A stretch of DNA of 64,000 nt from Actinophytocola sp. Its GTDB lineage: Bacteria; Actinomycetota; Actinomycetes; Mycobacteriales; Pseudonocardiaceae. Both the position numbers and the translations under genes were made by a program. The stretch lies in NCBI RefSeq assembly GCF_009379765.1, contig NZ_WHTD01000004.1, positions 41,097-105,096 on the forward strand, read 5' to 3'. Below, piece by piece: positions 1 through 64,000 of the stretch (the first letter of the stretch is position 1; the number at the start of each line of letters is the position of its first letter). Under the pieces are notes generated by a model, which was not told the DNA's origin, searched no databases, and saw only the letters and a program-made list of their open reading frames with translations.

Positions 1-198
1 GGCCACTCCGTGAGCGACGGTCAGGTCACCCTGGACGCCCTGTCCGTGGCGGCCCCCGTCCGGTCCCCGGAAGGCCACGTACTGGCCGCCGTCTCCCTGG
101 TGGTCCGCGCCGACACCGCCCAACCCGCCGCCTTGGCTCCTCTGGTGAAGGCAGCCGCCCGCGGCATCACCCGCGCCCTGGAACCCCGGCACCCATGA
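1..198 (+). CDS. IclR-family regulator, C-terminal effector-domain fragment (5' end outside window)
   Basis: Reading frame open from window start; GHSVSDGQVTLDALSVAAPVRSPEGHVLAAVSLV resembles the IclR effector-domain C-terminus. Confidence 0.75.
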   Translation, partial: GHSVSDGQVTLDALSVAAPVRSPEGHVLAAVSLVVRADTAQPAALAPLVKAAARGITRALEPRHP

Positions 199-315
199 TC
201 AGTAGCGGTGCATGGCTCCGTTCCGGCGGACGTGCGCATATCCTTTCAGCTCGCACCGCGGCTCGGTAGTGCGGCACCCGCCTCCGCCCGGTCGTCGGGC
301 GGAGGCGGGTTCGAG

Positions 316-2242
<1,927 letters not shown>

Positions 2243-2311
2243 CCATCGGTGGGTGCTGAGCCCTATTCTCACGATGCCGGAGACGGTGCCGTACGAGTTC
2301 GGGAGGTTGCC

Positions 2312-2809
2312 GTGGCCACACGGGACGTCGAAGCACTGGCCGAGGCCCGGGACCGGCTCCGGTCCGCCCACCTGCGCCCGAGGTCCGAGCGGCCGGCGTC
2401 GAGTGCCCGGGGCCTGCACCACACGGCGCTCATCAGCGGCGACGTGGAGCGGACGATCCGGTTCTACCAGGACCTGCTCGAGTTCCCGCTCACCGAGCTC
2501 ATCGAGAACCGTGACTACCCGGGCTCGTCCCACTTCTTCTTCGACATCGGCAACGGCAACCTCCTGGCGTTCTTCGACTTCCCGGGCCTGGACGTGGGTC
2601 CCTACGCCGAGGTCCTCGGCGGCCTGCACCACGTCGCGATCTCCGTGGCGTCCGCGCGCTGGGAGGCCTTGACGGCGAAGCTGGAGGCTGCGGGCGTGCC
2701 GCACGAGGTGCACAGCGAGGTGTCGGTCTACTTCCAGGACCCGGACGGCGCCCGCGTCGAGCTGATCTCCGACGAGCTGGGTGAGATGTACGGCAACGTG
2801 GTCCGCTGA
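2312..2809 (+). CDS. VOC family (glyoxalase-like) protein
   Basis: GLHHTALISGDVERTIRFYQDLLEFPL ... YFQDPDGARVELI. Confidence 0.9.
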   Translation: MATRDVEALAEARDRLRSAHLRPRSERPASSARGLHHTALISGDVERTIRFYQDLLEFPLTELIENRDYPGSSHFFFDIGNGNLLAFFDFPGLDVGPYAEVLGGLHHVAISVASARWEALTAKLEAAGVPHEVHSEVSVYFQDPDGARVELISDELGEMYGNVVR

Positions 2810-2810
2810 C

Positions 2811-3626
2811 TCATCCGGCGTGGTCGGCGAGGAAGCGGACCGCCCTCGGGACCGTGCGTAGCCAGTAGGGCGCGTCGTGGTCGCCGGGGTCGAATGCGGC
2901 CACCTCCGGCGACGCCGCGTCCGCCAGCTTGCGGGCGGCGTCGACGAACGGGTCGTCGGTGCCGCACCACACGCCCAGCTTCGTGTCGCCCAGGGCGTCG
3001 AGGTGCTGGAACGGGTCGGTGGACGCCCACGCCTCCTCACCCGCGAAGGCGTCGCGTGACTCGGCGTCCGGCCAGTCCAGGAACAGTGCCGGGCTCAACG
3101 CCGCCACCACGGGGTGCGGCGTCGTGCGCGCGTAGTTCAACGCCCCGTACCCACCCATCGACAGGCCGAACGCGGCGAACGGCGCCGGCTCGAGGTCGCG
3201 TTCGGCCAGCCAGCCGGGGAGCTCCTCGGTGAGCATCCGCTGCGGGTCGTCATGGTGGGTGCGGGCCACCCAGTAGTCGTTGCCGCCGTCCACCCCCACC
3301 ATCGCGAACGGCGGCCTCCCCTCGCCGGCGAGCTGGGTTAGCAGGTCGGGCACCCCCAGCTGCACGAACATCCGGGCGTCCGACCCGCGACCGTGCAGCG
3401 CCACACAGACCGGCAGGGTGGAGTCCACCTCGCCGGCCGGGCGCATCACCACCAGCGTGACGTTCCTGCCGCGTGCCTCGGACCGCACGTACTCGACGTT
3501 CACCGGGCGGTTCGGCTTCGAGCCGGTCACCGTCGGCGGAGGCAGCGGCGGCGCGGGCGACGAGCAGCCGGCCAGGCCGGCGAGGCCGAGGCCGCTCGCG
3601 CCACGAAGAAGGGTTCGCCGTCGCAC
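2811..3626 (-). CDS. Alpha/beta hydrolase-fold lipoprotein, esterase-like
   Basis: Lipobox LAGLAGCSSP; FGLSMGGYGALNYA nucleophile elbow. Confidence 0.85.
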   Translation of the reverse strand: MRRRTLLRGASGLGLAGLAGCSSPAPPLPPPTVTGSKPNRPVNVEYVRSEARGRNVTLVVMRPAGEVDSTLPVCVALHGRGSDARMFVQLGVPDLLTQLAGEGRPPFAMVGVDGGNDYWVARTHHDDPQRMLTEELPGWLAERDLEPAPFAAFGLSMGGYGALNYARTTPHPVVAALSPALFLDWPDAESRDAFAGEEAWASTDPFQHLDALGDTKLGVWCGTDDPFVDAARKLADAASPEVAAFDPGDHDAPYWLRTVPRAVRFLADHAG

Positions 3627-3641
3627 GCCCCGACCGTATCG

Positions 3642-5087
3642 TCACCCGGTGGTCGTTCTGGTCGGAATCGACCGGCCGAGCGGTCTCCCGGCCGCGTCCA
3701 ACGCCTCGACCGCCACGAACGGCGCCGGGTCCGGCAGCTCGATCTCCGTCTCGAAACCGGTCCGCGGTGCCTCCAGCGTCACGCCGAGCCGGTCGGCCGA
3801 CGGCCCGGCCAGCACACGCCACCGGCTCACGTCCGTCGCGCCGTTCCAGCTCACGTGCACGGTCGTCCCGTCGTCGCCGGCGCGACCGGCCACCGCGGGC
3901 GGGGTCGTCGGCCGGCCGGTCCACGGCGCAAGCTTCGCGCGGTAGGAGAAGGTGTTGTCCGGCAGCCTCCCGTGCAGAAGCACCTCGCCGGTCGGGTCGA
4001 ACGCGGTGAAGCTCGGCCGCGACCCCCAGCCGACGAAGCTGTCGCCGCTCGGCAGGAGCTGGTGGCTGCCCTGGCTGCCGTTGGTCAGCGCGTCCGGGCT
4101 CGAGAAGGCACTCACCAGGGAGGCGGTGCGTGCCCGCTCGTCCACCTGGAGCACCAGCGCCCGCGACGGTGAGCCCTGGTCGTCGAGGTTGGACGCGTTG
4201 TCCAGCAGGCTGATCCGGCCGCCTGGCCGCCACCGCGCGTCGTGCTGCCAGGCGAACTCCGCGCCGTCGTCGAGGGTGAAGTCGCCGTGCTCGCCGCCCA
4301 GCTGCCACAGCACCTCGCCGGTGCGCCGGGAGATCTTGTAGATCGCCTTCGTGTGCCGCGCCGAGATCAGCAGGTCCCCGGCCGCGTCCTCGTCGACCGA
4401 GTTGACGTGGAAGTAGTCGTAGGGCTTCTTCGGGTCCTTCGGCAACGGCTCGGCCGAGTCCGACACCGGTACGTGGTCGATGCTGTGCCACTCGAACAGC
4501 ACCCGGCCGGTCGCGATGTCGACCTCCTGCACCACGCCCTCGCGGACGGACTCGTCGCCGCGCACGGTCGGGTAGCACAGCAGCAGCGCCGTGCCGCGCG
4601 GTGTGATCACCATGTCGTGCAGATCCGCCGACTGCCCGTTCCCGGCCCGGACCGTGGCGACCTGCCGGTAGCTCTGGTCGAGCACCACGTACTCGCCGTC
4701 GCCCCAGCCGCGCTCCGGTGACGAGCCGTGCCAGTAGGTGAGTACCGGCTCGCCCCGGTAGGTCTGCACCGCGAGGTCGTTCGGGAACGTGCCGTCGTCG
4801 TCGAACCGCTTGGTCCACACCGGCTCGCCGGAGGCGTCCACCACGAGCGCGTAACCCTGGGTCTCGCCATCCTCGCGGTCACCGATGCGGGCGAGCAGGA
4901 CCACGTCCCCGGGATCCATGCCGGCTCTCGACGTCGTGATGTCGACGACCGGCGGTGTCAGGTCCGGCCGGGTGACGTACTCGGCCAGGGGCGGCGCCGT
5001 GGTCGGCTTGCTCTTCGGGGCCGCGTCGCCGGGCACGCATCCGCCGAGGACCAGCAGCAGGGGCAGGATCATCGCGAGTCGCCACAT
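3642..5087 (-). CDS. Arylsulfotransferase (ASST)-family lipoprotein
   Basis: Lipobox LVLGGCVPG; DYFHVNSVDEDAAGDLLISARHTKAIYKISRRTGEVLWQLGG pattern. Confidence 0.85.
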   Translation of the reverse strand: MWRLAMILPLLLVLGGCVPGDAAPKSKPTTAPPLAEYVTRPDLTPPVVDITTSRAGMDPGDVVLLARIGDREDGETQGYALVVDASGEPVWTKRFDDDGTFPNDLAVQTYRGEPVLTYWHGSSPERGWGDGEYVVLDQSYRQVATVRAGNGQSADLHDMVITPRGTALLLCYPTVRGDESVREGVVQEVDIATGRVLFEWHSIDHVPVSDSAEPLPKDPKKPYDYFHVNSVDEDAAGDLLISARHTKAIYKISRRTGEVLWQLGGEHGDFTLDDGAEFAWQHDARWRPGGRISLLDNASNLDDQGSPSRALVLQVDERARTASLVSAFSSPDALTNGSQGSHQLLPSGDSFVGWGSRPSFTAFDPTGEVLLHGRLPDNTFSYRAKLAPWTGRPTTPPAVAGRAGDDGTTVHVSWNGATDVSRWRVLAGPSADRLGVTLEAPRTGFETEIELPDPAPFVAVEALDAAGRPLGRSIPTRTTTG

Positions 5088-5198
5088 AGGACCATTCCAA
5101 CACGGTCCGGGCACCCCGTGTTATCGAGCGAGTCCTTTGTGGACAGTTTGCCGCGGGAGAGTCGGCGGTTCGACGCCTGCTCAGGTGACGGCCGGCGC

Positions 5199-5446
5199 TC
5201 AGTCGCGGCCCATCCAGGTGGCCACGTTGCCCTCGGCGTCGGCCGGCGTCCACCACGCCGGCGCGTGCTCGTCGGTGACCAGGTGCCCGCCCGCGGCGAC
5301 CGCCGCCGCGACCCGCGCCTCAGCCTGGTCGTGCGGTACGGAGACGTCGATGTGGATCCGGTTGCGCCGGGCCGCGGCGCGTCCATCGCCTGGAACCAGA
5401 ACGACGGACCGCTCCCGTGCGGGTCGACGAGGTCTTCGGCACCCAA
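5199..5446 (-). pseudogene. VOC-family protein fragment with internal frameshift
   Basis: GSGPSFWFQAMDAPRPG in one frame continues as RNRIHIDVSVPHDQAEARVAAAVAAGGHLVTDEHAPAWW in another. Confidence 0.65.
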
Positions 5447-5447
5447 C

Positions 5448-5655
5448 TCCGCCGGGGTACTTCGCGCTACCGATCCTGTACGGCGACCGGCTGGTGGGCA
5501 AGCTCGACGCCATCGCGGACCGCAAAGCCGGGGTGCTGCGGGTTCATGCGATCCACCAGGACGTCCCGTTCACCAAGACCGTGACCGCGGCAGTCGGCCA
5601 CGAGATCAAGGACCTGGCTCACCGGCTCGAGCTGGACCTCACGCCGCCCGGCTGA
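5448..5655 (+). pseudogene. C-terminal fragment of a YcaQ-like winged-helix DNA glycosylase family protein
   Basis: GYFALPILYGDRLVGKLDAIADRKAGVLRVHAIHQD resembles the YcaQ/COG3214 C-terminus; no N-terminal portion upstream. Confidence 0.6.
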
Positions 5656-5697
5656 GTGCGCACCGCATCCTCGCGCGTGCGACCAGGCCGGTGGTGC

Positions 5698-6513
5698 TCA
5701 TCGAGCTCGACCGCCGAGTTGATAGGTGGTGTCGGGGATGTCGGTGACGAACATGTGGCCCGGGGCGTGGGTGATCGCGAACGGGGGTCTCGATGCCGTC
5801 AGGGCGGCCTGGGGTGTCACGCCGCAGGCCCAGAACACCGGCACGTCACCGGGTTCGACGTCGGTGGGGTCGCCGTAGGTCGGCTCGGTCAGGTCCGCGA
5901 TGCCCAGCGCGGCCGGGTCGCCGGTGTGGATCGGGGCGCCGTGGACCGCCGGCATCAGGGCGCTCACCCGGACGGCGGTCTCGACCAGGTGCGGCGGGAT
6001 CGGGCGCATCGACACGACTAGGGGGCCGTGCAGGCGGCCGGCGGGACGGCACTCGCGGTCGGTCACGTACATCGCCACGTTGCGCCCCTGCGCCACGTGG
6101 CGCAGGGGCACGCCGGCCGCCGACAGCGCGCTCTCGAAGGTGAAGCTGCAGCCGATCAGGAACGCCACGAGATCGTCGCGCCAGTGGGCCAGCGCGTCGG
6201 TCGGCTCGGCGACCAGCGTGCCGTTGCGCCACACGCGATAGCGGGGCAGGTCGGTACGGAGGTCGGCGTTCGGGGCCAGCGCGGTGCGCGGGCTCCCGAC
6301 ATCCGTCACGTCCAGGACCGGGCACGGTTTCGGGTTGCGCTGGGCGAAGAGCAGCACGTCGTAGGCCCAGTCCCGCGGCACGGCGACGAGGTTCGCCTGC
6401 GCGTAGCCGGGCGCCAGCCCCGCGGTCGGGCCGGTCGCGGTGGTCCTGACCTCGTCGGGGGTCACCACCGGATTGTCGGTCAGCCACCGGCACCGCGGAA
6501 GCCGGTGTGCCAT
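5698..6513 (-). CDS. Putative hydro-lyase, DUF1445/UPF0317 family
   Basis: [61 protein letters not shown]. Confidence 0.9.
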
Positions 6514-6523
6514 ATGTGGACCG

Positions 6524-7366
6524 TCACCGGGGCGCGAACGCGTCGACGGCCAGGAAGCGCTCGATCTCGGCCAGGAACACCGGCCACGCCGGCTCGTCCG
6601 CGGTGAGGATGTGGTTGCGGCTGTTCAGGAACCGCAGCTCGCAGTCCGGGATGAGCGCGGCCAGCTCCTGCGCCTGCGAGCGCGGCACCCGCAGGTCGTC
6701 CCGGCAGTGCAGGATCAGCGTCGGGCACCACACGTGCGGTGCCAGCGCGGACACGTCGATGTGGGCGAACGCGTCGAGGAACCGCACCACGTTCTCGGTG
6801 GACGTCGTGGCGCGCTGGAGGTCGTTGAACGCGTCCCACAGCATGCGCGAACCGTCCGGCAGGAACTGGCTCGCGAACACCTGCCGGAACGACGGATCGT
6901 CATGCCGCCAGCCGATCCGCGCGAGCTGCAGGTCGAGCGTCGCCTCGTCGCGCTCGGCCACCGTCCTGGCCCGGGCGAGCCGGCCGCGGCTGTAGGCGCC
7001 CGCCAGCACCAGGCGGGACACCCGCTCCGGGTGCCGCACCGCGTAGGCGATCGCGACGGCCCCGCCCTGGGACACGCCGAGCAGCGGGAACCGGTCGAGC
7101 CCGGCGGCGTCCACCACGAGCTCGAGGTCGTTGACCCACGCGTCGAAGCCGAGATCCGGGACGTCCCAGTCGGACAGCCCGCAGCCGCGCTCGTCGTAGC
7201 GGATCAGCCGGTGGTGGTGGGCCAGCCCGTCGAGCCAGTGCGCCCAGATCGCGCTCGACCACTCCAGGTCCAGGTGGGTGAGCCAGTTCGCCGCCTTGAC
7301 CAGCGGGGGACCGGTGCCCGAGCACGCGTACGCCACCCGCACGCCGTCCGCCGAGACGCAGGGCAT
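6524..7366 (-). CDS. Alpha/beta hydrolase
   Basis: [41 protein letters not shown]. Confidence 0.9.
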
Positions 7367-7373
7367 GTCGGTG

Positions 7374-7847
7374 GCCGCGATGGAGGCGATGGAGCTGCGG
7401 GACTGCCTGCGCCGCGGCGACCGCGACCTCGCGCGGCGCTTCTTCCGGGCGGCGGCGAAGCGGATCGACGTGGCCTGGCAGCTGGCCGTCGGCGCGGACC
7501 TGGCGCTGCCGCAGGTCGAGGGCCCGCGCCCGCGGTCGGTCCGGCTCGTGAACTCCTACGTCCGGCGCCTGCTGATCGCCGCCGAGCGCGACCCGGTCGT
7601 CGCCACGCGGTTCGTGCGGGTGAGCGCGTTACTGGAGAAGCCCGCACGGCTGATGACACCGCCGATCGCGGCGCGGGTGATCGCCGGCAACCGCAGGGCC
7701 CGGCACCTGGCCGCGGGGCCGAGCGAGCGGGCGCGGCACGAGCGGCGGCAGGTCGTGGCCGGGGCGGGGTCGATCCCGGTCAGCGGGGCCGGGGCGACCG
7801 CGCTGGGCGCGGCCGGCGTGCGGTCCAGGCGTCAGCCACGCGGGTGA
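7374..7847 (+). pseudogene. 5'-truncated FAD-dependent monooxygenase C-terminus
   Basis: MEAMELRDCLRRGDRDLARRFFRAAAKRIDVAWQLAVGADLALPQVEGPRP... resembles a monooxygenase C-terminus; no FAD-binding N-terminus, upstream is antisense to the hydrolase. Confidence 0.65.
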
Positions 7848-7855
7848 AGCCGGTC

Positions 7856-7890
7856 GGGGCCGGGTCGGCGGGGCATGCCGACCCGGCCCC
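7856..7890 (+). terminator. Perfect 14-bp stem hairpin
   Basis: GGGGCCGGGTCGGC-ggggcat-GCCGACCCGGCCCC just after the truncated monooxygenase. Confidence 0.7.
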
Positions 7891-7920
7891 GCACTGTGTC
7901 CAGCCCCGCGGACGACCACC

Positions 7921-8027
7921 CGCGAGTCCTACATTCGGAACAGCCGAGTCCAACATTCGCGAACCCTGAATGTTGGACTCGGCGGTCGTGAATGTTGGAC
8001 TCGCGGGTCGTGCGTGTTGGACTCGCG
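7921..8027. repeat. Five-copy intergenic repeat cluster, consensus CGCGAGTCCAACATTCG, both orientations
   Basis: GCGAGTCCTACATTCGG, CGAGTCCAACATTCGCG, TGAATGTTGGACTCG, GAATGTTGGACTCGCGGGTCG, GTGTTGGACTCGCG; family recurs at 54203-54300. Confidence 0.85.
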
Positions 8028-8030
8028 AAA

Positions 8031-8106
8031 GTTTCGTTAACTGAACCGCTTCACCAGTTGGCGGAAAGTCGCGATCGGTCCCAATAATCACTGAACTTGT
8101 TAAGTT
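8031..8106. promoter_or_regulatory. Candidate operator region for the LacI-type regulator
   Basis: Imperfect dyad GTTTCGTTAACTGAAC (8031-8046) and perfect-arm dyad AACTT-GTT-AAGTT (8094-8106) upstream of the first operon gene. Confidence 0.45.
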
Positions 8107-8213
8107 TCTGGGCATTCGAAGATCGACCGCGTATGGTCTGACACATTCGCTGGCCAGCTCCACTTTCTCCACTGATCCGGTTCAGTGCGTCCGCGACGGC
8201 GCGAGAGGCGACG

Positions 8214-10112
8214 ATGCTCCTCATCGACGGACGGCCGTGGCTCGGTGCCAACTTCTGGTCCCGGGTCGGCGGGCCGCTCATGTGGCGTCGCTACGACCCG
8301 GACGTCATCCACCAGGAGCTGCGGGTCCTGCGCGAGCACGGCCTGAACCTCACCCGCTCCTTCTTCTACTGGCCGGACTTCCACCCCGAGCCAGACCGGG
8401 TCGACGAGGAGCTGTGCGCCCGGTTCGCCGACTTCCTCGACCAGCACGTCGAGGCCGGCATGCGGACGATCCCGACGTTCATCGTCGGCCACATGTCCGG
8501 GGAGAACTGGGACCCTTCCTGGCGCGCGGGCCGTGACCTCTACGGCGACGTCTGGCTGGTCGCCCGCCAGGCGTGGTTCGTCAAGGAGATGACCAGGCGG
8601 TTCCACGCTCACCCGGCGATCGCGGCCTGGCTGCTGTCCAACGAGATGCCCATCTACGGCGAGCCCGCGCCCGCCGAGCGCGTCACCCCGTGGGCGCAGC
8701 TCATGATCGACGCCGTCCGCGCGGGCGGTGGGACCCAGCCCGTGTCGGTGGGGGACGGGGCCTGGGGGATCGAGATCACTGGGGTGGACAACGGGTTCTC
8801 CGTCCGCGACCTCGCCGGCCTCACCGACTTCGTGGGCCCGCACGTCTACCGGATGGAGAACGACGTCGTCCGCCAGCACCTGACGGCCGCGTTCATCTGC
8901 GCGCTGGCCGCCACGATGGGCAAGCCCGTCGTGCTCGAGGAGTTCGGCGTCACCGACAACTTCACCTCGCAGGAGCACGCCGCGCACTACTACCGGCAGA
9001 TCCTGCACAACACGCTGCTCGCCGGCTCGACCGGCTGGATCGCCTGGAACAACACCGACTACGACGACCTGTTCGACCAGGATCCCTACCGGCACCATGC
9101 GTTCGAGATGCACTTCGGGCTCACCGACGCGCGGGGCACACCCAAGCCGCAGCTGGTGGCCGTCCGGGAGTTCGCCGAGGTCCTGTCCCACGTGGACTTC
9201 CCGGCCTGCGTTCGCCCGGCGCCTGAGGCCGCGCTCGTCGTACCGTCCTATCTGGAGCGCGCGTACCCGTTCACCGTGCCGTCCGACCGCACGTTCGTGT
9301 TCGACGTGCTGCGCCAGGCCTACGTCGCCACCCGTGAGGCCGACCTCCAGGTGGAGCCGGCCCGCGAGGCCGACGGGCTGCCAGAAGACCGCAAGCTCTA
9401 CCTCGTGCCGTCGGCCAAGCAGCTCACCGCACCCGCTTGGCGCGACCTGGCCCGGTTCGCCGAGGAAGGTGCGACCATCTACGTGTCCTACAGCCCTGGC
9501 GGCAACGCCGTCCAGCGCGGCCCGTGGCACGCCGACGTCAACGGCATGTTCGGCATCGAGCACCAGCTCCGCTACGGCCTGCTCGACCCGATCGAGGACG
9601 ACGAGGTGACCGTCCGGTTCCTCCGCGACCTGGGCCCGATCCTCGAGGGGACCGAGCTGCGGTTCCCGACGGGCGGCGGCGAGAACGCCTACCTGCCGGT
9701 GCGACCGGCCGGTGCGGAGGTCGTCGCGGTGGACCGGCACGGGCGGCCGGCGCTGCTGGGGCGGCGCGTCGGGTCGGGCCGGATCGTGCTGTGCACGTAC
9801 CCGATCGAGGCCCTCGCGGCGGCCACCCCGCGGGTCAACCCCGAGCCGTCCCACCGGATCTACGCCGCGCTGGCGGACCTCGCGGGCGTCGTGCGGCCGG
9901 TGACCGTGGCGGACCCGCTCGTGCACGCCGCCACACTGTCGCACGAGGACGGTCGCCGGTTCGTCTGGCTCGTCAGCCAGTCGCCCGCCGACCGGACCGT
10001 ACGGCCGGTCGCGGCCGGAAAGCTGACCGAGCTCGAGTCCGAGCAGCCGGTCGATGAGGTGACGCTGCCCGCCTTCGGGGTCCGGGTGCTGCAGCTGACG
10101 CTCGAATCCTGA
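8214..10112 (+). CDS. GH5-like glycoside hydrolase (cellulase/mannanase-type)
   Basis: WLLSNEMPIYGE acid/base region; GKPVVLEEFGVTDN nucleophile region; C-terminal beta-trefoil/ThuA-like extension. Confidence 0.8.
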   Translation: MLLIDGRPWLGANFWSRVGGPLMWRRYDPDVIHQELRVLREHGLNLTRSFFYWPDFHPEPDRVDEELCARFADFLDQHVEAGMRTIPTFIVGHMSGENWDPSWRAGRDLYGDVWLVARQAWFVKEMTRRFHAHPAIAAWLLSNEMPIYGEPAPAERVTPWAQLMIDAVRAGGGTQPVSVGDGAWGIEITGVDNGFSVRDLAGLTDFVGPHVYRMENDVVRQHLTAAFICALAATMGKPVVLEEFGVTDNFTSQEHAAHYYRQILHNTLLAGSTGWIAWNNTDYDDLFDQDPYRHHAFEMHFGLTDARGTPKPQLVAVREFAEVLSHVDFPACVRPAPEAALVVPSYLERAYPFTVPSDRTFVFDVLRQAYVATREADLQVEPAREADGLPEDRKLYLVPSAKQLTAPAWRDLARFAEEGATIYVSYSPGGNAVQRGPWHADVNGMFGIEHQLRYGLLDPIEDDEVTVRFLRDLGPILEGTELRFPTGGGENAYLPVRPAGAEVVAVDRHGRPALLGRRVGSGRIVLCTYPIEALAAATPRVNPEPSHRIYAALADLAGVVRPVTVADPLVHAATLSHEDGRRFVWLVSQSPADRTVRPVAAGKLTELESEQPVDEVTLPAFGVRVLQLTLES

Positions 10113-10136
10113 GCAGTCGAATAAGGAGAGATCACG

Positions 10137-11867
10137 ATGCGAAACCGGTTGAGGTTTCTGATCCTGCTCCTGTCGGCCGGAATGCTGGCGGCTGCCTGCA
10201 CCGGCGCGGACGGCGGCGACCCCGGTGGCGATGCCGCCGGCGACGGGAGCTACCCCAGGGCGGAAACCCTGTTCACCAGTGGCACCCAGTGGGGCCCACC
10301 GTCCAACTGGAACCCGATCATGAACTGGACCTACGCCACCGGCACGGTCGGCCTGGTCTACGAGACGCTGTTCCTCTACGACCCGCTCACCGACGAGTTC
10401 GAGCCGTGGCTCGCCGAGAAGGGCGACTGGACCGACGACACCACCTACGAGGTGACCCTGCGCGACGGTCTCACGTGGAGCGACGGGAAGCCGATCACCG
10501 CCGAGGACGTGGTGTTCACCGTGAACCTCGGCGAGATGGAGTCGGTGCCCTACCACCCCCTGTGGGAGTTCCTCGACAGCGCCGAGGCCGTCGACGACCT
10601 GACCGCTCGCTTCACCTTCAAGGAACCGCGCTACCAGCAGTGGGCGAACTGGGTCTACTTCAACCCGATCGTGCCGAAACACCTGTGGGAGAACAAGTCC
10701 GAGGAGGACGTGACCGCGGGCGCGAACGAGAAGCCCGTCGGCTCCGGCCCGTACCTGTACGAGACGCACGACCAGGACCGCCAGGTGTGGAAGAAGAACG
10801 ACAAGTGGTGGGGCAAGGAGATGCTCGACCTCGACGTGAAGCCCACGTACGTCATCGACATCGTCAACACCAGCAACGAGGCCGCGCTCGGCCAGCTGCT
10901 GCAGGGCGGCATCGACCTCTCCAACAACTTCCTGCCGGGCATCGCCACGCTCGTCAAGGGCGGCTACCAGCTCCAGACCTACTACCCCGAGGCGCCGTAC
11001 ATGCTGGCGGCCAACACGACCTGGATGGTGCCGAACACGACCAAGGCGCCGATGAACGACCCCAAGTTCCGCCAGGCGCTCGCGAACTCGGTCGACGTCG
11101 GCAAGATCGTCAACTCGGTGTACGGGCAGATCGTCCAGGCCGCGGACCCGACCGGGCTGCTGCCCATCTGGGACAAGTACATCGACAAGGCGCAGGTCGA
11201 CCGGCTCGGCTACTCGTTCAACACCGGCAAGGCCAAGCGGCTGCTGGCGCAGGCCGGCTACCGGGACACCAACGGCGACGGGCTCGTCGAGGGCAAGGAC
11301 GGCGCGAAGATCGACCTGAAGCTCGCGACGCCGTCCGGCTGGACCGACTGGAACGAGGCCGCCCGGGTGATCGCCGAGGGCGCCAAGGCGGCCGGAATCT
11401 CGGTCACCTCGGAGACGCCGGCCGACACCGTGGTGCAGGACATGCGCGAGAGCGGCGAGTTCGACATCATCCTGGACAACCAGCGGCAGATGGACAACAC
11501 GCCGTGGCGCTACTACGAGTACGTGTTCGGGCTGCCGGTCCACAAACAGCAGACCACAGTCAACTACGGCCGCTACGAGAACGCGCAGGCGTGGGCGCTT
11601 GTCAACCAGCTCGACGGCACCAAGATCGACGACCTGGCCGGGATGAAGGCGATCTCCTCGCAGCTGCAGCGCATCCAGCTGACCGACATGCCGGCGATTC
11701 CCTTGTGGTACAACGGCTTGTGGGCCCAGGCCAGCAATGCCGTGTGGACGAACTGGCCGTCGGCCGAGCAAGGCGGACCCAACTACCTGCCGACCATGTG
11801 GCGTGGCTACCTCCAGCGGGACGCCATCAAGATGTTGACCGAGCTGCGGCCCGCCGAGAAGAAGTGA
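10137..11867 (+). CDS. ABC transporter substrate-binding lipoprotein, SBP family 5
   Basis: Lipobox MLAAACTG; YEVTLRDGLTWSDGKPITAEDVVFTVNL. Confidence 0.95.
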   Translation: MRNRLRFLILLLSAGMLAAACTGADGGDPGGDAAGDGSYPRAETLFTSGTQWGPPSNWNPIMNWTYATGTVGLVYETLFLYDPLTDEFEPWLAEKGDWTDDTTYEVTLRDGLTWSDGKPITAEDVVFTVNLGEMESVPYHPLWEFLDSAEAVDDLTARFTFKEPRYQQWANWVYFNPIVPKHLWENKSEEDVTAGANEKPVGSGPYLYETHDQDRQVWKKNDKWWGKEMLDLDVKPTYVIDIVNTSNEAALGQLLQGGIDLSNNFLPGIATLVKGGYQLQTYYPEAPYMLAANTTWMVPNTTKAPMNDPKFRQALANSVDVGKIVNSVYGQIVQAADPTGLLPIWDKYIDKAQVDRLGYSFNTGKAKRLLAQAGYRDTNGDGLVEGKDGAKIDLKLATPSGWTDWNEAARVIAEGAKAAGISVTSETPADTVVQDMRESGEFDIILDNQRQMDNTPWRYYEYVFGLPVHKQQTTVNYGRYENAQAWALVNQLDGTKIDDLAGMKAISSQLQRIQLTDMPAIPLWYNGLWAQASNAVWTNWPSAEQGGPNYLPTMWRGYLQRDAIKMLTELRPAEKK

Positions 11868-11870
11868 CCG

Positions 11871-12866
11871 ATGGCTCGTTACTTCGGCCGAAAGCTGCTG
11901 ATCTACGCCCTCACCTTCTTCGTGGCGGTCACGATCAACTGGCTGATCCCCCGGTTCATGCCGGGGGATCCGGTCCGGAGCATGGTGGCACGGGCCGGGC
12001 TGCAGACGCCCGAGGGCGTGGCGGCCATGCGGGAGTACTACTCGGCCCTGTTCGGGTTCGACGTCCCCGTGTGGCAGCAGTACCTCAACTTCTGGGGCGG
12101 TCTGTTCCGCGGTGACCTCGGGGTGAGCCTGTGGGCGTTCCCGCAGCCGGTCACGGGCATCATCCTCGCCGCGGTGCCCTACACGCTCGGCCTGCTCATC
12201 CCGGCGATCCTGCTGAGCTACTGGGCCGGCAACAAGTTCGGCGCCTACGCCGCACGCAAGAAGGTGCTCGACAACACCGTCCTGCCGGTCTGGTACGTGC
12301 TCACCGCGACGCCGTACATGTGGCTGGCGATCCTGCTCGCGTGGGGGCTGGGCAAGGTTGCCGGCATCTTCCCGGTCGGCCGCAGCTTCAGCGCGTCGCT
12401 CGAGCCGGCCTGGTCGTGGCTGTTCATCAACGACCTGATCAGCCACTGGTTCCTGCCGTTCCTGTCGCTGTTCCTGGTGGCCTTCGGCGGCTGGGCGATC
12501 GGGATGCGCAACCTGATCATCTACGAGCTGGAGGCGGACTACGCGCACTACCTCGGGGCGCTCGGCGCGCCCACGAAGCTGGTCCGCCGCTACGCCTACC
12601 GCAACGCGATGCTCCCGCAGATCACCGGGCTCGCGCTGCAGCTGGGCGTGATCGTCGGCGGCGCGGTGGTCACCGAGATCGTCTTCGACTACCGCGGGCT
12701 GGGCTACCTGGTGCTCGAGGCGATCAAGACGAACGACTTGTTCCTCCTGCAGGGCATCTTCCTGTTCATCGTGATCGGGGTGCTGGTGGCCAACTTCGTC
12801 ATCGACATCGTCTACGTCCTGGTCGATCCCCGGACCAGGACCGGGATGGGAGGCGGGTCGGCGTGA
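11871..12866 (+). CDS. ABC transporter permease (DppB-like)
   Basis: LIPRFMPGDPVRSM; YRNAMLPQITGLALQLG EAA loop. Confidence 0.93.
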   Translation: MARYFGRKLLIYALTFFVAVTINWLIPRFMPGDPVRSMVARAGLQTPEGVAAMREYYSALFGFDVPVWQQYLNFWGGLFRGDLGVSLWAFPQPVTGIILAAVPYTLGLLIPAILLSYWAGNKFGAYAARKKVLDNTVLPVWYVLTATPYMWLAILLAWGLGKVAGIFPVGRSFSASLEPAWSWLFINDLISHWFLPFLSLFLVAFGGWAIGMRNLIIYELEADYAHYLGALGAPTKLVRRYAYRNAMLPQITGLALQLGVIVGGAVVTEIVFDYRGLGYLVLEAIKTNDLFLLQGIFLFIVIGVLVANFVIDIVYVLVDPRTRTGMGGGSA

Positions 12867-13825
12867 CCACGTCGGACAGGGCGCCGGAGGCTGTCGGCCC
12901 GGACGAGCCCGTCGCGGTGCCGGGCGGGCCGGTACCCGAGCTCGCGGCCGTGCCCGGGGTCGCCGTCGTCCCGGCGGCGGGGGTCCGCCGGGAGGCGCTG
13001 TACTTCGCGGTGCGCAACCGCAAGCTCGTGGGCGGGCTCTCCGTCGTGGTGCTGTTCCTCCTCGCGGCGCTCGTCGGGCCGTGGTTCACCTCGGCCGACC
13101 CGCTCGCCTACGTCGGCCCGCCGGCCGCGGCGCCGTCGGGCGAGTACTGGCTCGGCACGACGACGTTCGGCCAGGACGTGGCGTCCCAGTTCGTGCACGG
13201 GTTGCGGGCGACGTTCTTCGTCGGCGTGGTGGCCGGGCTGATCGCCGGGGTCATCGGCATGCTCATCGGGTTCACCGCGGGCTACCGGGGCGGGATGGTC
13301 GACGAGATCCTGAACATGATCACGAACGTCGTGCTGGTGCTGCCCGTGCTCGCGGTGCTCATGATCATCGCCGCCTACCTCCAGGTCCGCGACGTCCAGG
13401 TGCAGGCCGTGATCATCGGGCTGTTCTCCTGGCCGTGGGTGGCCAGGGCGGTTCGGGCACAGACGTTCTCCTTGCGGGCCAGGGAGTTCGTCGACCTCGC
13501 GAAGCTGAGTGGCGCGCCGGTGCGCCGGATCATCCTCCGCGAGATCGCCCCGAACATGGCCTCCTACCTGTTCATGGTGTTCATCCTGCTGTTCGGCGGC
13601 TCGGTGCTGTTCGCCGCGACGCTCGACTTCATCGGACTGGGTCCCACCGACGGCATCTCGCTCGGGCTGATGCTCAACCACGCCAAGCAGTGGAGCGCGA
13701 TGAACCTCGGCATGTGGTGGTGGTTCATCCCGCCGGGCCTGGGCATCACGATGATCGTCGGCGCGCTCTACATCATGAACGTCGGCCTGGACGAGGTGTT
13801 CAACCCGAAGCTGCGGGAGATGTAG
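12863..13825 (+). CDS. ABC transporter permease (DppC-like)
   Basis: YWLGTTTFGQDVASQFVHGLRATFFVG; EFVDLAKLSGAPVRRIILREIAPN. Confidence 0.93.
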   Translation: MTTSDRAPEAVGPDEPVAVPGGPVPELAAVPGVAVVPAAGVRREALYFAVRNRKLVGGLSVVVLFLLAALVGPWFTSADPLAYVGPPAAAPSGEYWLGTTTFGQDVASQFVHGLRATFFVGVVAGLIAGVIGMLIGFTAGYRGGMVDEILNMITNVVLVLPVLAVLMIIAAYLQVRDVQVQAVIIGLFSWPWVARAVRAQTFSLRAREFVDLAKLSGAPVRRIILREIAPNMASYLFMVFILLFGGSVLFAATLDFIGLGPTDGISLGLMLNHAKQWSAMNLGMWWWFIPPGLGITMIVGALYIMNVGLDEVFNPKLREM

Positions 13826-14776
13826 ATGAGTCTCGTCGTCGACGACCTGCGGGTGTACTACCGGACCTTGCGCGGTGACGTGCGGGCGCTGGACGGCGTG
13901 AGCTTCTCGGTGACCGACGGGGAGATCATGGGGCTGGTGGGGGAGTCCGGCTCCGGCAAGACCACGCTCGGCAAGAGTCTCATCCGGCTGGACAGTCGGA
14001 TGAGGCACGTCGGCGGCGCGGTCACGCTCGACGGCCGGGAGCTGCCGATCGGGACCGACGCGAAGATGAACGAGTTCCGGTTCACCGAGGTCTCGATCGT
14101 CCCGCAGTACGCGATGAGCGCGATGAACCCCACCCGCAAGATCGGCAGGATGGTGCGCGAGCTGGTCGAGTCGCGGCGGATCAGGTTCGCCACCGTCCGG
14201 TCCGAGCTGGACAGCCGGCTCGAGCTCGTCGGCCTCGACCGGGCCGTGCTCGACCGGTACCCGATCGAGCTCTCCGGCGGGATGAAGCAGCGGATGGTCA
14301 TGGTGATCTCGACGCTGCTCAACCCGTCGCTGCTGATCGCCGACGAGGTCACCTCCGCGTTGGATGTGTCGACCCAGCGCGCGGTGGCCCGGACGCTCGC
14401 CCGCTTCCGCGACGAGGACCTCGTGCGCAGCATGATCGTGATCACCCACGACGTGTCGCTCGTCTACCAGATCGCGGACAGCATCACGGTGATGTATGCG
14501 GGCAAACTGGCCGAGAAGGCACCCACCGACGTGCTCGTCGACTCGCCCCGCCACCCTTACACCCAACTGCTGATCTCCTCGCTGCCCGAGGTGGGCGTGC
14601 GCTACGGCGGCAAGCGGCTCAGCGGGATCCCCGGCAGCCCGCCGCAGCTGCTGAACCCTCCCACCGGGTGCCGCTTCCGCGACCGCTGCCCGCTCGCCTT
14701 CGACAAGTGCGCCGAGGAGCCGCCGTTCGTCGAGATCGAGCCGAACCACTCGGTCGCCTGCTGGAAGGCCTCGTGA
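13826..14776 (+). CDS. ABC transporter ATPase (DppD-like)
   Basis: Walker A GESGSGKTT; LSGGMKQRMVM; C-terminal oligopeptide domain GCRFRDRCPLAFDKC. Confidence 0.95.
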   Translation: MSLVVDDLRVYYRTLRGDVRALDGVSFSVTDGEIMGLVGESGSGKTTLGKSLIRLDSRMRHVGGAVTLDGRELPIGTDAKMNEFRFTEVSIVPQYAMSAMNPTRKIGRMVRELVESRRIRFATVRSELDSRLELVGLDRAVLDRYPIELSGGMKQRMVMVISTLLNPSLLIADEVTSALDVSTQRAVARTLARFRDEDLVRSMIVITHDVSLVYQIADSITVMYAGKLAEKAPTDVLVDSPRHPYTQLLISSLPEVGVRYGGKRLSGIPGSPPQLLNPPTGCRFRDRCPLAFDKCAEEPPFVEIEPNHSVACWKAS

Positions 14777-15699
14777 TGCTCAAGCTGGACCGGATCTCGA
14801 AGACCTACCGGGTGGGCGCGTTCGCCGGCAAGGACCTGCCGGCGGTGCGGGACGTCAGCTTCGACATCCGGCCGGGCGAGGTGGTGTCGCTGATCGGCGA
14901 GAGCGGCAGCGGCAAGTCCACGATCGGCCGGCTGATCCTGCGGCTCGACCGGGCGACCAGCGGCACGATCACCTTTGACGGCACGGACATCTCCTCGCTG
15001 CGGCGCGGCGGGCTGAAGTCGTACTACCGCACGACCCAGGGTGTGTTCCAGGACCCGTTCAGCTCCTACAACCCGGTGTTCAAGGCGGACCGGGTGCTCG
15101 CGATGATCCGGACCGCGTACTTCCCGGGAACGAGCGACGCGGCGTGGCGGACCAAGGTGGACGATGCGCTGGCGGCAGTGAGCCTCAACCCCGCCGCGGT
15201 GCTCGACCGGTACCCGCACCAGCTCTCCGGCGGGCAGCTGCAGCGGCTGCTGATCGCGCGGGCGCTGCTGCTGGACATCAAGCTGCTGGTGGCCGACGAG
15301 GTGATCAGCATGCTCGACGCGTCGACCCGCATCGACGTGCTCAACCTGCTGGCCGACCTCAAGGAGCGCGGCCTCGCGGTCCTGTTCATCACCCACGACC
15401 TGTCGCTCGGCAACTACCTGAGCGACCAGACGGTGATCCTGCGCCGCGGGTCGGTGGTGGAGCGCGGATCGACGGAGAAGGTGTTCGGCAACCCGCTGCA
15501 TCCCTATACGAGGACACTGCTGGCGTCGGTCCCGCAGCTGCGTCGCAAGTGGGCGGAGGAGGACGTCGCCGAGTCGGCGGGCCCGTGCCTCTACCACCAG
15601 CGACACCCGGGCGAGGGGCCCGATCTCGCCGAGGTCGAGGACGAGCATCTCGTGGCATGCTTCAAGCTCCACGAGGGACGGAAATGCGGTAACGAGTGA
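14776..15699 (+). CDS. ABC transporter ATPase (DppF-like)
   Basis: GESGSGKSTIGRLILRLD; LSGGQLQRLLIARAL. Confidence 0.95.
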   Translation: MLKLDRISKTYRVGAFAGKDLPAVRDVSFDIRPGEVVSLIGESGSGKSTIGRLILRLDRATSGTITFDGTDISSLRRGGLKSYYRTTQGVFQDPFSSYNPVFKADRVLAMIRTAYFPGTSDAAWRTKVDDALAAVSLNPAAVLDRYPHQLSGGQLQRLLIARALLLDIKLLVADEVISMLDASTRIDVLNLLADLKERGLAVLFITHDLSLGNYLSDQTVILRRGSVVERGSTEKVFGNPLHPYTRTLLASVPQLRRKWAEEDVAESAGPCLYHQRHPGEGPDLAEVEDEHLVACFKLHEGRKCGNE

Positions 15700-16742
15700 C
15701 GAAACGTGTGACGATCACCGACATCGCCAGGAGGGCCGGACTGTCCAAGGGGGCGGTCTCCTACGCGCTCAACGGCCAGCCCGGGGTGTCGGAGTCGACG
15801 AGGCAGCGGGTGCTGCAGATGGCGCTGGAGATGGGCTGGCATCCCAACAGCGCGGCCAAGGCGCTGTCCGGTGCCCGCGCGGGGGCGTTCGGGCTGGTGC
15901 TGGCCCGGCCGGCGAGCACGCTCGGGGTCGAGCCGTTCTTCATGAAGCTGATCTCCGGGATGGAGAGCGCGATGGCCTCGTCGCAAACCGCGCTGCTGCT
16001 GCAGGTCGTCGCCGACCACGACGCGGAGATCGCCACGTACCGCCGCTGGTGGGCCGAGCGGCGGGTCGACGGGGTGTTCCTCATCGACCTGGAGGTGCAC
16101 GACAAGCGGGTGCCGGTGCTGGAGGAGCTCAAGCTGCCGGCGATGGTCGTCGGCGGACCCGGCAACCACGGCACCCTGCCCGGCGTGTGGATCGACGACA
16201 CGAGCGCGATGGTCATGGTCATGGAGTACCTGGCGGCGTTGCGGCACCGGCGGATCGCGCGGGTCGCGGGCGTGCCGGGGATGCTGCACACGGAGGTGCG
16301 CAAGGAGGCCTTCGACGAGGTGTCGGCGCGGATCGGGCTGGCGTGGTCGACCACGATCAACACCGACTACAGCCCGGAGGAGGGCGCGCAGGCGACCCGG
16401 CGGTTGCTGTCCGCGAGCACCCGGCCCACCGCGATCGTCTACGACAACGACGTGATGGCGGTCGCCGGAGTGTCGGTGGCGCACGAGATGGGCGTCGACG
16501 TTCCGGGCGATCTGTCGATCATGGCGTGGGACGACTCGGTGCTGTGCGAGATCGTCCACCCGCCGATCACCGCGGTCAGCCGGGACATCACCGGCTACGG
16601 CGTACACGTGGCGGAGCGGTTGCTCGCGCTGCTGGACGACGATCTCGACGGCCAGGCCGTGCGTGACTTCGAGGGCGTGCCGCCGAGGCTGGTGGTGCGG
16701 GGCAGTACCGCCCGCCCGGTCCGAAGTAGCGTCGGGGCATGA
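15696..16742 (+). CDS. LacI-family transcriptional regulator
   Basis: VTITDIARRAGLSKGAVSYALNGQPGVSESTRQRV HTH; LacI effector domain. Confidence 0.95.
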   Translation: MTKRVTITDIARRAGLSKGAVSYALNGQPGVSESTRQRVLQMALEMGWHPNSAAKALSGARAGAFGLVLARPASTLGVEPFFMKLISGMESAMASSQTALLLQVVADHDAEIATYRRWWAERRVDGVFLIDLEVHDKRVPVLEELKLPAMVVGGPGNHGTLPGVWIDDTSAMVMVMEYLAALRHRRIARVAGVPGMLHTEVRKEAFDEVSARIGLAWSTTINTDYSPEEGAQATRRLLSASTRPTAIVYDNDVMAVAGVSVAHEMGVDVPGDLSIMAWDDSVLCEIVHPPITAVSRDITGYGVHVAERLLALLDDDLDGQAVRDFEGVPPRLVVRGSTARPVRSSVGA

Positions 16743-17371
16743 CGCCCGAGGTGTTGCTGACCACCACGCGCAGTGTCCGCAAGCGGCTGGATCTCGACCG
16801 CCCGGTGCCGCTGGACCTCGTCCGGCGCGCTCTCGAGATCGCGCTGCAGGCCCCGAGCGGCTCGAACCGCCAGACGTGGCAGTGGCTGGTCGTCACCGAC
16901 GCGGCGCAGCGGGCCCGCATCGGCGCCGTGTACGCGAAGGCCTGCGCGGCCTACCTCGCCACCGGCGGCGCCGCGGGCAACCTCTTCGCCGACGACCCGG
17001 TGCGGTCGGCGGTCCAGCGGCGGGTCCACGACAGCGTGGCGCACCTGGCCGACCGCATGGGCGACGTCCCGGTCCTGGTGGTTCCGTGCATCCGGACCGG
17101 CGGGCCGCTGCAGGCCGGCAACCAGGCCGGCCTGTGGGGCTCGGTCCTGCCGGCGGCGTGGAGCTACATGCTCGCCGCGCGCTCGTTCGGCCTCGGCACC
17201 GCGTGGACCACCCTGCACCTGGCCCACGAGCGGGAGGTCGCCGAGATCCTCGACCTCCCCGGTGGCGTCCACCAGGCCGCGCTGATCCCGACCGCGTACT
17301 ACACGGGTGAGACCTTCAAGCCCGCCGCCCGCCAGCCCGTCGACGAGGTCCTCCACGTCGACCGCTGGTGA
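16739..17371 (+). CDS. Nitroreductase family protein
   Basis: RSVRKRLDLDRPVPLDLVRRALEIALQAPSGSNRQTWQWLVV. Confidence 0.92.
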   Translation: MTPEVLLTTTRSVRKRLDLDRPVPLDLVRRALEIALQAPSGSNRQTWQWLVVTDAAQRARIGAVYAKACAAYLATGGAAGNLFADDPVRSAVQRRVHDSVAHLADRMGDVPVLVVPCIRTGGPLQAGNQAGLWGSVLPAAWSYMLAARSFGLGTAWTTLHLAHEREVAEILDLPGGVHQAALIPTAYYTGETFKPAARQPVDEVLHVDRW

Positions 17372-17374
17372 GTC

Positions 17375-18505
17375 CTATCCGGAGCTTCCTCCCGGTTCCG
17401 ACCGGGCGCTCGGTGCGCGCCCGGCTCGGTGCCGCAGCACGAGGGTGATCGTCAGGCACACGGCCACCGGAACGGCGACCAGCGCGGGCAGGGCCAGCTC
17501 CGAGGTCGCCTGCATCGAGTAGCCGATGGCGGCGGGCAGCGTCACGTTGCCGATCATGGCGGCGGTCAGCAGCACGGCGTTGCCCCGGCGCGGGTCCGGG
17601 TGCGTGGACGCGTGCCACGCCAGCGCGGTGGGGAACACCGGACCGGCCAGGGCGCCGGCCAGCAGGTAGCCGGCCGGGGCGACATCGGGCACCGCGATCA
17701 GCGCGAGCGCGCAGAAGGCCGCGGTCAGGGTCGCCGCGATGATCCGGGCCGGTGGCCGGCCCGCGGTGAGCAGCGGGATCGCCAGCCTGCTCGCGGCCAT
17801 GCCCAGCCAGAACAGCGACGTCAGCGCCGAGGCGGTACCTGGTGCGTAGCCGTGCGCCTCCAGGTGCACGGTCTCCCAGCTGCTCAGCCCCGTCTCGAGG
17901 CCGGCGTAGCAGAACAGCAGGGCGCAGAACAGCGCCACCACCGCCGGCGAGTCGCCACCGGCCGGCGGGGCGTCGCGCGGCCGGACCCCGCCGAGGTCCC
18001 GCGCCGGCAGCGTGAGCAGGATCGCGACGGCCAGCACGCCGAACAGGTACGGGTAGCCGACTCCCCGGGTCACGCCCACCAGCGCCGGGCCGGCCGCCGC
18101 GCCCAGGCCGAACACGCCGTTGACGACGTTGGTGAGGGTCACGCCGCGCTGACCGGGCTGGCTCGCCATCGCGGTGTTGACGACCAGCACGAGCCCGCCG
18201 AAGCCGAGTCCCGCCACGAGCACCGCGAGCAGCGGCAGCGGCCACGGACCGCGGACGACCAGCCCGGCACTCCCGAGGAGCAACAGCACCGCCGGCCCGA
18301 CGACGAGGTAGGCCCGCGCCCACCGCTCGGTGAGCACGCCGCCGATCACCGTGCTCGCCAGCGAGCCGGCGAAGAACCCGCTGACGAGCAGCCCGGCGGT
18401 CGCGCCGGTCAGCCCGTTGTCGTCACGGACGATCGGGATGAGCGGTCCCAGCGTCGACTGGAACAGTCCGAGCAACCCGAAGAGCACCACGCATCGGAGG
18501 ACCAC
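17375..18505 (-). CDS. MFS transporter
   Basis: Multiple hydrophobic spans; VSGFFAGSLASTVIGGVLTERWA. Confidence 0.88.
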   Translation of the reverse strand: MVLRCVVLFGLLGLFQSTLGPLIPIVRDDNGLTGATAGLLVSGFFAGSLASTVIGGVLTERWARAYLVVGPAVLLLLGSAGLVVRGPWPLPLLAVLVAGLGFGGLVLVVNTAMASQPGQRGVTLTNVVNGVFGLGAAAGPALVGVTRGVGYPYLFGVLAVAILLTLPARDLGGVRPRDAPPAGGDSPAVVALFCALLFCYAGLETGLSSWETVHLEAHGYAPGTASALTSLFWLGMAASRLAIPLLTAGRPPARIIAATLTAAFCALALIAVPDVAPAGYLLAGALAGPVFPTALAWHASTHPDPRRGNAVLLTAAMIGNVTLPAAIGYSMQATSELALPALVAVPVAVCLTITLVLRHRAGRAPSARSEPGGSSG

Positions 18506-18511
18506 CCCGGG

Positions 18512-18937
18512 TCAGCCGTGGCTCTCGCACCACTTCTTGAGCGAGGAGGCTTCGGTGTCGACCGCGGCGCGGACGGCCTTGCCGGCGAGCAGGCCGGCCA
18601 CCGGCGCGAGCACCCCGCGCGCGGTGAACGTCAGCTCGGCGACGACCGCGCCCCGCTCGTCGGTGCGGATGACGTGGTCGGCCGACAGCTGCAGACCGGT
18701 GCCGGAGGTGACCCAGGTGAAGGATGTGCCGGGGGTCAGCTCGGTGACCGTCCAGGTTCGCACGGGCTGCTTCGGCTGGCGGACCTCCGCCTTGCTGCCC
18801 ACCCGAAGCTCACCGTCGTCGAGCCGGCGAATCTCGGTCATCGTGGGCGTCCACTCGGGCCACTTCTCGACGGCGGTGATCGTCTGCCACACCAGCTCGG
18901 CCGGCGCGTCGATCGGCGTGCTCACCTCGTGTCGCAT
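18512..18937 (-). CDS. SRPBCC family (polyketide cyclase/dehydrase-like) protein
   Basis: IDAPAELVWQTITAVEKWPEWTPTMTEIRRLDDGELRVGSKAEVRQP. Confidence 0.88.
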   Translation of the reverse strand: MRHEVSTPIDAPAELVWQTITAVEKWPEWTPTMTEIRRLDDGELRVGSKAEVRQPKQPVRTWTVTELTPGTSFTWVTSGTGLQLSADHVIRTDERGAVVAELTFTARGVLAPVAGLLAGKAVRAAVDTEASSLKKWCESHG

Positions 18938-18977
18938 GGGCCCTCCACTTCGATCGGTGTGATCGAACTGTATCGGC

Positions 18978-19229
18978 CTACGTCCGTGCCGCCGCTTGGT
19001 GCTCCTCCGCGCGGAGCCAGTACGCCGACGCGATCAGGACCATTCCGACGAACACCACCAGGGTGCCGCGCCAGGCCATGTCGACGAGCCACCCCACGAC
19101 GACGGCCGCCACCGCCACGGCCCACCCCCCGAGCACCCAGCGCGGCACGCGCCGGCGGACCGCGAGGACGGCGAGGCCGCTCAGCACGACCAGCGCGATC
19201 CGCCAGTACTCACCGAGCCAGGCCCACAT
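18978..19229 (-). CDS. Small membrane protein
   Basis: MWAWLGEYWRIALVVLSGLAVLAVRRRVP...VFVGMVLIASAYWLRAEEHQ; start overlaps the hrpB stop. Confidence 0.7.
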   Translation of the reverse strand: MWAWLGEYWRIALVVLSGLAVLAVRRRVPRWVLGGWAVAVAAVVVGWLVDMAWRGTLVVFVGMVLIASAYWLRAEEHQAAART

Positions 19230-21658
19230 CAGCCCATCGTACCCCGCCGGGTCGTGCGTGCGGTCGGGGTCGCGGTGGTCGGGTCGGCCGGCCAGGGGTG
19301 CTTCGGGTAGCGGCCGCGCAGCTCGGTGCGGACCTGCTGGTAGCCCTCGCGCCAGAAGGAGGTGAGGTCGCGGGTGATCGCGACCGGGCGGCCGGCGGGG
19401 GAGAGCAGGTGCAGCAGCACCGGGACGCGGCCGTCGGCGATCGTCGGCGTCGTGGTCCAGCCGAACGCCTCCTGCACCTTCACCGCGAGCACGGGCTCGT
19501 CGGCGGTGTAGTCGACCTTGACCCGCGCGCCGGACGGCACGGCCAGCCGGTCCGGCGCGAGCTCGTCGAGCCGGCCCGCCGCCGGCCAGGGCTGCAGCCG
19601 GGACAGCGCGTCGTGCGCGTCGACCCTGGCGAGGTCTGCCCGGCGCCGGGCCCGGGTGAGCTCCGGCCCGAGCCACACCGGCGCGGCGTCGAGCAGGGCG
19701 GCGTCGTCCATGGCGGGCCACGGATCGCCGAGGGCACGGTTCAGCAGCGCGAGCCGCGCGCGCAGGCGGGTGCCGGCGTCGGTCCACCGCAGCAGGCCGA
19801 GGCCCTCCTCGCGCAGGCCGTCGAGGAGCGCGTCCCGCAGCCGCTCGCGGTCCGGGTCGGTCAGCGGGCGCTCTCGCAGCACGATCGCGCCGAGGCGGGT
19901 GACCCGGCGGGTGACCACGTCGCCGCCGACCCAGCCGATCTCGTCCACAGTGGACAGCAGGGCCGGTGCCGCGCGTTCCGCGAGGGCCTGGTCGGCGCGG
20001 GCCGCCAGGCGGATCTTGCCCTGGGTTCGGCCGGGTTGGCGGTCGGCGCTCGCGACGGCCAGCCACTCGGCGTCCGCGGCGCCGTCGAGCTCGGCCGCGG
20101 TGCCGCCGGCCATCAGGTAGACCCGCGACCCGGCCGCGCGCCGGCGGGCCAGCCGCTCGGGATGGGCGAGCGCCACGACGAGCGCCGGGTCCGCTGTCCC
20201 GGCCGGGCGGTCCGGGACCAGGGCGGCGAGCCGCCGCACCTCCTGCCGCCAGCGCGGGGAGCCGTCCCGGCGCAGCGCGCGCACCGAGTCGGCGACATCG
20301 GTGCTCGTGGCGAGGGTGTCGTCGTCGAGCAGGGCCACCACCTCGGCCGCGGCCGTGGCGCCCATCGCGTCCGCGCCGTCGAGCAGGGCCCTGGCCAGCC
20401 GGGGGTGCAGGCCGATGCCGGCGATCCGCCGCCCGCGGTCGGTGACCGCGCCCGCCTTGTCCAGCGCGCCCAACGCGGTCAGCACGGCCCGGCCGGCGGC
20501 CAGCGCGCCGGGCGGCGGCGGGTCCCACCAGTCCAAACCGGCGCCGTCGGGCGTGCCCCAGCAGGCCAGCTCGAGCGCGAGCCGGGTGAGGTCGGTGGTC
20601 CGGATCTCCGGCTCCGGCTGGGCCGGCAGCGTGGTGTGCTCGTGCTCCGGCCAGCATCGGTACACCCGCCCGGCCGCCTCCCGTCCGGCCCGGCCGGCGC
20701 GCTGTTCGGCCACCGACGCCGACACCCTGGTGGTGACGAGCCCGGACAGGCCGCGGCGGTGGTCCATCCGCGACACCCGGGCGAGGCCGGAGTCCACGAC
20801 CGCGCGCACGCCCGGCACGGTGAGGCTGGACTCGGCGACCGCGGTGGCGAGCACCACCCGGCGTTCCGTGCCCGGCCGCAGCGCCGCGTCCTGGCGCGCG
20901 GCCGGGAGCCGGCCGTGCAGCGGCACGACGTTCACGCCGCCGAGCAGCGCGGTGGTCCGGGCGATCTCGCCGACCCCTGGCAGGAACACCAGCACGTCAC
21001 CGTCCGATTCGGACAGTGCGATCCGCGCGGCGCGGGCCACGCAAGCCTCGATGCGCTCGCCGCGGGCCGGCGGCGTGTGGGTCACGGTGACCGGGAAGGT
21101 CCGCACGTGCGCGCGGATCACCGGCGTGCCGTCGCCGAGCAGCTCGACGAGCCGGTCGGTGGCGACGGTGGCCGACGTCGCGAGGAGCCGCAGGTCCGGA
21201 CGCAGCCCGGCGCGGGCGTCGAGCACGAGCGTCAGCAGCAGGTCCGCGTCGAGGTGGCGTTCGTGGCACTCGTCCAGCAGCACGACGTCGGTGCCGGGCA
21301 GGCTCGGGTCGGACTGCAGCCGCCGGACCAGGAGCCCGGTGGTGACCACCTCGATGCGGGTGTCGCGCGAGGTCTTCCGGTCGCCGCGCACCGCATAGCC
21401 CACGGTGGCGCCCACCGGCTCGCCGAGCAGGGCCGCCATCCGCGCGGCCGCAGCCCTGGCCGCGAGCCGCCGCGGCTCGGCGACCACCACCTTGCCTGCC
21501 GTCGTCGCCGCGAGCGCCAGCGGAACGATCGTGGTCTTGCCGGTGCCGGGCGGCGCGACCAGCGCCGCGGTGCCGTGGTCGGCCAGCGCGGCCGTCACGT
21601 CGTCGAGGACCGCGCGTACCGGCAGCTCGGGCAGATCCGCGGGAAGGCGCACGAGCAC
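19229..21658 (-). CDS. hrpB: ATP-dependent helicase HrpB
   Basis: APPGTGKTTIVPLAL Walker A; LLDECHERHLDADLLL; C-terminal FWREGYQQVRTELRGRYPKHPWPADP. Confidence 0.93.
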   Translation of the reverse strand: MLVRLPADLPELPVRAVLDDVTAALADHGTAALVAPPGTGKTTIVPLALAATTAGKVVVAEPRRLAARAAAARMAALLGEPVGATVGYAVRGDRKTSRDTRIEVVTTGLLVRRLQSDPSLPGTDVVLLDECHERHLDADLLLTLVLDARAGLRPDLRLLATSATVATDRLVELLGDGTPVIRAHVRTFPVTVTHTPPARGERIEACVARAARIALSESDGDVLVFLPGVGEIARTTALLGGVNVVPLHGRLPAARQDAALRPGTERRVVLATAVAESSLTVPGVRAVVDSGLARVSRMDHRRGLSGLVTTRVSASVAEQRAGRAGREAAGRVYRCWPEHEHTTLPAQPEPEIRTTDLTRLALELACWGTPDGAGLDWWDPPPPGALAAGRAVLTALGALDKAGAVTDRGRRIAGIGLHPRLARALLDGADAMGATAAAEVVALLDDDTLATSTDVADSVRALRRDGSPRWRQEVRRLAALVPDRPAGTADPALVVALAHPERLARRRAAGSRVYLMAGGTAAELDGAADAEWLAVASADRQPGRTQGKIRLAARADQALAERAAPALLSTVDEIGWVGGDVVTRRVTRLGAIVLRERPLTDPDRERLRDALLDGLREEGLGLLRWTDAGTRLRARLALLNRALGDPWPAMDDAALLDAAPVWLGPELTRARRRADLARVDAHDALSRLQPWPAAGRLDELAPDRLAVPSGARVKVDYTADEPVLAVKVQEAFGWTTTPTIADGRVPVLLHLLSPAGRPVAITRDLTSFWREGYQQVRTELRGRYPKHPWPADPTTATPTARTTRRGTMG

Positions 21659-21680
21659 GAGTCTGCTGTACCGCCGGGCG

Positions 21681-22719
21681 TCAGTCCCAGGTGACCGGGA
21701 GCTTGTGCAGCCCGTAGACCGTCGCGTCGTCCTTGACCGGCAGCTCGTCGAGCGGGACGGCCACCCGCAGCGTCGGGATGCGGGCGAACAGCGTGTCGAA
21801 CACGACCCGCAGCTCGACGCGGGCCAGGTTCTGGCCGAGGCACTGGTGCGCGCCGAAGCCGAACGCGACGTGGTTGCGGGCGCCGCGGTCGATGTCGAGC
21901 CGCTCGGGGTCGGGGAAGACCGCCGGGTCGTGGTTGGCCGACAGGTTCGCCGTGAGCACGCCCTCGCCGGCCTTGACCGGCACGCCGCCGATCTCGGTGT
22001 CGGCCACCGCCACGCGCGAGGTGACCCACTCGACGATCGTGAGGCGCCGCAACAGCTCCTCGACCGCGTTCGGCGTCTTCGACGGGTCCCGCCGGATCGC
22101 GGCCAGCTGGTCGGGACTCTCCAGCAGCGCCACGGTACCCAGCGAGATCATGTTCGCCGTGGTCTCGTGCCCGGCGATGAGCAGCAGCAGCGCGAGGCTG
22201 GTGAGCGCGTCGTGGTCCTCGCGGTCGTCGGCCCTGCGCGCCAGGACCTGCCGGCCGATCAGGTCGTCGGTGGGGTCGGCCTCCTTCGCCTTCACCAGCT
22301 CGTCCATGTAGGACCGCAGCTCGCGGCGCGGCGAGCATCGCGTCGATGTGCTCGTCCACGACCTGCTGGATGCGCGGTCGCAGGGCCGCGAGCCGCTTGA
22401 CGGTGAACTCGCCGAGCACCGCGCGCCGGGCCGGACCGTGCTCCGGCGGGTCCATCGAGATCAGCGACGGCTTGAGCTCCGGCCGCGACTGCCGCTCCTG
22501 CCTGCGGATCACCATCGGGAAGTTCGGGTTGAACCGGTTGGCACTGACGTTCGGGTCGGTGAGCAGCGCGCGGACGTCCTCGTGCCGGGACGCCGCCCAC
22601 GCCTGCTGCCCGGACTTCAACGTCACCCTGGTCATCGGCCCGGCCTCGCGGCGGACGAGGTGGCCGTCGGTGGTGTGGAAGGGGCAGCCGCGCGGCGGCG
22701 GGAAGGTCGGCTCCGTCAT
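21681..22719 (-). pseudogene. Cytochrome P450 (CYP105-like), internal deletion/frameshift
   Basis: N-terminal part (MTEPTFPPPRGCPFHTTDG...DEHIDAMLAAP) and C-terminal part (AGHETTANMISLGTVALL; FGFGAHQCLGQNLARVEL) lie in different frames, junction near 22325; central region missing. Confidence 0.85.
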
Positions 22720-22839
22720 CGATGTCCCCCTTGTGCGGATCTGGCACCTTTGCGGATCTGGAAGATTTCCGTCCGGTTGCTCCCGACGGTAGTCATTCGG
22801 ACGCGCTCCGTCCAGGGACGGGGTGCGATACTCAGCGGC

Positions 22840-23481
22840 ATGACGCCGGACGCCGCGACACCGCTGCGGTCCGACGCGCGCCGCAACCGGGACCAGATCC
22901 TGCGCGTGGCCAAGGAGATCTTCGCCGAGCAGGGCGTCTCCGTGCCGATGGAGGAGATCGCGCGGCGGGCCGACGTGGGCGTCGGCACGCTCTACCGCCG
23001 GTTCCCCGACCGCGAGGCGCTGATCCGCGCGGTGTTCCGGGACAGTTTCCGCACGGTGGCCACCGAGACGCGGGCGGCGCTCGAGGAGGAGCCGACCGCG
23101 TGGGACGCGCTCGTGCGGATCATGGGTCAGTCCGCGCACCTGCGGCTGTCCATGCGGCTGCATGCCTACTCGGCGGCGGTCGCCGCGATCGTCGAGGCCG
23201 ACGAGGAGTCCGAGCGCTTCCGCCGCGCGGCGGTCGACGTGCTGGAGCAGGTGATGGCGCGGGCACAGGCGGAAGGGACACTTCGCCGGGACGTGGACGT
23301 CGGCGACCTGACGATGCTGTTCGTGTCGGTGGTGCACCAGCCGCACAACCTGCCAGCGGAGGCCGCGCGCATGGCCCCCGGCCGGGTGCTCGCGATCATG
23401 CTCGAGGGCCTGCGCGCGCCGGCCGCGGACCCGCTGCCCGGCCGGCCACTCACCCGGGCCGACGTCGACGCGGGCTTCTGA
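22840..23481 (+). CDS. TetR-family regulator
   Basis: RNRDQILRVAKEIFAEQGVSVPMEEIARRADVGVGTLYRRFPDREALI. Confidence 0.95.
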   Translation: MTPDAATPLRSDARRNRDQILRVAKEIFAEQGVSVPMEEIARRADVGVGTLYRRFPDREALIRAVFRDSFRTVATETRAALEEEPTAWDALVRIMGQSAHLRLSMRLHAYSAAVAAIVEADEESERFRRAAVDVLEQVMARAQAEGTLRRDVDVGDLTMLFVSVVHQPHNLPAEAARMAPGRVLAIMLEGLRAPAADPLPGRPLTRADVDAGF

Positions 23482-23488
23482 CCCGGCG

Positions 23489-23686
23489 TCAGTCGGCTGT
23501 GAGCGATATCGCCTGGCTCGGGCACATGTCGACGGCCTCCTCGACGCTCGCGAGCCGCTCGCCCTCGACGTGCTCGACGAGCACCACGACGGTGCCGTCG
23601 TCGTCGCTCTGGTCGAAGACGGCCGGCTCGGTGAGCACGCACTGCCCGGCGCCGACGCAGCGGGCGGTGTCCGTGACGACCTTCAT
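23489..23686 (-). CDS. Ferredoxin, P450-associated 3Fe-4S type
   Basis: ARCVGAGQCVLTEPAVFDQ ... DMCPSQAI. Confidence 0.92.
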   Translation of the reverse strand: MKVVTDTARCVGAGQCVLTEPAVFDQSDDDGTVVVLVEHVEGERLASVEEAVDMCPSQAISLTAD

Positions 23687-23814
23687 GTCGCGACCTCCTT
23701 CTCGCTCTACGGCGACCGTACCGGGTGTGATCGGCGTCGCGCCCGTGACCTGTCACGGATCCTGAGGCTGCCCAGTCAACCTTGCGACATCATCGTTTCC
23801 ACAGGGAGAACGTC

Positions 23815-24921
23815 ATGACGCACATCGTGGTTCTCGGCGCCGGCTACTCGGGGCAGATCGCGGCGAACCTGGCTGCCCGGCGGGCCGACGCGACAGTGAC
23901 GCTGGTCAACGATCGGGACCGGTTCGTGGAGCGGGTTCGGCTGCACCAGTTCGCCGCGGGGCAGGAGCTGCGCGAGCGCAAGATCGCCGACCTGCTCCGG
24001 GGGAGTGGCGCGTCGCTCGTGGTCGACCGGGTCACGCGGATCGACCCGCGGACCCGCACCGTCGAGCTGGCGGCGGGCGAGCCGCTCCACTACGACACGC
24101 TGATCTACGCGCTCGGCAGCCATGCCGACCTGGAGTCGGTGCCGGGCGTGGCCGAACACGCGTTCACCGTGGCAGGTGCCGAGCAGGCGGTGCGGCTGCG
24201 CGACCGGCTCGCGTCCGGCGGGACGGTCACGGTCGTCGGCGGCGGGCTGACCGGCATCGAGGCGGCGACCGAGCTCGCCGAGTCGCACCCGGACCTGAAG
24301 GTGCGGCTGCTCACCGGCGACGTGCTCGGCGCGCGGCTGTCCGAGCGAGGCGGCCGCTACCTGCGCCGTACATTCGACCGGCTGGGGATCGAGATCCGCG
24401 ACGAGGTGCGGGTCGCGGCGGTGCGCGCGGACGGCGTCGAGCTGGTCGGCGGCGAGCACGTCGGGTCGCACTTCGTCGTGTGGACAACGGGTTTCACCGT
24501 GCCGCCGCTCGCCCGCGAAGCCGGCCTGGCGGTCGACGTCTCCGGTCGGATGATCGTCGACGACACGATGCGCTCGGTGTCGCACCCGGACGTCTACGGC
24601 ATCGGCGACGCGGCCGCGGTGCGCCGGGCGGACGGCCAGGAGCTGCGGATGGCGTGCGCCACCGGCCTGCCGGTCGCGCAGGCGGCGGTCCGCGCGGTCA
24701 CCGCCCGGCTCGCCGGCAAGGAGCCCAAGCCGTTCCGGTTCCGGTACGTCAACCAGTGCATCAGCCTCGGCCGCCGGGACGGGCTCATCCAGTTCGTCCG
24801 CGGGGACGACAGCCCGAAGGAGGCCGTGCTGACCGGCCGGCTCGCGGCGCTGTACAAGGAGGTCATCGTGCGCGGCGCGCTCCAGGCGCAGCGGCACCCG
24901 GCGTTCCCGACGGCGTTCTAG
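23815..24921 (+). CDS. NAD(P)/FAD-dependent oxidoreductase (NDH-2-like)
   Basis: IVVLGAGYSGQIAANLAARR; VTVVGGGLTGIEAATELAE; HPDVYGIGDAAAV. Confidence 0.93.
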   Translation: MTHIVVLGAGYSGQIAANLAARRADATVTLVNDRDRFVERVRLHQFAAGQELRERKIADLLRGSGASLVVDRVTRIDPRTRTVELAAGEPLHYDTLIYALGSHADLESVPGVAEHAFTVAGAEQAVRLRDRLASGGTVTVVGGGLTGIEAATELAESHPDLKVRLLTGDVLGARLSERGGRYLRRTFDRLGIEIRDEVRVAAVRADGVELVGGEHVGSHFVVWTTGFTVPPLAREAGLAVDVSGRMIVDDTMRSVSHPDVYGIGDAAAVRRADGQELRMACATGLPVAQAAVRAVTARLAGKEPKPFRFRYVNQCISLGRRDGLIQFVRGDDSPKEAVLTGRLAALYKEVIVRGALQAQRHPAFPTAF

Positions 24922-26399
24922 CGGCTCTCGAACCAGGGCTCGAGCCGGCGGTAGGCGTCGTGGAACACCGCGTGCCTGCGCCGGTAGTCGGCGACGCGGT
25001 CGGGCTCGGGGGTGAACTCGGCGCCCACCCGCGACAGCTCGCGGGCCACCCCGAACCCGTCGACGAGCCCGACACCGACGGCGGTCGTGACGGCGGCGCC
25101 GAGGCTGTTCGCCTCCTCGACGACGGACCGGCGGCGCACGGTCGCATCCCAGACGTCGGCGAGGATCTGCAGCCACAGGTCGCTGGCCGCGCCGCCGCCT
25201 ATCGCGTCGACGCGGCGCACCGGGTGGCCTGCGTCGCGGAACACCGACACGCAGGTGGCAAGGTTGAACGCGACGCCTTCGAGCACGGCCCGGGTGAGCT
25301 CGGCCGGGCCGTGATGGCGCTCGAGGCCGAGGAAGGCGCCGGCCGCGGCGGGGTTCCAGTGCGGAGAACGCTCGCCGAGCAGATGGGGGAGGAAGTACAG
25401 GCCGGTGGTGTCGGCGTCGGTTGCTCGGTCGAGCAACTGCCGGAACCTGGTCGGGTCCTCGGGGCGGAGCACCTCGGCGACCCAGTCGAGCGAGGCGCCG
25501 CCGGCCTGCATCGTCGCGGTGGGGACGTAGCGGCCGGGCACGACGTGGTCGAAGGTCATCGTGCGCATCATCGGGTCGAGCATCGGTTCGGTGGCCGCGA
25601 CCGAGACCCACGACGACGAGCCGAGGTAGGCGTAGGCGCCGTCCTCCGGGTCGATGACGCCGACCCCGAGCGCGGCGAGCGGCCCGTCCCCACCGCCGAG
25701 CACCACCGGAGTGCCTTCGGGCAGGCCGATCGCCGACGCCGCGTCCGCACGGAGCCCGCCCGCGACGGTGCTGGCCGGCACGATCGGCGGGAAGAGCGCG
25801 GGGGCGAGCCCGGCGGCGTCGAGGATCTCGGCGGACCACTTGCCGGCGCGCTGGTCGTAGGCGTTGGTGCTGGAGGCGTCGGAGCAGTCGGTGAGCAGCG
25901 TCCCGGTCATCCGGTGGACGACGTAGTCCTTGGCGAGGCAGACGTGCTTCGTCCGGTCGAAGGTCTCCGGCTCGTGCTCGCGCACCCAGAGGATCTTGGT
26001 GAGCGAGTAGGTCGGGTGGACGCGGTGGCCGAGGGTCTCGTAGGCGCGGCGGGCACCGAAGGCCGCGTTGAGCCGGTCGGCCTGCGCGGTGCTGCGGTGG
26101 TCGGCCCAGATCATGGCGGGCCGGACGGGGCGGCAGCCGCCGTCGAGGAGGACGGCACCCATCATCTGCGCGGAGAACCCCACGGCCTCGACGTCGTGGG
26201 GTGAGGTGCCGGTGCGTTCGAGGAGCTGGCGCGTGGCCGCGCAGACCGCGTCCCACCAGTGCTCGGGATCCTGCTCGGCCACCCCGCCCGCGCCGAAGTC
26301 GGTCGGATACCGAACGGCGACGGAGGCGACGATCCGCCCGTCGTCCTCGTGCAGGGACGCCTTGTCCCCGGTGGTCCCCAGATCGTGCGCGACGATCAT
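24918..26399 (-). CDS. FGGY-family carbohydrate kinase (xylulokinase-like)
   Basis: AHDLGTTGDKASL; VDAIGGGAASDLWLQILADV. Confidence 0.92.
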   Translation of the reverse strand: MIVAHDLGTTGDKASLHEDDGRIVASVAVRYPTDFGAGGVAEQDPEHWWDAVCAATRQLLERTGTSPHDVEAVGFSAQMMGAVLLDGGCRPVRPAMIWADHRSTAQADRLNAAFGARRAYETLGHRVHPTYSLTKILWVREHEPETFDRTKHVCLAKDYVVHRMTGTLLTDCSDASSTNAYDQRAGKWSAEILDAAGLAPALFPPIVPASTVAGGLRADAASAIGLPEGTPVVLGGGDGPLAALGVGVIDPEDGAYAYLGSSSWVSVAATEPMLDPMMRTMTFDHVVPGRYVPTATMQAGGASLDWVAEVLRPEDPTRFRQLLDRATDADTTGLYFLPHLLGERSPHWNPAAAGAFLGLERHHGPAELTRAVLEGVAFNLATCVSVFRDAGHPVRRVDAIGGGAASDLWLQILADVWDATVRRRSVVEEANSLGAAVTTAVGVGLVDGFGVARELSRVGAEFTPEPDRVADYRRRHAVFHDAYRRLEPWFESR

Positions 26400-26569
26400 C
26401 GTGTGTTCCGCCTCGCCGTTCCGCAGTCACGGCCCGGCCTGGCCGAACAGGTTCGACGCCGAGCACCGTGCCCGACATTGTTCACGAGACGGCGGCAAGC
26501 GCGCGGCGGGCCGTCAGCGTCGAGGGCTTCGTTCAGGCGGGTGATCTCGGGGTCCGGGTGGTTGCTGAG

Positions 26570-26990
26570 CCTCGCTACGCCCAGCGCCCAGCAGCGGAGC
26601 AGGTCACCAGCCCCGGGTGACCGACCTCGCCCGCTCGGCGCACTGACCATGCACGATCGACAGCTCGTCGAGCCGCGGCAGGTCCGCGATCGGTGCCAAC
26701 GTCGGGTCCGGTAGCCGCAGATCTCCAGGCGGACCAGGTTGCGGAGGTCAGCGATGGGCGCCAACGTTCGGTATCCGCGGTTCCAGATGCGCCGACATGC
26801 ACGTCCTGGGATCCCGCAGCGTCGGGAAATCCAGCGCGTGGTCGTCGACCAGCTCCAGATGTTCGTTCCGCGAAGATCGGGGGCCGCGACCGGGCCGACT
26901 CCCTCGAGCACCTTCGCGGTGACCTCGGCGTCGCGCGTGTGCACGGCCCAGGACTCGGCGACGTGCCCTCGGGGTATACGTGGCCTCGCC
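26570..26990 (-). pseudogene. Degraded leucine-rich-repeat-like coding remnant
   Basis: TLAPIADLRNLVRLEI followed in a shifted frame by TLAPIADLPRLDELSIVHG; further fragments in other frames. Confidence 0.5.
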
Positions 26991-27034
26991 CGCGTGGAGC
27001 GCGATCTGCAGCCGCATGGCCTGCCCGTCTCCCG

Positions 27035-27285
27035 CGCGGCGGTCGACCGTGGACTACTGCCAGGACCGCCTGTTCCCGGACGTGATGTTCGCGGATCCGT
27101 TCACTGATGTGGGCCGCCGGTCGGTGCCGCCGATGATCGTGGCGGTGTGATGTGGTGCAACTCAGCGAGGGCCTGTCGGCCGCAGGTGGGTTGATTTCGA
27201 CTATCCCGGGCTCGTGCACACGGTGTTGGTGGATATGCGCGCCCGGCTCGCTCGTTCGCAGCGGCCGGACCGGATCTTCCAGGGT
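27035..27285 (+). pseudogene. Degraded transposase N-terminal remnant (IS1182-like/DUF772)
   Basis: STVDYCQDRLFPDVMFADPFTDVGRRSVPPMIVAV then frameshift/deletion then VDFDYPGLVHTVLVDMRARLARSQRPDRIFQ. Confidence 0.7.
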
Positions 27286-27363
27286 CTACCTGGGGATCCG
27301 GGATTCACGGGCTCGCTTTGGCTCAGGGCCCGTAGAACCCGGGGCAGTCCGCTCCACCGGTGG

Positions 27364-28539
27364 TCAGAAGGGTGGTGGTGGTGGTTCGGGGTGGGTGAGG
27401 GGCTCGGGGTGGTGGGGGTAGTGGAACCCGCAGGGTGAGACCCATTCCAGGATCCCGCCGCGTTTGATGATCTTCCAGCCGCCGAAGGTCTTGCCCCGGT
27501 GGTGGCTGCGGCAGGCGGGGTGCACGTTGTGTTCGTCGGTCGGCCCCGCCGGGAACGGCTCGCGATGATCCAAATCGCACTGCGCGGCGGGCCGGACACA
27601 GCCCGGCCCCGTACAGGTCGGCATGGCGGCCTGGATGTGGTCGCGCAACGCCGCGGGTGGGCTGTAGCGGCGCCGCCCCACATCCAGCACCCGGCCGGTG
27701 GCCGGTTCGGTCAGGATCCGCCGCCAGGTCGCATCCGCCTGGTAGGCGAGATCAACCGCCTGCTGGGCGGCGATGTCGCCGTAGCCGACCAGATGCCCTG
27801 GAGTGTTGTCCACCCCCAACGCGGCCCGGGCCGGCAACGTGACCTGCACGATGATCTTCGCGTGTTCGAAGTCCTTACCCGCCAGCAAGTCCAGGGCGAC
27901 ATCGGAGCGGAGTTGGTCCATCGTCCGCCCATCAGCGCCGCCGGTGTCCCGGAGCTGGTGGGCGATCGCATCGACTCGCTTGGCAGCGACCTGGATCCGT
28001 GCGGCCGGGCCGTGCACGGTCAACACGGAACACCCGTCCTCGGTCGGATACATGTCCACCCGCCGCTGCGCCACCCGCTGCTCATGCAACGCCCGCAACG
28101 CATCGGCGTTCACCCGAGCCACAATCCGCCGCAGTGCGCGGCAGAGCTTCACGGCCGGCATCTCCTCGACCCGGTCCAGGATCTCTCCCTCCACCACCGC
28201 CGCAGCCTCAAGCGACAGGGGCAGGGTGGCGTCGGCGATCTTCGAGGCCCGATACGGGTCGAGACGACCCGCCTTGACCGCCGCCAACGTGCGCGGCAAC
28301 CGGGTGGACAGGGTGACCGCGAGATCGAGGCGGTGTTGCGCGGCGCGGACAGAGATCCGAAACAAGGCGGCAACCTCGAGCGCGTCGAACTCGCTACCGC
28401 TGGTCGCGGCGAACACGGCGAGTTGTTCCAGTGAGTGTCCCTCGTTTTGCCAGGCCGCCCGCGCGAACCCGCGTGCCGTCGCCAACGGCACAGCCTCGGG
28501 GGAAGCATCCTCGGGTAGATCGACAATCGGCTCGCACAT
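27364..28539 (-). CDS. DUF222 + HNH endonuclease (13E12-repeat type) protein
   Basis: MCEPIVDLPEDASPEAVPLATARGFARAAW; C-terminal CVRPAAQCDLDHREPFPAGPTDEHNVHPACRSHHRGK HNH motif. Confidence 0.93.
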   Translation of the reverse strand: MCEPIVDLPEDASPEAVPLATARGFARAAWQNEGHSLEQLAVFAATSGSEFDALEVAALFRISVRAAQHRLDLAVTLSTRLPRTLAAVKAGRLDPYRASKIADATLPLSLEAAAVVEGEILDRVEEMPAVKLCRALRRIVARVNADALRALHEQRVAQRRVDMYPTEDGCSVLTVHGPAARIQVAAKRVDAIAHQLRDTGGADGRTMDQLRSDVALDLLAGKDFEHAKIIVQVTLPARAALGVDNTPGHLVGYGDIAAQQAVDLAYQADATWRRILTEPATGRVLDVGRRRYSPPAALRDHIQAAMPTCTGPGCVRPAAQCDLDHREPFPAGPTDEHNVHPACRSHHRGKTFGGWKIIKRGGILEWVSPCGFHYPHHPEPLTHPEPPPPPF

Positions 28540-28639
28540 ATGGTCGATTCTACCCGAACTGCAGCGCGGTTTCCGTTTCACAGCAACGGTTTCACCCCAT
28601 CGGGTCGGCACACACCCACCGTGACCACTGATCGATCGG

Positions 28640-29609
28640 CGGGCCAGCGGCCGTCGCCGACATCGTGACTGGTCTGGGCGCGGTGTTGGTGGTGTCGTCG
28701 CCAGTGTGACCAAGCGTGTGGGCTGGCTACGGTGCGGGTGGGCTCGATGACGAGCGTGGTAAGGAGTCGGCGGATTTCGTTGCAGGTCAACGCGATCAGC
28801 CCGGCCGGTGTTGGCCGGTGGGGGACCAGTTCCGGCAACGAGACGGGTCCGGGCTGAAGCAGCGGTTGTACGCCAGCTCACCGCTGCGGCGGTGGCGGCG
28901 CACGAGCACTCACCAGCAGCCGGTCTGGTGGGTGCCGGTCTGGTGGGGTGGGTGGGGCGAGGTGGCGAGGGCCCCGTCGTAGAACCGCTGTCCCGTTCGC
29001 GTCCGGCTCGGCTGAGAGGTGCTGCCAGGACCGTTCCGGCCGCCCTTTGGTGATCTCATCAGCGCGTTGTGGCCCGTCGGGGGTCGGGACGCGCCGGTTG
29101 CAGCCGATGGCCAGCACGGAGCCGAACCCGCGGTCCTCCAGTGCCTTGCGTGGCTTCGGGTCGGCGCCGTAGACCTCGTCACCGGCCACCCAGCGCGCGG
29201 GAACCGTCGCGTCCAGGGCGCGCAGGACCATCTCCTGGGCCAGTGCGGGTTGGGTGGCGAACGTGACGTTCTCGGGTACTCCAGCCGCTGCGCACCGTTC
29301 AGTGTCGGTGGTCCACGATTTCGGTAGGTAGAGCTCGCGGTCGATCATCGCGTGACCACGGCCACTGGCGTAGGTCAGGCAGACAGCGACCTGAGCGTTC
29401 TCGATCCGCCCGGCGGTGCCGGTGTATTGGGGCAGGTGCCGCATGCCATGCGGATCGGTGTCACCAGCGTGCTCGACGATCGACCAGCAATTCTTCCGCG
29501 GCAGATCGGCCAACAACCCGCACACGAACCCGTGAGCCCGTCGACGGGTCTCAACACGGGCGAACCGACCCGCCACCCGACCGAGCAGCCTGTCAGCTTC
29601 CGCATCCCA
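28640..29609 (-). pseudogene. Degraded IS701-like transposase
   Basis: GRFARVETRRRAHGFVCGLLADLPRKNCWSIVEHAG; ARWVAGDEVYGADPKPRKALEDRGFGSVLAIGCNRRV; TPAGLIALTCNEIRRLLTTLV; internal deletions and frame change. Confidence 0.78.
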
Positions 29610-29928
29610 ACCAGCAGGCCCTACCCGGGTGGCCGCCCCACGCCCGGGACCGCGCAGCTGGGCGGCGGCGCCGGCCGTGCCCTCGTCGTCGGGACCCAGC
29701 CGCTGGGCGTCGAGGCTCGCCGTCCACGAGGTAGCGCCCGGGTTCGAGCGCCGCGACGAACGAGTACGGCCACTCGGGGAATCATCAATGGCCAGCACGA
29801 TACGGCCGTCGTCGCAGCGCGAAACCTGCTGGCGGGAAACAAGTCATGCAGGGGCGCCGTGCCCACGCCGGTGCTCGACGGCAAGCGAGAGCTCGACCAG
29901 CGGCGTGACTCGTTTCGCGACGCGTGGG

Positions 29929-30744
29929 TTAGTGGGAGTCGGCCGGCTCCGAGTGGACGAGCATGTTCGGGACCGAGGCGGCGTTGCGGCGGCGGAGGCG
30001 GACCTGGAAGCGGCTGCGGTCCCCGCGGTGGTAGGCGATGAAGTGCTCCACCGGCCGGCCGAGCACGTCCCACGCCGTGCTGTGCAGCAGCAGTACCGGG
30101 TCGCCGGGGTCGAGGCGCAGAGCCTCGGCGATCGTCGCGCTGGCCGGCACGGCCTCCAGGAGGCGGGTGCCGTTGTCGAGCTCCACGCCGTACTTCTGCT
30201 CGAGCAACCCGTACAGCGACTGCTCCGTCAGGTCGTCCTGCAGCAGCCCGGGCGCGATGGCCGGCGGCAGGTAGGTCCGCACCAGGACCCACGGCTCCCC
30301 GTTGGCATACCGCAGCCGCTCCAGGCAGACCACCGGGTCACCCTCGGCCAGACCCAGCTCGGCGGCCACCCCCGCCGGCGCCGGGACCAGCTCCTGCTGC
30401 AGGACCGTCGACCGCAGGGTCCCGCCGCGGGCCGTGACGTCCTCGTGCAACCCGGTCAGCGACTGGAACAGCGTCTCGTCGACCTTGCGGGCCGCGGCGA
30501 ACGTGCCGTGGCCCTTGCGCCGCACGACCCGTCCCTCGGCCTCCAGCTCGTCCAGCGCCTGGCGCACCACGGTCCGCGACACGTTGTACTGCTCGCACAG
30601 TGTCACCTCGCCGGGCAGCCTCGTGCCGGTCTCCCAGTGCTTGTCCAGCTGCTCGTCGAGCAGTTGCTTGAGCTGCGCGTAGTACGGCAGTGGCGAGTCG
30701 CGGTCGATTCGGTCCTTGGACACCCGCGTACGATACGCCTCCAC
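29929..30744 (-). CDS. GntR-family (HutC-type) regulator
   Basis: LPGEVTLCEQYNVSRTVVRQALDELEAEGRVVRRKGHGTFAA; UTRA-like C-terminus. Confidence 0.95.
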   Translation of the reverse strand: MEAYRTRVSKDRIDRDSPLPYYAQLKQLLDEQLDKHWETGTRLPGEVTLCEQYNVSRTVVRQALDELEAEGRVVRRKGHGTFAAARKVDETLFQSLTGLHEDVTARGGTLRSTVLQQELVPAPAGVAAELGLAEGDPVVCLERLRYANGEPWVLVRTYLPPAIAPGLLQDDLTEQSLYGLLEQKYGVELDNGTRLLEAVPASATIAEALRLDPGDPVLLLHSTAWDVLGRPVEHFIAYHRGDRSRFQVRLRRRNAASVPNMLVHSEPADSH

Positions 30745-30757
30745 TTATTCCCCTTCC

Positions 30758-30794
30758 CGGAATCGGGTGCGACGCGCCGCCGCACCCGATTCCG
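30758..30794 (-). terminator. Hairpin with perfect 14-bp stem
   Basis: CGGAATCGGGTGCG-acgcgccgc-CGCACCCGATTCCG between the secreted-protein stop and the GntR start. Confidence 0.75.
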
Positions 30795-30800
30795 AGCCGA

Positions 30801-32207
30801 CTATCGCTTCTTCTTCGGCACGTATAGCTTGATGTCGTCGAGCGACGCGCTGCCTTCGTAGACATTGGTGTAAAGGTCACCGATGACGAAGTAGTCCGGA
30901 TAGGCCGAACCCTTCACCCATTGGTCCGGCCACGTCCGCTGCCCGACGACCCCGTTCTGCTCCAGGTCGCCGTTGAACCGGCCGTCGTACTCGTCCGGCG
31001 TCACGTTGTAGTGCCAGATCGGCTTGTCGTCCACGACGAACGGGCGGGTGAACCGGAACGTCTGCTGCCCCGACCGGGCGAACAGGCCGCTGATCTCCAG
31101 TGTGTACGCGGTCTTGCTGCGCTCGATGGCGACCGTGTAGTCGTTCTGAGGCATCAGCTCGGGCAGCATCTCGCCGGCCGTGGACAGCTGCTGCTCGGCG
31201 ACCCCGCCGGAGCACGAGGTCATGAACCACTGCGAGTTGCCGGTGAGCCCGCCGCGGCCCGGCGTGTAGTTCGGCATGCCGGAGATCCACATGTTGACCG
31301 TGTTGAAGTTGCTGTCCCGGTAGTCGTAGTACTGTCCGGTCGACGCGTCGCAGATCCGGCCACCGCTACCGGTGCCGACCCGGTCCGGGTGCTGGGCGAA
31401 GGAGTCCATCAGCACCTTGCGCCGGTAGTGCCAGAAGTGGTTGTTGCGCGGCGCGGGGTTGGCGAAGTCCACAATGGTCATGAAGTGGAACCCGTTGTAC
31501 CCGTACGGTCCACTTCGGACGTCCTGCCACTCGCAGTACGGCGCCGACGCGTCCCCACTCCAACCCGGCGTGAACGGGCCCTCCGCCCACGGGTGCTGGG
31601 TCTTGCAGCCTTCGGTGGAGTAGCCGTTCTCCCGGCCGTCGTAGGAGATCTGCCCGGCGCGCTTGCCGCCGAAGTCGAGCGTCTTGAGCTTGTACTCGAT
31701 CCGGTACTCCTGCGGCAGCTGGTTCGTGGGCCGGAAGATCGCGCCGCCGGTGTGGTCCGGCACGTCGATGTGCGCGACCTTGCCCTCACCACGCATGTTC
31801 TCGGTCGTGATCGACGGCTCGGCCTCGATCACGCCGTCCGCGTTCCAGTCCCGTGCGGACTGTGACGCGGTGAGCCATCCGTTCGTGCCGAGCCGGTACT
31901 CCTTGCGGTAGGTGTTGAAGCTGTTCAGCTGGTCGACCCAGGCCTGCCCGTAGTCGTTCTCGTACCACAGCCCGGCGTCGTCCATCACCGTGTCGAACGG
32001 GTCGTCGTAGTTGTCCCGCGCCCATTGCGCCTCGTTCGGTAACGGTGCGCTGAAGTCCTCGGCGTACAGGAGCTGCCATTCGGCCCGACCGCCACCCCGG
32101 CCGGCCTGGTCGGCGTCGGTCGGCGCGGCCGCGGCGGGGGTCACCACACCGGTCACGAACAATGTCGCGACAGCCACCACGTTGAGGCTTCTCGTTCGTC
32201 GACTCAT
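30801..32207 (-). CDS. Secreted protein of unknown function, possible concanavalin-like carbohydrate-active protein
   Basis: Signal peptide MSRRTRSLNVVAVATLFVTGVVTPAAAA; 468 aa, aromatic-rich beta-type sequence; C-terminal SASLDDIKLYVPKKKR. Confidence 0.65.
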   Translation of the reverse strand: MSRRTRSLNVVAVATLFVTGVVTPAAAAPTDADQAGRGGGRAEWQLLYAEDFSAPLPNEAQWARDNYDDPFDTVMDDAGLWYENDYGQAWVDQLNSFNTYRKEYRLGTNGWLTASQSARDWNADGVIEAEPSITTENMRGEGKVAHIDVPDHTGGAIFRPTNQLPQEYRIEYKLKTLDFGGKRAGQISYDGRENGYSTEGCKTQHPWAEGPFTPGWSGDASAPYCEWQDVRSGPYGYNGFHFMTIVDFANPAPRNNHFWHYRRKVLMDSFAQHPDRVGTGSGGRICDASTGQYYDYRDSNFNTVNMWISGMPNYTPGRGGLTGNSQWFMTSCSGGVAEQQLSTAGEMLPELMPQNDYTVAIERSKTAYTLEISGLFARSGQQTFRFTRPFVVDDKPIWHYNVTPDEYDGRFNGDLEQNGVVGQRTWPDQWVKGSAYPDYFVIGDLYTNVYEGSASLDDIKLYVPKKKR

Positions 32208-32222
32208 CAGCCCGTTCTCCTT

Positions 32223-33179
32223 TTAGAACTCACTGTTGGGGTCGTAGTACTCGTTGACGTTCTCGCCGGTGATTTGCGGGGACGGAATTACCGTGTCCTT
32301 TTCCGGGGTGGAACCGTCGTCGAGAATGGTGACGAGCCGCTCGTAACCCGCGTTGCCCATCTCGACGGCGTTGTTGAGGCCGGTCACCGCGTAGTTGCCA
32401 CCCTCCGCGATCGCGGCCAGTGCCTCCTTCTGGCCGTCGACCCCGGCCAGGAAGATCGCGGCGGTCCTGCCGGCGTCCGCGACGGCCTTCTGCGCGCCGA
32501 GGCACATCGAGTCGTTCTCGCAGAACACCGCGTCGATGTCGGCGTGCCGGGCCAGCAGGTTCTCCATCACTCGCAGCCCGCCGTCGCTGCTCCACTCGCC
32601 GAAGTCGGGCGCCTCGACCTGCTCGATGCCGGACTCCTTGTCCAGCACCGACTTCAGCCCCTCGGTGCGGGCGATGCCGATCGAGTTGTCCGCCGGGCCG
32701 CCCTTGATGATCGCGACCTTGCCCGTGCCGCCGAGCTTCTCCGCGATGAACTCGCCGTTCTGCTCGCCCAGCGCCGTGTTGTCCGGCCCGACCCAGCTCG
32801 TGTACTCGCCGGTCTGGAACTTCCGGTCCACGAGCACAACCGGGATGCCCTTCTGCTTGATGGCGTTGAGCGCGGCCGGGGCCGCCTCGAGCGGGCCGCC
32901 GGAGATGATGACGCCGTCGACGTCCTGGGCGAGGAGCTCCGACACGTTCGAGGTCAGCGTGGCCGCGTCGCCCTTCGCGTCGGTGACCCGCACGTCCACG
33001 CCGGCCTTGTCGCCGGCGCGCTCGACGGTCTTGGAGATCCCGATGAAGTAGGGCGCGCCGAGGGTGAAGTTGACCATGCCGATGGTGCGCTGGTCCGACC
33101 CGGCATCGTCGCCGGACCCGCACGCCACGGCCGCCAACATCGTTGTCGCGACGCCGATCATGGCTGTGAGTCGCCGCAT
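32223..33179 (-). CDS. Sugar ABC transporter substrate-binding lipoprotein (RbsB-like)
   Basis: Lipobox MLAAVACGSG; FTLGAPYFIGISKTVERAGDKAGVDVRVTDAKGDAATLTSNVSELLAQDVDGVII. Confidence 0.93.
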   Translation of the reverse strand: MRRLTAMIGVATTMLAAVACGSGDDAGSDQRTIGMVNFTLGAPYFIGISKTVERAGDKAGVDVRVTDAKGDAATLTSNVSELLAQDVDGVIISGGPLEAAPAALNAIKQKGIPVVLVDRKFQTGEYTSWVGPDNTALGEQNGEFIAEKLGGTGKVAIIKGGPADNSIGIARTEGLKSVLDKESGIEQVEAPDFGEWSSDGGLRVMENLLARHADIDAVFCENDSMCLGAQKAVADAGRTAAIFLAGVDGQKEALAAIAEGGNYAVTGLNNAVEMGNAGYERLVTILDDGSTPEKDTVIPSPQITGENVNEYYDPNSEF

Positions 33180-33212
33180 GGCAGCTCTCCTTGGTTGGTA
33201 TGAGTGCAAAAC

Positions 33213-34198
33213 TCAGGCGTCCTCGCGCCGGCGGGCCAGCACGACGGCGACGATGATCAGTCCCTTGAGGACCTGCTGCCAGTAGCTCTGCACCTCGTAG
33301 AGCGTCAGCAGGTTGTCGATCAGCGCGAGCAGGACGACACCGCCGAGGGTGCCGGGCACGCTGCCGCGGCCGCCCGACAGGCGGGCGCCGCCGATGACGC
33401 ACGCGGCGATCGCGTTGAGCTCGAACGCGACGCCGACGCTGGGCTGGGCGATGCCGACCCGGGAGGCCAGGATCACCCCGGCGAGCCCGGCGAGCAGCCC
33501 GCTGATCGCGTAGGTCAGCAGGACGTGCCGGGGCACGCTGATGCCGGCCAGCCGCACGGCCTCGGAGTTGCCGCCGATGGCCACGACGGACCGGCCGGTC
33601 GTGGTGCGGGTGAGGACAGCCACGCCAGCGCGAACGCGACCAGCATGATGACCGTCGCGATCGGGATGGGCCCGATCGAGTCGGTGCCGAGGGAGAGGAA
33701 GCTGATCTCGGTCGGCGTGATCGGGGTCTCCGAGTACACGTAGGCCAGACCGCGGATCGTGGTCAGCGCGGCGAGCGTCACCACGAACGGCGCCAGCCGG
33801 AAGTGCGCCACCAGCACGCCGTTGATCGCCCCGCAGGCGACGCCGGCCGCGACGCCGACGGCCATCGCGAGCGGCACCGGCAGGTCGGCGGCGAGTCCGG
33901 CGGCGATGATGCCGGTGAGCGCCACCACCGAGCCGACGGACAGGTCGATGCCGCCGGTGAGGATGACCATCAGCATGCCGAGCGCGAGCAGGCCGGTGGT
34001 GACCGACTGCCGCAGCAGGTTGGTGAGGTTGTCGTCGGTGAGGAACGAGTCGGTCGTGGTCGCGGCCACCCCCAGCAGCGCCACGAACGCGACGGCGAAC
34101 GTACCGTTGATGAGCAGCGCCCGGTTGCGCGCCTTGCGCCCACCGTCCCCCGGGTCCCGCGGTCCGGCCACAGTGGACAACTCGCTGACGGTGCTCAT
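33213..34198 (-). pseudogene. RbsC-like sugar ABC permease with single-base frameshift
   Basis: MSTVSELSTV...GGIDLSVGSVVALTG...VAFALAW continues in another frame as AVLTRTTTGRSVVAIGGNSEAVRLAG; one base missing near 33620. Confidence 0.85.
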
Positions 34199-35676
34199 GT
34201 CGCCACCCCGATCGAGTACGCCAGTACTTCCTCCTCGTCGGTGCGGTCGGCCGGCAGGTCCGCGACCACCCGGCCCTCGTGCATCACCAGCACCCGGTCG
34301 CTCATCCCGAGCACCTCGGTGAGGTCGGAGGAGATCATCAGCACCCCGAGTCCTGCCCGGGTCAGCTCGTCGACCATCCGGTACAGGTCGACCCGCGCGG
34401 CCACGTCCACGCCGCGGGTCGGCTCGTCGAGGATCAGCACCTTGGGCTCGGCCAGCAGCCATTTCGACAGCACGACCTTTTGCTGGTTGCCGCCGGAGAG
34501 GTGCTTCGCCGGCCGCCCGATGCCGCGCGGCCGCACGTCGAGCCGGTCGGTCATGTCCTCGACGGACCGGCCCTGGCGGACCCGGTCGATGAGCCCGTGG
34601 CTGCGGAACGCGCGCATCGTCGCGAGGGAGGCGTTGTCCCGCACGGAAAGGTCGAGCACGAGACCACTGCGCTTGCGGTCCTCGGTGACGAGCGCGACCC
34701 CGGCCGCGATCGCCTCCTTGGGCGTGCGCAGCCGGGCTGGTCGGCCGGCGAGCAGGATCTCCCCGGCGGTGCGCGGAAACGCGCCGAACAGCACCTCGGC
34801 CAGCTCACTGCGGCCGCTGCCGACGAGGCCGAACATGCCGACGACCTCGCCGGCCCGCACGGTGATCGACACGTCGTCGAACGCGCCGTCGCGGGCCAGC
34901 CCTTCGGTGCGCAGGAGCTCCGCGCCGGCCTCGGTACGCCGGTCGGGGTAGATCTGGTCGAGCCGCCGGCCGGCCATGAGCCGGACCAGTTCGGCCTCGC
35001 TCGTCTCGGCGGGTGTGGTGGTGGCGGTGACCGTGCCGTCCCGGATGACCGTCACCCGGTCGGCGATCGCCATGACCTCCTCGAGCCGGTGCGACACGTA
35101 CAGCACGAGCACGCCGTCCGCACGCAGCGAGCGGATCAGCGCGAACAGCTGGTCGAGGTCGTCGCCGGCCAGGACCGCCGACGGCTCGTCGAGGATGAGC
35201 ACGCGTGGCTCGTCGGCCATCGCCTTCGCGATCTCGACCATCTGCTGGCGGGCGACGGAGAGCCGGCGGGCGTGGGTGCGGACGTCGATGCCGCGGAAGC
35301 CGGTCCGCTCGAGCAGTGCGCGGGTTCGGGCGTGGGCGGCGGGCCAGTCGACGAGGCCCCGGCGTCTGGGCAGGTCGCCGAGGAGGACGTTCTCGGTGAC
35401 GGAGAGGTCGGGCACGAGCGTGAGCTCCTGGTGCACGGTCCGAATGCCCAGCTTCCGCGCGGCGTGCGGGTTCCCGAGCTGCTCCGGCCGGCCGGCGACG
35501 TCGATCTCACCCGCGTCGCGCTGGACGGCGCCGCAGAGGATCTTGATCAGCGTGGACTTGCCGGCCCCGTTCGCACCGACGATCGCGCGGACCTCGCCGG
35601 CGTCGGCGTCGAGGTCGATGCCATGCAGCACCTCGACGCCGGAGTAGGACTTGCGCACGCCCCGCAGCGACAGCAT
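34195..35676 (-). CDS. Sugar ABC transporter ATPase, duplicated ABC domains (RbsA-like)
   Basis: VGANGAGKSTLIKILCGAV; second domain LSGGNQQKVVLSKWLLAEPKVLILDEPTRGVDV. Confidence 0.95.
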   Translation of the reverse strand: MLSLRGVRKSYSGVEVLHGIDLDADAGEVRAIVGANGAGKSTLIKILCGAVQRDAGEIDVAGRPEQLGNPHAARKLGIRTVHQELTLVPDLSVTENVLLGDLPRRRGLVDWPAAHARTRALLERTGFRGIDVRTHARRLSVARQQMVEIAKAMADEPRVLILDEPSAVLAGDDLDQLFALIRSLRADGVLVLYVSHRLEEVMAIADRVTVIRDGTVTATTTPAETSEAELVRLMAGRRLDQIYPDRRTEAGAELLRTEGLARDGAFDDVSITVRAGEVVGMFGLVGSGRSELAEVLFGAFPRTAGEILLAGRPARLRTPKEAIAAGVALVTEDRKRSGLVLDLSVRDNASLATMRAFRSHGLIDRVRQGRSVEDMTDRLDVRPRGIGRPAKHLSGGNQQKVVLSKWLLAEPKVLILDEPTRGVDVAARVDLYRMVDELTRAGLGVLMISSDLTEVLGMSDRVLVMHEGRVVADLPADRTDEEEVLAYSIGVAT

Positions 35677-37097
35677 CAGGCGAGCGCTTCCATCACGATG
35701 ATCGTCTTCTCGTCGGTCATCTCGAGGAGCGTGTCGTGCAGGCTCTCCCGGCTGCCGCCGGTGTTCTTGCCGCCGCCGAACGGAAGGTGCTCCGAGCGCA
35801 ACGCGGTCGACCCGTTGATGATCACGCCACCGGCCTCCAGCCGTCGCGCGATGGAGAAGGCGCGGGTGATGTCCTTGGTGAAGATCGCGGCCTGGAGCCC
35901 GAAGTCCGAGTCGTTCGCGTGCCGCAGGGCCTCCTCGGCGTCCTTGACCCGGACCAGGGGTGCGACGGGGCCGAAGATCTCCTTGGCGATCTCGGGCTCC
36001 TCGGGGCGCACGCCGGTGAGGACGGTCGGGTGGACGAAGTTGCCCTCGCGCGTGCCGCCGACCGCGAGCGTCGCACCGTCGGCGACGGCCCGCCGAACGG
36101 CCGCCTCGACGTCGCGCGCGGCCTGCTCGGTGATGAGCGGGCCGACGTCGGTGGCGTCGTCGAGCGGGTCGCCGACGGTGAGCTCCTTCGTGCGCGCGAC
36201 GAGGTTCGCGGCGAGCTCGTCGTAGACGGCGTCCTCGACGTAGATCCGTTTCACCGCACAGCAGATCTGCCCGTTCCCGCGGGCGAGCCGCCCGAGCACG
36301 ATGGCCTCGGCGGCCCGGTCGACGTCGGCGTCCGCGCAGACGATCATCGGGTCGTTGCCGCCGAGCTCGAGCTGGACCTTCTTGAGCGTCCTGGCGGCGA
36401 TCGCGGCGACCTCGCGCCCGGCGGCGGTGCTGCCGGTGAGGCTGACCATCCGCACCCCCGGGCTGCTGACCAGGGCTTGTGCTACCTCCGGTCCTCCGGT
36501 GACCAGCTGGTGCGCGCCGGCCGGTGGCCCGGCCCGCTCGACGATCTCGGCGACCTCGAGGAGGGTGAGCGGGCACTTCTCCGGCGGCTTGACGATGACC
36601 GCGTTGCCGGCCGCGAGCGCGGCGGCGGCCTTGTAGGCGTAGAGCTCGACGGGGTAGTTGAACGGGACGATCGCCGCGACGACCCCGAGCGGCTCGCGGA
36701 TGGTGATGGCGAGGTGCCGCTCCAGGCCGGGGGAGACGTCGAGCGGGATCTGGCGTCCGAACAGTCGTTTGGCCTCCTCGGCGAACCCGCGGAAGATGCC
36801 GATCGCGGCGGTCAGCTCACCGCGCGTCTGCTCGATGGGCTTGCCGTTCTCGGTCGTGAGCAGCCGGGCGAGCTCGTCGAACCGCAGCCGCATCCCGTCG
36901 GCGACGGCGTTGAGCAGCGCGGCCCGCGCGTGGGCGGGGAGCTCCGCCATCGCCCGCCGCCCGTGCTGAGCGGCGTCGACGACCGCCGCGACCTCGGCCT
37001 CCCGAGCCACCGGCACGACACCGATGACCTCCCCGGTGGCCGGGTTGAGAACCTCGATCCCTGACGGCTCCACGGACCCGACCACGACCACCTCCAC
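35676..37097 (-). CDS. Aldehyde dehydrogenase family protein
   Basis: LELGGNDPMIVCADADVD; GNGQICCAVKRIYV. Confidence 0.94.
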   Translation of the reverse strand: MEVVVVGSVEPSGIEVLNPATGEVIGVVPVAREAEVAAVVDAAQHGRRAMAELPAHARAALLNAVADGMRLRFDELARLLTTENGKPIEQTRGELTAAIGIFRGFAEEAKRLFGRQIPLDVSPGLERHLAITIREPLGVVAAIVPFNYPVELYAYKAAAALAAGNAVIVKPPEKCPLTLLEVAEIVERAGPPAGAHQLVTGGPEVAQALVSSPGVRMVSLTGSTAAGREVAAIAARTLKKVQLELGGNDPMIVCADADVDRAAEAIVLGRLARGNGQICCAVKRIYVEDAVYDELAANLVARTKELTVGDPLDDATDVGPLITEQAARDVEAAVRRAVADGATLAVGGTREGNFVHPTVLTGVRPEEPEIAKEIFGPVAPLVRVKDAEEALRHANDSDFGLQAAIFTKDITRAFSIARRLEAGGVIINGSTALRSEHLPFGGGKNTGGSRESLHDTLLEMTDEKTIIVMEALA

Positions 37098-37119
37098 CTA
37101 GACGGAGCCCTCATCATGT

Positions 37120-37139
37120 CATCCTGTACGTACAGGATG
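37120..37139. promoter_or_regulatory. Perfect 20-bp palindrome, candidate GntR/HutC operator
   Basis: CATCCTGTACGTACAGGATG about 22 bp upstream of the aldehyde dehydrogenase start. Confidence 0.75.
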
Positions 37140-37437
37140 TCAAGCGTGGCAGAGCTGGTCATCGAGTCGCATGGGCGAGGTGTGGGCATGTCGGTCGGCG
37201 CGGGGCGCGAAGGCGAGCGAAGTTCAGCGCGTGCGCTACCTCGTCAGCTGGTCTTTTCGTGGGACGACGCCACGTCGATACTCGTTCAGTACTGTCCGAG
37301 TTTCCGCACTCTTCCACGGCTTCCATGCGGCCCTGTTTCGCGTGGTGGGGTGTTTTCTGCGGAATTCAGCGATGAGGCCCGGGACCATGCAGCATGGCGT
37401 TCGAGTTTCAGTCGAAGATCGCTCAACCAAGGCTGTC

Positions 37438-37485
37438 CGGGGTCGCCGGCATCAGGAGGTGTGATGTTCGATGCCGGCGACCCCG
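37438..37485 (-). terminator. Hairpin with perfect 16-bp stem
   Basis: CGGGGTCGCCGGCATC ... GATGCCGGCGACCCCG downstream of the diiron-protein gene. Confidence 0.8.
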
Positions 37486-37495
37486 ACCGTGGGGC

Positions 37496-38176
37496 TCAGG
37501 ATACGGCGTCGAACACGCCCAGGGCCTCGTCGAGCAGGACGGCCATGCCGCGTTCGCCCAGGGCGATACCGAAGAGCACGTCGTCGAGAGCGCGCTCGTC
37601 CAGAGCGCCGACCGCGCGGTACAGCTCGCGCACGTGATGCTCGTCGACCTCGACGTGGAGCTGGAAGAACTTGTTGTCGAGCTCTGGGTAATACTTGTGG
37701 ATCGCGACGTCGACCGCGCCGTAGGTGATCGGCGTCATGCCCTCGTTGACCAGCATGTAGCCGATCGCGATCTCGGGCACGGGCTGGGTGGAGACGTTGC
37801 CGGCGAGATCCAGCGCGAGCCGGATGCCGGCGCGCTCGCGGTAGCCGCGGAAGTCGCCTTCGGTCAGGCCCACCGCGTGCAGCAGGTGGATGTAGTGCTG
37901 GAAGTGCGCCTCGTTCGGATCGCCGTTGCCGTACTCGTCATCGAGGTTCTCCTTGAGGACGTCGACCACGAGCTGAGGATCGGTGACCCGTTCGAGCATG
38001 CGAACGAGGATGGTGGGAAACGTCTCGCTCTCCCGGCCTGCGCACAGTATCCAGCGGAGCACCTGGTCCTTGCTCAGCGCCCGCTCGTGGGCCAACCGGA
38101 TGAAACGGTGGTCGCTGATCCGGGCGAGTGACTCCTCAGTCGCCGCCTCGACCTTCTTGACAGCGGTCGTGTCCAT
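37496..38176 (-). CDS. Heme-oxygenase-like diiron oxidase (TenA/PqqC-like fold) protein
   Basis: ENLDDEYGNGDPNEAHFQHY; LVNEGMTPITYGAVDVAIHKYY; FFQLHVEVDEHHVREL fit HDO metal-ligand spacing. Confidence 0.78.
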   Translation of the reverse strand: MDTTAVKKVEAATEESLARISDHRFIRLAHERALSKDQVLRWILCAGRESETFPTILVRMLERVTDPQLVVDVLKENLDDEYGNGDPNEAHFQHYIHLLHAVGLTEGDFRGYRERAGIRLALDLAGNVSTQPVPEIAIGYMLVNEGMTPITYGAVDVAIHKYYPELDNKFFQLHVEVDEHHVRELYRAVGALDERALDDVLFGIALGERGMAVLLDEALGVFDAVS

Positions 38177-38250
38177 ACGTGTCTCCAGGGTAGGAAGGGG
38201 AAATGGCAGGTCCGGCGGCCGTGACGGCCGCCGGGAGAATCGGGTCGTGC

Positions 38251-39366
38251 CTATCGGGCGTCCGCAACCCAGCCGCGCTCGTCGGACTCGAACACCGTGA
38301 GGTTGTATTTCTGGGCCTTGAACCGGGTCAGCTCGCGTCCGATGATCCGGTTCAGCTGGTTGAGGCGTCGCATGCCGTTGGCGCACGTCATGGCGACTTC
38401 GAGGATCACGGCGTCGTCGCTGAAGGTGATCGCCTCGATGACCTGGCGGCAGGCCTGCGGCATGTCCTCGCCGCTGATCAGCCGTTCGATCTGCTGCTGC
38501 GCGATGGTGCGCCGGAGCTCGGGCACGGTCCTGAGCTCCACGAAGAGAAAGGCGCGCTGCACACGCATCAGGTCGTAGTCCTCGGGCTTGTCCAGGATGA
38601 GGAAGCTCGGGGGCTTTTTCGAACCCGGCCGGCGGATCCGGCTGGCGTCGGTGATGAGGTACCGGTGGCCGGTGAACTCGCTGACGTCGGCCGTCGGGGT
38701 CTCCTCGGGGCCGATCATGTCGTTGGCGACCAGTTCGTCGTGCACGTGGATGTAGAACGCGTCGAAGTCGAAGCCCGCCGGCGCGGCCAGCTTCACCATG
38801 ACGTCCCAGCGACCGAGCACGTCGTACATCGCGACCGCCCGGACCTCGGGCGTCTGGTCGACGATCGCGCCGACGATCTGCCGGGCCTCCTCGGTGTCGA
38901 CCACCGAGAGCAGGGCGATGGCCATTACCTCGTCGGAGCCGAGCGCCAGCTGGCGGTGCTGGCGGCGGTGGACGAGAAACTCGGCCGCGCACTGCGTTCC
39001 CTCCAGCAGCGGCGCCTCGCTTGCCGGGGCCGGGTCTGGCACCTGGTCACGGTCGCTGGCGAGCACGTACCGGTCGCGCATGTCCTGGAAGGTCTCGTCG
39101 CCGACGTCCTGGGCGTAGAGGAGGTCGAGCAACCAGGCCGCCTGCCGGCTCATCACCAGCTTGCCGTCCAGCCAGCGGTTGACCATGGCCGGGTCGTAGC
39201 GGACCGCCCGGTCGCTGTCGCCGCGCGTGAGCTGATGCGTCCTCGCGGCGTCGGTGAGCTGTTTGGCCAGCGCCGACTGGGTCACGTTGTGATCGACGAG
39301 CAGCGTGCGGAGGGCAGCCCGCATGGCCTCTCGCGCCGACATTTGGACCTGACCGGTCAGAGTCAC
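38251..39366 (-). CDS. HTH regulator with Lrp/AsnC RAM-like C-terminal domains
   Basis: N-terminal LRTLLVDHNVTQSALAKQLTDAARTHQ...RYDPAMVNRWLDGKLVMSRQAAWLL; later ARQIVGAIVDQTPEVRAVAMYDVLGRWDVMVKLAAPAGFDFDAFYIHVHDEL resembles RAM. Confidence 0.65.
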   Translation of the reverse strand: MTLTGQVQMSAREAMRAALRTLLVDHNVTQSALAKQLTDAARTHQLTRGDSDRAVRYDPAMVNRWLDGKLVMSRQAAWLLDLLYAQDVGDETFQDMRDRYVLASDRDQVPDPAPASEAPLLEGTQCAAEFLVHRRQHRQLALGSDEVMAIALLSVVDTEEARQIVGAIVDQTPEVRAVAMYDVLGRWDVMVKLAAPAGFDFDAFYIHVHDELVANDMIGPEETPTADVSEFTGHRYLITDASRIRRPGSKKPPSFLILDKPEDYDLMRVQRAFLFVELRTVPELRRTIAQQQIERLISGEDMPQACRQVIEAITFSDDAVILEVAMTCANGMRRLNQLNRIIGRELTRFKAQKYNLTVFESDERGWVADAR

Positions 39367-39625
39367 GCGGCAACGATAGACCATGCGCACACAAACGGCG
39401 GTCGCGTATCGCTAGACGGACGGTCCTGACTTTGTACGTCCGCACAACTGCCCGGTCGATCGCGCCTGCGCAGGCGTCCTGAAGACCCCTGGAACGGGCA
39501 ACGAGGGGCCGGGGGTGAGCCGTCGTACATAAGAATCGAACGCCGCACGCGGAATCAGCAACGGTTCTACAACTTCCACAGGTCAACTGGCAAAAAGGTT
39601 GTCGCCAGACAGTAGGTCTGCCTAT

Positions 39626-39668
39626 CATCTTTGTATGGTCATACAAAGATGTTGTTTGATCATACACA
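39626..39668. promoter_or_regulatory. Inverted repeat plus half-site repeat, candidate operator
   Basis: CATCTTTGTATG-gt-CATACAAAGATG (39626-39651); TGGTCATACAAA repeated 21 bp later as TGATCATACACA. Confidence 0.65.
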
Positions 39669-39723
39669 GCAGCTGCGGTTCGTCACGGAGTTCTTCCTAC
39701 CCACCACTTAGGAGGGAACCCCA

Positions 39724-39894
39724 ATGTCCGCCATCGCTACATCGACACTGCTCCTGGTGATCATCGTCGTGCTCATGATGATGGCCTGGTGGCGCACGGT
39801 GCTCAAGATCCTGGCGGTCACCGTCATCGTCCTGACCTCCATCGGCACGGTCGAGGTGGTGGCCGCCGTCATCGGCGGTTTCACCCCTGGCTGA
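39724..39894 (+). CDS. Small hydrophobic membrane protein, 56 aa
   Basis: ATG with strong AGGAGG SD at 39709-39715; MSAIATSTLLLVIIVVLMMMAWWRTVLKILAVTVIVLTSIGTVEVVAAVIGGFTPG; below the ORF-track size cutoff. Confidence 0.75.
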   Translation: MSAIATSTLLLVIIVVLMMMAWWRTVLKILAVTVIVLTSIGTVEVVAAVIGGFTPG

Positions 39895-39981
39895 GCGGCG
39901 ACGGTCTCCCGCCGGCGCGACTCTCTGCCGCAAGTAGCATGCGGCTCAGCTGATCGGTGCGGTTGAGCAGGGGAGACGTTC

Positions 39982-40926
39982 GTGCGGGAGATCGCCGTCT
40001 TCAGTGGTAGTGCGCATCCGGAGCTCGCCGACGAGATCTGCGCGCATCTGGAGGTGCCACTGCGGCCGGTCCGCGTGCGGCGGTTCGCCAACGACTGCCT
40101 CGAGGTGCAGCTGCAGGCGAACTGCCGGGAGCGGGACGTCTTCCTCATCCAGCCGCTGGTCGCCCCGGTCCAGGAGAACCTCGTCGAGCTGCTGCTCATG
40201 CTGGACGCCGCGCGGGGGGCGTCCGCGGCACGCACCACGGTCGTGATGCCGCACTACGCCTACGCCCGCTCGGACAAGAAGGACGCGCCGCGCATCTCCA
40301 TCGGCGGCCGGCTGGTGGCCGACCTCCTCGTCGCCGCCGGCGCGAGCCGGGTGCTCGCGATGACGCTGCACTCCCCGCAGGTGCACGGGTTCTTCAGCGT
40401 CCCGGTGGACCACCTGCACGCGCTGCGCGAGTTCGCCGCCTACTTCCGCCGCTACGACCTCGGGAACACGATCGTCGTCTCGCCGGACCTGGGCAACGCC
40501 AAGGAGGCCTCGCACTTCGCGAGCCTGCTGGAGGTTCCGGTGGCGGCCGGTGCGAAGCAGCGGTTCGCCGACGACAAGGTCGAGATCAGCTCGATCATCG
40601 GCGACGTGTCCGGTCGCGACGTGATCGTGCTGGACGACGAGATCGCCAAGGGCAGCACGGTGATCGAGCTGCTCGACCGGCTGCGCGAGCGCGGGGTCCG
40701 GTCCATCCGGGTGGCCTGCACGCACGGGCTGTTCGCCGACGGCGCGCTCAAGCGGATCGGCGAGCAGCCGGACGTGCTGGAGATCGTGTGCACCAACACC
40801 GTGTCGATCCCGGAGAGCAAGCGCACGTCGAAGCTGACCGTGCTCTCCATCGCGCCCGCGCTCGCCGAGGCGATGCGACGGATCCACAATGGAGAGTCGG
40901 TCAGCGCGTTGTTCGACGCGTCCTGA
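39982..40926 (+). CDS. prs: Ribose-phosphate pyrophosphokinase
   Basis: VVMPHYAYARSDKKDAPRISIGGRLVADLL; DVIVLDDEIAKGSTVIE PRPP loop. Confidence 0.93.
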   Translation: MREIAVFSGSAHPELADEICAHLEVPLRPVRVRRFANDCLEVQLQANCRERDVFLIQPLVAPVQENLVELLLMLDAARGASAARTTVVMPHYAYARSDKKDAPRISIGGRLVADLLVAAGASRVLAMTLHSPQVHGFFSVPVDHLHALREFAAYFRRYDLGNTIVVSPDLGNAKEASHFASLLEVPVAAGAKQRFADDKVEISSIIGDVSGRDVIVLDDEIAKGSTVIELLDRLRERGVRSIRVACTHGLFADGALKRIGEQPDVLEIVCTNTVSIPESKRTSKLTVLSIAPALAEAMRRIHNGESVSALFDAS

Positions 40927-41409
40927 TCACCCGCGCGGGTAGGGCCGCTGGCGGTTGACCGCCGCGGTCGCGCGTTCTCCGTTGTACGCCGGGCTCTCGC
41001 CGGGTGCCGGCACGCGCGTGCCGTACCCGGCGTTGGCCTGGTCGTTCGCGATCCGGCGCGCCTCCCGTTCGTGGGCGAACTCGTCGAACTCCTCGCGGTC
41101 CCTGATCCTGGTGAGCGCGCTGATCGCGATCCAGTGGGCGATCCCGATGATGATCAGCACGATGCCCAACCGCCATACCACCGCCTCGACCGCGTTGTCC
41201 ACCGGCACGTCGATCACGGAGATGAGCGCGAGCACGCCCAGCACCGCGAGGTGGAACAGCACCGACACCAGTCTGGTCAGCGACTCCGCGGAGGCGCTGG
41301 GCGCGGACTGTTGCAGGAACCTGCGGCCGTTGCGGTAGATGATCTGACCGTCGACCAGGACCAGCAGGGTACCGATCAGCAAGAACGCCAGATAGCTGTT
41401 GGTATCCAC
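40927..41409 (-). CDS. Membrane protein, unknown function
   Basis: VDTNSYLAFLLIGTLLVLVDGQIIYRNGRRFL; several TM spans, polar C-terminus. Confidence 0.75.
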   Translation of the reverse strand: MDTNSYLAFLLIGTLLVLVDGQIIYRNGRRFLQQSAPSASAESLTRLVSVLFHLAVLGVLALISVIDVPVDNAVEAVVWRLGIVLIIIGIAHWIAISALTRIRDREEFDEFAHEREARRIANDQANAGYGTRVPAPGESPAYNGERATAAVNRQRPYPRG

Positions 41410-41541
41410 GGCTTGCACCTCTCGTCGGACTACGGACCGTGAGTTACCCGTGACCTTCCCGGTGAAACCCGCCGTCCGGCCGAGTTTGTGACCGATCCGG
41501 TTCGGGTAGCCCTCGGGTCCGGCAACGAAGGAGGCGAGGAC

Positions 41542-41959
41542 ATGACAGTCGCACGCGAGATCATGACCCCCGACCCCCACCTGCGTGCGAGCCAGCGAGA
41601 CGGTGCACGACGCCGCGACCACGATGGCGCGGCTCTCGGTCGGAGCGCTGCCGATCTGCGGCGAGGACAACAAGCTCAAGGGCATGCTCACCGACCGCGA
41701 CATCGTGGTGCGGGTGCTGGCCGAGGGCAAGGACGTTCGCTCCGTGCATGCCGGTGAGCTCGCCCAGGGCACGCCGGTGACGGTGGCCGCCGACGACGAC
41801 GTGGCGCAGGTGCTGCGGACCATGTCGGAGCACCAGGTTCGTCGCGTGCCGGTGCTCGACGGCGACCAGCTCGTCGGCATCGTGGCCCAGGCCGACGTGG
41901 CCAGGGCGTTGGAGCAGGCGCGGGTCGGTGACCTGGACCGGGCCCTTTCCGCCGAGTGA
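41542..41959 (+). pseudogene. CBS-domain protein, one-base frameshift in a poly-C run
   Basis: MTVAREIMTPDP then (shifted) CVRASETVHDAATTMARLSVGALPICGEDNKLKGMLTDRDIVVRVL; five Cs at 41574-41578 where four would keep the frame. Confidence 0.82.
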
Positions 41960-41982
41960 CCGCACGGAAGGAACACGGACCG

Positions 41983-42432
41983 ATGCGCGGCGAGAGAACC
42001 GCACAGGCGACCGCCCACCAACTGGTCCACTGTGTACTCGACAGTGACTCCGACGGGCTCACCGACGCCCTGGAGGTCGTGGTGGTGCAGGGCGACCGGC
42101 TCGCCGACTACGTGCGCGAGGTCGTGGCCGAGCTGATCCAGGTCGCCACGACCGCGATGCGCGACACCATCGGCCCGACCACCGACACCATGGCATTCGG
42201 GGTCGACCTGCGCGACGACACCGACGACCCGGTGGCGATCGACGACCTGGTACCGCAGTCCCGCGCCACGGTCCGCGCGTTGCTCGCAGACCTCAACGGC
42301 AGCCCGGAGGACGCGCGGTTCCAGCTCGATCTCGCGGTGCGCGAGCTGGACCCGCTGACCGGCCTGGACGCCGTCCGCCGCGCACTGACCATGACGGTCG
42401 CGCTGATCCAGTGGACCGGTGAGGCGCGGTGA
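41983..42432 (+). CDS. Hypothetical protein
   Basis: Continuous ORF after the CBS gene; no family recognised. Confidence 0.6.
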   Translation: MRGERTAQATAHQLVHCVLDSDSDGLTDALEVVVVQGDRLADYVREVVAELIQVATTAMRDTIGPTTDTMAFGVDLRDDTDDPVAIDDLVPQSRATVRALLADLNGSPEDARFQLDLAVRELDPLTGLDAVRRALTMTVALIQWTGEAR

Positions 42433-42454
42433 GCCGCGTTCGCCGGACAGGTGA

Positions 42455-42988
42455 CTACCAGACGTCGCCGTCGCGCCAGTCGGCCACCAGCTCGCCGTCC
42501 AGGTCGAGCGGCACGCCGTCGACCGGCAGGACGTGCACCCCGCCGTCGTCGTCGGACGTGCGGCGCACCCCGTCGGGCGTGAGCGCCGCTGTCGGCCCGC
42601 GCCACACCCGCCAGCCCCGGGCCTTGTGGAACCCGAGGGCCATCTCCGACGAGCCGAGCGCGCCGAGGTCGTAGCCGCCGCGGATGATCTCCTCGACGGC
42701 CGTCATCACCGCGGCCGCGTGCCCCTCGCCGCGCCGGGCCGGGTGCACGCCGACGGCCTCGACGTAGCCCGTGCGCAGTGCCCGCCCGCCGTGCAGAAGC
42801 CTGCGCTGCACCACCGAGCCGTGCGCGACGAGGTCGGCGCCGTCGCGCACGAGGACGTGCATGCCGCCGGTCGCGTGCTCCCAGTCGTCGTCGAGCAGCC
42901 CGTCGAAGACGATGTCGAGCAGCGCGCGGGCGGCCGCACGGTCGGTGGCGTCGAGCAGCGCCGTGTGCGCGAGGCGAATGTCGATCAC
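42455..42988 (-). CDS. aac(2'): Aminoglycoside 2'-N-acetyltransferase AAC(2')-I-like (GNAT)
   Basis: DWEHATGGMHVLVRDGADLVAHGSVVQRRLLHGGRALRTGYVEAVGVHPARRGEGHAAAVM ... DDDGGVHVLPVDGVPLDLDGELVADWRDGDVW closely resembles mycobacterial AAC(2')-I pattern. Confidence 0.88.
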   Translation of the reverse strand: MIDIRLAHTALLDATDRAAARALLDIVFDGLLDDDWEHATGGMHVLVRDGADLVAHGSVVQRRLLHGGRALRTGYVEAVGVHPARRGEGHAAAVMTAVEEIIRGGYDLGALGSSEMALGFHKARGWRVWRGPTAALTPDGVRRTSDDDGGVHVLPVDGVPLDLDGELVADWRDGDVW

Positions 42989-43005
42989 CGAACCATTGTG
43001 CCTTG

Positions 43006-43020
43006 TTCCGCATCGTCGAA
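43006..43020. promoter_or_regulatory. Candidate IclR operator site 1
   Basis: TTCCGC-ATC-GTCGAA about 50 bp upstream of the gentisate dioxygenase start. Confidence 0.6.
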
Positions 43021-43071
43021 TCATTCTCGCCAACATTCTCTCCTAAGAAACACACGGGTACGGTGTCGGAC

Positions 43072-44115
43072 ATGACGAGTACCGCGGTGGACCAGGAGTT
43101 GGCGCGGCTGTACGCCGACTTCGAGGCGGCCCACATGACTCCACTGTGGACCCAACGCGAGGACCTGATGACCGAGTCGCCCCGGCCCAAGGCCGTGCCG
43201 GCGCTCTGGCGATGGTCCACGCTGTACCCGCTGGCCGAGCGGGCGGGCGAGCTGGTGCCGGTCGGCCGCGGCGGCGAGCGCCGGGCGATCGCGCTGCGGA
43301 ACCCGGCCATCCCCGGCGACCCGTACGCCACGCCGACGCTCTGGGCCGCGATCCAGTACCTCGGCCCGCGCGAGGTCGCGCCGTCGCACCGGCACAGCCA
43401 GACCGCGTTCCGCTTCGTGGTCGAGGGCGAGGGCGTCTGGACCAACGTCGAGGGCGACGCCGTCGCCATGCGCCGCGGCGACCTGCTGCTCACCCCGAGC
43501 TGGCACTTCCACGAGCACCACAACACCACCGACCACCCGATGGCCTGGATCGACGGCCTGGACATCCCGCTGGTCAGCAAGCTCGACGCCGGGTTCTTCG
43601 AGTTCGGCCCGGACCGGCTCGGCACCACCGAGACGCCGGCCCGCTCCCGCAACGAGCGTCTCTGGGGGCACCCGGGGCTGCGGCCGGTGGGCGCGCAACC
43701 GCGGTCGGCCAGCTCGCCGCTCGCCGCCTACCGCTGGGAGCACACCGACGCGGCGCTGGCCGCGCAGCTGGAGCTCGACGCCACGGTCACGCCCGGCCAC
43801 GCGGCGGTCCGCTTCACCAACCCGGCCACCGGCGGGGACGCGCTCACCACGATCCGCACCGAGATGCACCGGCTCCGTTCCGGGCACGCCACCGCCGCCA
43901 CCCGGGTCGTCGGCTCGGCCGTGTGGCAGGTGTTCGCCGGCACCGGCCGGGCACACGTCGGCGACCAGACCTACGAGGTGGCCACGGGCGACCTGTTCGC
44001 GGTGCCGTCGTGGGCGCCGCTGCGCGTGGAGGCCGACGACCAGCTCGACGCGTTCCGCTTCTCCGACGACCCGGTGTACGAGGCACTCGGCCTGGCCCGG
44101 CGGGAGGACGTCTGA
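43072..44115 (+). CDS. Gentisate 1,2-dioxygenase-like bicupin
   Basis: Two cupin motifs PSHRHSQTAFRFVVEGEGVWTNVEGDAVAMRRGDLLLTPSWHFHEHHN and WQVFAGTGRAHVGDQTYEVATGDLFAVPSWAP. Confidence 0.92.
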   Translation: MTSTAVDQELARLYADFEAAHMTPLWTQREDLMTESPRPKAVPALWRWSTLYPLAERAGELVPVGRGGERRAIALRNPAIPGDPYATPTLWAAIQYLGPREVAPSHRHSQTAFRFVVEGEGVWTNVEGDAVAMRRGDLLLTPSWHFHEHHNTTDHPMAWIDGLDIPLVSKLDAGFFEFGPDRLGTTETPARSRNERLWGHPGLRPVGAQPRSASSPLAAYRWEHTDAALAAQLELDATVTPGHAAVRFTNPATGGDALTTIRTEMHRLRSGHATAATRVVGSAVWQVFAGTGRAHVGDQTYEVATGDLFAVPSWAPLRVEADDQLDAFRFSDDPVYEALGLARREDV

Positions 44116-44933
44116 TGCGCCTCGCCACCATCCGCACCGCCACCGGAACCCGGGCGGTGCGCGTCGAGGAGACCGACGCGGTCGAGCTCGGCCACGCCGA
44201 CCTCGGCGAGCTGTTCCGGCGTCCGGACTGGCGGGCCGAGGCGGCCGAGGCGCAGGGCCGCCGGCACCCGGTCGGCGAGCTGGACTACGCGGTGCCGGTC
44301 ACCAGTCCCGACAAGGTCATCTGCGTGGGTCTGAACTACCGCAACCACATCCTCGAGATGGGCCGCGAGCTGCCGACCCACCCGACGCTGTTCGCCAAGT
44401 ACACCGGCGCGCTCATCGGCGCGTACGACGACATCACGCTGCCCGCGGTGTCCTCGGCCGTCGACTGGGAGGCCGAGTTGGGTGTCGTGGTCGGCAGGCC
44501 GCTGCGGCACGCCTCGCCCGAGGAGGCCGCGGCAGGCATCGCCGGCTACACCGTGGTCAACGACGTGACCGCCCGCGACTACCAGTACCGCGGCGCACAG
44601 TGGTTGCAGGGCAAGACGTTCGAGGCCACGACGCCGGTCGGCCCGTGGGTCGTCACCCCGGACGGCGCGCCCGAGCACGCGCTGAGCTGTGCCGTGGACG
44701 GCGAGGTGGTCCAGCGGGCGAGCACCGGCGATCTGGTGTTCGGCCCGGCCGACCTGCTCGCCTACGTCTCCGAGATCATCACGCTGCTGCCCGGCGACAT
44801 CATCGCCACCGGCACCCCCGGCGGCGTCGGCCACGCCCGCACTCCCGCCCGCTACCTGACCGACGGTGCGGTCCTCACCACGACGGTCGCCGGCGTGGGG
44901 GAGTGCCGCAACGTCTGCCGATCCGCGAAGTGA
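44115..44933 (+). CDS. Fumarylacetoacetate/fumarylpyruvate hydrolase family
   Basis: KVICVGLNYRNHILEMGRELPTHPTLFAKY; VDWEAELGVVVGR; GDIIATGTPGGVG. Confidence 0.93.
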   Translation: MRLATIRTATGTRAVRVEETDAVELGHADLGELFRRPDWRAEAAEAQGRRHPVGELDYAVPVTSPDKVICVGLNYRNHILEMGRELPTHPTLFAKYTGALIGAYDDITLPAVSSAVDWEAELGVVVGRPLRHASPEEAAAGIAGYTVVNDVTARDYQYRGAQWLQGKTFEATTPVGPWVVTPDGAPEHALSCAVDGEVVQRASTGDLVFGPADLLAYVSEIITLLPGDIIATGTPGGVGHARTPARYLTDGAVLTTTVAGVGECRNVCRSAK

Positions 44934-45592
44934 CCGCGCTCGACCTGGCCCGGGCCGGCGAACGCGTGCTGCTCGCCGCGTTCGACCGGCCCGTTCGGCT
45001 GCGGGCGCCCTCCGGGTTGCCGGGCTGGACCCGCGCGCACCTCGTCGCGCACCTCATCGGCAACGCAGGCGCCCTGGGCAACCTGCTGGCCTGGGCCCGG
45101 ACCGGCGTCGAGACCCCGATGTACGCCACCCGCGCGGCCCGCGCGGAACAGATCGGCCGCGACGTCCAACGCCCGGACGATTGGCTGGTGACGACCATGC
45201 GCGAGTCGTCGGCGTCGCTCCTCGACGCGATGACCGAGCTGACCCCGGCGCGGTGGGACCACCCGGTGCGCAGCGCGCTCGGCCGGTCGATCACCGCGGC
45301 CGAGGTGCCGTGGATGCGCGCCCGTGAGTCGTTCGTGCACCTGGTCGACCTGGACCTCGGCGTCACCTTCGACGACCTCCCGGCGGAGTTCCTCGAGCCA
45401 CTGCTCGACGACGCCACCCGGACGGTCGGCGGCAAGGCCGGCTGCCCGGCGTTGCGGCTGGTCGCCGGCCCGCACTCCTGGCCCCTGGCCGGCGGCGGCG
45501 CCGAAGTGACCGGCACGGTGGCCGACCTCGCCGCCTGGGTGACCGGCCGGTCCCGGCCCGCCGGCCGCCCGGCGCTGCCGGCCTGGCTGTAG
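44930..45592 (+). CDS. Maleylpyruvate isomerase family (DinB/mycothiol-dependent-like) protein
   Basis: GWTRAHLVAHLIGNAGALGNLL; EVPWMRARESFVHLVDLDLG; start overlaps the preceding stop. Confidence 0.88.
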   Translation: MTALDLARAGERVLLAAFDRPVRLRAPSGLPGWTRAHLVAHLIGNAGALGNLLAWARTGVETPMYATRAARAEQIGRDVQRPDDWLVTTMRESSASLLDAMTELTPARWDHPVRSALGRSITAAEVPWMRARESFVHLVDLDLGVTFDDLPAEFLEPLLDDATRTVGGKAGCPALRLVAGPHSWPLAGGGAEVTGTVADLAAWVTGRSRPAGRPALPAWL

Positions 45593-45597
45593 CCGGC

Positions 45598-46035
45598 TCA
45601 GCCGAGTGGAACGACGTACTGGATGAAGCCGCGGTTCTCGGCGACCTGGTCGTAGAGCCGGCGTGCCGTGTGGTTGTCCGCCTTGGTGTGCCAGTACAGC
45701 CGGGCACACCCCTGCTCGCGGGCCCACTCTTGGACGGCCGTGATCAGCGCGCGGGCGACGCCGTGGCCTCGGGCGGCCGGGGTGGTGAACAGGTCCTGCA
45801 GGTAGCAGGCGTCCGGCGCCGTCGTGCTCGCGTGCACCAGAAAGTGCGCGATGCCGACCAGTCGGCCGTCCAGCCGGGCGCCCAGCGCGCGCATCAGCGT
45901 GCCGGCCCGGAACTCACGCCACGCCCGGTCGTACACCGCGGCGGGCAGGACCCGCTCGTAGAAGGTGTTGTAGCCCTCGAACAGGTCCTGCCACGCCGGC
46001 CGGTCGGTCGGGTCGAGGCCGCCAACGGTGATCAC
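45598..46035 (-). CDS. GNAT-family acetyltransferase
   Basis: CYLQDLFTTPAARGHGVARALITAVQEWAREQGCARLYWHT. Confidence 0.92.
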   Translation of the reverse strand: MITVGGLDPTDRPAWQDLFEGYNTFYERVLPAAVYDRAWREFRAGTLMRALGARLDGRLVGIAHFLVHASTTAPDACYLQDLFTTPAARGHGVARALITAVQEWAREQGCARLYWHTKADNHTARRLYDQVAENRGFIQYVVPLG

Positions 46036-46050
46036 GGGCGATCAGCGTAG

Positions 46051-46875
46051 TCAGCCGTCGCGGCCGGTCAGCGAGCGATGCCAGGGCGCGATCCACCGCT
46101 CCAGCAGGCCCACCAGCCCGGTCAGGATCAGGGCGCCCACCATCAGCACCACGACCGCGGCGAACATCCGGTCCGGCTGGAAGGTGTGGCCCGCCTCGAC
46201 GATCACGCCGCCGAGGCCGCCGAGCGCGGTGAAGAACTCGGCGATCACGATGCCGATCACCGCCTTGCCCACGCCGATGCGCAAGCCCGTCATGATCGAC
46301 GGGATCACCGAGGGCAGCACGATGGACCGCAGGATCAGCCGCTGCGACGCGCAGAACGCGGTGCCCACCTCGGTGAGCGTCCGCGGGATCGCCTGCACAC
46401 CGTGCCAGGTGTTGATGACGATCGCGAACACCGTCATCGTCGCGACGATCGCGGTCTTGACCGTGTCCTCCAGGCCGAACCACAGCACGAACACCGGGGT
46501 CAGCGCGATCATCGGCAGCGAGTAGCCCGCCACCACCAGCCACCCCAGCGCCGCCTCGACCACCCGGAACCGGCCGATCAGCAGGCCGACGGGGATCCCC
46601 ACGACCACCGCCAGCACATAACCCGTGAGGAACGGGCGGGACGTCGCGCCGATGGCCGTCCACAGTGTCCCGTCCTGCGCCATCGACACCAGTGCGGACC
46701 ACACGCGGGACGGGGGAGCGGCCAGGATCGGGTTGAGCGAACGCCCGACGATCTCCCACACCACCAGCAGCACCACGACCGACAGGGCGGTCACCGCCCG
46801 CATCCCGAGCCGCCGGTGGGACCGCACGGGCGTTGCCGCGGCCTGCGTCTCCGTCGGCACGACGACGGCGGTCAT
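46051..46875 (-). CDS. ABC transporter permease (SsuC/TauC-like)
   Basis: VVAGYSLPMIALTPVFVLWFGLEDTVKTAIVATMTVFAIVINTWHGV. Confidence 0.93.
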   Translation of the reverse strand: MTAVVVPTETQAAATPVRSHRRLGMRAVTALSVVVLLVVWEIVGRSLNPILAAPPSRVWSALVSMAQDGTLWTAIGATSRPFLTGYVLAVVVGIPVGLLIGRFRVVEAALGWLVVAGYSLPMIALTPVFVLWFGLEDTVKTAIVATMTVFAIVINTWHGVQAIPRTLTEVGTAFCASQRLILRSIVLPSVIPSIMTGLRIGVGKAVIGIVIAEFFTALGGLGGVIVEAGHTFQPDRMFAAVVVLMVGALILTGLVGLLERWIAPWHRSLTGRDG

Positions 46876-47657
46876 CGCAACGCTCCTTCGATCTCGATGC
46901 CGTGGATCAGCTGGTACAGCCGGTGCCGCTGCTCCATGAACTCCGTGGAGCCGCGGCGCTCCGCCACCGGCCGCGATACGTCCAGCCCGGTGTCCAGAAT
47001 GGACTGGACCCGCCCCGGTGACGGTCGCATCGCGATCACCCGGTCGGCCAGCAGCACGGCCTCGTCCAGGTCGTGGGTGACGAACACGATCGTCTTCCCG
47101 GTCGCCGCGTGGATGCGCAGCAGCTCGGCCTGCATGCTCTCCCGGGTCTGCGCGTCCAGCGCGGAGAACGGCTCGTCCATCAACAGGATGGCCGGGTCGA
47201 TCGCCAGCGCCCTGGCCATCCCGACCCGCTGCCGCATCCCGCCGGACAGCTCGTCCGGCCGGCGGTCCGCCGCGTCCGAGAGTCCGACGAGCGCGAGGTA
47301 CTCCTCGGCGACCGCGCGGCGCGAGGCACGCGGCACCCCACGTGCCTCGAGTCCGAACTCGACGTTGCCCCGCGCCGTCCGCCATGGCAGCAGCTCGGCG
47401 TGCTGGAACACGATCCCGCGGTCGTTGCCGCAGCCGGTGACCACCTTGCCGTCGGCGCTCACCTGTCCGGAGGTCGCCGTGTCGAGCCCCATGATGATCC
47501 GCAGCAGCGTCGTCTTGCCGCATCCGGAGTGCCCGGTCAGGGCCACGATCTCCCCGGCGCCGACGTCGAACGACACGTCGTCCAGCGCGTGCACGTCCGG
47601 CCGGCGGCGGCCCGGGAACACCTTGCTGACCTGCGACACGGTCACGGCGGCGGACAT
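46872..47657 (-). CDS. ABC transporter ATPase (SsuB/TauB-like)
   Basis: LTGHSGCGKTTLLRIIMGLD; LSGGMRQRVGMARALAIDPAILLMDEPFSALD. Confidence 0.95.
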   Translation of the reverse strand: MSAAVTVSQVSKVFPGRRRPDVHALDDVSFDVGAGEIVALTGHSGCGKTTLLRIIMGLDTATSGQVSADGKVVTGCGNDRGIVFQHAELLPWRTARGNVEFGLEARGVPRASRRAVAEEYLALVGLSDAADRRPDELSGGMRQRVGMARALAIDPAILLMDEPFSALDAQTRESMQAELLRIHAATGKTIVFVTHDLDEAVLLADRVIAMRPSPGRVQSILDTGLDVSRPVAERRGSTEFMEQRHRLYQLIHGIEIEGALR

Positions 47658-48691
47658 CAGGACTCCTTCGCGCCGTAGTAGGTCTCCGGCACCTCGCCCA
47701 GGTCGGCGATCGCCTTGGCGCGGAACGAGTCGTCGATCAGCGACGCCGTGTCCACCGGCGCCTCCGCGAGGCCGAGCCGCTGCTGGAGGTCGGCCAGGTA
47801 CTCGATCTGGCGCACCGGGATCGACCCGTTCGCCGCGAGGTAGCCGCCGTCCCTGTACTCGGTGTAGGTCGAGGTGATCTCCTCGGCGTCGGCGGGCAGG
47901 CTCAACGCCTTCGCGGTCAGCGCGTTCGCCTCGTCCTCGTGGTCGAGCGCGTACCGGATGCCCTCGACGAGCCCGGCGATCAGCCCGGTCACCGCGTCCG
48001 GCGCGCGCTTCAGCACGTCCGAGCGGGCGATCAGCGCGTACCGCGGGTAGTCCGGCACCACGTCCCTGGCCTTGGCCAGCACGGTCACGTTGTCCTTCCG
48101 CGCCTGCGCGATGAAGTCCAGCGGTGAGGAGGCCGCGTCGATCTGGCCGGACACCACGGCCTTGTACCGGTCGGGCGACCCACCGGAGTTCACGAACTTC
48201 ACCGTCTTCAGGTCGACGCCCGCCTGGGACAGCATCTCCTTGGCCACGATCGCCGGCAGCGCGGTCGGGGTCGAGATCCCGACGGTCGCGCCGGACAGGC
48301 TCGCCAGGTCCTTGTGGCCGGGCTTGGCGTAGATGACGTAGTTGAGCCCCGGCATGGTCGAGCCGATGAACTTGATGTCCGCGCCGCGCTGCTTGGCGAG
48401 CAGCGCCTCGCTCGGGTTGCCCTGGATGATGTCGACCTGGCCGGACAGCAGCGCGGGGAACGCCTGCTGCGCGCTCTTGAACTTGACCACCTCGACCTTG
48501 GCGCCGTGCTTTTCGAAGAAGCCCTTCTCCTGCGCCATCAACAGGTACCCGGCGTCGGTACCCGGCTCGTACATGCCGTACTTGATCACCTGCGGGTCGT
48601 CCGAGCCGGTCGACGAGCTGCCGCAGCCGGCGGTCACGCCGAGCACGCCGAGCAGCACCGCGAGGCACGTGAGAAAACTGCGCTGTCTCAT
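47657..48691 (-). CDS. ABC transporter substrate-binding lipoprotein (NMT1/SsuA-like)
   Basis: Lipobox LGVTAGCGSS; YGMYEPGTDAGYLLMAQEKGFFEKHGAKVEVVKFKS. Confidence 0.92.
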   Translation of the reverse strand: MRQRSFLTCLAVLLGVLGVTAGCGSSSTGSDDPQVIKYGMYEPGTDAGYLLMAQEKGFFEKHGAKVEVVKFKSAQQAFPALLSGQVDIIQGNPSEALLAKQRGADIKFIGSTMPGLNYVIYAKPGHKDLASLSGATVGISTPTALPAIVAKEMLSQAGVDLKTVKFVNSGGSPDRYKAVVSGQIDAASSPLDFIAQARKDNVTVLAKARDVVPDYPRYALIARSDVLKRAPDAVTGLIAGLVEGIRYALDHEDEANALTAKALSLPADAEEITSTYTEYRDGGYLAANGSIPVRQIEYLADLQQRLGLAEAPVDTASLIDDSFRAKAIADLGEVPETYYGAKES

Positions 48692-50163
48692 CGTCGTCCT
48701 TCTTTCACACCGGCCAGACCGTCCAGAACGGCGGCGAACTTGTCGGCCACCCGCGCCCGGAGCTCGGGGCTCGCCTCCGCGACGGGTGGGAACTCGGCGA
48801 TGCGCTCGAACGGGCGCACCGCGCTGACCACGGCGCGGGAGTTGCGGTTGACCCCGGCCGGAAGCCGCGGGTCCAGCGGCCCGCTCCACGCGCCCCGCAC
48901 GATCTCGATGTCCTCGGCGGGGTCGCAGCGGGTGGACATCGCCCACAGCACGTCGAAGGTGTTGGCCGGGTCGATGTCGTCGTCCACCACGACCACGAAC
49001 CGGCCGAGGTAGGAGCCCGACTGGCAGCTCGCGGCCAGCAGACCCGCCTGCCTCGCGTGCCCGGCGTAGGCCTGCCGGATCGCGATCACGTTGAACATCC
49101 GGGCCGCGCCCGCCTCGTGGCACCACACGCCGGTGACGCCCGCGAGCCCGGCCCGCTCGACCTCGTCCCAGATCATCCCGGCCTTCATCACGCACTTGCT
49201 GTAGGAGAAGTTCGACGGTGGCCGGATGGGGGAGGCGACGGTCATGATCGGGTCGGTCCGGTGGTAGATCCGGCGGACCCGCACCACCGGCTGGTCGCTG
49301 CGACCGCCCGCGTAGTAGCCGGTGAACTCGCCGAACGGGCCCTCCGGCGCGAGGTCGCCGGGGTACAGCTCGCCCTCGAGCACCAGCTCCGCGCGGGCCG
49401 GCATCGGCAGCCCGTGCAGTTCGGAGCGGACCACCTCGAACGGGCGGCCGCGGTGCCCGCCCGCGTAGTCGTACTCGGACAGTCCGTAGCGGATCTCGTT
49501 GCCGGAGGCCAGGAACAGCAGCGGGTCATGACCGCAGGAGATCAGCACCGGGCACGGTTTGCCCTGTGCGAAGTACTTGTCGCGGATCTGCCGGCCCTGC
49601 TTGCCCGGTGAGGTCCACAGGCCCACCCGGTCCGGTCCGTGCACCTGCACCCGGTACGTGCCGACGTTCACCCAGCCGTCGTCCGGGTCGGCCATGACCA
49701 CCGCGTCGTCGGTGCCGATGTAGGGGCCGCCGTCGAGCTCGTGCAGCGTCGGCGCGCCGAGCGCGGTGACGTCGACCTCGTCGTCGCGCAGGACGTTCTC
49801 GAGGATCGGGCCGTCGTCGACATACTCCGGCGGGATCGGCTCGTGGGTCTTCATCCGGTCCCGGTAGCTGCGCACGACGTCCATCGGGTGGCCCGGTCGC
49901 GGCAGACCGAGGGTGAGCGCGAGCCGGTTGGCCGAGTTCGTGGCGCCGGACATCAGCCGGTGCCCGCTCGGGGCGCCGACGACGTCCTCGAACAGCACCG
50001 CCGGGCCGCCCTCGCCGCCGTGGTGCGCGATCAGCTCGACCAGCGTGCCCAGCTCGAGGTCGATGTCCACACCGGACACCCGGACCAGCTCGCCCGACTT
50101 GTCGATCCGGCTGATCAGCTCACGCAGGTCGGCGTGGGGCTCGTCGTATTCGTGGTATGTCAT
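48688..50163 (-). CDS. UbiD-family (prenylated-FMN) decarboxylase
   Basis: DLRELISRIDKSGELVRVSGVDIDLELGTLVELIAHHGGEGGPAVLFEDVVG; EGPFGEFTGYYAG; VVVDDDIDPANTFDVLWAMSTRCDP. Confidence 0.94.
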   Translation of the reverse strand: MTYHEYDEPHADLRELISRIDKSGELVRVSGVDIDLELGTLVELIAHHGGEGGPAVLFEDVVGAPSGHRLMSGATNSANRLALTLGLPRPGHPMDVVRSYRDRMKTHEPIPPEYVDDGPILENVLRDDEVDVTALGAPTLHELDGGPYIGTDDAVVMADPDDGWVNVGTYRVQVHGPDRVGLWTSPGKQGRQIRDKYFAQGKPCPVLISCGHDPLLFLASGNEIRYGLSEYDYAGGHRGRPFEVVRSELHGLPMPARAELVLEGELYPGDLAPEGPFGEFTGYYAGGRSDQPVVRVRRIYHRTDPIMTVASPIRPPSNFSYSKCVMKAGMIWDEVERAGLAGVTGVWCHEAGAARMFNVIAIRQAYAGHARQAGLLAASCQSGSYLGRFVVVVDDDIDPANTFDVLWAMSTRCDPAEDIEIVRGAWSGPLDPRLPAGVNRNSRAVVSAVRPFERIAEFPPVAEASPELRARVADKFAAVLDGLAGVKEGRR

Positions 50164-50191
50164 GCCACCGCTCCTTTGCGGACGGTCCGCG

Positions 50192-51418
50192 TCAGGTTCC
50201 GTCGCCGGATCTGGCCGCGCCGGTGATCTTGCGGTACCGGTCCGCGATCTCCGCCAGCTCGTGTTCGCTGATCACGTCCTCGATGGTCGTGAATGGACGG
50301 TCACCGGTACGCTGCCACACCTCTCGGAGGATCGCGTCCGGTGGGTTGGTCCGGTTCATCCGCACGACCTCGGCGGTGGCCGGGAGTCGCTCGGCCTCGT
50401 ACGCGGCGAGTGCGGCGGCCGGGTCGGTGGCCGCCGCGAGTGCCTGGCCCAGCACCTCGGAGTCCACAATGGCCTGCCCGGCGCCGTTGGAGCCGCGGGG
50501 AACCATGGGGTGGGCCGCGTCGCCGAGCAGGGTGACCCTGCCGAACGACCAGCGATCCAGCGGCTCCTGGTCCACCATGGGGTACTCGAGGATGGTCTCC
50601 GAGGACCGGAACATGGCCGGTACGTCGAGCCAGTCGAACGTCCAGTCGGCGAAGGCGTCGACAAAGTCGGCGAGCCGGCCGCGCCGGTTCCAGTCCCGGG
50701 TGGCGTGCCGCGGCGTCTCGATCTCGACCACCCAGTTGAGGAGCTGGTTGCCCTCGGCGTCGACATCGTCGCGGATCGGGTAGACGACGAGCTTGCCGGT
50801 GGTGAACCAGCCGGCGCGGACCATGCTGGCGCCGGAGAGGAACGGCTTGCCGCGGGTGGTGCCGCGCCACATGTTGATGCCCGAGTACACCGGGGCGCCC
50901 TCGTCGGGGTGCAGATGCCTGCGCACCACCGAGTGGATGCCGTCACAGCCGACGAGCACGTCCGCGCGGAAGGTCCGCGCACCGCCCGCGGTGTCCACCT
51001 GGACGTCCACACCGGACTCGTCCTCGGTGAGCCCGACGCAGCGGTGGCCGGTGTGCACCCGGTCCGGGCCCAGCCGGTCGAGCACCGCGTCGAGCAGCAC
51101 CTTCTGCAGGTCGCCGCGATGGATGGACACCTGCGGGTGGTCGAAGCCGGCGAGCGTGCCGCACGGCTCGCGGTGCACGAGCTGGCCGAACCGGTTGAAG
51201 AACACCGACTCCCGGGTGACCACGCCCGCGCCGGCGAGCGCGGTGTCGACGTCGAGGTCGGCGAGGATCCGCATGGCGTGGGGCAGCACGTTGATGCCCA
51301 CCCCGATGCCGGCGATCTCGTCGACCGCCTCGACGACCCGGCAGTCGATGCCCACGCGGTGCAGCTGCAACGCGAGGGTGAGCCCGCCGATTCCGGCCCC
51401 GACAATCGTCACGTTCAC
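50192..51418 (-). CDS. FAD-dependent aromatic hydroxylase (salicylate / 3-hydroxybenzoate 6-hydroxylase-like)
   Basis: VTIVGAGIGGLTLALQLHRVGIDCRVVEA; VTLLGDAAHPMVPRGSNGAGQAIVDSEVL. Confidence 0.92.
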   Translation of the reverse strand: MNVTIVGAGIGGLTLALQLHRVGIDCRVVEAVDEIAGIGVGINVLPHAMRILADLDVDTALAGAGVVTRESVFFNRFGQLVHREPCGTLAGFDHPQVSIHRGDLQKVLLDAVLDRLGPDRVHTGHRCVGLTEDESGVDVQVDTAGGARTFRADVLVGCDGIHSVVRRHLHPDEGAPVYSGINMWRGTTRGKPFLSGASMVRAGWFTTGKLVVYPIRDDVDAEGNQLLNWVVEIETPRHATRDWNRRGRLADFVDAFADWTFDWLDVPAMFRSSETILEYPMVDQEPLDRWSFGRVTLLGDAAHPMVPRGSNGAGQAIVDSEVLGQALAAATDPAAALAAYEAERLPATAEVVRMNRTNPPDAILREVWQRTGDRPFTTIEDVISEHELAEIADRYRKITGAARSGDGT

Positions 51419-51440
51419 GAAGGGAACGGTAGGTCGGCCG

Positions 51441-51485
51441 TTCGCTATGTGGAACTAGGAGCCGACGAAATTCGACACAGCGGAA
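51441..51485. promoter_or_regulatory. Candidate IclR operator region 2
   Basis: TTCGACACAGCGGAA (51471-51485; reverse complement TTCCGC-TGT-GTCGAA) and GTTCGCTATGTGGAAC dyad upstream of the hydroxylase. Confidence 0.6.
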
Positions 51486-51944
51486 TCACGGCCGAACGGA
51501 CCGGTCGCGCAGCGCGACGAGGGCGGCCCGGGTGCCGGCCCACCGCTCGTTCGCGGCGATCGCCGGCGTGGCGTGGAACTCCATGGGACGCAACGGGATG
51601 CCGAGCGAGTCGCGCATGTGCCAGACGACCTCGCAGGTGAGGCAGGCGAACCCGGGGTGCTCCTCGGTCGCCAGGACGCGCAGCTTCGCGTAGTGCGCCA
51701 CCTCGCCGTCGGCGGCGATGAGCGTGGCCGTGCCGGTGCGCGTGAGGTTGGCCCGCGCGGTCGTGCTGGCGATCGCGACGAGCAGCGCGTCGCCCGCGGG
51801 CAGGAGCTCCGGGGTGCACAGCAACATCACGTGCGGGAAGCCCGCCTCGTCCACGGTGACGAACGGGAACGCCTGCTCGTCCAGGTCCGGTTCGGGCCAC
51901 GGCTCCAGCAGGCGGGCCAACCCAGGGTTCAGGTCCGGGCTCAC
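51486..51944 (-). CDS. PNPOx-like split-barrel flavin-binding family protein
   Basis: QAFPFVTVDEAGFPHVMLLCTPELLPAGDALLVAIASTTARANLTRTGTATLI. Confidence 0.75.
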   Translation of the reverse strand: MSPDLNPGLARLLEPWPEPDLDEQAFPFVTVDEAGFPHVMLLCTPELLPAGDALLVAIASTTARANLTRTGTATLIAADGEVAHYAKLRVLATEEHPGFACLTCEVVWHMRDSLGIPLRPMEFHATPAIAANERWAGTRAALVALRDRSVRP

Positions 51945-52510
51945 TCCGTCCACCGGCGGAACGTGGCGTTGGGGATGCGGAACTGGTCGAGCACCTTGCC
52001 GCAGGTCTGGCGCAGGAGGTCGTCGATCGTCTCCGGCCGGTGGTAGAACGCGGGCACCGGCGGGAGGATCGTGCCGCCGGCGAGGGTGACCGTCTCCATG
52101 TTGCGGATATGGATGAGGTTCAGCGGGGTCTCGCGGGTGACGAGCACGAGTGGGCGGCGCTCCTTGAGCGTCACGTCCGCCGCGCGAGCCACGAGGTTGT
52201 CCGAGTTGCCGGTGGCCACCGCGGCCAGCGTGCGCATGGAGCACGGGATGACCACCATGCCGGCGACGGGGAACGAGCCGGACGAGATCGACGCGCCCAG
52301 GTCATGTGCGTCGTAGACGACATCGGCGAGTTTCTCGACCTCCGCCGGGTCGGTCCGCAGCTCCAGCTCGATGCTCTTGCGCGCGCCGGTGGACAGCACC
52401 AGGTGGGTCTCGACCGCGCCGAGCTCGCGGGCGATTTTCAGGAACGTCACGCCGAGCTGCGGGGCGCTCGAGCCGGACATGCCGACCACGAGCCTGGTCG
52501 ATTCGGACAT
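51941..52510 (-). CDS. ubiX: UbiX-family flavin prenyltransferase
   Basis: RLVVGMSGSSAPQLGVTFLKIARELG; VVIPCSMRTLAAVATGNSDNLVARAADVTLKERRPLVLVTRETPLNLIHIRNM. Confidence 0.94.
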   Translation of the reverse strand: MSESTRLVVGMSGSSAPQLGVTFLKIARELGAVETHLVLSTGARKSIELELRTDPAEVEKLADVVYDAHDLGASISSGSFPVAGMVVIPCSMRTLAAVATGNSDNLVARAADVTLKERRPLVLVTRETPLNLIHIRNMETVTLAGGTILPPVPAFYHRPETIDDLLRQTCGKVLDQFRIPNATFRRWTE

Positions 52511-52528
52511 GCGGGGAGCGTACGCCGA

Positions 52529-52558
52529 GTATTGCCCAGCGGAACATGGCGGCAATAC
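52529..52558. promoter_or_regulatory. Inverted repeat in the ubiX/iclR divergent promoter
   Basis: GTATTGCC-N14-GGCAATAC, containing a TTCCGC half-site on the minus strand. Confidence 0.5.
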
Positions 52559-52567
52559 AGTTCGAGT

Positions 52568-53317
52568 ATGGGGAACGACACCTCCGGCGCCACGTCGGTC
52601 GACAAGGCACTGGCGTTGGTGCTGCTGCTCAACGAGGCCCAGCAGATCCGGGTGAGCGAGGCAGCGGACGCGCTCGGGGTGGCCCGGTCCACCGCGCACC
52701 GGCTGCTCAACCAGCTCCGGGCGCGCGAGTTCGCGGTGCAGGACGGCCGGCGGGTGTACCGGCCCGGCCCTGCGTTGCGGGCGCTGACGTCGACCCCGAG
52801 CACGCTGCCGGACCTGCGCCGCGCGCTGCACGACCACCTGCTGAGCTGCAGCAAGCAGGTCAGCGAGACCGTGCACCTGATGGTCCTGGAAGGCAACGGC
52901 GTCCGGTTCGTCGACGGTGTCGAGGGTCCGCACACGCTGCGCGTCGGCCCGCGCACCGGCGTGGTGCTGCCCGCGCACTGCACATCGGGAGGCAAGGCCC
53001 TGCTCGCCGCGCTGTCCCCGGACGACCTGCGGGCGCTCTACCCGCGGGGTCTGCCGCGCAGCAACGACAACGCGGTCGCGACGCTGCCCGCGCTGATCCG
53101 TCACCTCGCGCAGGTCCGCCGCCGCGGCTACGCGACCAACATCAACGAGAGCGAGCGCGGCATCTCCGCGATCGGCTGCCCGGTGATCGACGCGACGGGC
53201 CGCACGGTCGCCGCGATGGCGATCGCCGCGCCGTCCGCCCGGTGTTCCCGGGAGCGGATCGGTGAGCTGGCGCCGCTGCTGGCGGACGCGGCGCGGGAGG
53301 CGGGCCAGGAGCTGTAG
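52568..53317 (+). CDS. IclR-family regulator
   Basis: SVDKALALVLLLNEAQQIRVSEAADALGVARSTAHRLLNQL; IclR effector domain. Confidence 0.95.
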   Translation: MGNDTSGATSVDKALALVLLLNEAQQIRVSEAADALGVARSTAHRLLNQLRAREFAVQDGRRVYRPGPALRALTSTPSTLPDLRRALHDHLLSCSKQVSETVHLMVLEGNGVRFVDGVEGPHTLRVGPRTGVVLPAHCTSGGKALLAALSPDDLRALYPRGLPRSNDNAVATLPALIRHLAQVRRRGYATNINESERGISAIGCPVIDATGRTVAAMAIAAPSARCSRERIGELAPLLADAAREAGQEL

Positions 53318-53357
53318 TTCTGTATCCTGGGTCGGTTTGTCGAGACGGGAGAGGGCC

Positions 53358-54191
53358 TTGCTGACCCAGTTAGGGCGTGTCTCGTGGGTCTTGGTCGATG
53401 GGATTCGTGATCCAGATGTCTCCTGGCAAGGCGGCGGAAGGTCGCGCATACCGGGTTGTATTCGGGCCTTTCGACAACGCGGCCAGGGGGCAGCTGGGCG
53501 CGAATACCACGATCCAAGATCCGCGAGACATGGCCTAGTCCGTTATGTCCTGGCGCCGCTGGCGCGGCTCGGCTACCGGCCGCGCGTGGAGGGCTTGTCG
53601 AACGTGCCCGCGTCGGGCCCGGTGATCATCGCGGCCAACCACCGCGCGGTCCTCGACACGGCGGTGATCTCGCTGGTGGTCCGCCGGCAGGTCCGCTTCC
53701 TGGGCAAGGCGGAGTACTTCACCGGTCGCGGCTTGCGCGGCCGGCTGATGGCGGCGTTCGTCGACGCGCTCGGCTTCGTCCCGGTGGAGCGCGGCAACGC
53801 CCACGCCGGCCTCGCCGCGCTGAACGCCGGCCAGAACGCGCTGAACGCGGGTGGCGTGTTCGCGATCTACCCAGAGGGCACCCGGTCGCGCGACGGCCGG
53901 CTCCACCGGGGCCACACGGGCGTGGCGGTGCTCGCGCTGACGACCGGTGCCCCGGTGGTGCCGGTGGCCTTGTTCGGCACGGAGAAGCTGATGCCCCGCG
54001 GTGGCAAGATCCCGCGGCCGGCCAGGGTGGCGGTGCGGTTCGGCGAGCCCTTGGACTTCACCGCGGTGACCGAGCGCAACCTGCGCGCCCGCCGCGCGGT
54101 CACCGACGAGGTGATGGCCGCGATCCGCGAGCTGTCCCAGCAGGAGTACGTGAACACCTACCACCGCCGCCCGGACGAGAACATCGCCTGA
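53358..54191 (+). CDS. PlsC-like 1-acylglycerol-3-phosphate acyltransferase with in-frame MITE insertion near its N-terminus
   Basis: VIIAANHRAVLDTAVISLV; YPEGTRSRDGRLHRG; TTG start with GGGAGAGGG upstream; frame open through the insertion. Confidence 0.85.
   Translation: MLTQLGRVSWVLVDGIRDPDVSWQGGGRSRIPGCIRAFRQRGQGAAGREYHDPRSARHGLVRYVLAPLARLGYRPRVEGLSNVPASGPVIIAANHRAVLDTAVISLVVRRQVRFLGKAEYFTGRGLRGRLMAAFVDALGFVPVERGNAHAGLAALNAGQNALNAGGVFAIYPEGTRSRDGRLHRGHTGVAVLALTTGAPVVPVALFGTEKLMPRGGKIPRPARVAVRFGEPLDFTAVTERNLRARRAVTDEVMAAIRELSQQEYVNTYHRRPDENIA
53370..53537. mobile_element. MITE-like element with imperfect terminal inverted repeats
   Basis: TTAGGGCGTGTCTCG ... CGAGACATGGCCTAG (12/15 arm match); repeated TAG at the ends; internal GTATTCG...CGAATAC arms. 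Confidence 0.75.
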
Positions 54192-54202
54192 CCCACCCAG
54201 AA

Positions 54203-54300
54203 CCCGCGAGTCCAACACCCAGAACCCGCGAGTCCAACGTTCGGGACCCGCGAGTCCAACGTTCGCGGGTCGGGAACGAGGGACTCGCGGGTCGGGTGCG
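54203..54300. repeat. Four-copy intergenic repeat cluster, CCCGCGAGTCCAACRTTCG family
   Basis: GCGAGTCCAACACCC, GCGAGTCCAACGTTCGGG, GCGAGTCCAACGTTCGCGG, inverted GGACTCGCGGGTC. Confidence 0.85.
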
Positions 54301-54308
54301 CGGGGCGG

Positions 54309-54896
54309 TCAGTGGAAGCGGACTCGGTGCAGGAGGCGGTCGATCAGATCCGGCAGTGCGAACTCGCCGGCCTGCTCGAGCCACAGCGCGCCCGCCGTCC
54401 GCACCGTCGCCAGGAACGTCGCGGCCATCAGCCGGGCCACCTCCAGGTCGAGGTCGCCCCGGGTGAGCAGCACCTCGGCCAGGTCGCGCTCCAACGCCAT
54501 CTGGTCGGCCGCCTGCCGGGCCAGCAGCGACGGATGCCTGCGCAGCAGCCGTAGCTGCGCCACCCAGTCCGGGTCCGGCAGGGTCAGGTGTCCGTACAGC
54601 TCACCCGCCGCCCGCCGCAGCGCGAGCCACGGCTTCTCGGCCGCCGGCCGCCTGCGGACCAGGTCCAGCATCTGGTGGGTCCGCTCGCGGTCCGCGTGCA
54701 GGACCGCATCCTCCTTGTTCGCGAAGTAGTTCGAGAACGTCCGCCGCGAGACGCCGACCGAGTCCGCGATGTCCTCGATCGTCACGCTGTCCAGCCCGCC
54801 GGCCATCGCGAGGCGCAGGGCGGCCTCGTGCAGGGACAGCCTGGTCGCGGCCTTCTTGCGCTCACGGAGCGGGCTCACGGACTCCACAGTGCTCAC
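54309..54896 (-). CDS. TetR-family regulator
   Basis: AATRLSLHEAALRLAMAGGLDSVTIEDIADSVGVSRRTFSNYFANKEDAVL. Confidence 0.94.
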   Translation of the reverse strand: MSTVESVSPLRERKKAATRLSLHEAALRLAMAGGLDSVTIEDIADSVGVSRRTFSNYFANKEDAVLHADRERTHQMLDLVRRRPAAEKPWLALRRAAGELYGHLTLPDPDWVAQLRLLRRHPSLLARQAADQMALERDLAEVLLTRGDLDLEVARLMAATFLATVRTAGALWLEQAGEFALPDLIDRLLHRVRFH

Positions 54897-54987
54897 CCTA
54901 TCGGTGGTGGTAAGTTCCTGTTGTGCAATTTTGCACTCTGCGCAAGAATTGTGCCAAACGGGTACTCGAGGAGGAGGCAGGAAGGGA

Positions 54988-56556
54988 ATGGCCGAGGGGA
55001 ACGCGGCTGACGAGGTGATGCCCCGCCGGCAGGTGCTGGAGTCACTGAGCGGCCTGCTGCTGGTGCTGTTCGTCGCGATGATCAGCTCGACCGTGGTGTC
55101 CACGGCGCTGCCGCTGATCATCGGCTCGCTCAACGGGTCGCAGGCCCAGTACACCTGGGTGGTCACCGCGACCCTGCTGACCGCGACCGCGAGCACGCCC
55201 ATCTGGGGCAAGCTCGCCGACCTGTTCAACAAGAAGTCGCTCGTCCAGATCGCGATCGTGGTCTTCGTGCTCGGCTCTGTGGCCGCGGGCTTCGCGCAGA
55301 ACGCCGAGCAGCTCATCGCCGCCCGCGCGTTCCAGGGCCTGGGCGTCGGCGGCCTGCAGGCGCTGGTCCAGGTCGTGATCGCGGCGATCATCCCGCCTCG
55401 CGAGCGCGGCCGGTACAACGGCTACCTCGGCGCCGTGATGGCCGTGGCGACCGTCGGCGGCCCGCTGCTCGGCGGTCTCATCGTCGACGTGCCGTGGATG
55501 GGCTGGCGGTGGTGCTTCTTCGTCGGCGTGCCGATCGCGCTGGTCGCGTTCATCGTGCTGCAGAAGACGCTGCACCTGGAGACCATCCGCCGCCAGAACG
55601 TGCACGTGGACTACGCGGGCGCCGCACTCATCGCGGTCGGCGTGAGCGACCTGCTGATCTGGGTGTCCTTCGTGGGCAACTCCTTCGACTGGATGTCGTG
55701 GCAGTCCGCGGCCATGGTCATCGGCGGCGTGCTCGTGCTCGGCACAGCGGTGATCGTCGAGTCCCGGGTGCGCGAACCCGTGGTGCCGCTGCACATCGTG
55801 CGCACCCGCACCGCCGCGCTCGCGATCGTCGCCAGCCTCGCGGTCGGCCTCGCCATGTTCGGCGGCGCGGTGTTCCTCGGCCAGTACTTCCAGGTCGGCC
55901 GCGGCTACACGCCCACCGAGGCGGGTCTGCTGACCATCCCGCTGATGGCCGGCGTGTTCGTGGCGTCCACGGTGGTCGGCCGGATCATCAGCCGCACCGG
56001 GGTGATCAAGCCCTACATCGTGGCCGGCGCCGTCATCCTGGTGATCGGGTTCCTCGGGCTCGGCATGATCGACCACGACACGTCGCTGTGGCTCGTGGGC
56101 GGCGGGATGGCACTCGCCGGCACCGGAGTCGGCATGACCATGCAGAACCTGGTGCTCGTGGTGCAGAACTCGGTCGCACTGCGCGATCTCGGCGCGGCCA
56201 GCGCGTCGGTCACGTTCTTCCGCTCCCTCGGCGGCACGATCGGCGTGTCGGTGCTCGGCGCGGTGCTGGCCAACCGGGTCACCGCCGACCTCACCGCCGC
56301 GCTCGGCGGGCACGGGCTCACGTCCGGCGGCGGGAACACCAGCGCGCTGAATCTGGCCGCGCTGCCGCCGGAGATCCAGCACGTGGTGCGCACCGTGTAC
56401 GGCGACGCGACCGCGCACATCTTCCTGATCTCGGCGGCCGCGGCGGTGGTCGGTGTCATCGCGGCGCTGCTGCTCAAGCCGATTACCCTGCGCACCACGA
56501 TCGACCTCGAGAAGGTGAAGCAGGACGACCCGGTGTCCGACCCGATCGTGGGATAG
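54988..56556 (+). CDS. MFS drug-efflux transporter, DHA2 (EmrB/QacA-like)
   Basis: VSTALPLIIGSLNGSQAQYTWVVTATLLTATASTPIWGKLADLFNKKSL. Confidence 0.94.
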   Translation: MAEGNAADEVMPRRQVLESLSGLLLVLFVAMISSTVVSTALPLIIGSLNGSQAQYTWVVTATLLTATASTPIWGKLADLFNKKSLVQIAIVVFVLGSVAAGFAQNAEQLIAARAFQGLGVGGLQALVQVVIAAIIPPRERGRYNGYLGAVMAVATVGGPLLGGLIVDVPWMGWRWCFFVGVPIALVAFIVLQKTLHLETIRRQNVHVDYAGAALIAVGVSDLLIWVSFVGNSFDWMSWQSAAMVIGGVLVLGTAVIVESRVREPVVPLHIVRTRTAALAIVASLAVGLAMFGGAVFLGQYFQVGRGYTPTEAGLLTIPLMAGVFVASTVVGRIISRTGVIKPYIVAGAVILVIGFLGLGMIDHDTSLWLVGGGMALAGTGVGMTMQNLVLVVQNSVALRDLGAASASVTFFRSLGGTIGVSVLGAVLANRVTADLTAALGGHGLTSGGGNTSALNLAALPPEIQHVVRTVYGDATAHIFLISAAAAVVGVIAALLLKPITLRTTIDLEKVKQDDPVSDPIVG

Positions 56557-56560
56557 GTGG

Positions 56561-57061
56561 TTGTTCGTGGGTGGCGGTGCGGCCGACCTGGGCGAGCCCT
56601 CCCGGGCGTACGAGCCGACGGTGGAACGGTTCGGCCCCCCGTCGGGGCCGGGGCGGACCATCCTCGTCGGCGTCGACGGCAGCGACACCGCGATGCGGGC
56701 CGCGGCCTACGCGTTCGGCCTCGCCCGGCGCCAGGGCTGCCGGCTGCTGGTGGCCTTCGTCGCGACCCGGTCGGGGCTCACCCTGACCGGGCCGGCGGCC
56801 GCGTTCGAGCTCCGTACCCAGCAACAGCTGCGCGAGGAGCTGAGCGCGCATGTCCGGTCGGCCGCGGAGGAGCTGGGTGTGCCGGTGACGTTCCTGATGG
56901 TGCACGGCGACCCGGTGACGGCCCTGCGTGACGCGGCGGACTGCACCCATGCGGACACCGTGGTGGTCGGCGCGTCGACCAGCGCGGGCCACCGGTTCGC
57001 CGGCTCGGTGGCGAACCGGTTGATCAAGGCAGGCCACTGGCCGGTGGTCGTGGTCCCCTGA
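56561..57061 (+). CDS. Universal stress protein (UspA) family
   Basis: TILVGVDGSDTAMRAAAYAFGLAR; VVVGASTSAGHRFAGSVANRLIKAGHWPVVVVP. Confidence 0.92.
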   Translation: MFVGGGAADLGEPSRAYEPTVERFGPPSGPGRTILVGVDGSDTAMRAAAYAFGLARRQGCRLLVAFVATRSGLTLTGPAAAFELRTQQQLREELSAHVRSAAEELGVPVTFLMVHGDPVTALRDAADCTHADTVVVGASTSAGHRFAGSVANRLIKAGHWPVVVVP

Positions 57062-57139
57062 CCCGTTTGTTGGAAACTCACGATCTACTGATGCGATGGG
57101 TTATCGTTAACCTACGCAGCGTCGAGGAGGTCGGGTCCG

Positions 57140-58255
57140 ATGGGACGTGGTCGGGTGTTCCGGTGGTTTGCGGCGGTGCTCCTGGTGGCGGGAGCGGTCA
57201 CGGCGACCAGGGGCGCGGCCGGCGCGGTCGACGCCGTGGACGCCGAGGTGATGGCCTTCGCGCGGCAGGCGGCCGGGCAGCGGGTCGTCTACTCCTACCC
57301 GGGGCTCACCCCGCCGGAGAGCCTGCTCGCCCGGATCCGCGCGGGCGAGGCGGCGGGCGTGATCTTCTTCGGCGAGAACGTGTCCAGCCTGACGCAGATC
57401 TCGGGGGTCGTGGCGCAGCTCCGGGCCGCGGCCGCGCAGAGCCCGGCGCAGGAGCCGTTGCTGCTCATGACCGACCAGGAGGGCGGCCAGATCCGCAGGC
57501 TGCCCGGCGAGCCCGCGTTGTCGCACAAGGACATCGGTCAGTCCGCCAACCCCGGCGCGGCGGCCACGAACGCCGGCCACGGTGCGGGGCAGAACCTCGC
57601 CGGTGTCGACATGAACGTGAACCTGGCGCCGGTGCTCGATGTCTTCCACGCGCCGGGTGACCTGATGGACCAGTACGAGCGGTCGTTCAGCTCGGACTCG
57701 TCCGCGGTGAGCACGCTCGGCGCCAACTACGTGCGCGCGCAGCAGGCCGAGGGCGTGGCCGCCACCGTGAAGCACTTTCCCGGCCTCGGCACGGCGAACG
57801 CGGCCGACAACACCGACACCCGCCCGGTCACGCTGAACGTCTCACTGTCCACTTTGCGCAGTGTGCACGAGGCGCCGTACCAGGCGTCGATCTCCGCAGG
57901 GGCCAAGCTCGTGATGCTGTCCTGGGCGGTCTACCCGGCGCTGGACTCCCGCCCGGCCGGGCTGTCCTCCGTGGTAGTCCGGCAGGAACTGCGCTCCCGC
58001 AACGGGTTCACCGGCGTCACGGTCTCCGACGCGCTCGAGGCGGGTGCCCTGCGCGACTACGGCTCGACCGGCAACCGCGCGGTGCTCGCCGCCCAGGCGG
58101 GCGTCGACCTGATCCTGGCCTCGGCCCGGGACGTGAACCAGGGTGACCAGGCAGCCGACGCCCTGGCCGACGCGCTCGCCGACGGCACCCTCGACAGCGG
58201 GGCCTTCGGCGACGCGCTGGCCAGGGTCAACACCCTGCGCGCCGGACTGTCCTAG
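57140..58255 (+). CDS. Glycoside hydrolase family 3 (beta-N-acetylhexosaminidase-like), secreted
   Basis: LLLMTDQEGGQIRRL; GVAATVKHFPGLGTANAADNTDTRPV; GVTVSDALEAGAL. Confidence 0.93.
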   Translation: MGRGRVFRWFAAVLLVAGAVTATRGAAGAVDAVDAEVMAFARQAAGQRVVYSYPGLTPPESLLARIRAGEAAGVIFFGENVSSLTQISGVVAQLRAAAAQSPAQEPLLLMTDQEGGQIRRLPGEPALSHKDIGQSANPGAAATNAGHGAGQNLAGVDMNVNLAPVLDVFHAPGDLMDQYERSFSSDSSAVSTLGANYVRAQQAEGVAATVKHFPGLGTANAADNTDTRPVTLNVSLSTLRSVHEAPYQASISAGAKLVMLSWAVYPALDSRPAGLSSVVVRQELRSRNGFTGVTVSDALEAGALRDYGSTGNRAVLAAQAGVDLILASARDVNQGDQAADALADALADGTLDSGAFGDALARVNTLRAGLS

Positions 58256-58273
58256 GTCCGTACCCTGGGCGGC

Positions 58274-58699
58274 ATGGCTCTCGATGATCTTCCCCGGGTC
58301 GAGTTCGCGTTCCCCGGGCCGCTGCGCGACCAGCTCGTGGCCGCGATCCTGTCCGGCGCGAAGACCTCGACCTCCGGCCTGGTGATGGACTACGAGCGCG
58401 AGAACGAGCCGCTGCCGGTGGCCGGCCAGCGGCTCGCGATCGTGGACTCCGCGGACCGGCGGGTCGCCGAGATCGAGGTGACCGAGGTGCGCGTGGTCCG
58501 GCTCGCCGACGTCGACCTGCGGCACGCCGTGGACGAGGGCGAGGGCTACGAGTCCGTCGCGCAGTGGCGGGCCGGGCACGAACGGTTCTGGCACGGCCCG
58601 GAGGTGCGCGCGGAGCTCGGCGACTCCGGGTTCACCGTTCACGATGACACCCTGGTGGTCGCCGAGCGGTTCCGGCTGGTGCGCGCCGCGACCGGCTAG
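58274..58699 (+). CDS. ASCH domain protein
   Basis: FPGPLRDQLVAAILSGAKTSTSGLVMDYERENEPLPVAGQRLAIVDSADRRVAEIEVTEV. Confidence 0.9.
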   Translation: MALDDLPRVEFAFPGPLRDQLVAAILSGAKTSTSGLVMDYERENEPLPVAGQRLAIVDSADRRVAEIEVTEVRVVRLADVDLRHAVDEGEGYESVAQWRAGHERFWHGPEVRAELGDSGFTVHDDTLVVAERFRLVRAATG

Positions 58700-60885
58700 A
58701 CCGGCACCGGGGTCCGGTCCGGCTGGTCCTCGCGCGGCGGCTCGGCGAGCCGCTCGCCCTCGACGTCCACGTTGGGCAGCACCCGGTCCAGCCTGCGGGG
58801 CAGCCACCAGGCGCGCCTGCCGAGCAGCGACATCACCGCGGGCACGATCGTCATCCGGACGACGAACGCGTCCACCGCGACACCGACCGCGAGCGCGAAG
58901 CCGATCGACTGGATCAGCGTGTCCTCGGCGAAGATGAACCCGGCGAACACGCTCGTCATGATCAGCGCGGCGGCCACCACGACGCGGGCGCCGTGCCGGA
59001 AGCCGGCCACCATCGCCTCGCCCGCGGGCGCGCCGTGCACGTACTCCTCGCGCATCCTGGTCACCAGGAACACCTGGTAGTCCATCGCGAGTCCGAAGAG
59101 GACACCGATCAGCAGGATCGGCAGCATGCTCATGATCGGCCCGATGCTCTCCACGCCGAGCGCGTCGGCGAGCCAACCCCACTGGAACACCGCGACCACC
59201 GCGCCGAACGTCGCGGCGACCGAGGCGAGGAAGCCCAGCGTCGCCTTGAGCGGCACGATCACCGAGCGGAACACCAGCATCAGCAACAGGAACGCGAGCC
59301 CGACGATCAGCGCGAGGTAAGGGACCATCGCGCCGGCGAGCTTGTCGGAGACGTCGATGTTGGCTGCGGTCTGGCCGGTCACCGAGATCTCCGCGCCGGT
59401 CGTGTCGTGCAGCGTGCCGGCGGCCGCGCGGATGTCGGTGACCAGATCCTCCGTGGCGGCGTCGCTCGGACCGGTTCGCGGGATCACCGTCAGCAGCGTG
59501 GTGTCACCGGCGCGGTTGGGCTGCGGCGGCGGGATCGCCGCGACGCCCAGCGCGTCGATCCGCTGCACGGTCTGCTGCACGGCGGCCCGCGGGTCGGTCG
59601 CGTCCGCGGTGTCGACGACGACGGTGAGCGGACCGTTGGCGCCCGGGCCGAAGCCCTTGCTCACGAGCTCGTAGGCCTTGTGCTGGCTGGACTCCGGTGC
59701 GGAGTTGGCGTCGTTGGGCAGGCCGAGCTGCATGCTCGCGGCCGGCACGGCGACCAGCGCGAGGCCGGCGAGCGCGATCAGCAGGGCGGGCACCCGGCGT
59801 CGGGCGACGAGGCGGGCCCAGCGCTCGCCCATGCTGGTCCGGCCCGGCTTGGGCCCACCGCGCAGGCCACGGATCCGGGCGCCGCGCACCCGGTCACCGG
59901 CGAAGCCGAGGATCGCGGGGAGCAGGGTGATCGCGATGAGGACCGCGACGACGACGGTGATCGCGGCGGCGACCCCCATCTCGCCGAGGAATGGGATGCC
60001 GACGACGGTCAGGCCGGCGAGCGCGACCATCACGGTGAGCCCGGCGAAGACGACGGCCGAGCCCGCGGTGCCGACCGCGCGGCCCGCGGCCCGCTCGTGG
60101 CTCTCGCCGCGGGCCAGCTCGTGGCGGTAGCGGGACACGATGAACAGCGCGTAGTCGATGCCGACCGCGAGGCCGATCATCAGCGCGAGCACCGGGGTGT
60201 TGGCGTTGAGCTCGAGGAAGCCGGACGCGGTGGTGATGCCGGCCATGCCGACGCCGACGCCGACGAGCGCGGTGATCAGCGGGAGCCCGGCGGCGAGCAG
60301 CGAGCCGAACGTGATGACGAGGACGAGCGCGGCGACGAGCACGCCCAGGATCTCGGTGGCGCCGGTCTCGGGCGCGGCACGGGTGGCGTCCCCGCCGAGC
60401 TCGACGGTCAGGCCCGCGTCCTGGCCGGACCGGGCGGCCTGTTCCAGCCCGTCGCGGTCCGCGTCGGTCAGCTCGAACGCCTGCTGGTCGTAGCCGACCT
60501 GAACCAGGGCGACCGTGCCGTCCCGCGAGACGGCCCCTGTCCGGAACGGATCGGCCACCCGGGCGACCTCGGGGGCGTCCTCGATGGCGGCGACCACGCG
60601 CTCGACCGCTGCCTGGTTGGCCGGCGTGGTCAGCGTCTGACCTTCCGGTGCGGCGATCGCGACCCGCGCGGTGCCGCCGCCGATCCCGGCCTCGGGGAAG
60701 GTCGTCTTGAGGTGGTCGATGGCGCGTTGGGCCTCGGTGCCGGGGATGCTCACGGCGTTCGTGAACTGGCCGGACAGGCCGACGGCGCCCAGGCCGAGGA
60801 CGATCAGCAGGGCCGCCCAGACGCCGGTGACCAGCCACCGGCGGCGGAAGGACGCGCGGCCGAGGCGGTAGAGGAATGTCGCCAC
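58696..60885 (-). CDS. MMPL-family (RND-like) transporter
   Basis: Two copies of the GLAVGIDYALFIVSRYRHELARG / GLAMDYQVFLVTRMREEYVHG motif; multiple TM spans. Confidence 0.95.
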   Translation of the reverse strand: MATFLYRLGRASFRRRWLVTGVWAALLIVLGLGAVGLSGQFTNAVSIPGTEAQRAIDHLKTTFPEAGIGGGTARVAIAAPEGQTLTTPANQAAVERVVAAIEDAPEVARVADPFRTGAVSRDGTVALVQVGYDQQAFELTDADRDGLEQAARSGQDAGLTVELGGDATRAAPETGATEILGVLVAALVLVITFGSLLAAGLPLITALVGVGVGMAGITTASGFLELNANTPVLALMIGLAVGIDYALFIVSRYRHELARGESHERAAGRAVGTAGSAVVFAGLTVMVALAGLTVVGIPFLGEMGVAAAITVVVAVLIAITLLPAILGFAGDRVRGARIRGLRGGPKPGRTSMGERWARLVARRRVPALLIALAGLALVAVPAASMQLGLPNDANSAPESSQHKAYELVSKGFGPGANGPLTVVVDTADATDPRAAVQQTVQRIDALGVAAIPPPQPNRAGDTTLLTVIPRTGPSDAATEDLVTDIRAAAGTLHDTTGAEISVTGQTAANIDVSDKLAGAMVPYLALIVGLAFLLLMLVFRSVIVPLKATLGFLASVAATFGAVVAVFQWGWLADALGVESIGPIMSMLPILLIGVLFGLAMDYQVFLVTRMREEYVHGAPAGEAMVAGFRHGARVVVAAALIMTSVFAGFIFAEDTLIQSIGFALAVGVAVDAFVVRMTIVPAVMSLLGRRAWWLPRRLDRVLPNVDVEGERLAEPPREDQPDRTPVPV

Positions 60886-60921
60886 CTGTGGACTCCTTCG
60901 TTGATGTGCTCCCTTCCGAAG

Positions 60922-61006
60922 CTAGCCGAACGGCAAGCAGGCGCCAAGCCGATCGGCAAGTTTGTGACTTGCCGCACGGCTAGTTGTCGACTTGTCGAAT
61001 GGCTAG
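60922..61006. promoter_or_regulatory. Four operator-like 16-bp dyads with exact 23-bp periodicity
   Basis: CTAGCCGAACGGCAAG (60922), CAAGCCGATCGGCAAG (60945), CTTGCCGCACGGCTAG (60968), CTTGTCGAATGGCTAG (60991). Confidence 0.9.
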
Positions 61007-61045
61007 CTGAGAGAGTAGGGTCGAACTCTCAGCGAGGAGGTCACG

Positions 61046-61663
61046 ATGACGGCCATGGCGGCCCGCGACGGTGATACTCGGACCCGGCTGCTCGAGACCG
61101 CGCTGGCGTTGTTCACCAAGCACGGGGTCGAGGGCACGTCGCTGCAGATGATCGCGGACGCGTTGGGCGTCACGAAGGCCGCGGTGTACTACCACTTCAG
61201 GACGAAGGACGAGATCACCGAGGCCGTCGCCGAACCGGCGCTGCGCCGCCTGGGCGCGATCGTGCGTGAGGCCGGTGCGCTGCGGCGACGGGGCGCGCAG
61301 GTCGACCACGTGCTCGCCGGCGTCGTGGACATGGTGATCAGCCACCGCGCGCTCGCGGCGGTGTTCGCCAGCGATCCCGGCGTGGCCAGGGCGCTCGAGC
61401 GGTCGCTGCACGGCGAGGAGAACGTGAAGGACTGCCTGACGGAGCTGCTGGTGGGCCCGGACCCCGACCCGGCGACGGCGGTGGCCGCCCATGTAGCCCT
61501 GGCTGGCATCGCGCTGGCCGGCGGCTCCCCGGCGTTGACCGACCTGCCGGACGATGAGCTGCGCCAGCACCTCATGGAGTCCGGCCGGCGACTGCTGGGC
61601 CGTCCCCGCCGCCGCGGCTCCCACCAACCCGACGACCGGGCGCTGCCCGAGGCGCTCGGGTAG
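61046..61663 (+). CDS. TetR-family regulator divergent to the MMPL gene
   Basis: TRTRLLETALALFTKHGVEGTSLQMIADALGVTKAAVYYHFRTKDEI. Confidence 0.95.
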   Translation: MTAMAARDGDTRTRLLETALALFTKHGVEGTSLQMIADALGVTKAAVYYHFRTKDEITEAVAEPALRRLGAIVREAGALRRRGAQVDHVLAGVVDMVISHRALAAVFASDPGVARALERSLHGEENVKDCLTELLVGPDPDPATAVAAHVALAGIALAGGSPALTDLPDDELRQHLMESGRRLLGRPRRRGSHQPDDRALPEALG

Positions 61664-62380
61664 CACGACGAGCCCGGACAGGACGGGAATGGCGGGGTGG
61701 AGTGAGGACAACACCATGGCGACGGACACCAGCTGATCGCGTGTGGCCAGCAGGTAGGCCACGAGCGCGAGGGTGGCCGCAGCACCCGACAGCGGCCGCG
61801 TCGAGCCGTGCTCTCGCGTTCTCGGCGGGCTCGTCGGTTCGCGCGGTGACGCGCCAGGCGATCGGGAGGACCGCGAGTGTCGCCGTGACGCGGCCGGCCA
61901 GTACCGGCCACAGGCCCGCGTCCGGGGTGGCCTGGGCCAGGTACTGAACCGCGATGGCGAGGCTCGTCAGCAGGCCGTCCGCGGCGCCGGCCTCCGCGCT
62001 CCCGCGGTAGGACACGAGCCACATCGCCGGACTGCCAGCCCCATGCCCACCATGGCGAGCAACGTCGGCCGGTCGTCGAGCACGACGATGCCGACGCGCA
62101 CCGGCATGGTCGGTCCGCCGACCGCGGTCACCGCCACCACCACGCGCATCGCGCCCCGGCTCAGGCCGCGGTACAGGAACGCCATGCCGACCCCGGTGCC
62201 CCACCCCGGACAACGCGCCCCGAGCCAGGCCCGCCACGGTATGGCGCGCCCCGGCAGCAGCGGCGTAAGCAGGAGCATCAGCACGAACCCGCCCGCCTGG
62301 CCGATTAGCGGCGACCACCGCGAACCCCGCCCGCCGGGACAGCAGGCCTCCGGCCAGGTCCGCGATGCCGTAGAGCACCG
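61575..62380 (-). pseudogene. EamA/DMT-family transporter with multiple frameshifts
   Basis: Segments LYGIADLAGGLLSRRAGFAV / GQAGGFVLMLLLTPLLPGRAIPWRAWL / ADGLLTSLAIAVQYLAQATPDAGLWPVLAGRV / LAYLLATRDQLVSVAMVLSSLHPAIPVL in successive different frames. Confidence 0.8.
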
Positions 62381-62394
62381 ACGACCCGAGCGAG

Positions 62395-62893
62395 CAGCGC
62401 TCCCATCAGCTCGGCTCGCCTGCTGGCCTCGCCGACCGGGCAGACCGCGTCCGCCGTGCAGGCGGGGCGACCGCACAGGCTCACCCGGTCGTGGAGCTTC
62501 ACCAGCAGCGCGGACAGCGTTCGGCGAGCCGCTCGCGGTCCGTGTCGTCCACATCGGACAGCAAGTCGGCCAGCGGCTCGGCGCGGGCGGCGAGCAGGCG
62601 GCCCGCCGCGTCGACGTCCGGGGCCGTCAAACGGACGCCGACCGCGCGGCCGGCGGTGCCGTGGCGCTGGGCGAGGCCGGCGGCTGTGAGCGAGTCGACC
62701 ATCCGCGCCGCCGCCGACTGGGTCAGGCTGATGCACCGTCCGAGCTCGGTGACGCTCAGGCGGGGGTCGTCGGCGAGGATCACCAGCGCCGCCGCGCCGC
62801 TCACGCCGACCCCGGCCGCCCGGGTCGCGGCCGCCAGCATCAGGTCGGTCACCGCCGGCGGGGTCGCGCCGAGCAGGCTGGCGGGTCGGTCAT
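62395..62893 (-). pseudogene. MarR-family regulator with one-base frameshift
   Basis: PRLSVTELGRCISLTQSAAARMVDSLTAAGLAQR... then shifted frame LSALLVKLHDRVSLCGRPACTADAVCPVGEASRRAELMGA; junction near 62519. Confidence 0.75.
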
Positions 62894-62962
62894 GCATACC
62901 CACGCCGCCGCCCGGCCAACGATGGATTTGGTCGAACGAGCAAGTCTCGCTTGGATGAGCCG

Positions 62963-63514
62963 ATGAGAACCGCCCGCCGCGCACAGATCATCGAGGCGGC
63001 CATCGACACGATCGCCGCCGAGGGGCTCGCCCGCGCATCGTTCGCCCGGATCGCCCGCACCGCGGGGCTGTCCAGTACCGGCCTCATCTCCTACCACTTC
63101 GCCGGCAAGCAGGAGCTCATGGACGAGGTCGTCCGGCTCGTGGCCGCGGAGTTCGCCGCGTTCGTCGAGGAACGCAGGGACGCCGAGGCCGGGCCGGCGG
63201 CAGAGCTCCGCGCGTTCATCGCCGCCAACGTCGAGTTCGCCAGCAAGCACCGCACCCGGCTGCTCGCCGCCCTCGACGTCGCCCGCGCCGAGCGCAAGCC
63301 GGCGTTCCAGGTGGACCTGCCCGGCCTGGCAGGGCTCCTGCGGGCCGGGCAGCGCCACGGCGAGTTCCGCTTCTTCGACGTCGACGTGATGGCGATAGCC
63401 GTCCAGTCGGTGCTGGACGGCGTGCTCAACCGGCTCGCCGCCGACCAGGACGCCGACCTCGGCGCCTACACCGAGGAGCTCGCCACCTTGTTCGAGCTCG
63501 CCACCTGCGGCTAG
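62963..63514 (+). CDS. TetR-family regulator
   Basis: RRAQIIEAAIDTIAAEGLARASFARIARTAGLSSTGLISYHFAGKQELMDEV. Confidence 0.95.
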   Translation: MRTARRAQIIEAAIDTIAAEGLARASFARIARTAGLSSTGLISYHFAGKQELMDEVVRLVAAEFAAFVEERRDAEAGPAAELRAFIAANVEFASKHRTRLLAALDVARAERKPAFQVDLPGLAGLLRAGQRHGEFRFFDVDVMAIAVQSVLDGVLNRLAADQDADLGAYTEELATLFELATCG

Positions 63515-63794
63515 TCGCAATGCCATACGGTGCCGGTAGCGGGAGCGGAGCTCCGGTAGGAGAGGTCGTCCTCTCCAAGACTTTCTCCAGCCGGGCTATC
63601 CGTGGCTGTCCGTGGTCATCTGCGCCGGTGCGGGATCACGGCGACGGTTCCCGTGCTCGCTGGTCACGTCAGTGGCCAGGAAAGGTGGCGGTCGGAGTTC
63701 CGCCTGCGGACACGGTGGGTGTGTGCCGACTCGATGGGGTGAAACCGTTGCTGTGAAACGGAAACCGTGCTGCGGTTCGGGTAGAATCGACCAT

Positions 63795-64000
63795 ATGTGC
63801 GAGCCGATTGTCGATCTACCCGACGACCCCACCCCCGAGGCCATACCGCTGGCGACGGCACGCGGGTTCACGCGAGCGGCCTGGCAGAACGAGGGACACT
63901 CATTGGAGCAACTCGCCGTCTACGCGGCGGCCAGTGGTGGCGAGTTCGACGCGCTCGAGGTCGCCGCCTTGTTTCGGATCTCTCTCCGCGCCGCGCAGCA
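63795..64000 (+). CDS. DUF222 (13E12-type) protein, 5' part; runs off window
   Basis: MCEPIVDLPDDPTPEAIPLATARGFTRAAWQNEGHSLEQLAVYAAASGGEFDALEVAALFRIS, near-identical to the 27364-28539 product. Confidence 0.93.
   Translation, partial: MCEPIVDLPDDPTPEAIPLATARGFTRAAWQNEGHSLEQLAVYAAASGGEFDALEVAALFRISLRAAQ

Follow-up and report, generated by a model that had tools for sequence, protein, structure and literature searches.

An in-frame MITE near the start of a plsC-like gene in Actinophytocola sp., and the stop-codon bias of its genomic copies

The window, a stretch of 64,000 nucleotides from contig NZ_WHTD01000004.1 of Actinophytocola sp. (GCF_009379765.1; a draft assembly of 284 contigs with a contamination estimate of 5.8%), contains an acyltransferase gene interrupted in frame by a repeated element (Table 1). 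The open reading frame starts with TTG CTG ACC CAG TTA, runs through 165 bp without a single stop codon and resumes with GTC CGT TAT GTC CTG, exactly as the first-pass annotation had read it. The encoded protein matches PF01553 (94.2 bits; cut-off 23), and the catalytic motifs HX4D (H95, D100) and PEGTRS (P172–S177) are intact and invariant. Since the TIGR00530 score of 70.8 bits falls below the curated cut-off of 102.95, we refer to the protein as PlsC-like; seven matches of this kind are present in the genome, six of them elsewhere. Short direct repeats (acccgcgagtccaac...) lie directly after the plsC stop codon, at window positions 54195-54290.

Table 1 Coordinates of the plsC-like gene, the inserted element and their features in the window.
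Feature	Position	Strand	Basis or remark
plsC-like acyltransferase gene with insertion	53358..54191	+	277 aa; 222 aa without the insert
55 inserted codons (GRVSWVLVDG...SARHGL) after plsC codon 5	53373..53537	+	sequence; frame used in plsC ('+2') open in 40/41 parsed copies
Shine-Dalgarno-like GGGAGAGGG upstream of the native TTG	53347..53355	+	GGGAGA, at the same place, in genus orthologues
MITE, 163 bp, GGGCGTGTCTCG...CGAGACATGGCC	53373..53535	+	~43 near full-length genome copies; 163 bp in 37/41
Left terminal inverted repeat GGGCGTGTCTCGTGG	53373..53387	+	12/15 match to the right end
Right terminal inverted repeat GGCCATGTCTCGCGG, as read on the minus strand	53521..53535	-	
TA target duplication, left copy	53371..53372	.	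YTA, element, TAR in most other copies; A. xinjiangensis empty site CAGTTAGTCCG with one TA
TA target duplication, right copy	53536..53537	.	as for the left copy

Alignment of the copies found in the genome defined sharp element ends, GGKCGTGTCTCG...CGAGACATGGCC, and the exact length of 163 bp recurs in 37 of the 41 copies that were parsed. Most other copies have YTA on their left and TAR on their right, so the duplicated sequence is the TA inside a YTAR target. The first-pass annotation had treated the whole 165 bp as the element, and the flanking TTAG and CTAG as copies of a 4-bp target differing by one base. The spacing between the two plsC codons and the fit to YTAR stand, but the element proper is 163 bp, the duplication is the 2-bp TA, and the two flanks are unequal because the element itself contributes the G that follows the left TA and the C that precedes the right TA. 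The element plus one TA amounts to 165 bp, or 55 codons, so the insertion causes no frame shift; the number of added codons was thus correct, whereas their position is after codon 5 and not in front of the gene, as had been proposed. The imperfect terminal inverted repeats (12 of 15 positions) were borne out, and the arms extend to 37 nt with 76% complementarity. When the element strand was folded as DNA, a z-score of -8.6 was obtained, and none of the shuffled sequences folded equally well. The element is short and carries no transposase gene, its translated segment has no NCBIfam match, and an Rfam search with the element returned no match. These features, with the target duplication, the empty site and the many dispersed near-identical copies, confirm the window element as a non-autonomous MITE-type element with imperfect terminal inverted repeats.

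The search for further copies, suggested when the insertion was first called MITE-like, yielded 48 matches in the genome, of which ~43 are near full length (~45 copies). They are spread over many contigs and mostly 92–98% identical; the plsC copy is 98% identical to its nearest sister copy. Besides the frame used in plsC, the minus strand offers two usable frames, open in 36 and 29 of the 41 parsed copies, and a second stop-free in-frame case was found at L021 (G000:C4:13341-13507), where a copy in the opposite orientation follows residue 86 of a small membrane protein. The homologues of that protein in the genus (33–45% identity) lack the insert.

The plsC locus was compared with its counterparts in the genus and beyond. 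The nearest named relatives, A. xinjiangensis and A. xanthii (84% and 81% identical over PlsC, respectively), both lack the insert. The A. xinjiangensis gene begins GTG CTG CAC CAG TTA GTC CGA TAT GTC (G003/L032/L108), an empty site in which CAG TTA is followed immediately by GTC. Unoccupied sites are also seen in another member of the genus (G001; GTG TTG CAC CAG TTG GTC CGT TAT GTC) and in A. xanthii (GTG TTA CAC CAC CTG GTC CGC TAT GTT), and the TetR-like gene downstream of plsC is kept in A. xinjiangensis with 70% identity. The 55-aa segment is absent from all 80 orthologous loci, from the order and beyond, and the conserved start in these orthologues mostly precedes the junction by 4–6 codons, with single instances of 7 and 10. 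Two of the three outcomes named beforehand as refuting the first-pass interpretation, a lack of further copies and orthologues sharing the 55 aa, were thus looked for, and both results favour it. Judged from the empty sites and the orthologues without the segment, the insertion into plsC is derived and apparently recent.

We regard it as probable that a MITE mobilised in trans entered plsC, kept the frame and gave rise to a read-through product. A short non-autonomous DNA transposon would recently have jumped into the TTAG spanning codons 5 and 6, moved by a transposase of the IS5 type that cleaves YTAR targets and leaves a TA duplication. With a stop-free frame across the element and its TA, the gene remains a single open frame; translation most likely starts at the original TTG, served by the original Shine-Dalgarno site, and continues through the element. 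The resulting acyltransferase would be 277 aa long and carry an arginine-rich, probably disordered stretch of 55 residues ahead of the first helix. As for the partner, matches to PF13340, PF01609 and PF13359 were scanned for the element ends, and the draft assembly yielded no intact transposase flanked by such ends. The sole fitting candidate is a degraded DUF4096 relic on contig C115, whose first 11 bp match. Searches with end patterns retrieved solo ends and internally different variants, with no full insertion sequence among them.

The native start and its Shine-Dalgarno site are upstream of the element, intact and similar to those of the sister species, and no good alternative start was found in the sequence just downstream of the element. 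From these features, we predict with moderate confidence that translation crosses the element. In an AlphaFold run on the read-through protein and 34 orthologues, pLDDT values were ~70–97 over the core (residues 61 to 270) and fell below 50 in residues 1–51, and the first predicted helix (residues 54–73) follows the new segment. The inserted segment is accordingly modelled as a loose, disordered tail before the first helix with the acyltransferase core kept, and we infer that enzyme activity is retained. The plsC copy may have survived because the insertion does not shift the frame and adds its tail away from the catalytic core, and the six further acyltransferase matches in the genome may add redundancy. 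Decay may not yet have had time to show, so the intact frame by itself is no proof of function.

A different outcome is suggested by the RNA. The element RNA is predicted to fold into a strong hairpin from ~13 nt after the start codon, and the predicted accessibility of the start codon is lower with the element in short folding windows. A hairpin so close to the start might block initiation or act as a terminator, in which case the insertion would be a knock-down or knock-out, the open frame a matter of luck and the gene in decay; the loss may be tolerated in a genome with seven PlsC-like matches, and the recent appearance of the copy, with its 98% identity to a sister, would be in line with this. 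We nevertheless consider it unlikely, since the frame and the catalytic motifs are intact, the accessibility is equal in a longer, 342-nt fold, and elongating ribosomes unwind hairpins. Still less probable is a restart of translation within or after the element, at the in-frame TTG in GTC TTG GTC or at the GTG at 53586, which precedes the HX4D motif; the extension would then be shorter or absent. Neither codon is preceded by a good Shine-Dalgarno site, the upstream site and start are intact, and a start at 53586 would drop the first helix, which is conserved in the orthologues. Finally, the idea that the acyltransferase has long possessed these residues as a conserved part, with no insertion at all, has only the open frame in its favour and is refuted by the multicopy nature of the element, the empty sites within the genus and the lack of the segment in all 80 orthologues examined.

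A position inside a gene, as in plsC, is the exception for this element, which usually lies on gene ends. To classify the landing sites, we used our own codon-usage gene caller after each copy had been replaced by a single TA between its flanks, and took as background 501 unoccupied YTAR sites in ~1.4 Mb of the same genome. In this post hoc analysis, designed after the data had been seen and based on a home-made gene caller, 21 of the 36 distinct sites (G000, loci L001-L030 and L090-L100) were exactly on a stop codon, compared with 101 of the 501 background sites (20%; odds ratio 5.5, p = 2e-6). Ten of the 36 sites fall where the stops of two convergent genes overlap, compared with 9 of 501 (1.8%; odds ratio 21, p = 3e-8). 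Insertions inside coding sequence were fewer than in the background (3/36 versus 84/501; not significant), and the clean, open in-frame insertions are two, those in plsC and in the membrane protein gene; no site was between divergent genes, where 146 of the background sites are found. Stricter gene calling gave the same stop-codon picture, and two copies of this genome that carry a 1-bp indel (L090 and L098) are also on stop codons. Occupied sites are richer in GC; GC content was rejected as the cause of the stop excess, which persisted after matching (double-stop odds ratio 13–14).

The element sequence offers a reason why insertions at such sites could do little harm. At a gene end, the left TA and the first G of the element rebuild TAG, and its last C and the right TA rebuild TAG on the other strand, so that both genes keep a stop codon and gene-end insertions cost the flanking genes little. 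An empty CTAG overlap joins the genes of one homologous pair elsewhere in the genus (L409, G003), and the other homologous gene pairs have no such overlap. Part of the stop bias arises because YTAR is rare in GC-rich coding sequence and contains TAG, and because insertions into promoters and genes are selected against. The excess of double over single stops (10:11 versus 9:92) is accounted for neither by the rarity of YTAR and its TAG content nor by selection.

The bias is not peculiar to the Actinophytocola strain, since among 43 copies in 13 further genomes of this order, taken as best matches and not as a random sample, 25 are on stop codons, six of these on double stops. Four relatives' copies scored as inside a gene were read by eye, and none is a clean in-frame fusion. 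Relatives were found by whole-element similarity, which can favour a shared core: between genomes, a common core (element positions ~49–127) has a mean pairwise identity of 70% and the ends agree at only 48–53%. MITE ends are expected to be the conserved part. The terminal repeats of the relatives include GGCCGTGTCTTATG, GGGCGCGTTTGGTG and GTGCCGYGTCC, and this pattern would be explained if ends had been swapped to match different transposases. Related MITEs with the same inner core and different terminal repeats occur in many genomes of the order (loci L062-L088 and L362-L390).

These observations lead us to propose, tentatively and as a conjecture that we think somewhat more apt to fail than to hold, a MITE superfamily spread across the order, its core conserved and its ends exchangeable, that prefers stop codons, above all the 4-bp YTAR overlap of convergent genes. 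Each insertion there would rebuild both stops and leave a hairpin, and the preference might come from the transposase or the local DNA state, or from the usefulness of a two-way terminator. In the literature searched, mostly papers outside subscription, we came across no account of a MITE family residing on stop codons. The wider pattern illustrates how 45 copies of a transposon can accumulate in a gene-dense, GC-rich genome: the target holds a stop codon, the first base of the element completes it anew, and the element together with its duplication spans a whole number of codons, which reduces two usual costs of insertion. If the convergent-stop excess reflects targeting, it would offer new insight into site choice by IS5-type transposases. 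The plsC copy is for its part a clean natural experiment, with one element, an empty site in a sister species and 55 residues gained in one step.

We compared the element with three published descriptions of related systems. Rickettsia palindromic elements (RPEs) are palindromic repeats of ~150 bp found in frame within protein genes (PMC10969869), and the Actinophytocola element resembles them as a palindromic repeat in frame inside a protein gene. RPEs enter genes often, whereas the present element mostly avoids coding sequence, with three of 36 sites there and two of these in frame and open. The Coxiella elements QMITE1 and QMITE2 are similar to it in size and copy number, and QMITE2 is mainly in 3' untranslated and intergenic regions, with some in-frame extensions such as that of enhC (PMC5896051). 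The QMITE duplications vary in sequence and are 2–3 or 7–11 nt long, in contrast to the TA in a YTAR target, often on the stop codon itself, described here. In-frame MITE fusions are thus already known from RPEs and QMITEs, and by analogy the plsC fusion by itself is of that sort. The IS5 family targets PyTAPu, most often CTAG (PMC5493358), which matches the YTAR at most sites of the Actinophytocola element; IS5 itself duplicates 4 bp, whereas our element duplicates the 2-bp TA and encodes no transposase. A degraded DUF4096 insertion sequence in the same genome shares the end CTAGGGCGTGTCTC with the element.

Some copies depart from the common arrangement. Two or three elements in a row, head to tail, form tandem arrays in which neighbouring units share one TA or a single base, at G000:C138:1-407, C206:57058-57393, C74:14185-14515 and C237:1-200. 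CA replaces TA on the left in copies L007, L021, L091, L018, L028, L092 and L015, and the right side of these copies is TA except in L015, a tandem copy. The left flank CATATCA is common to three of them, and in L091 it agrees with the sequence flanking an insertion-sequence end in L327. Two equally oriented copies (G000:C146:61114 and 62365) enclose an aminotransferase-like gene, one just before its start and the other on its stop codon.
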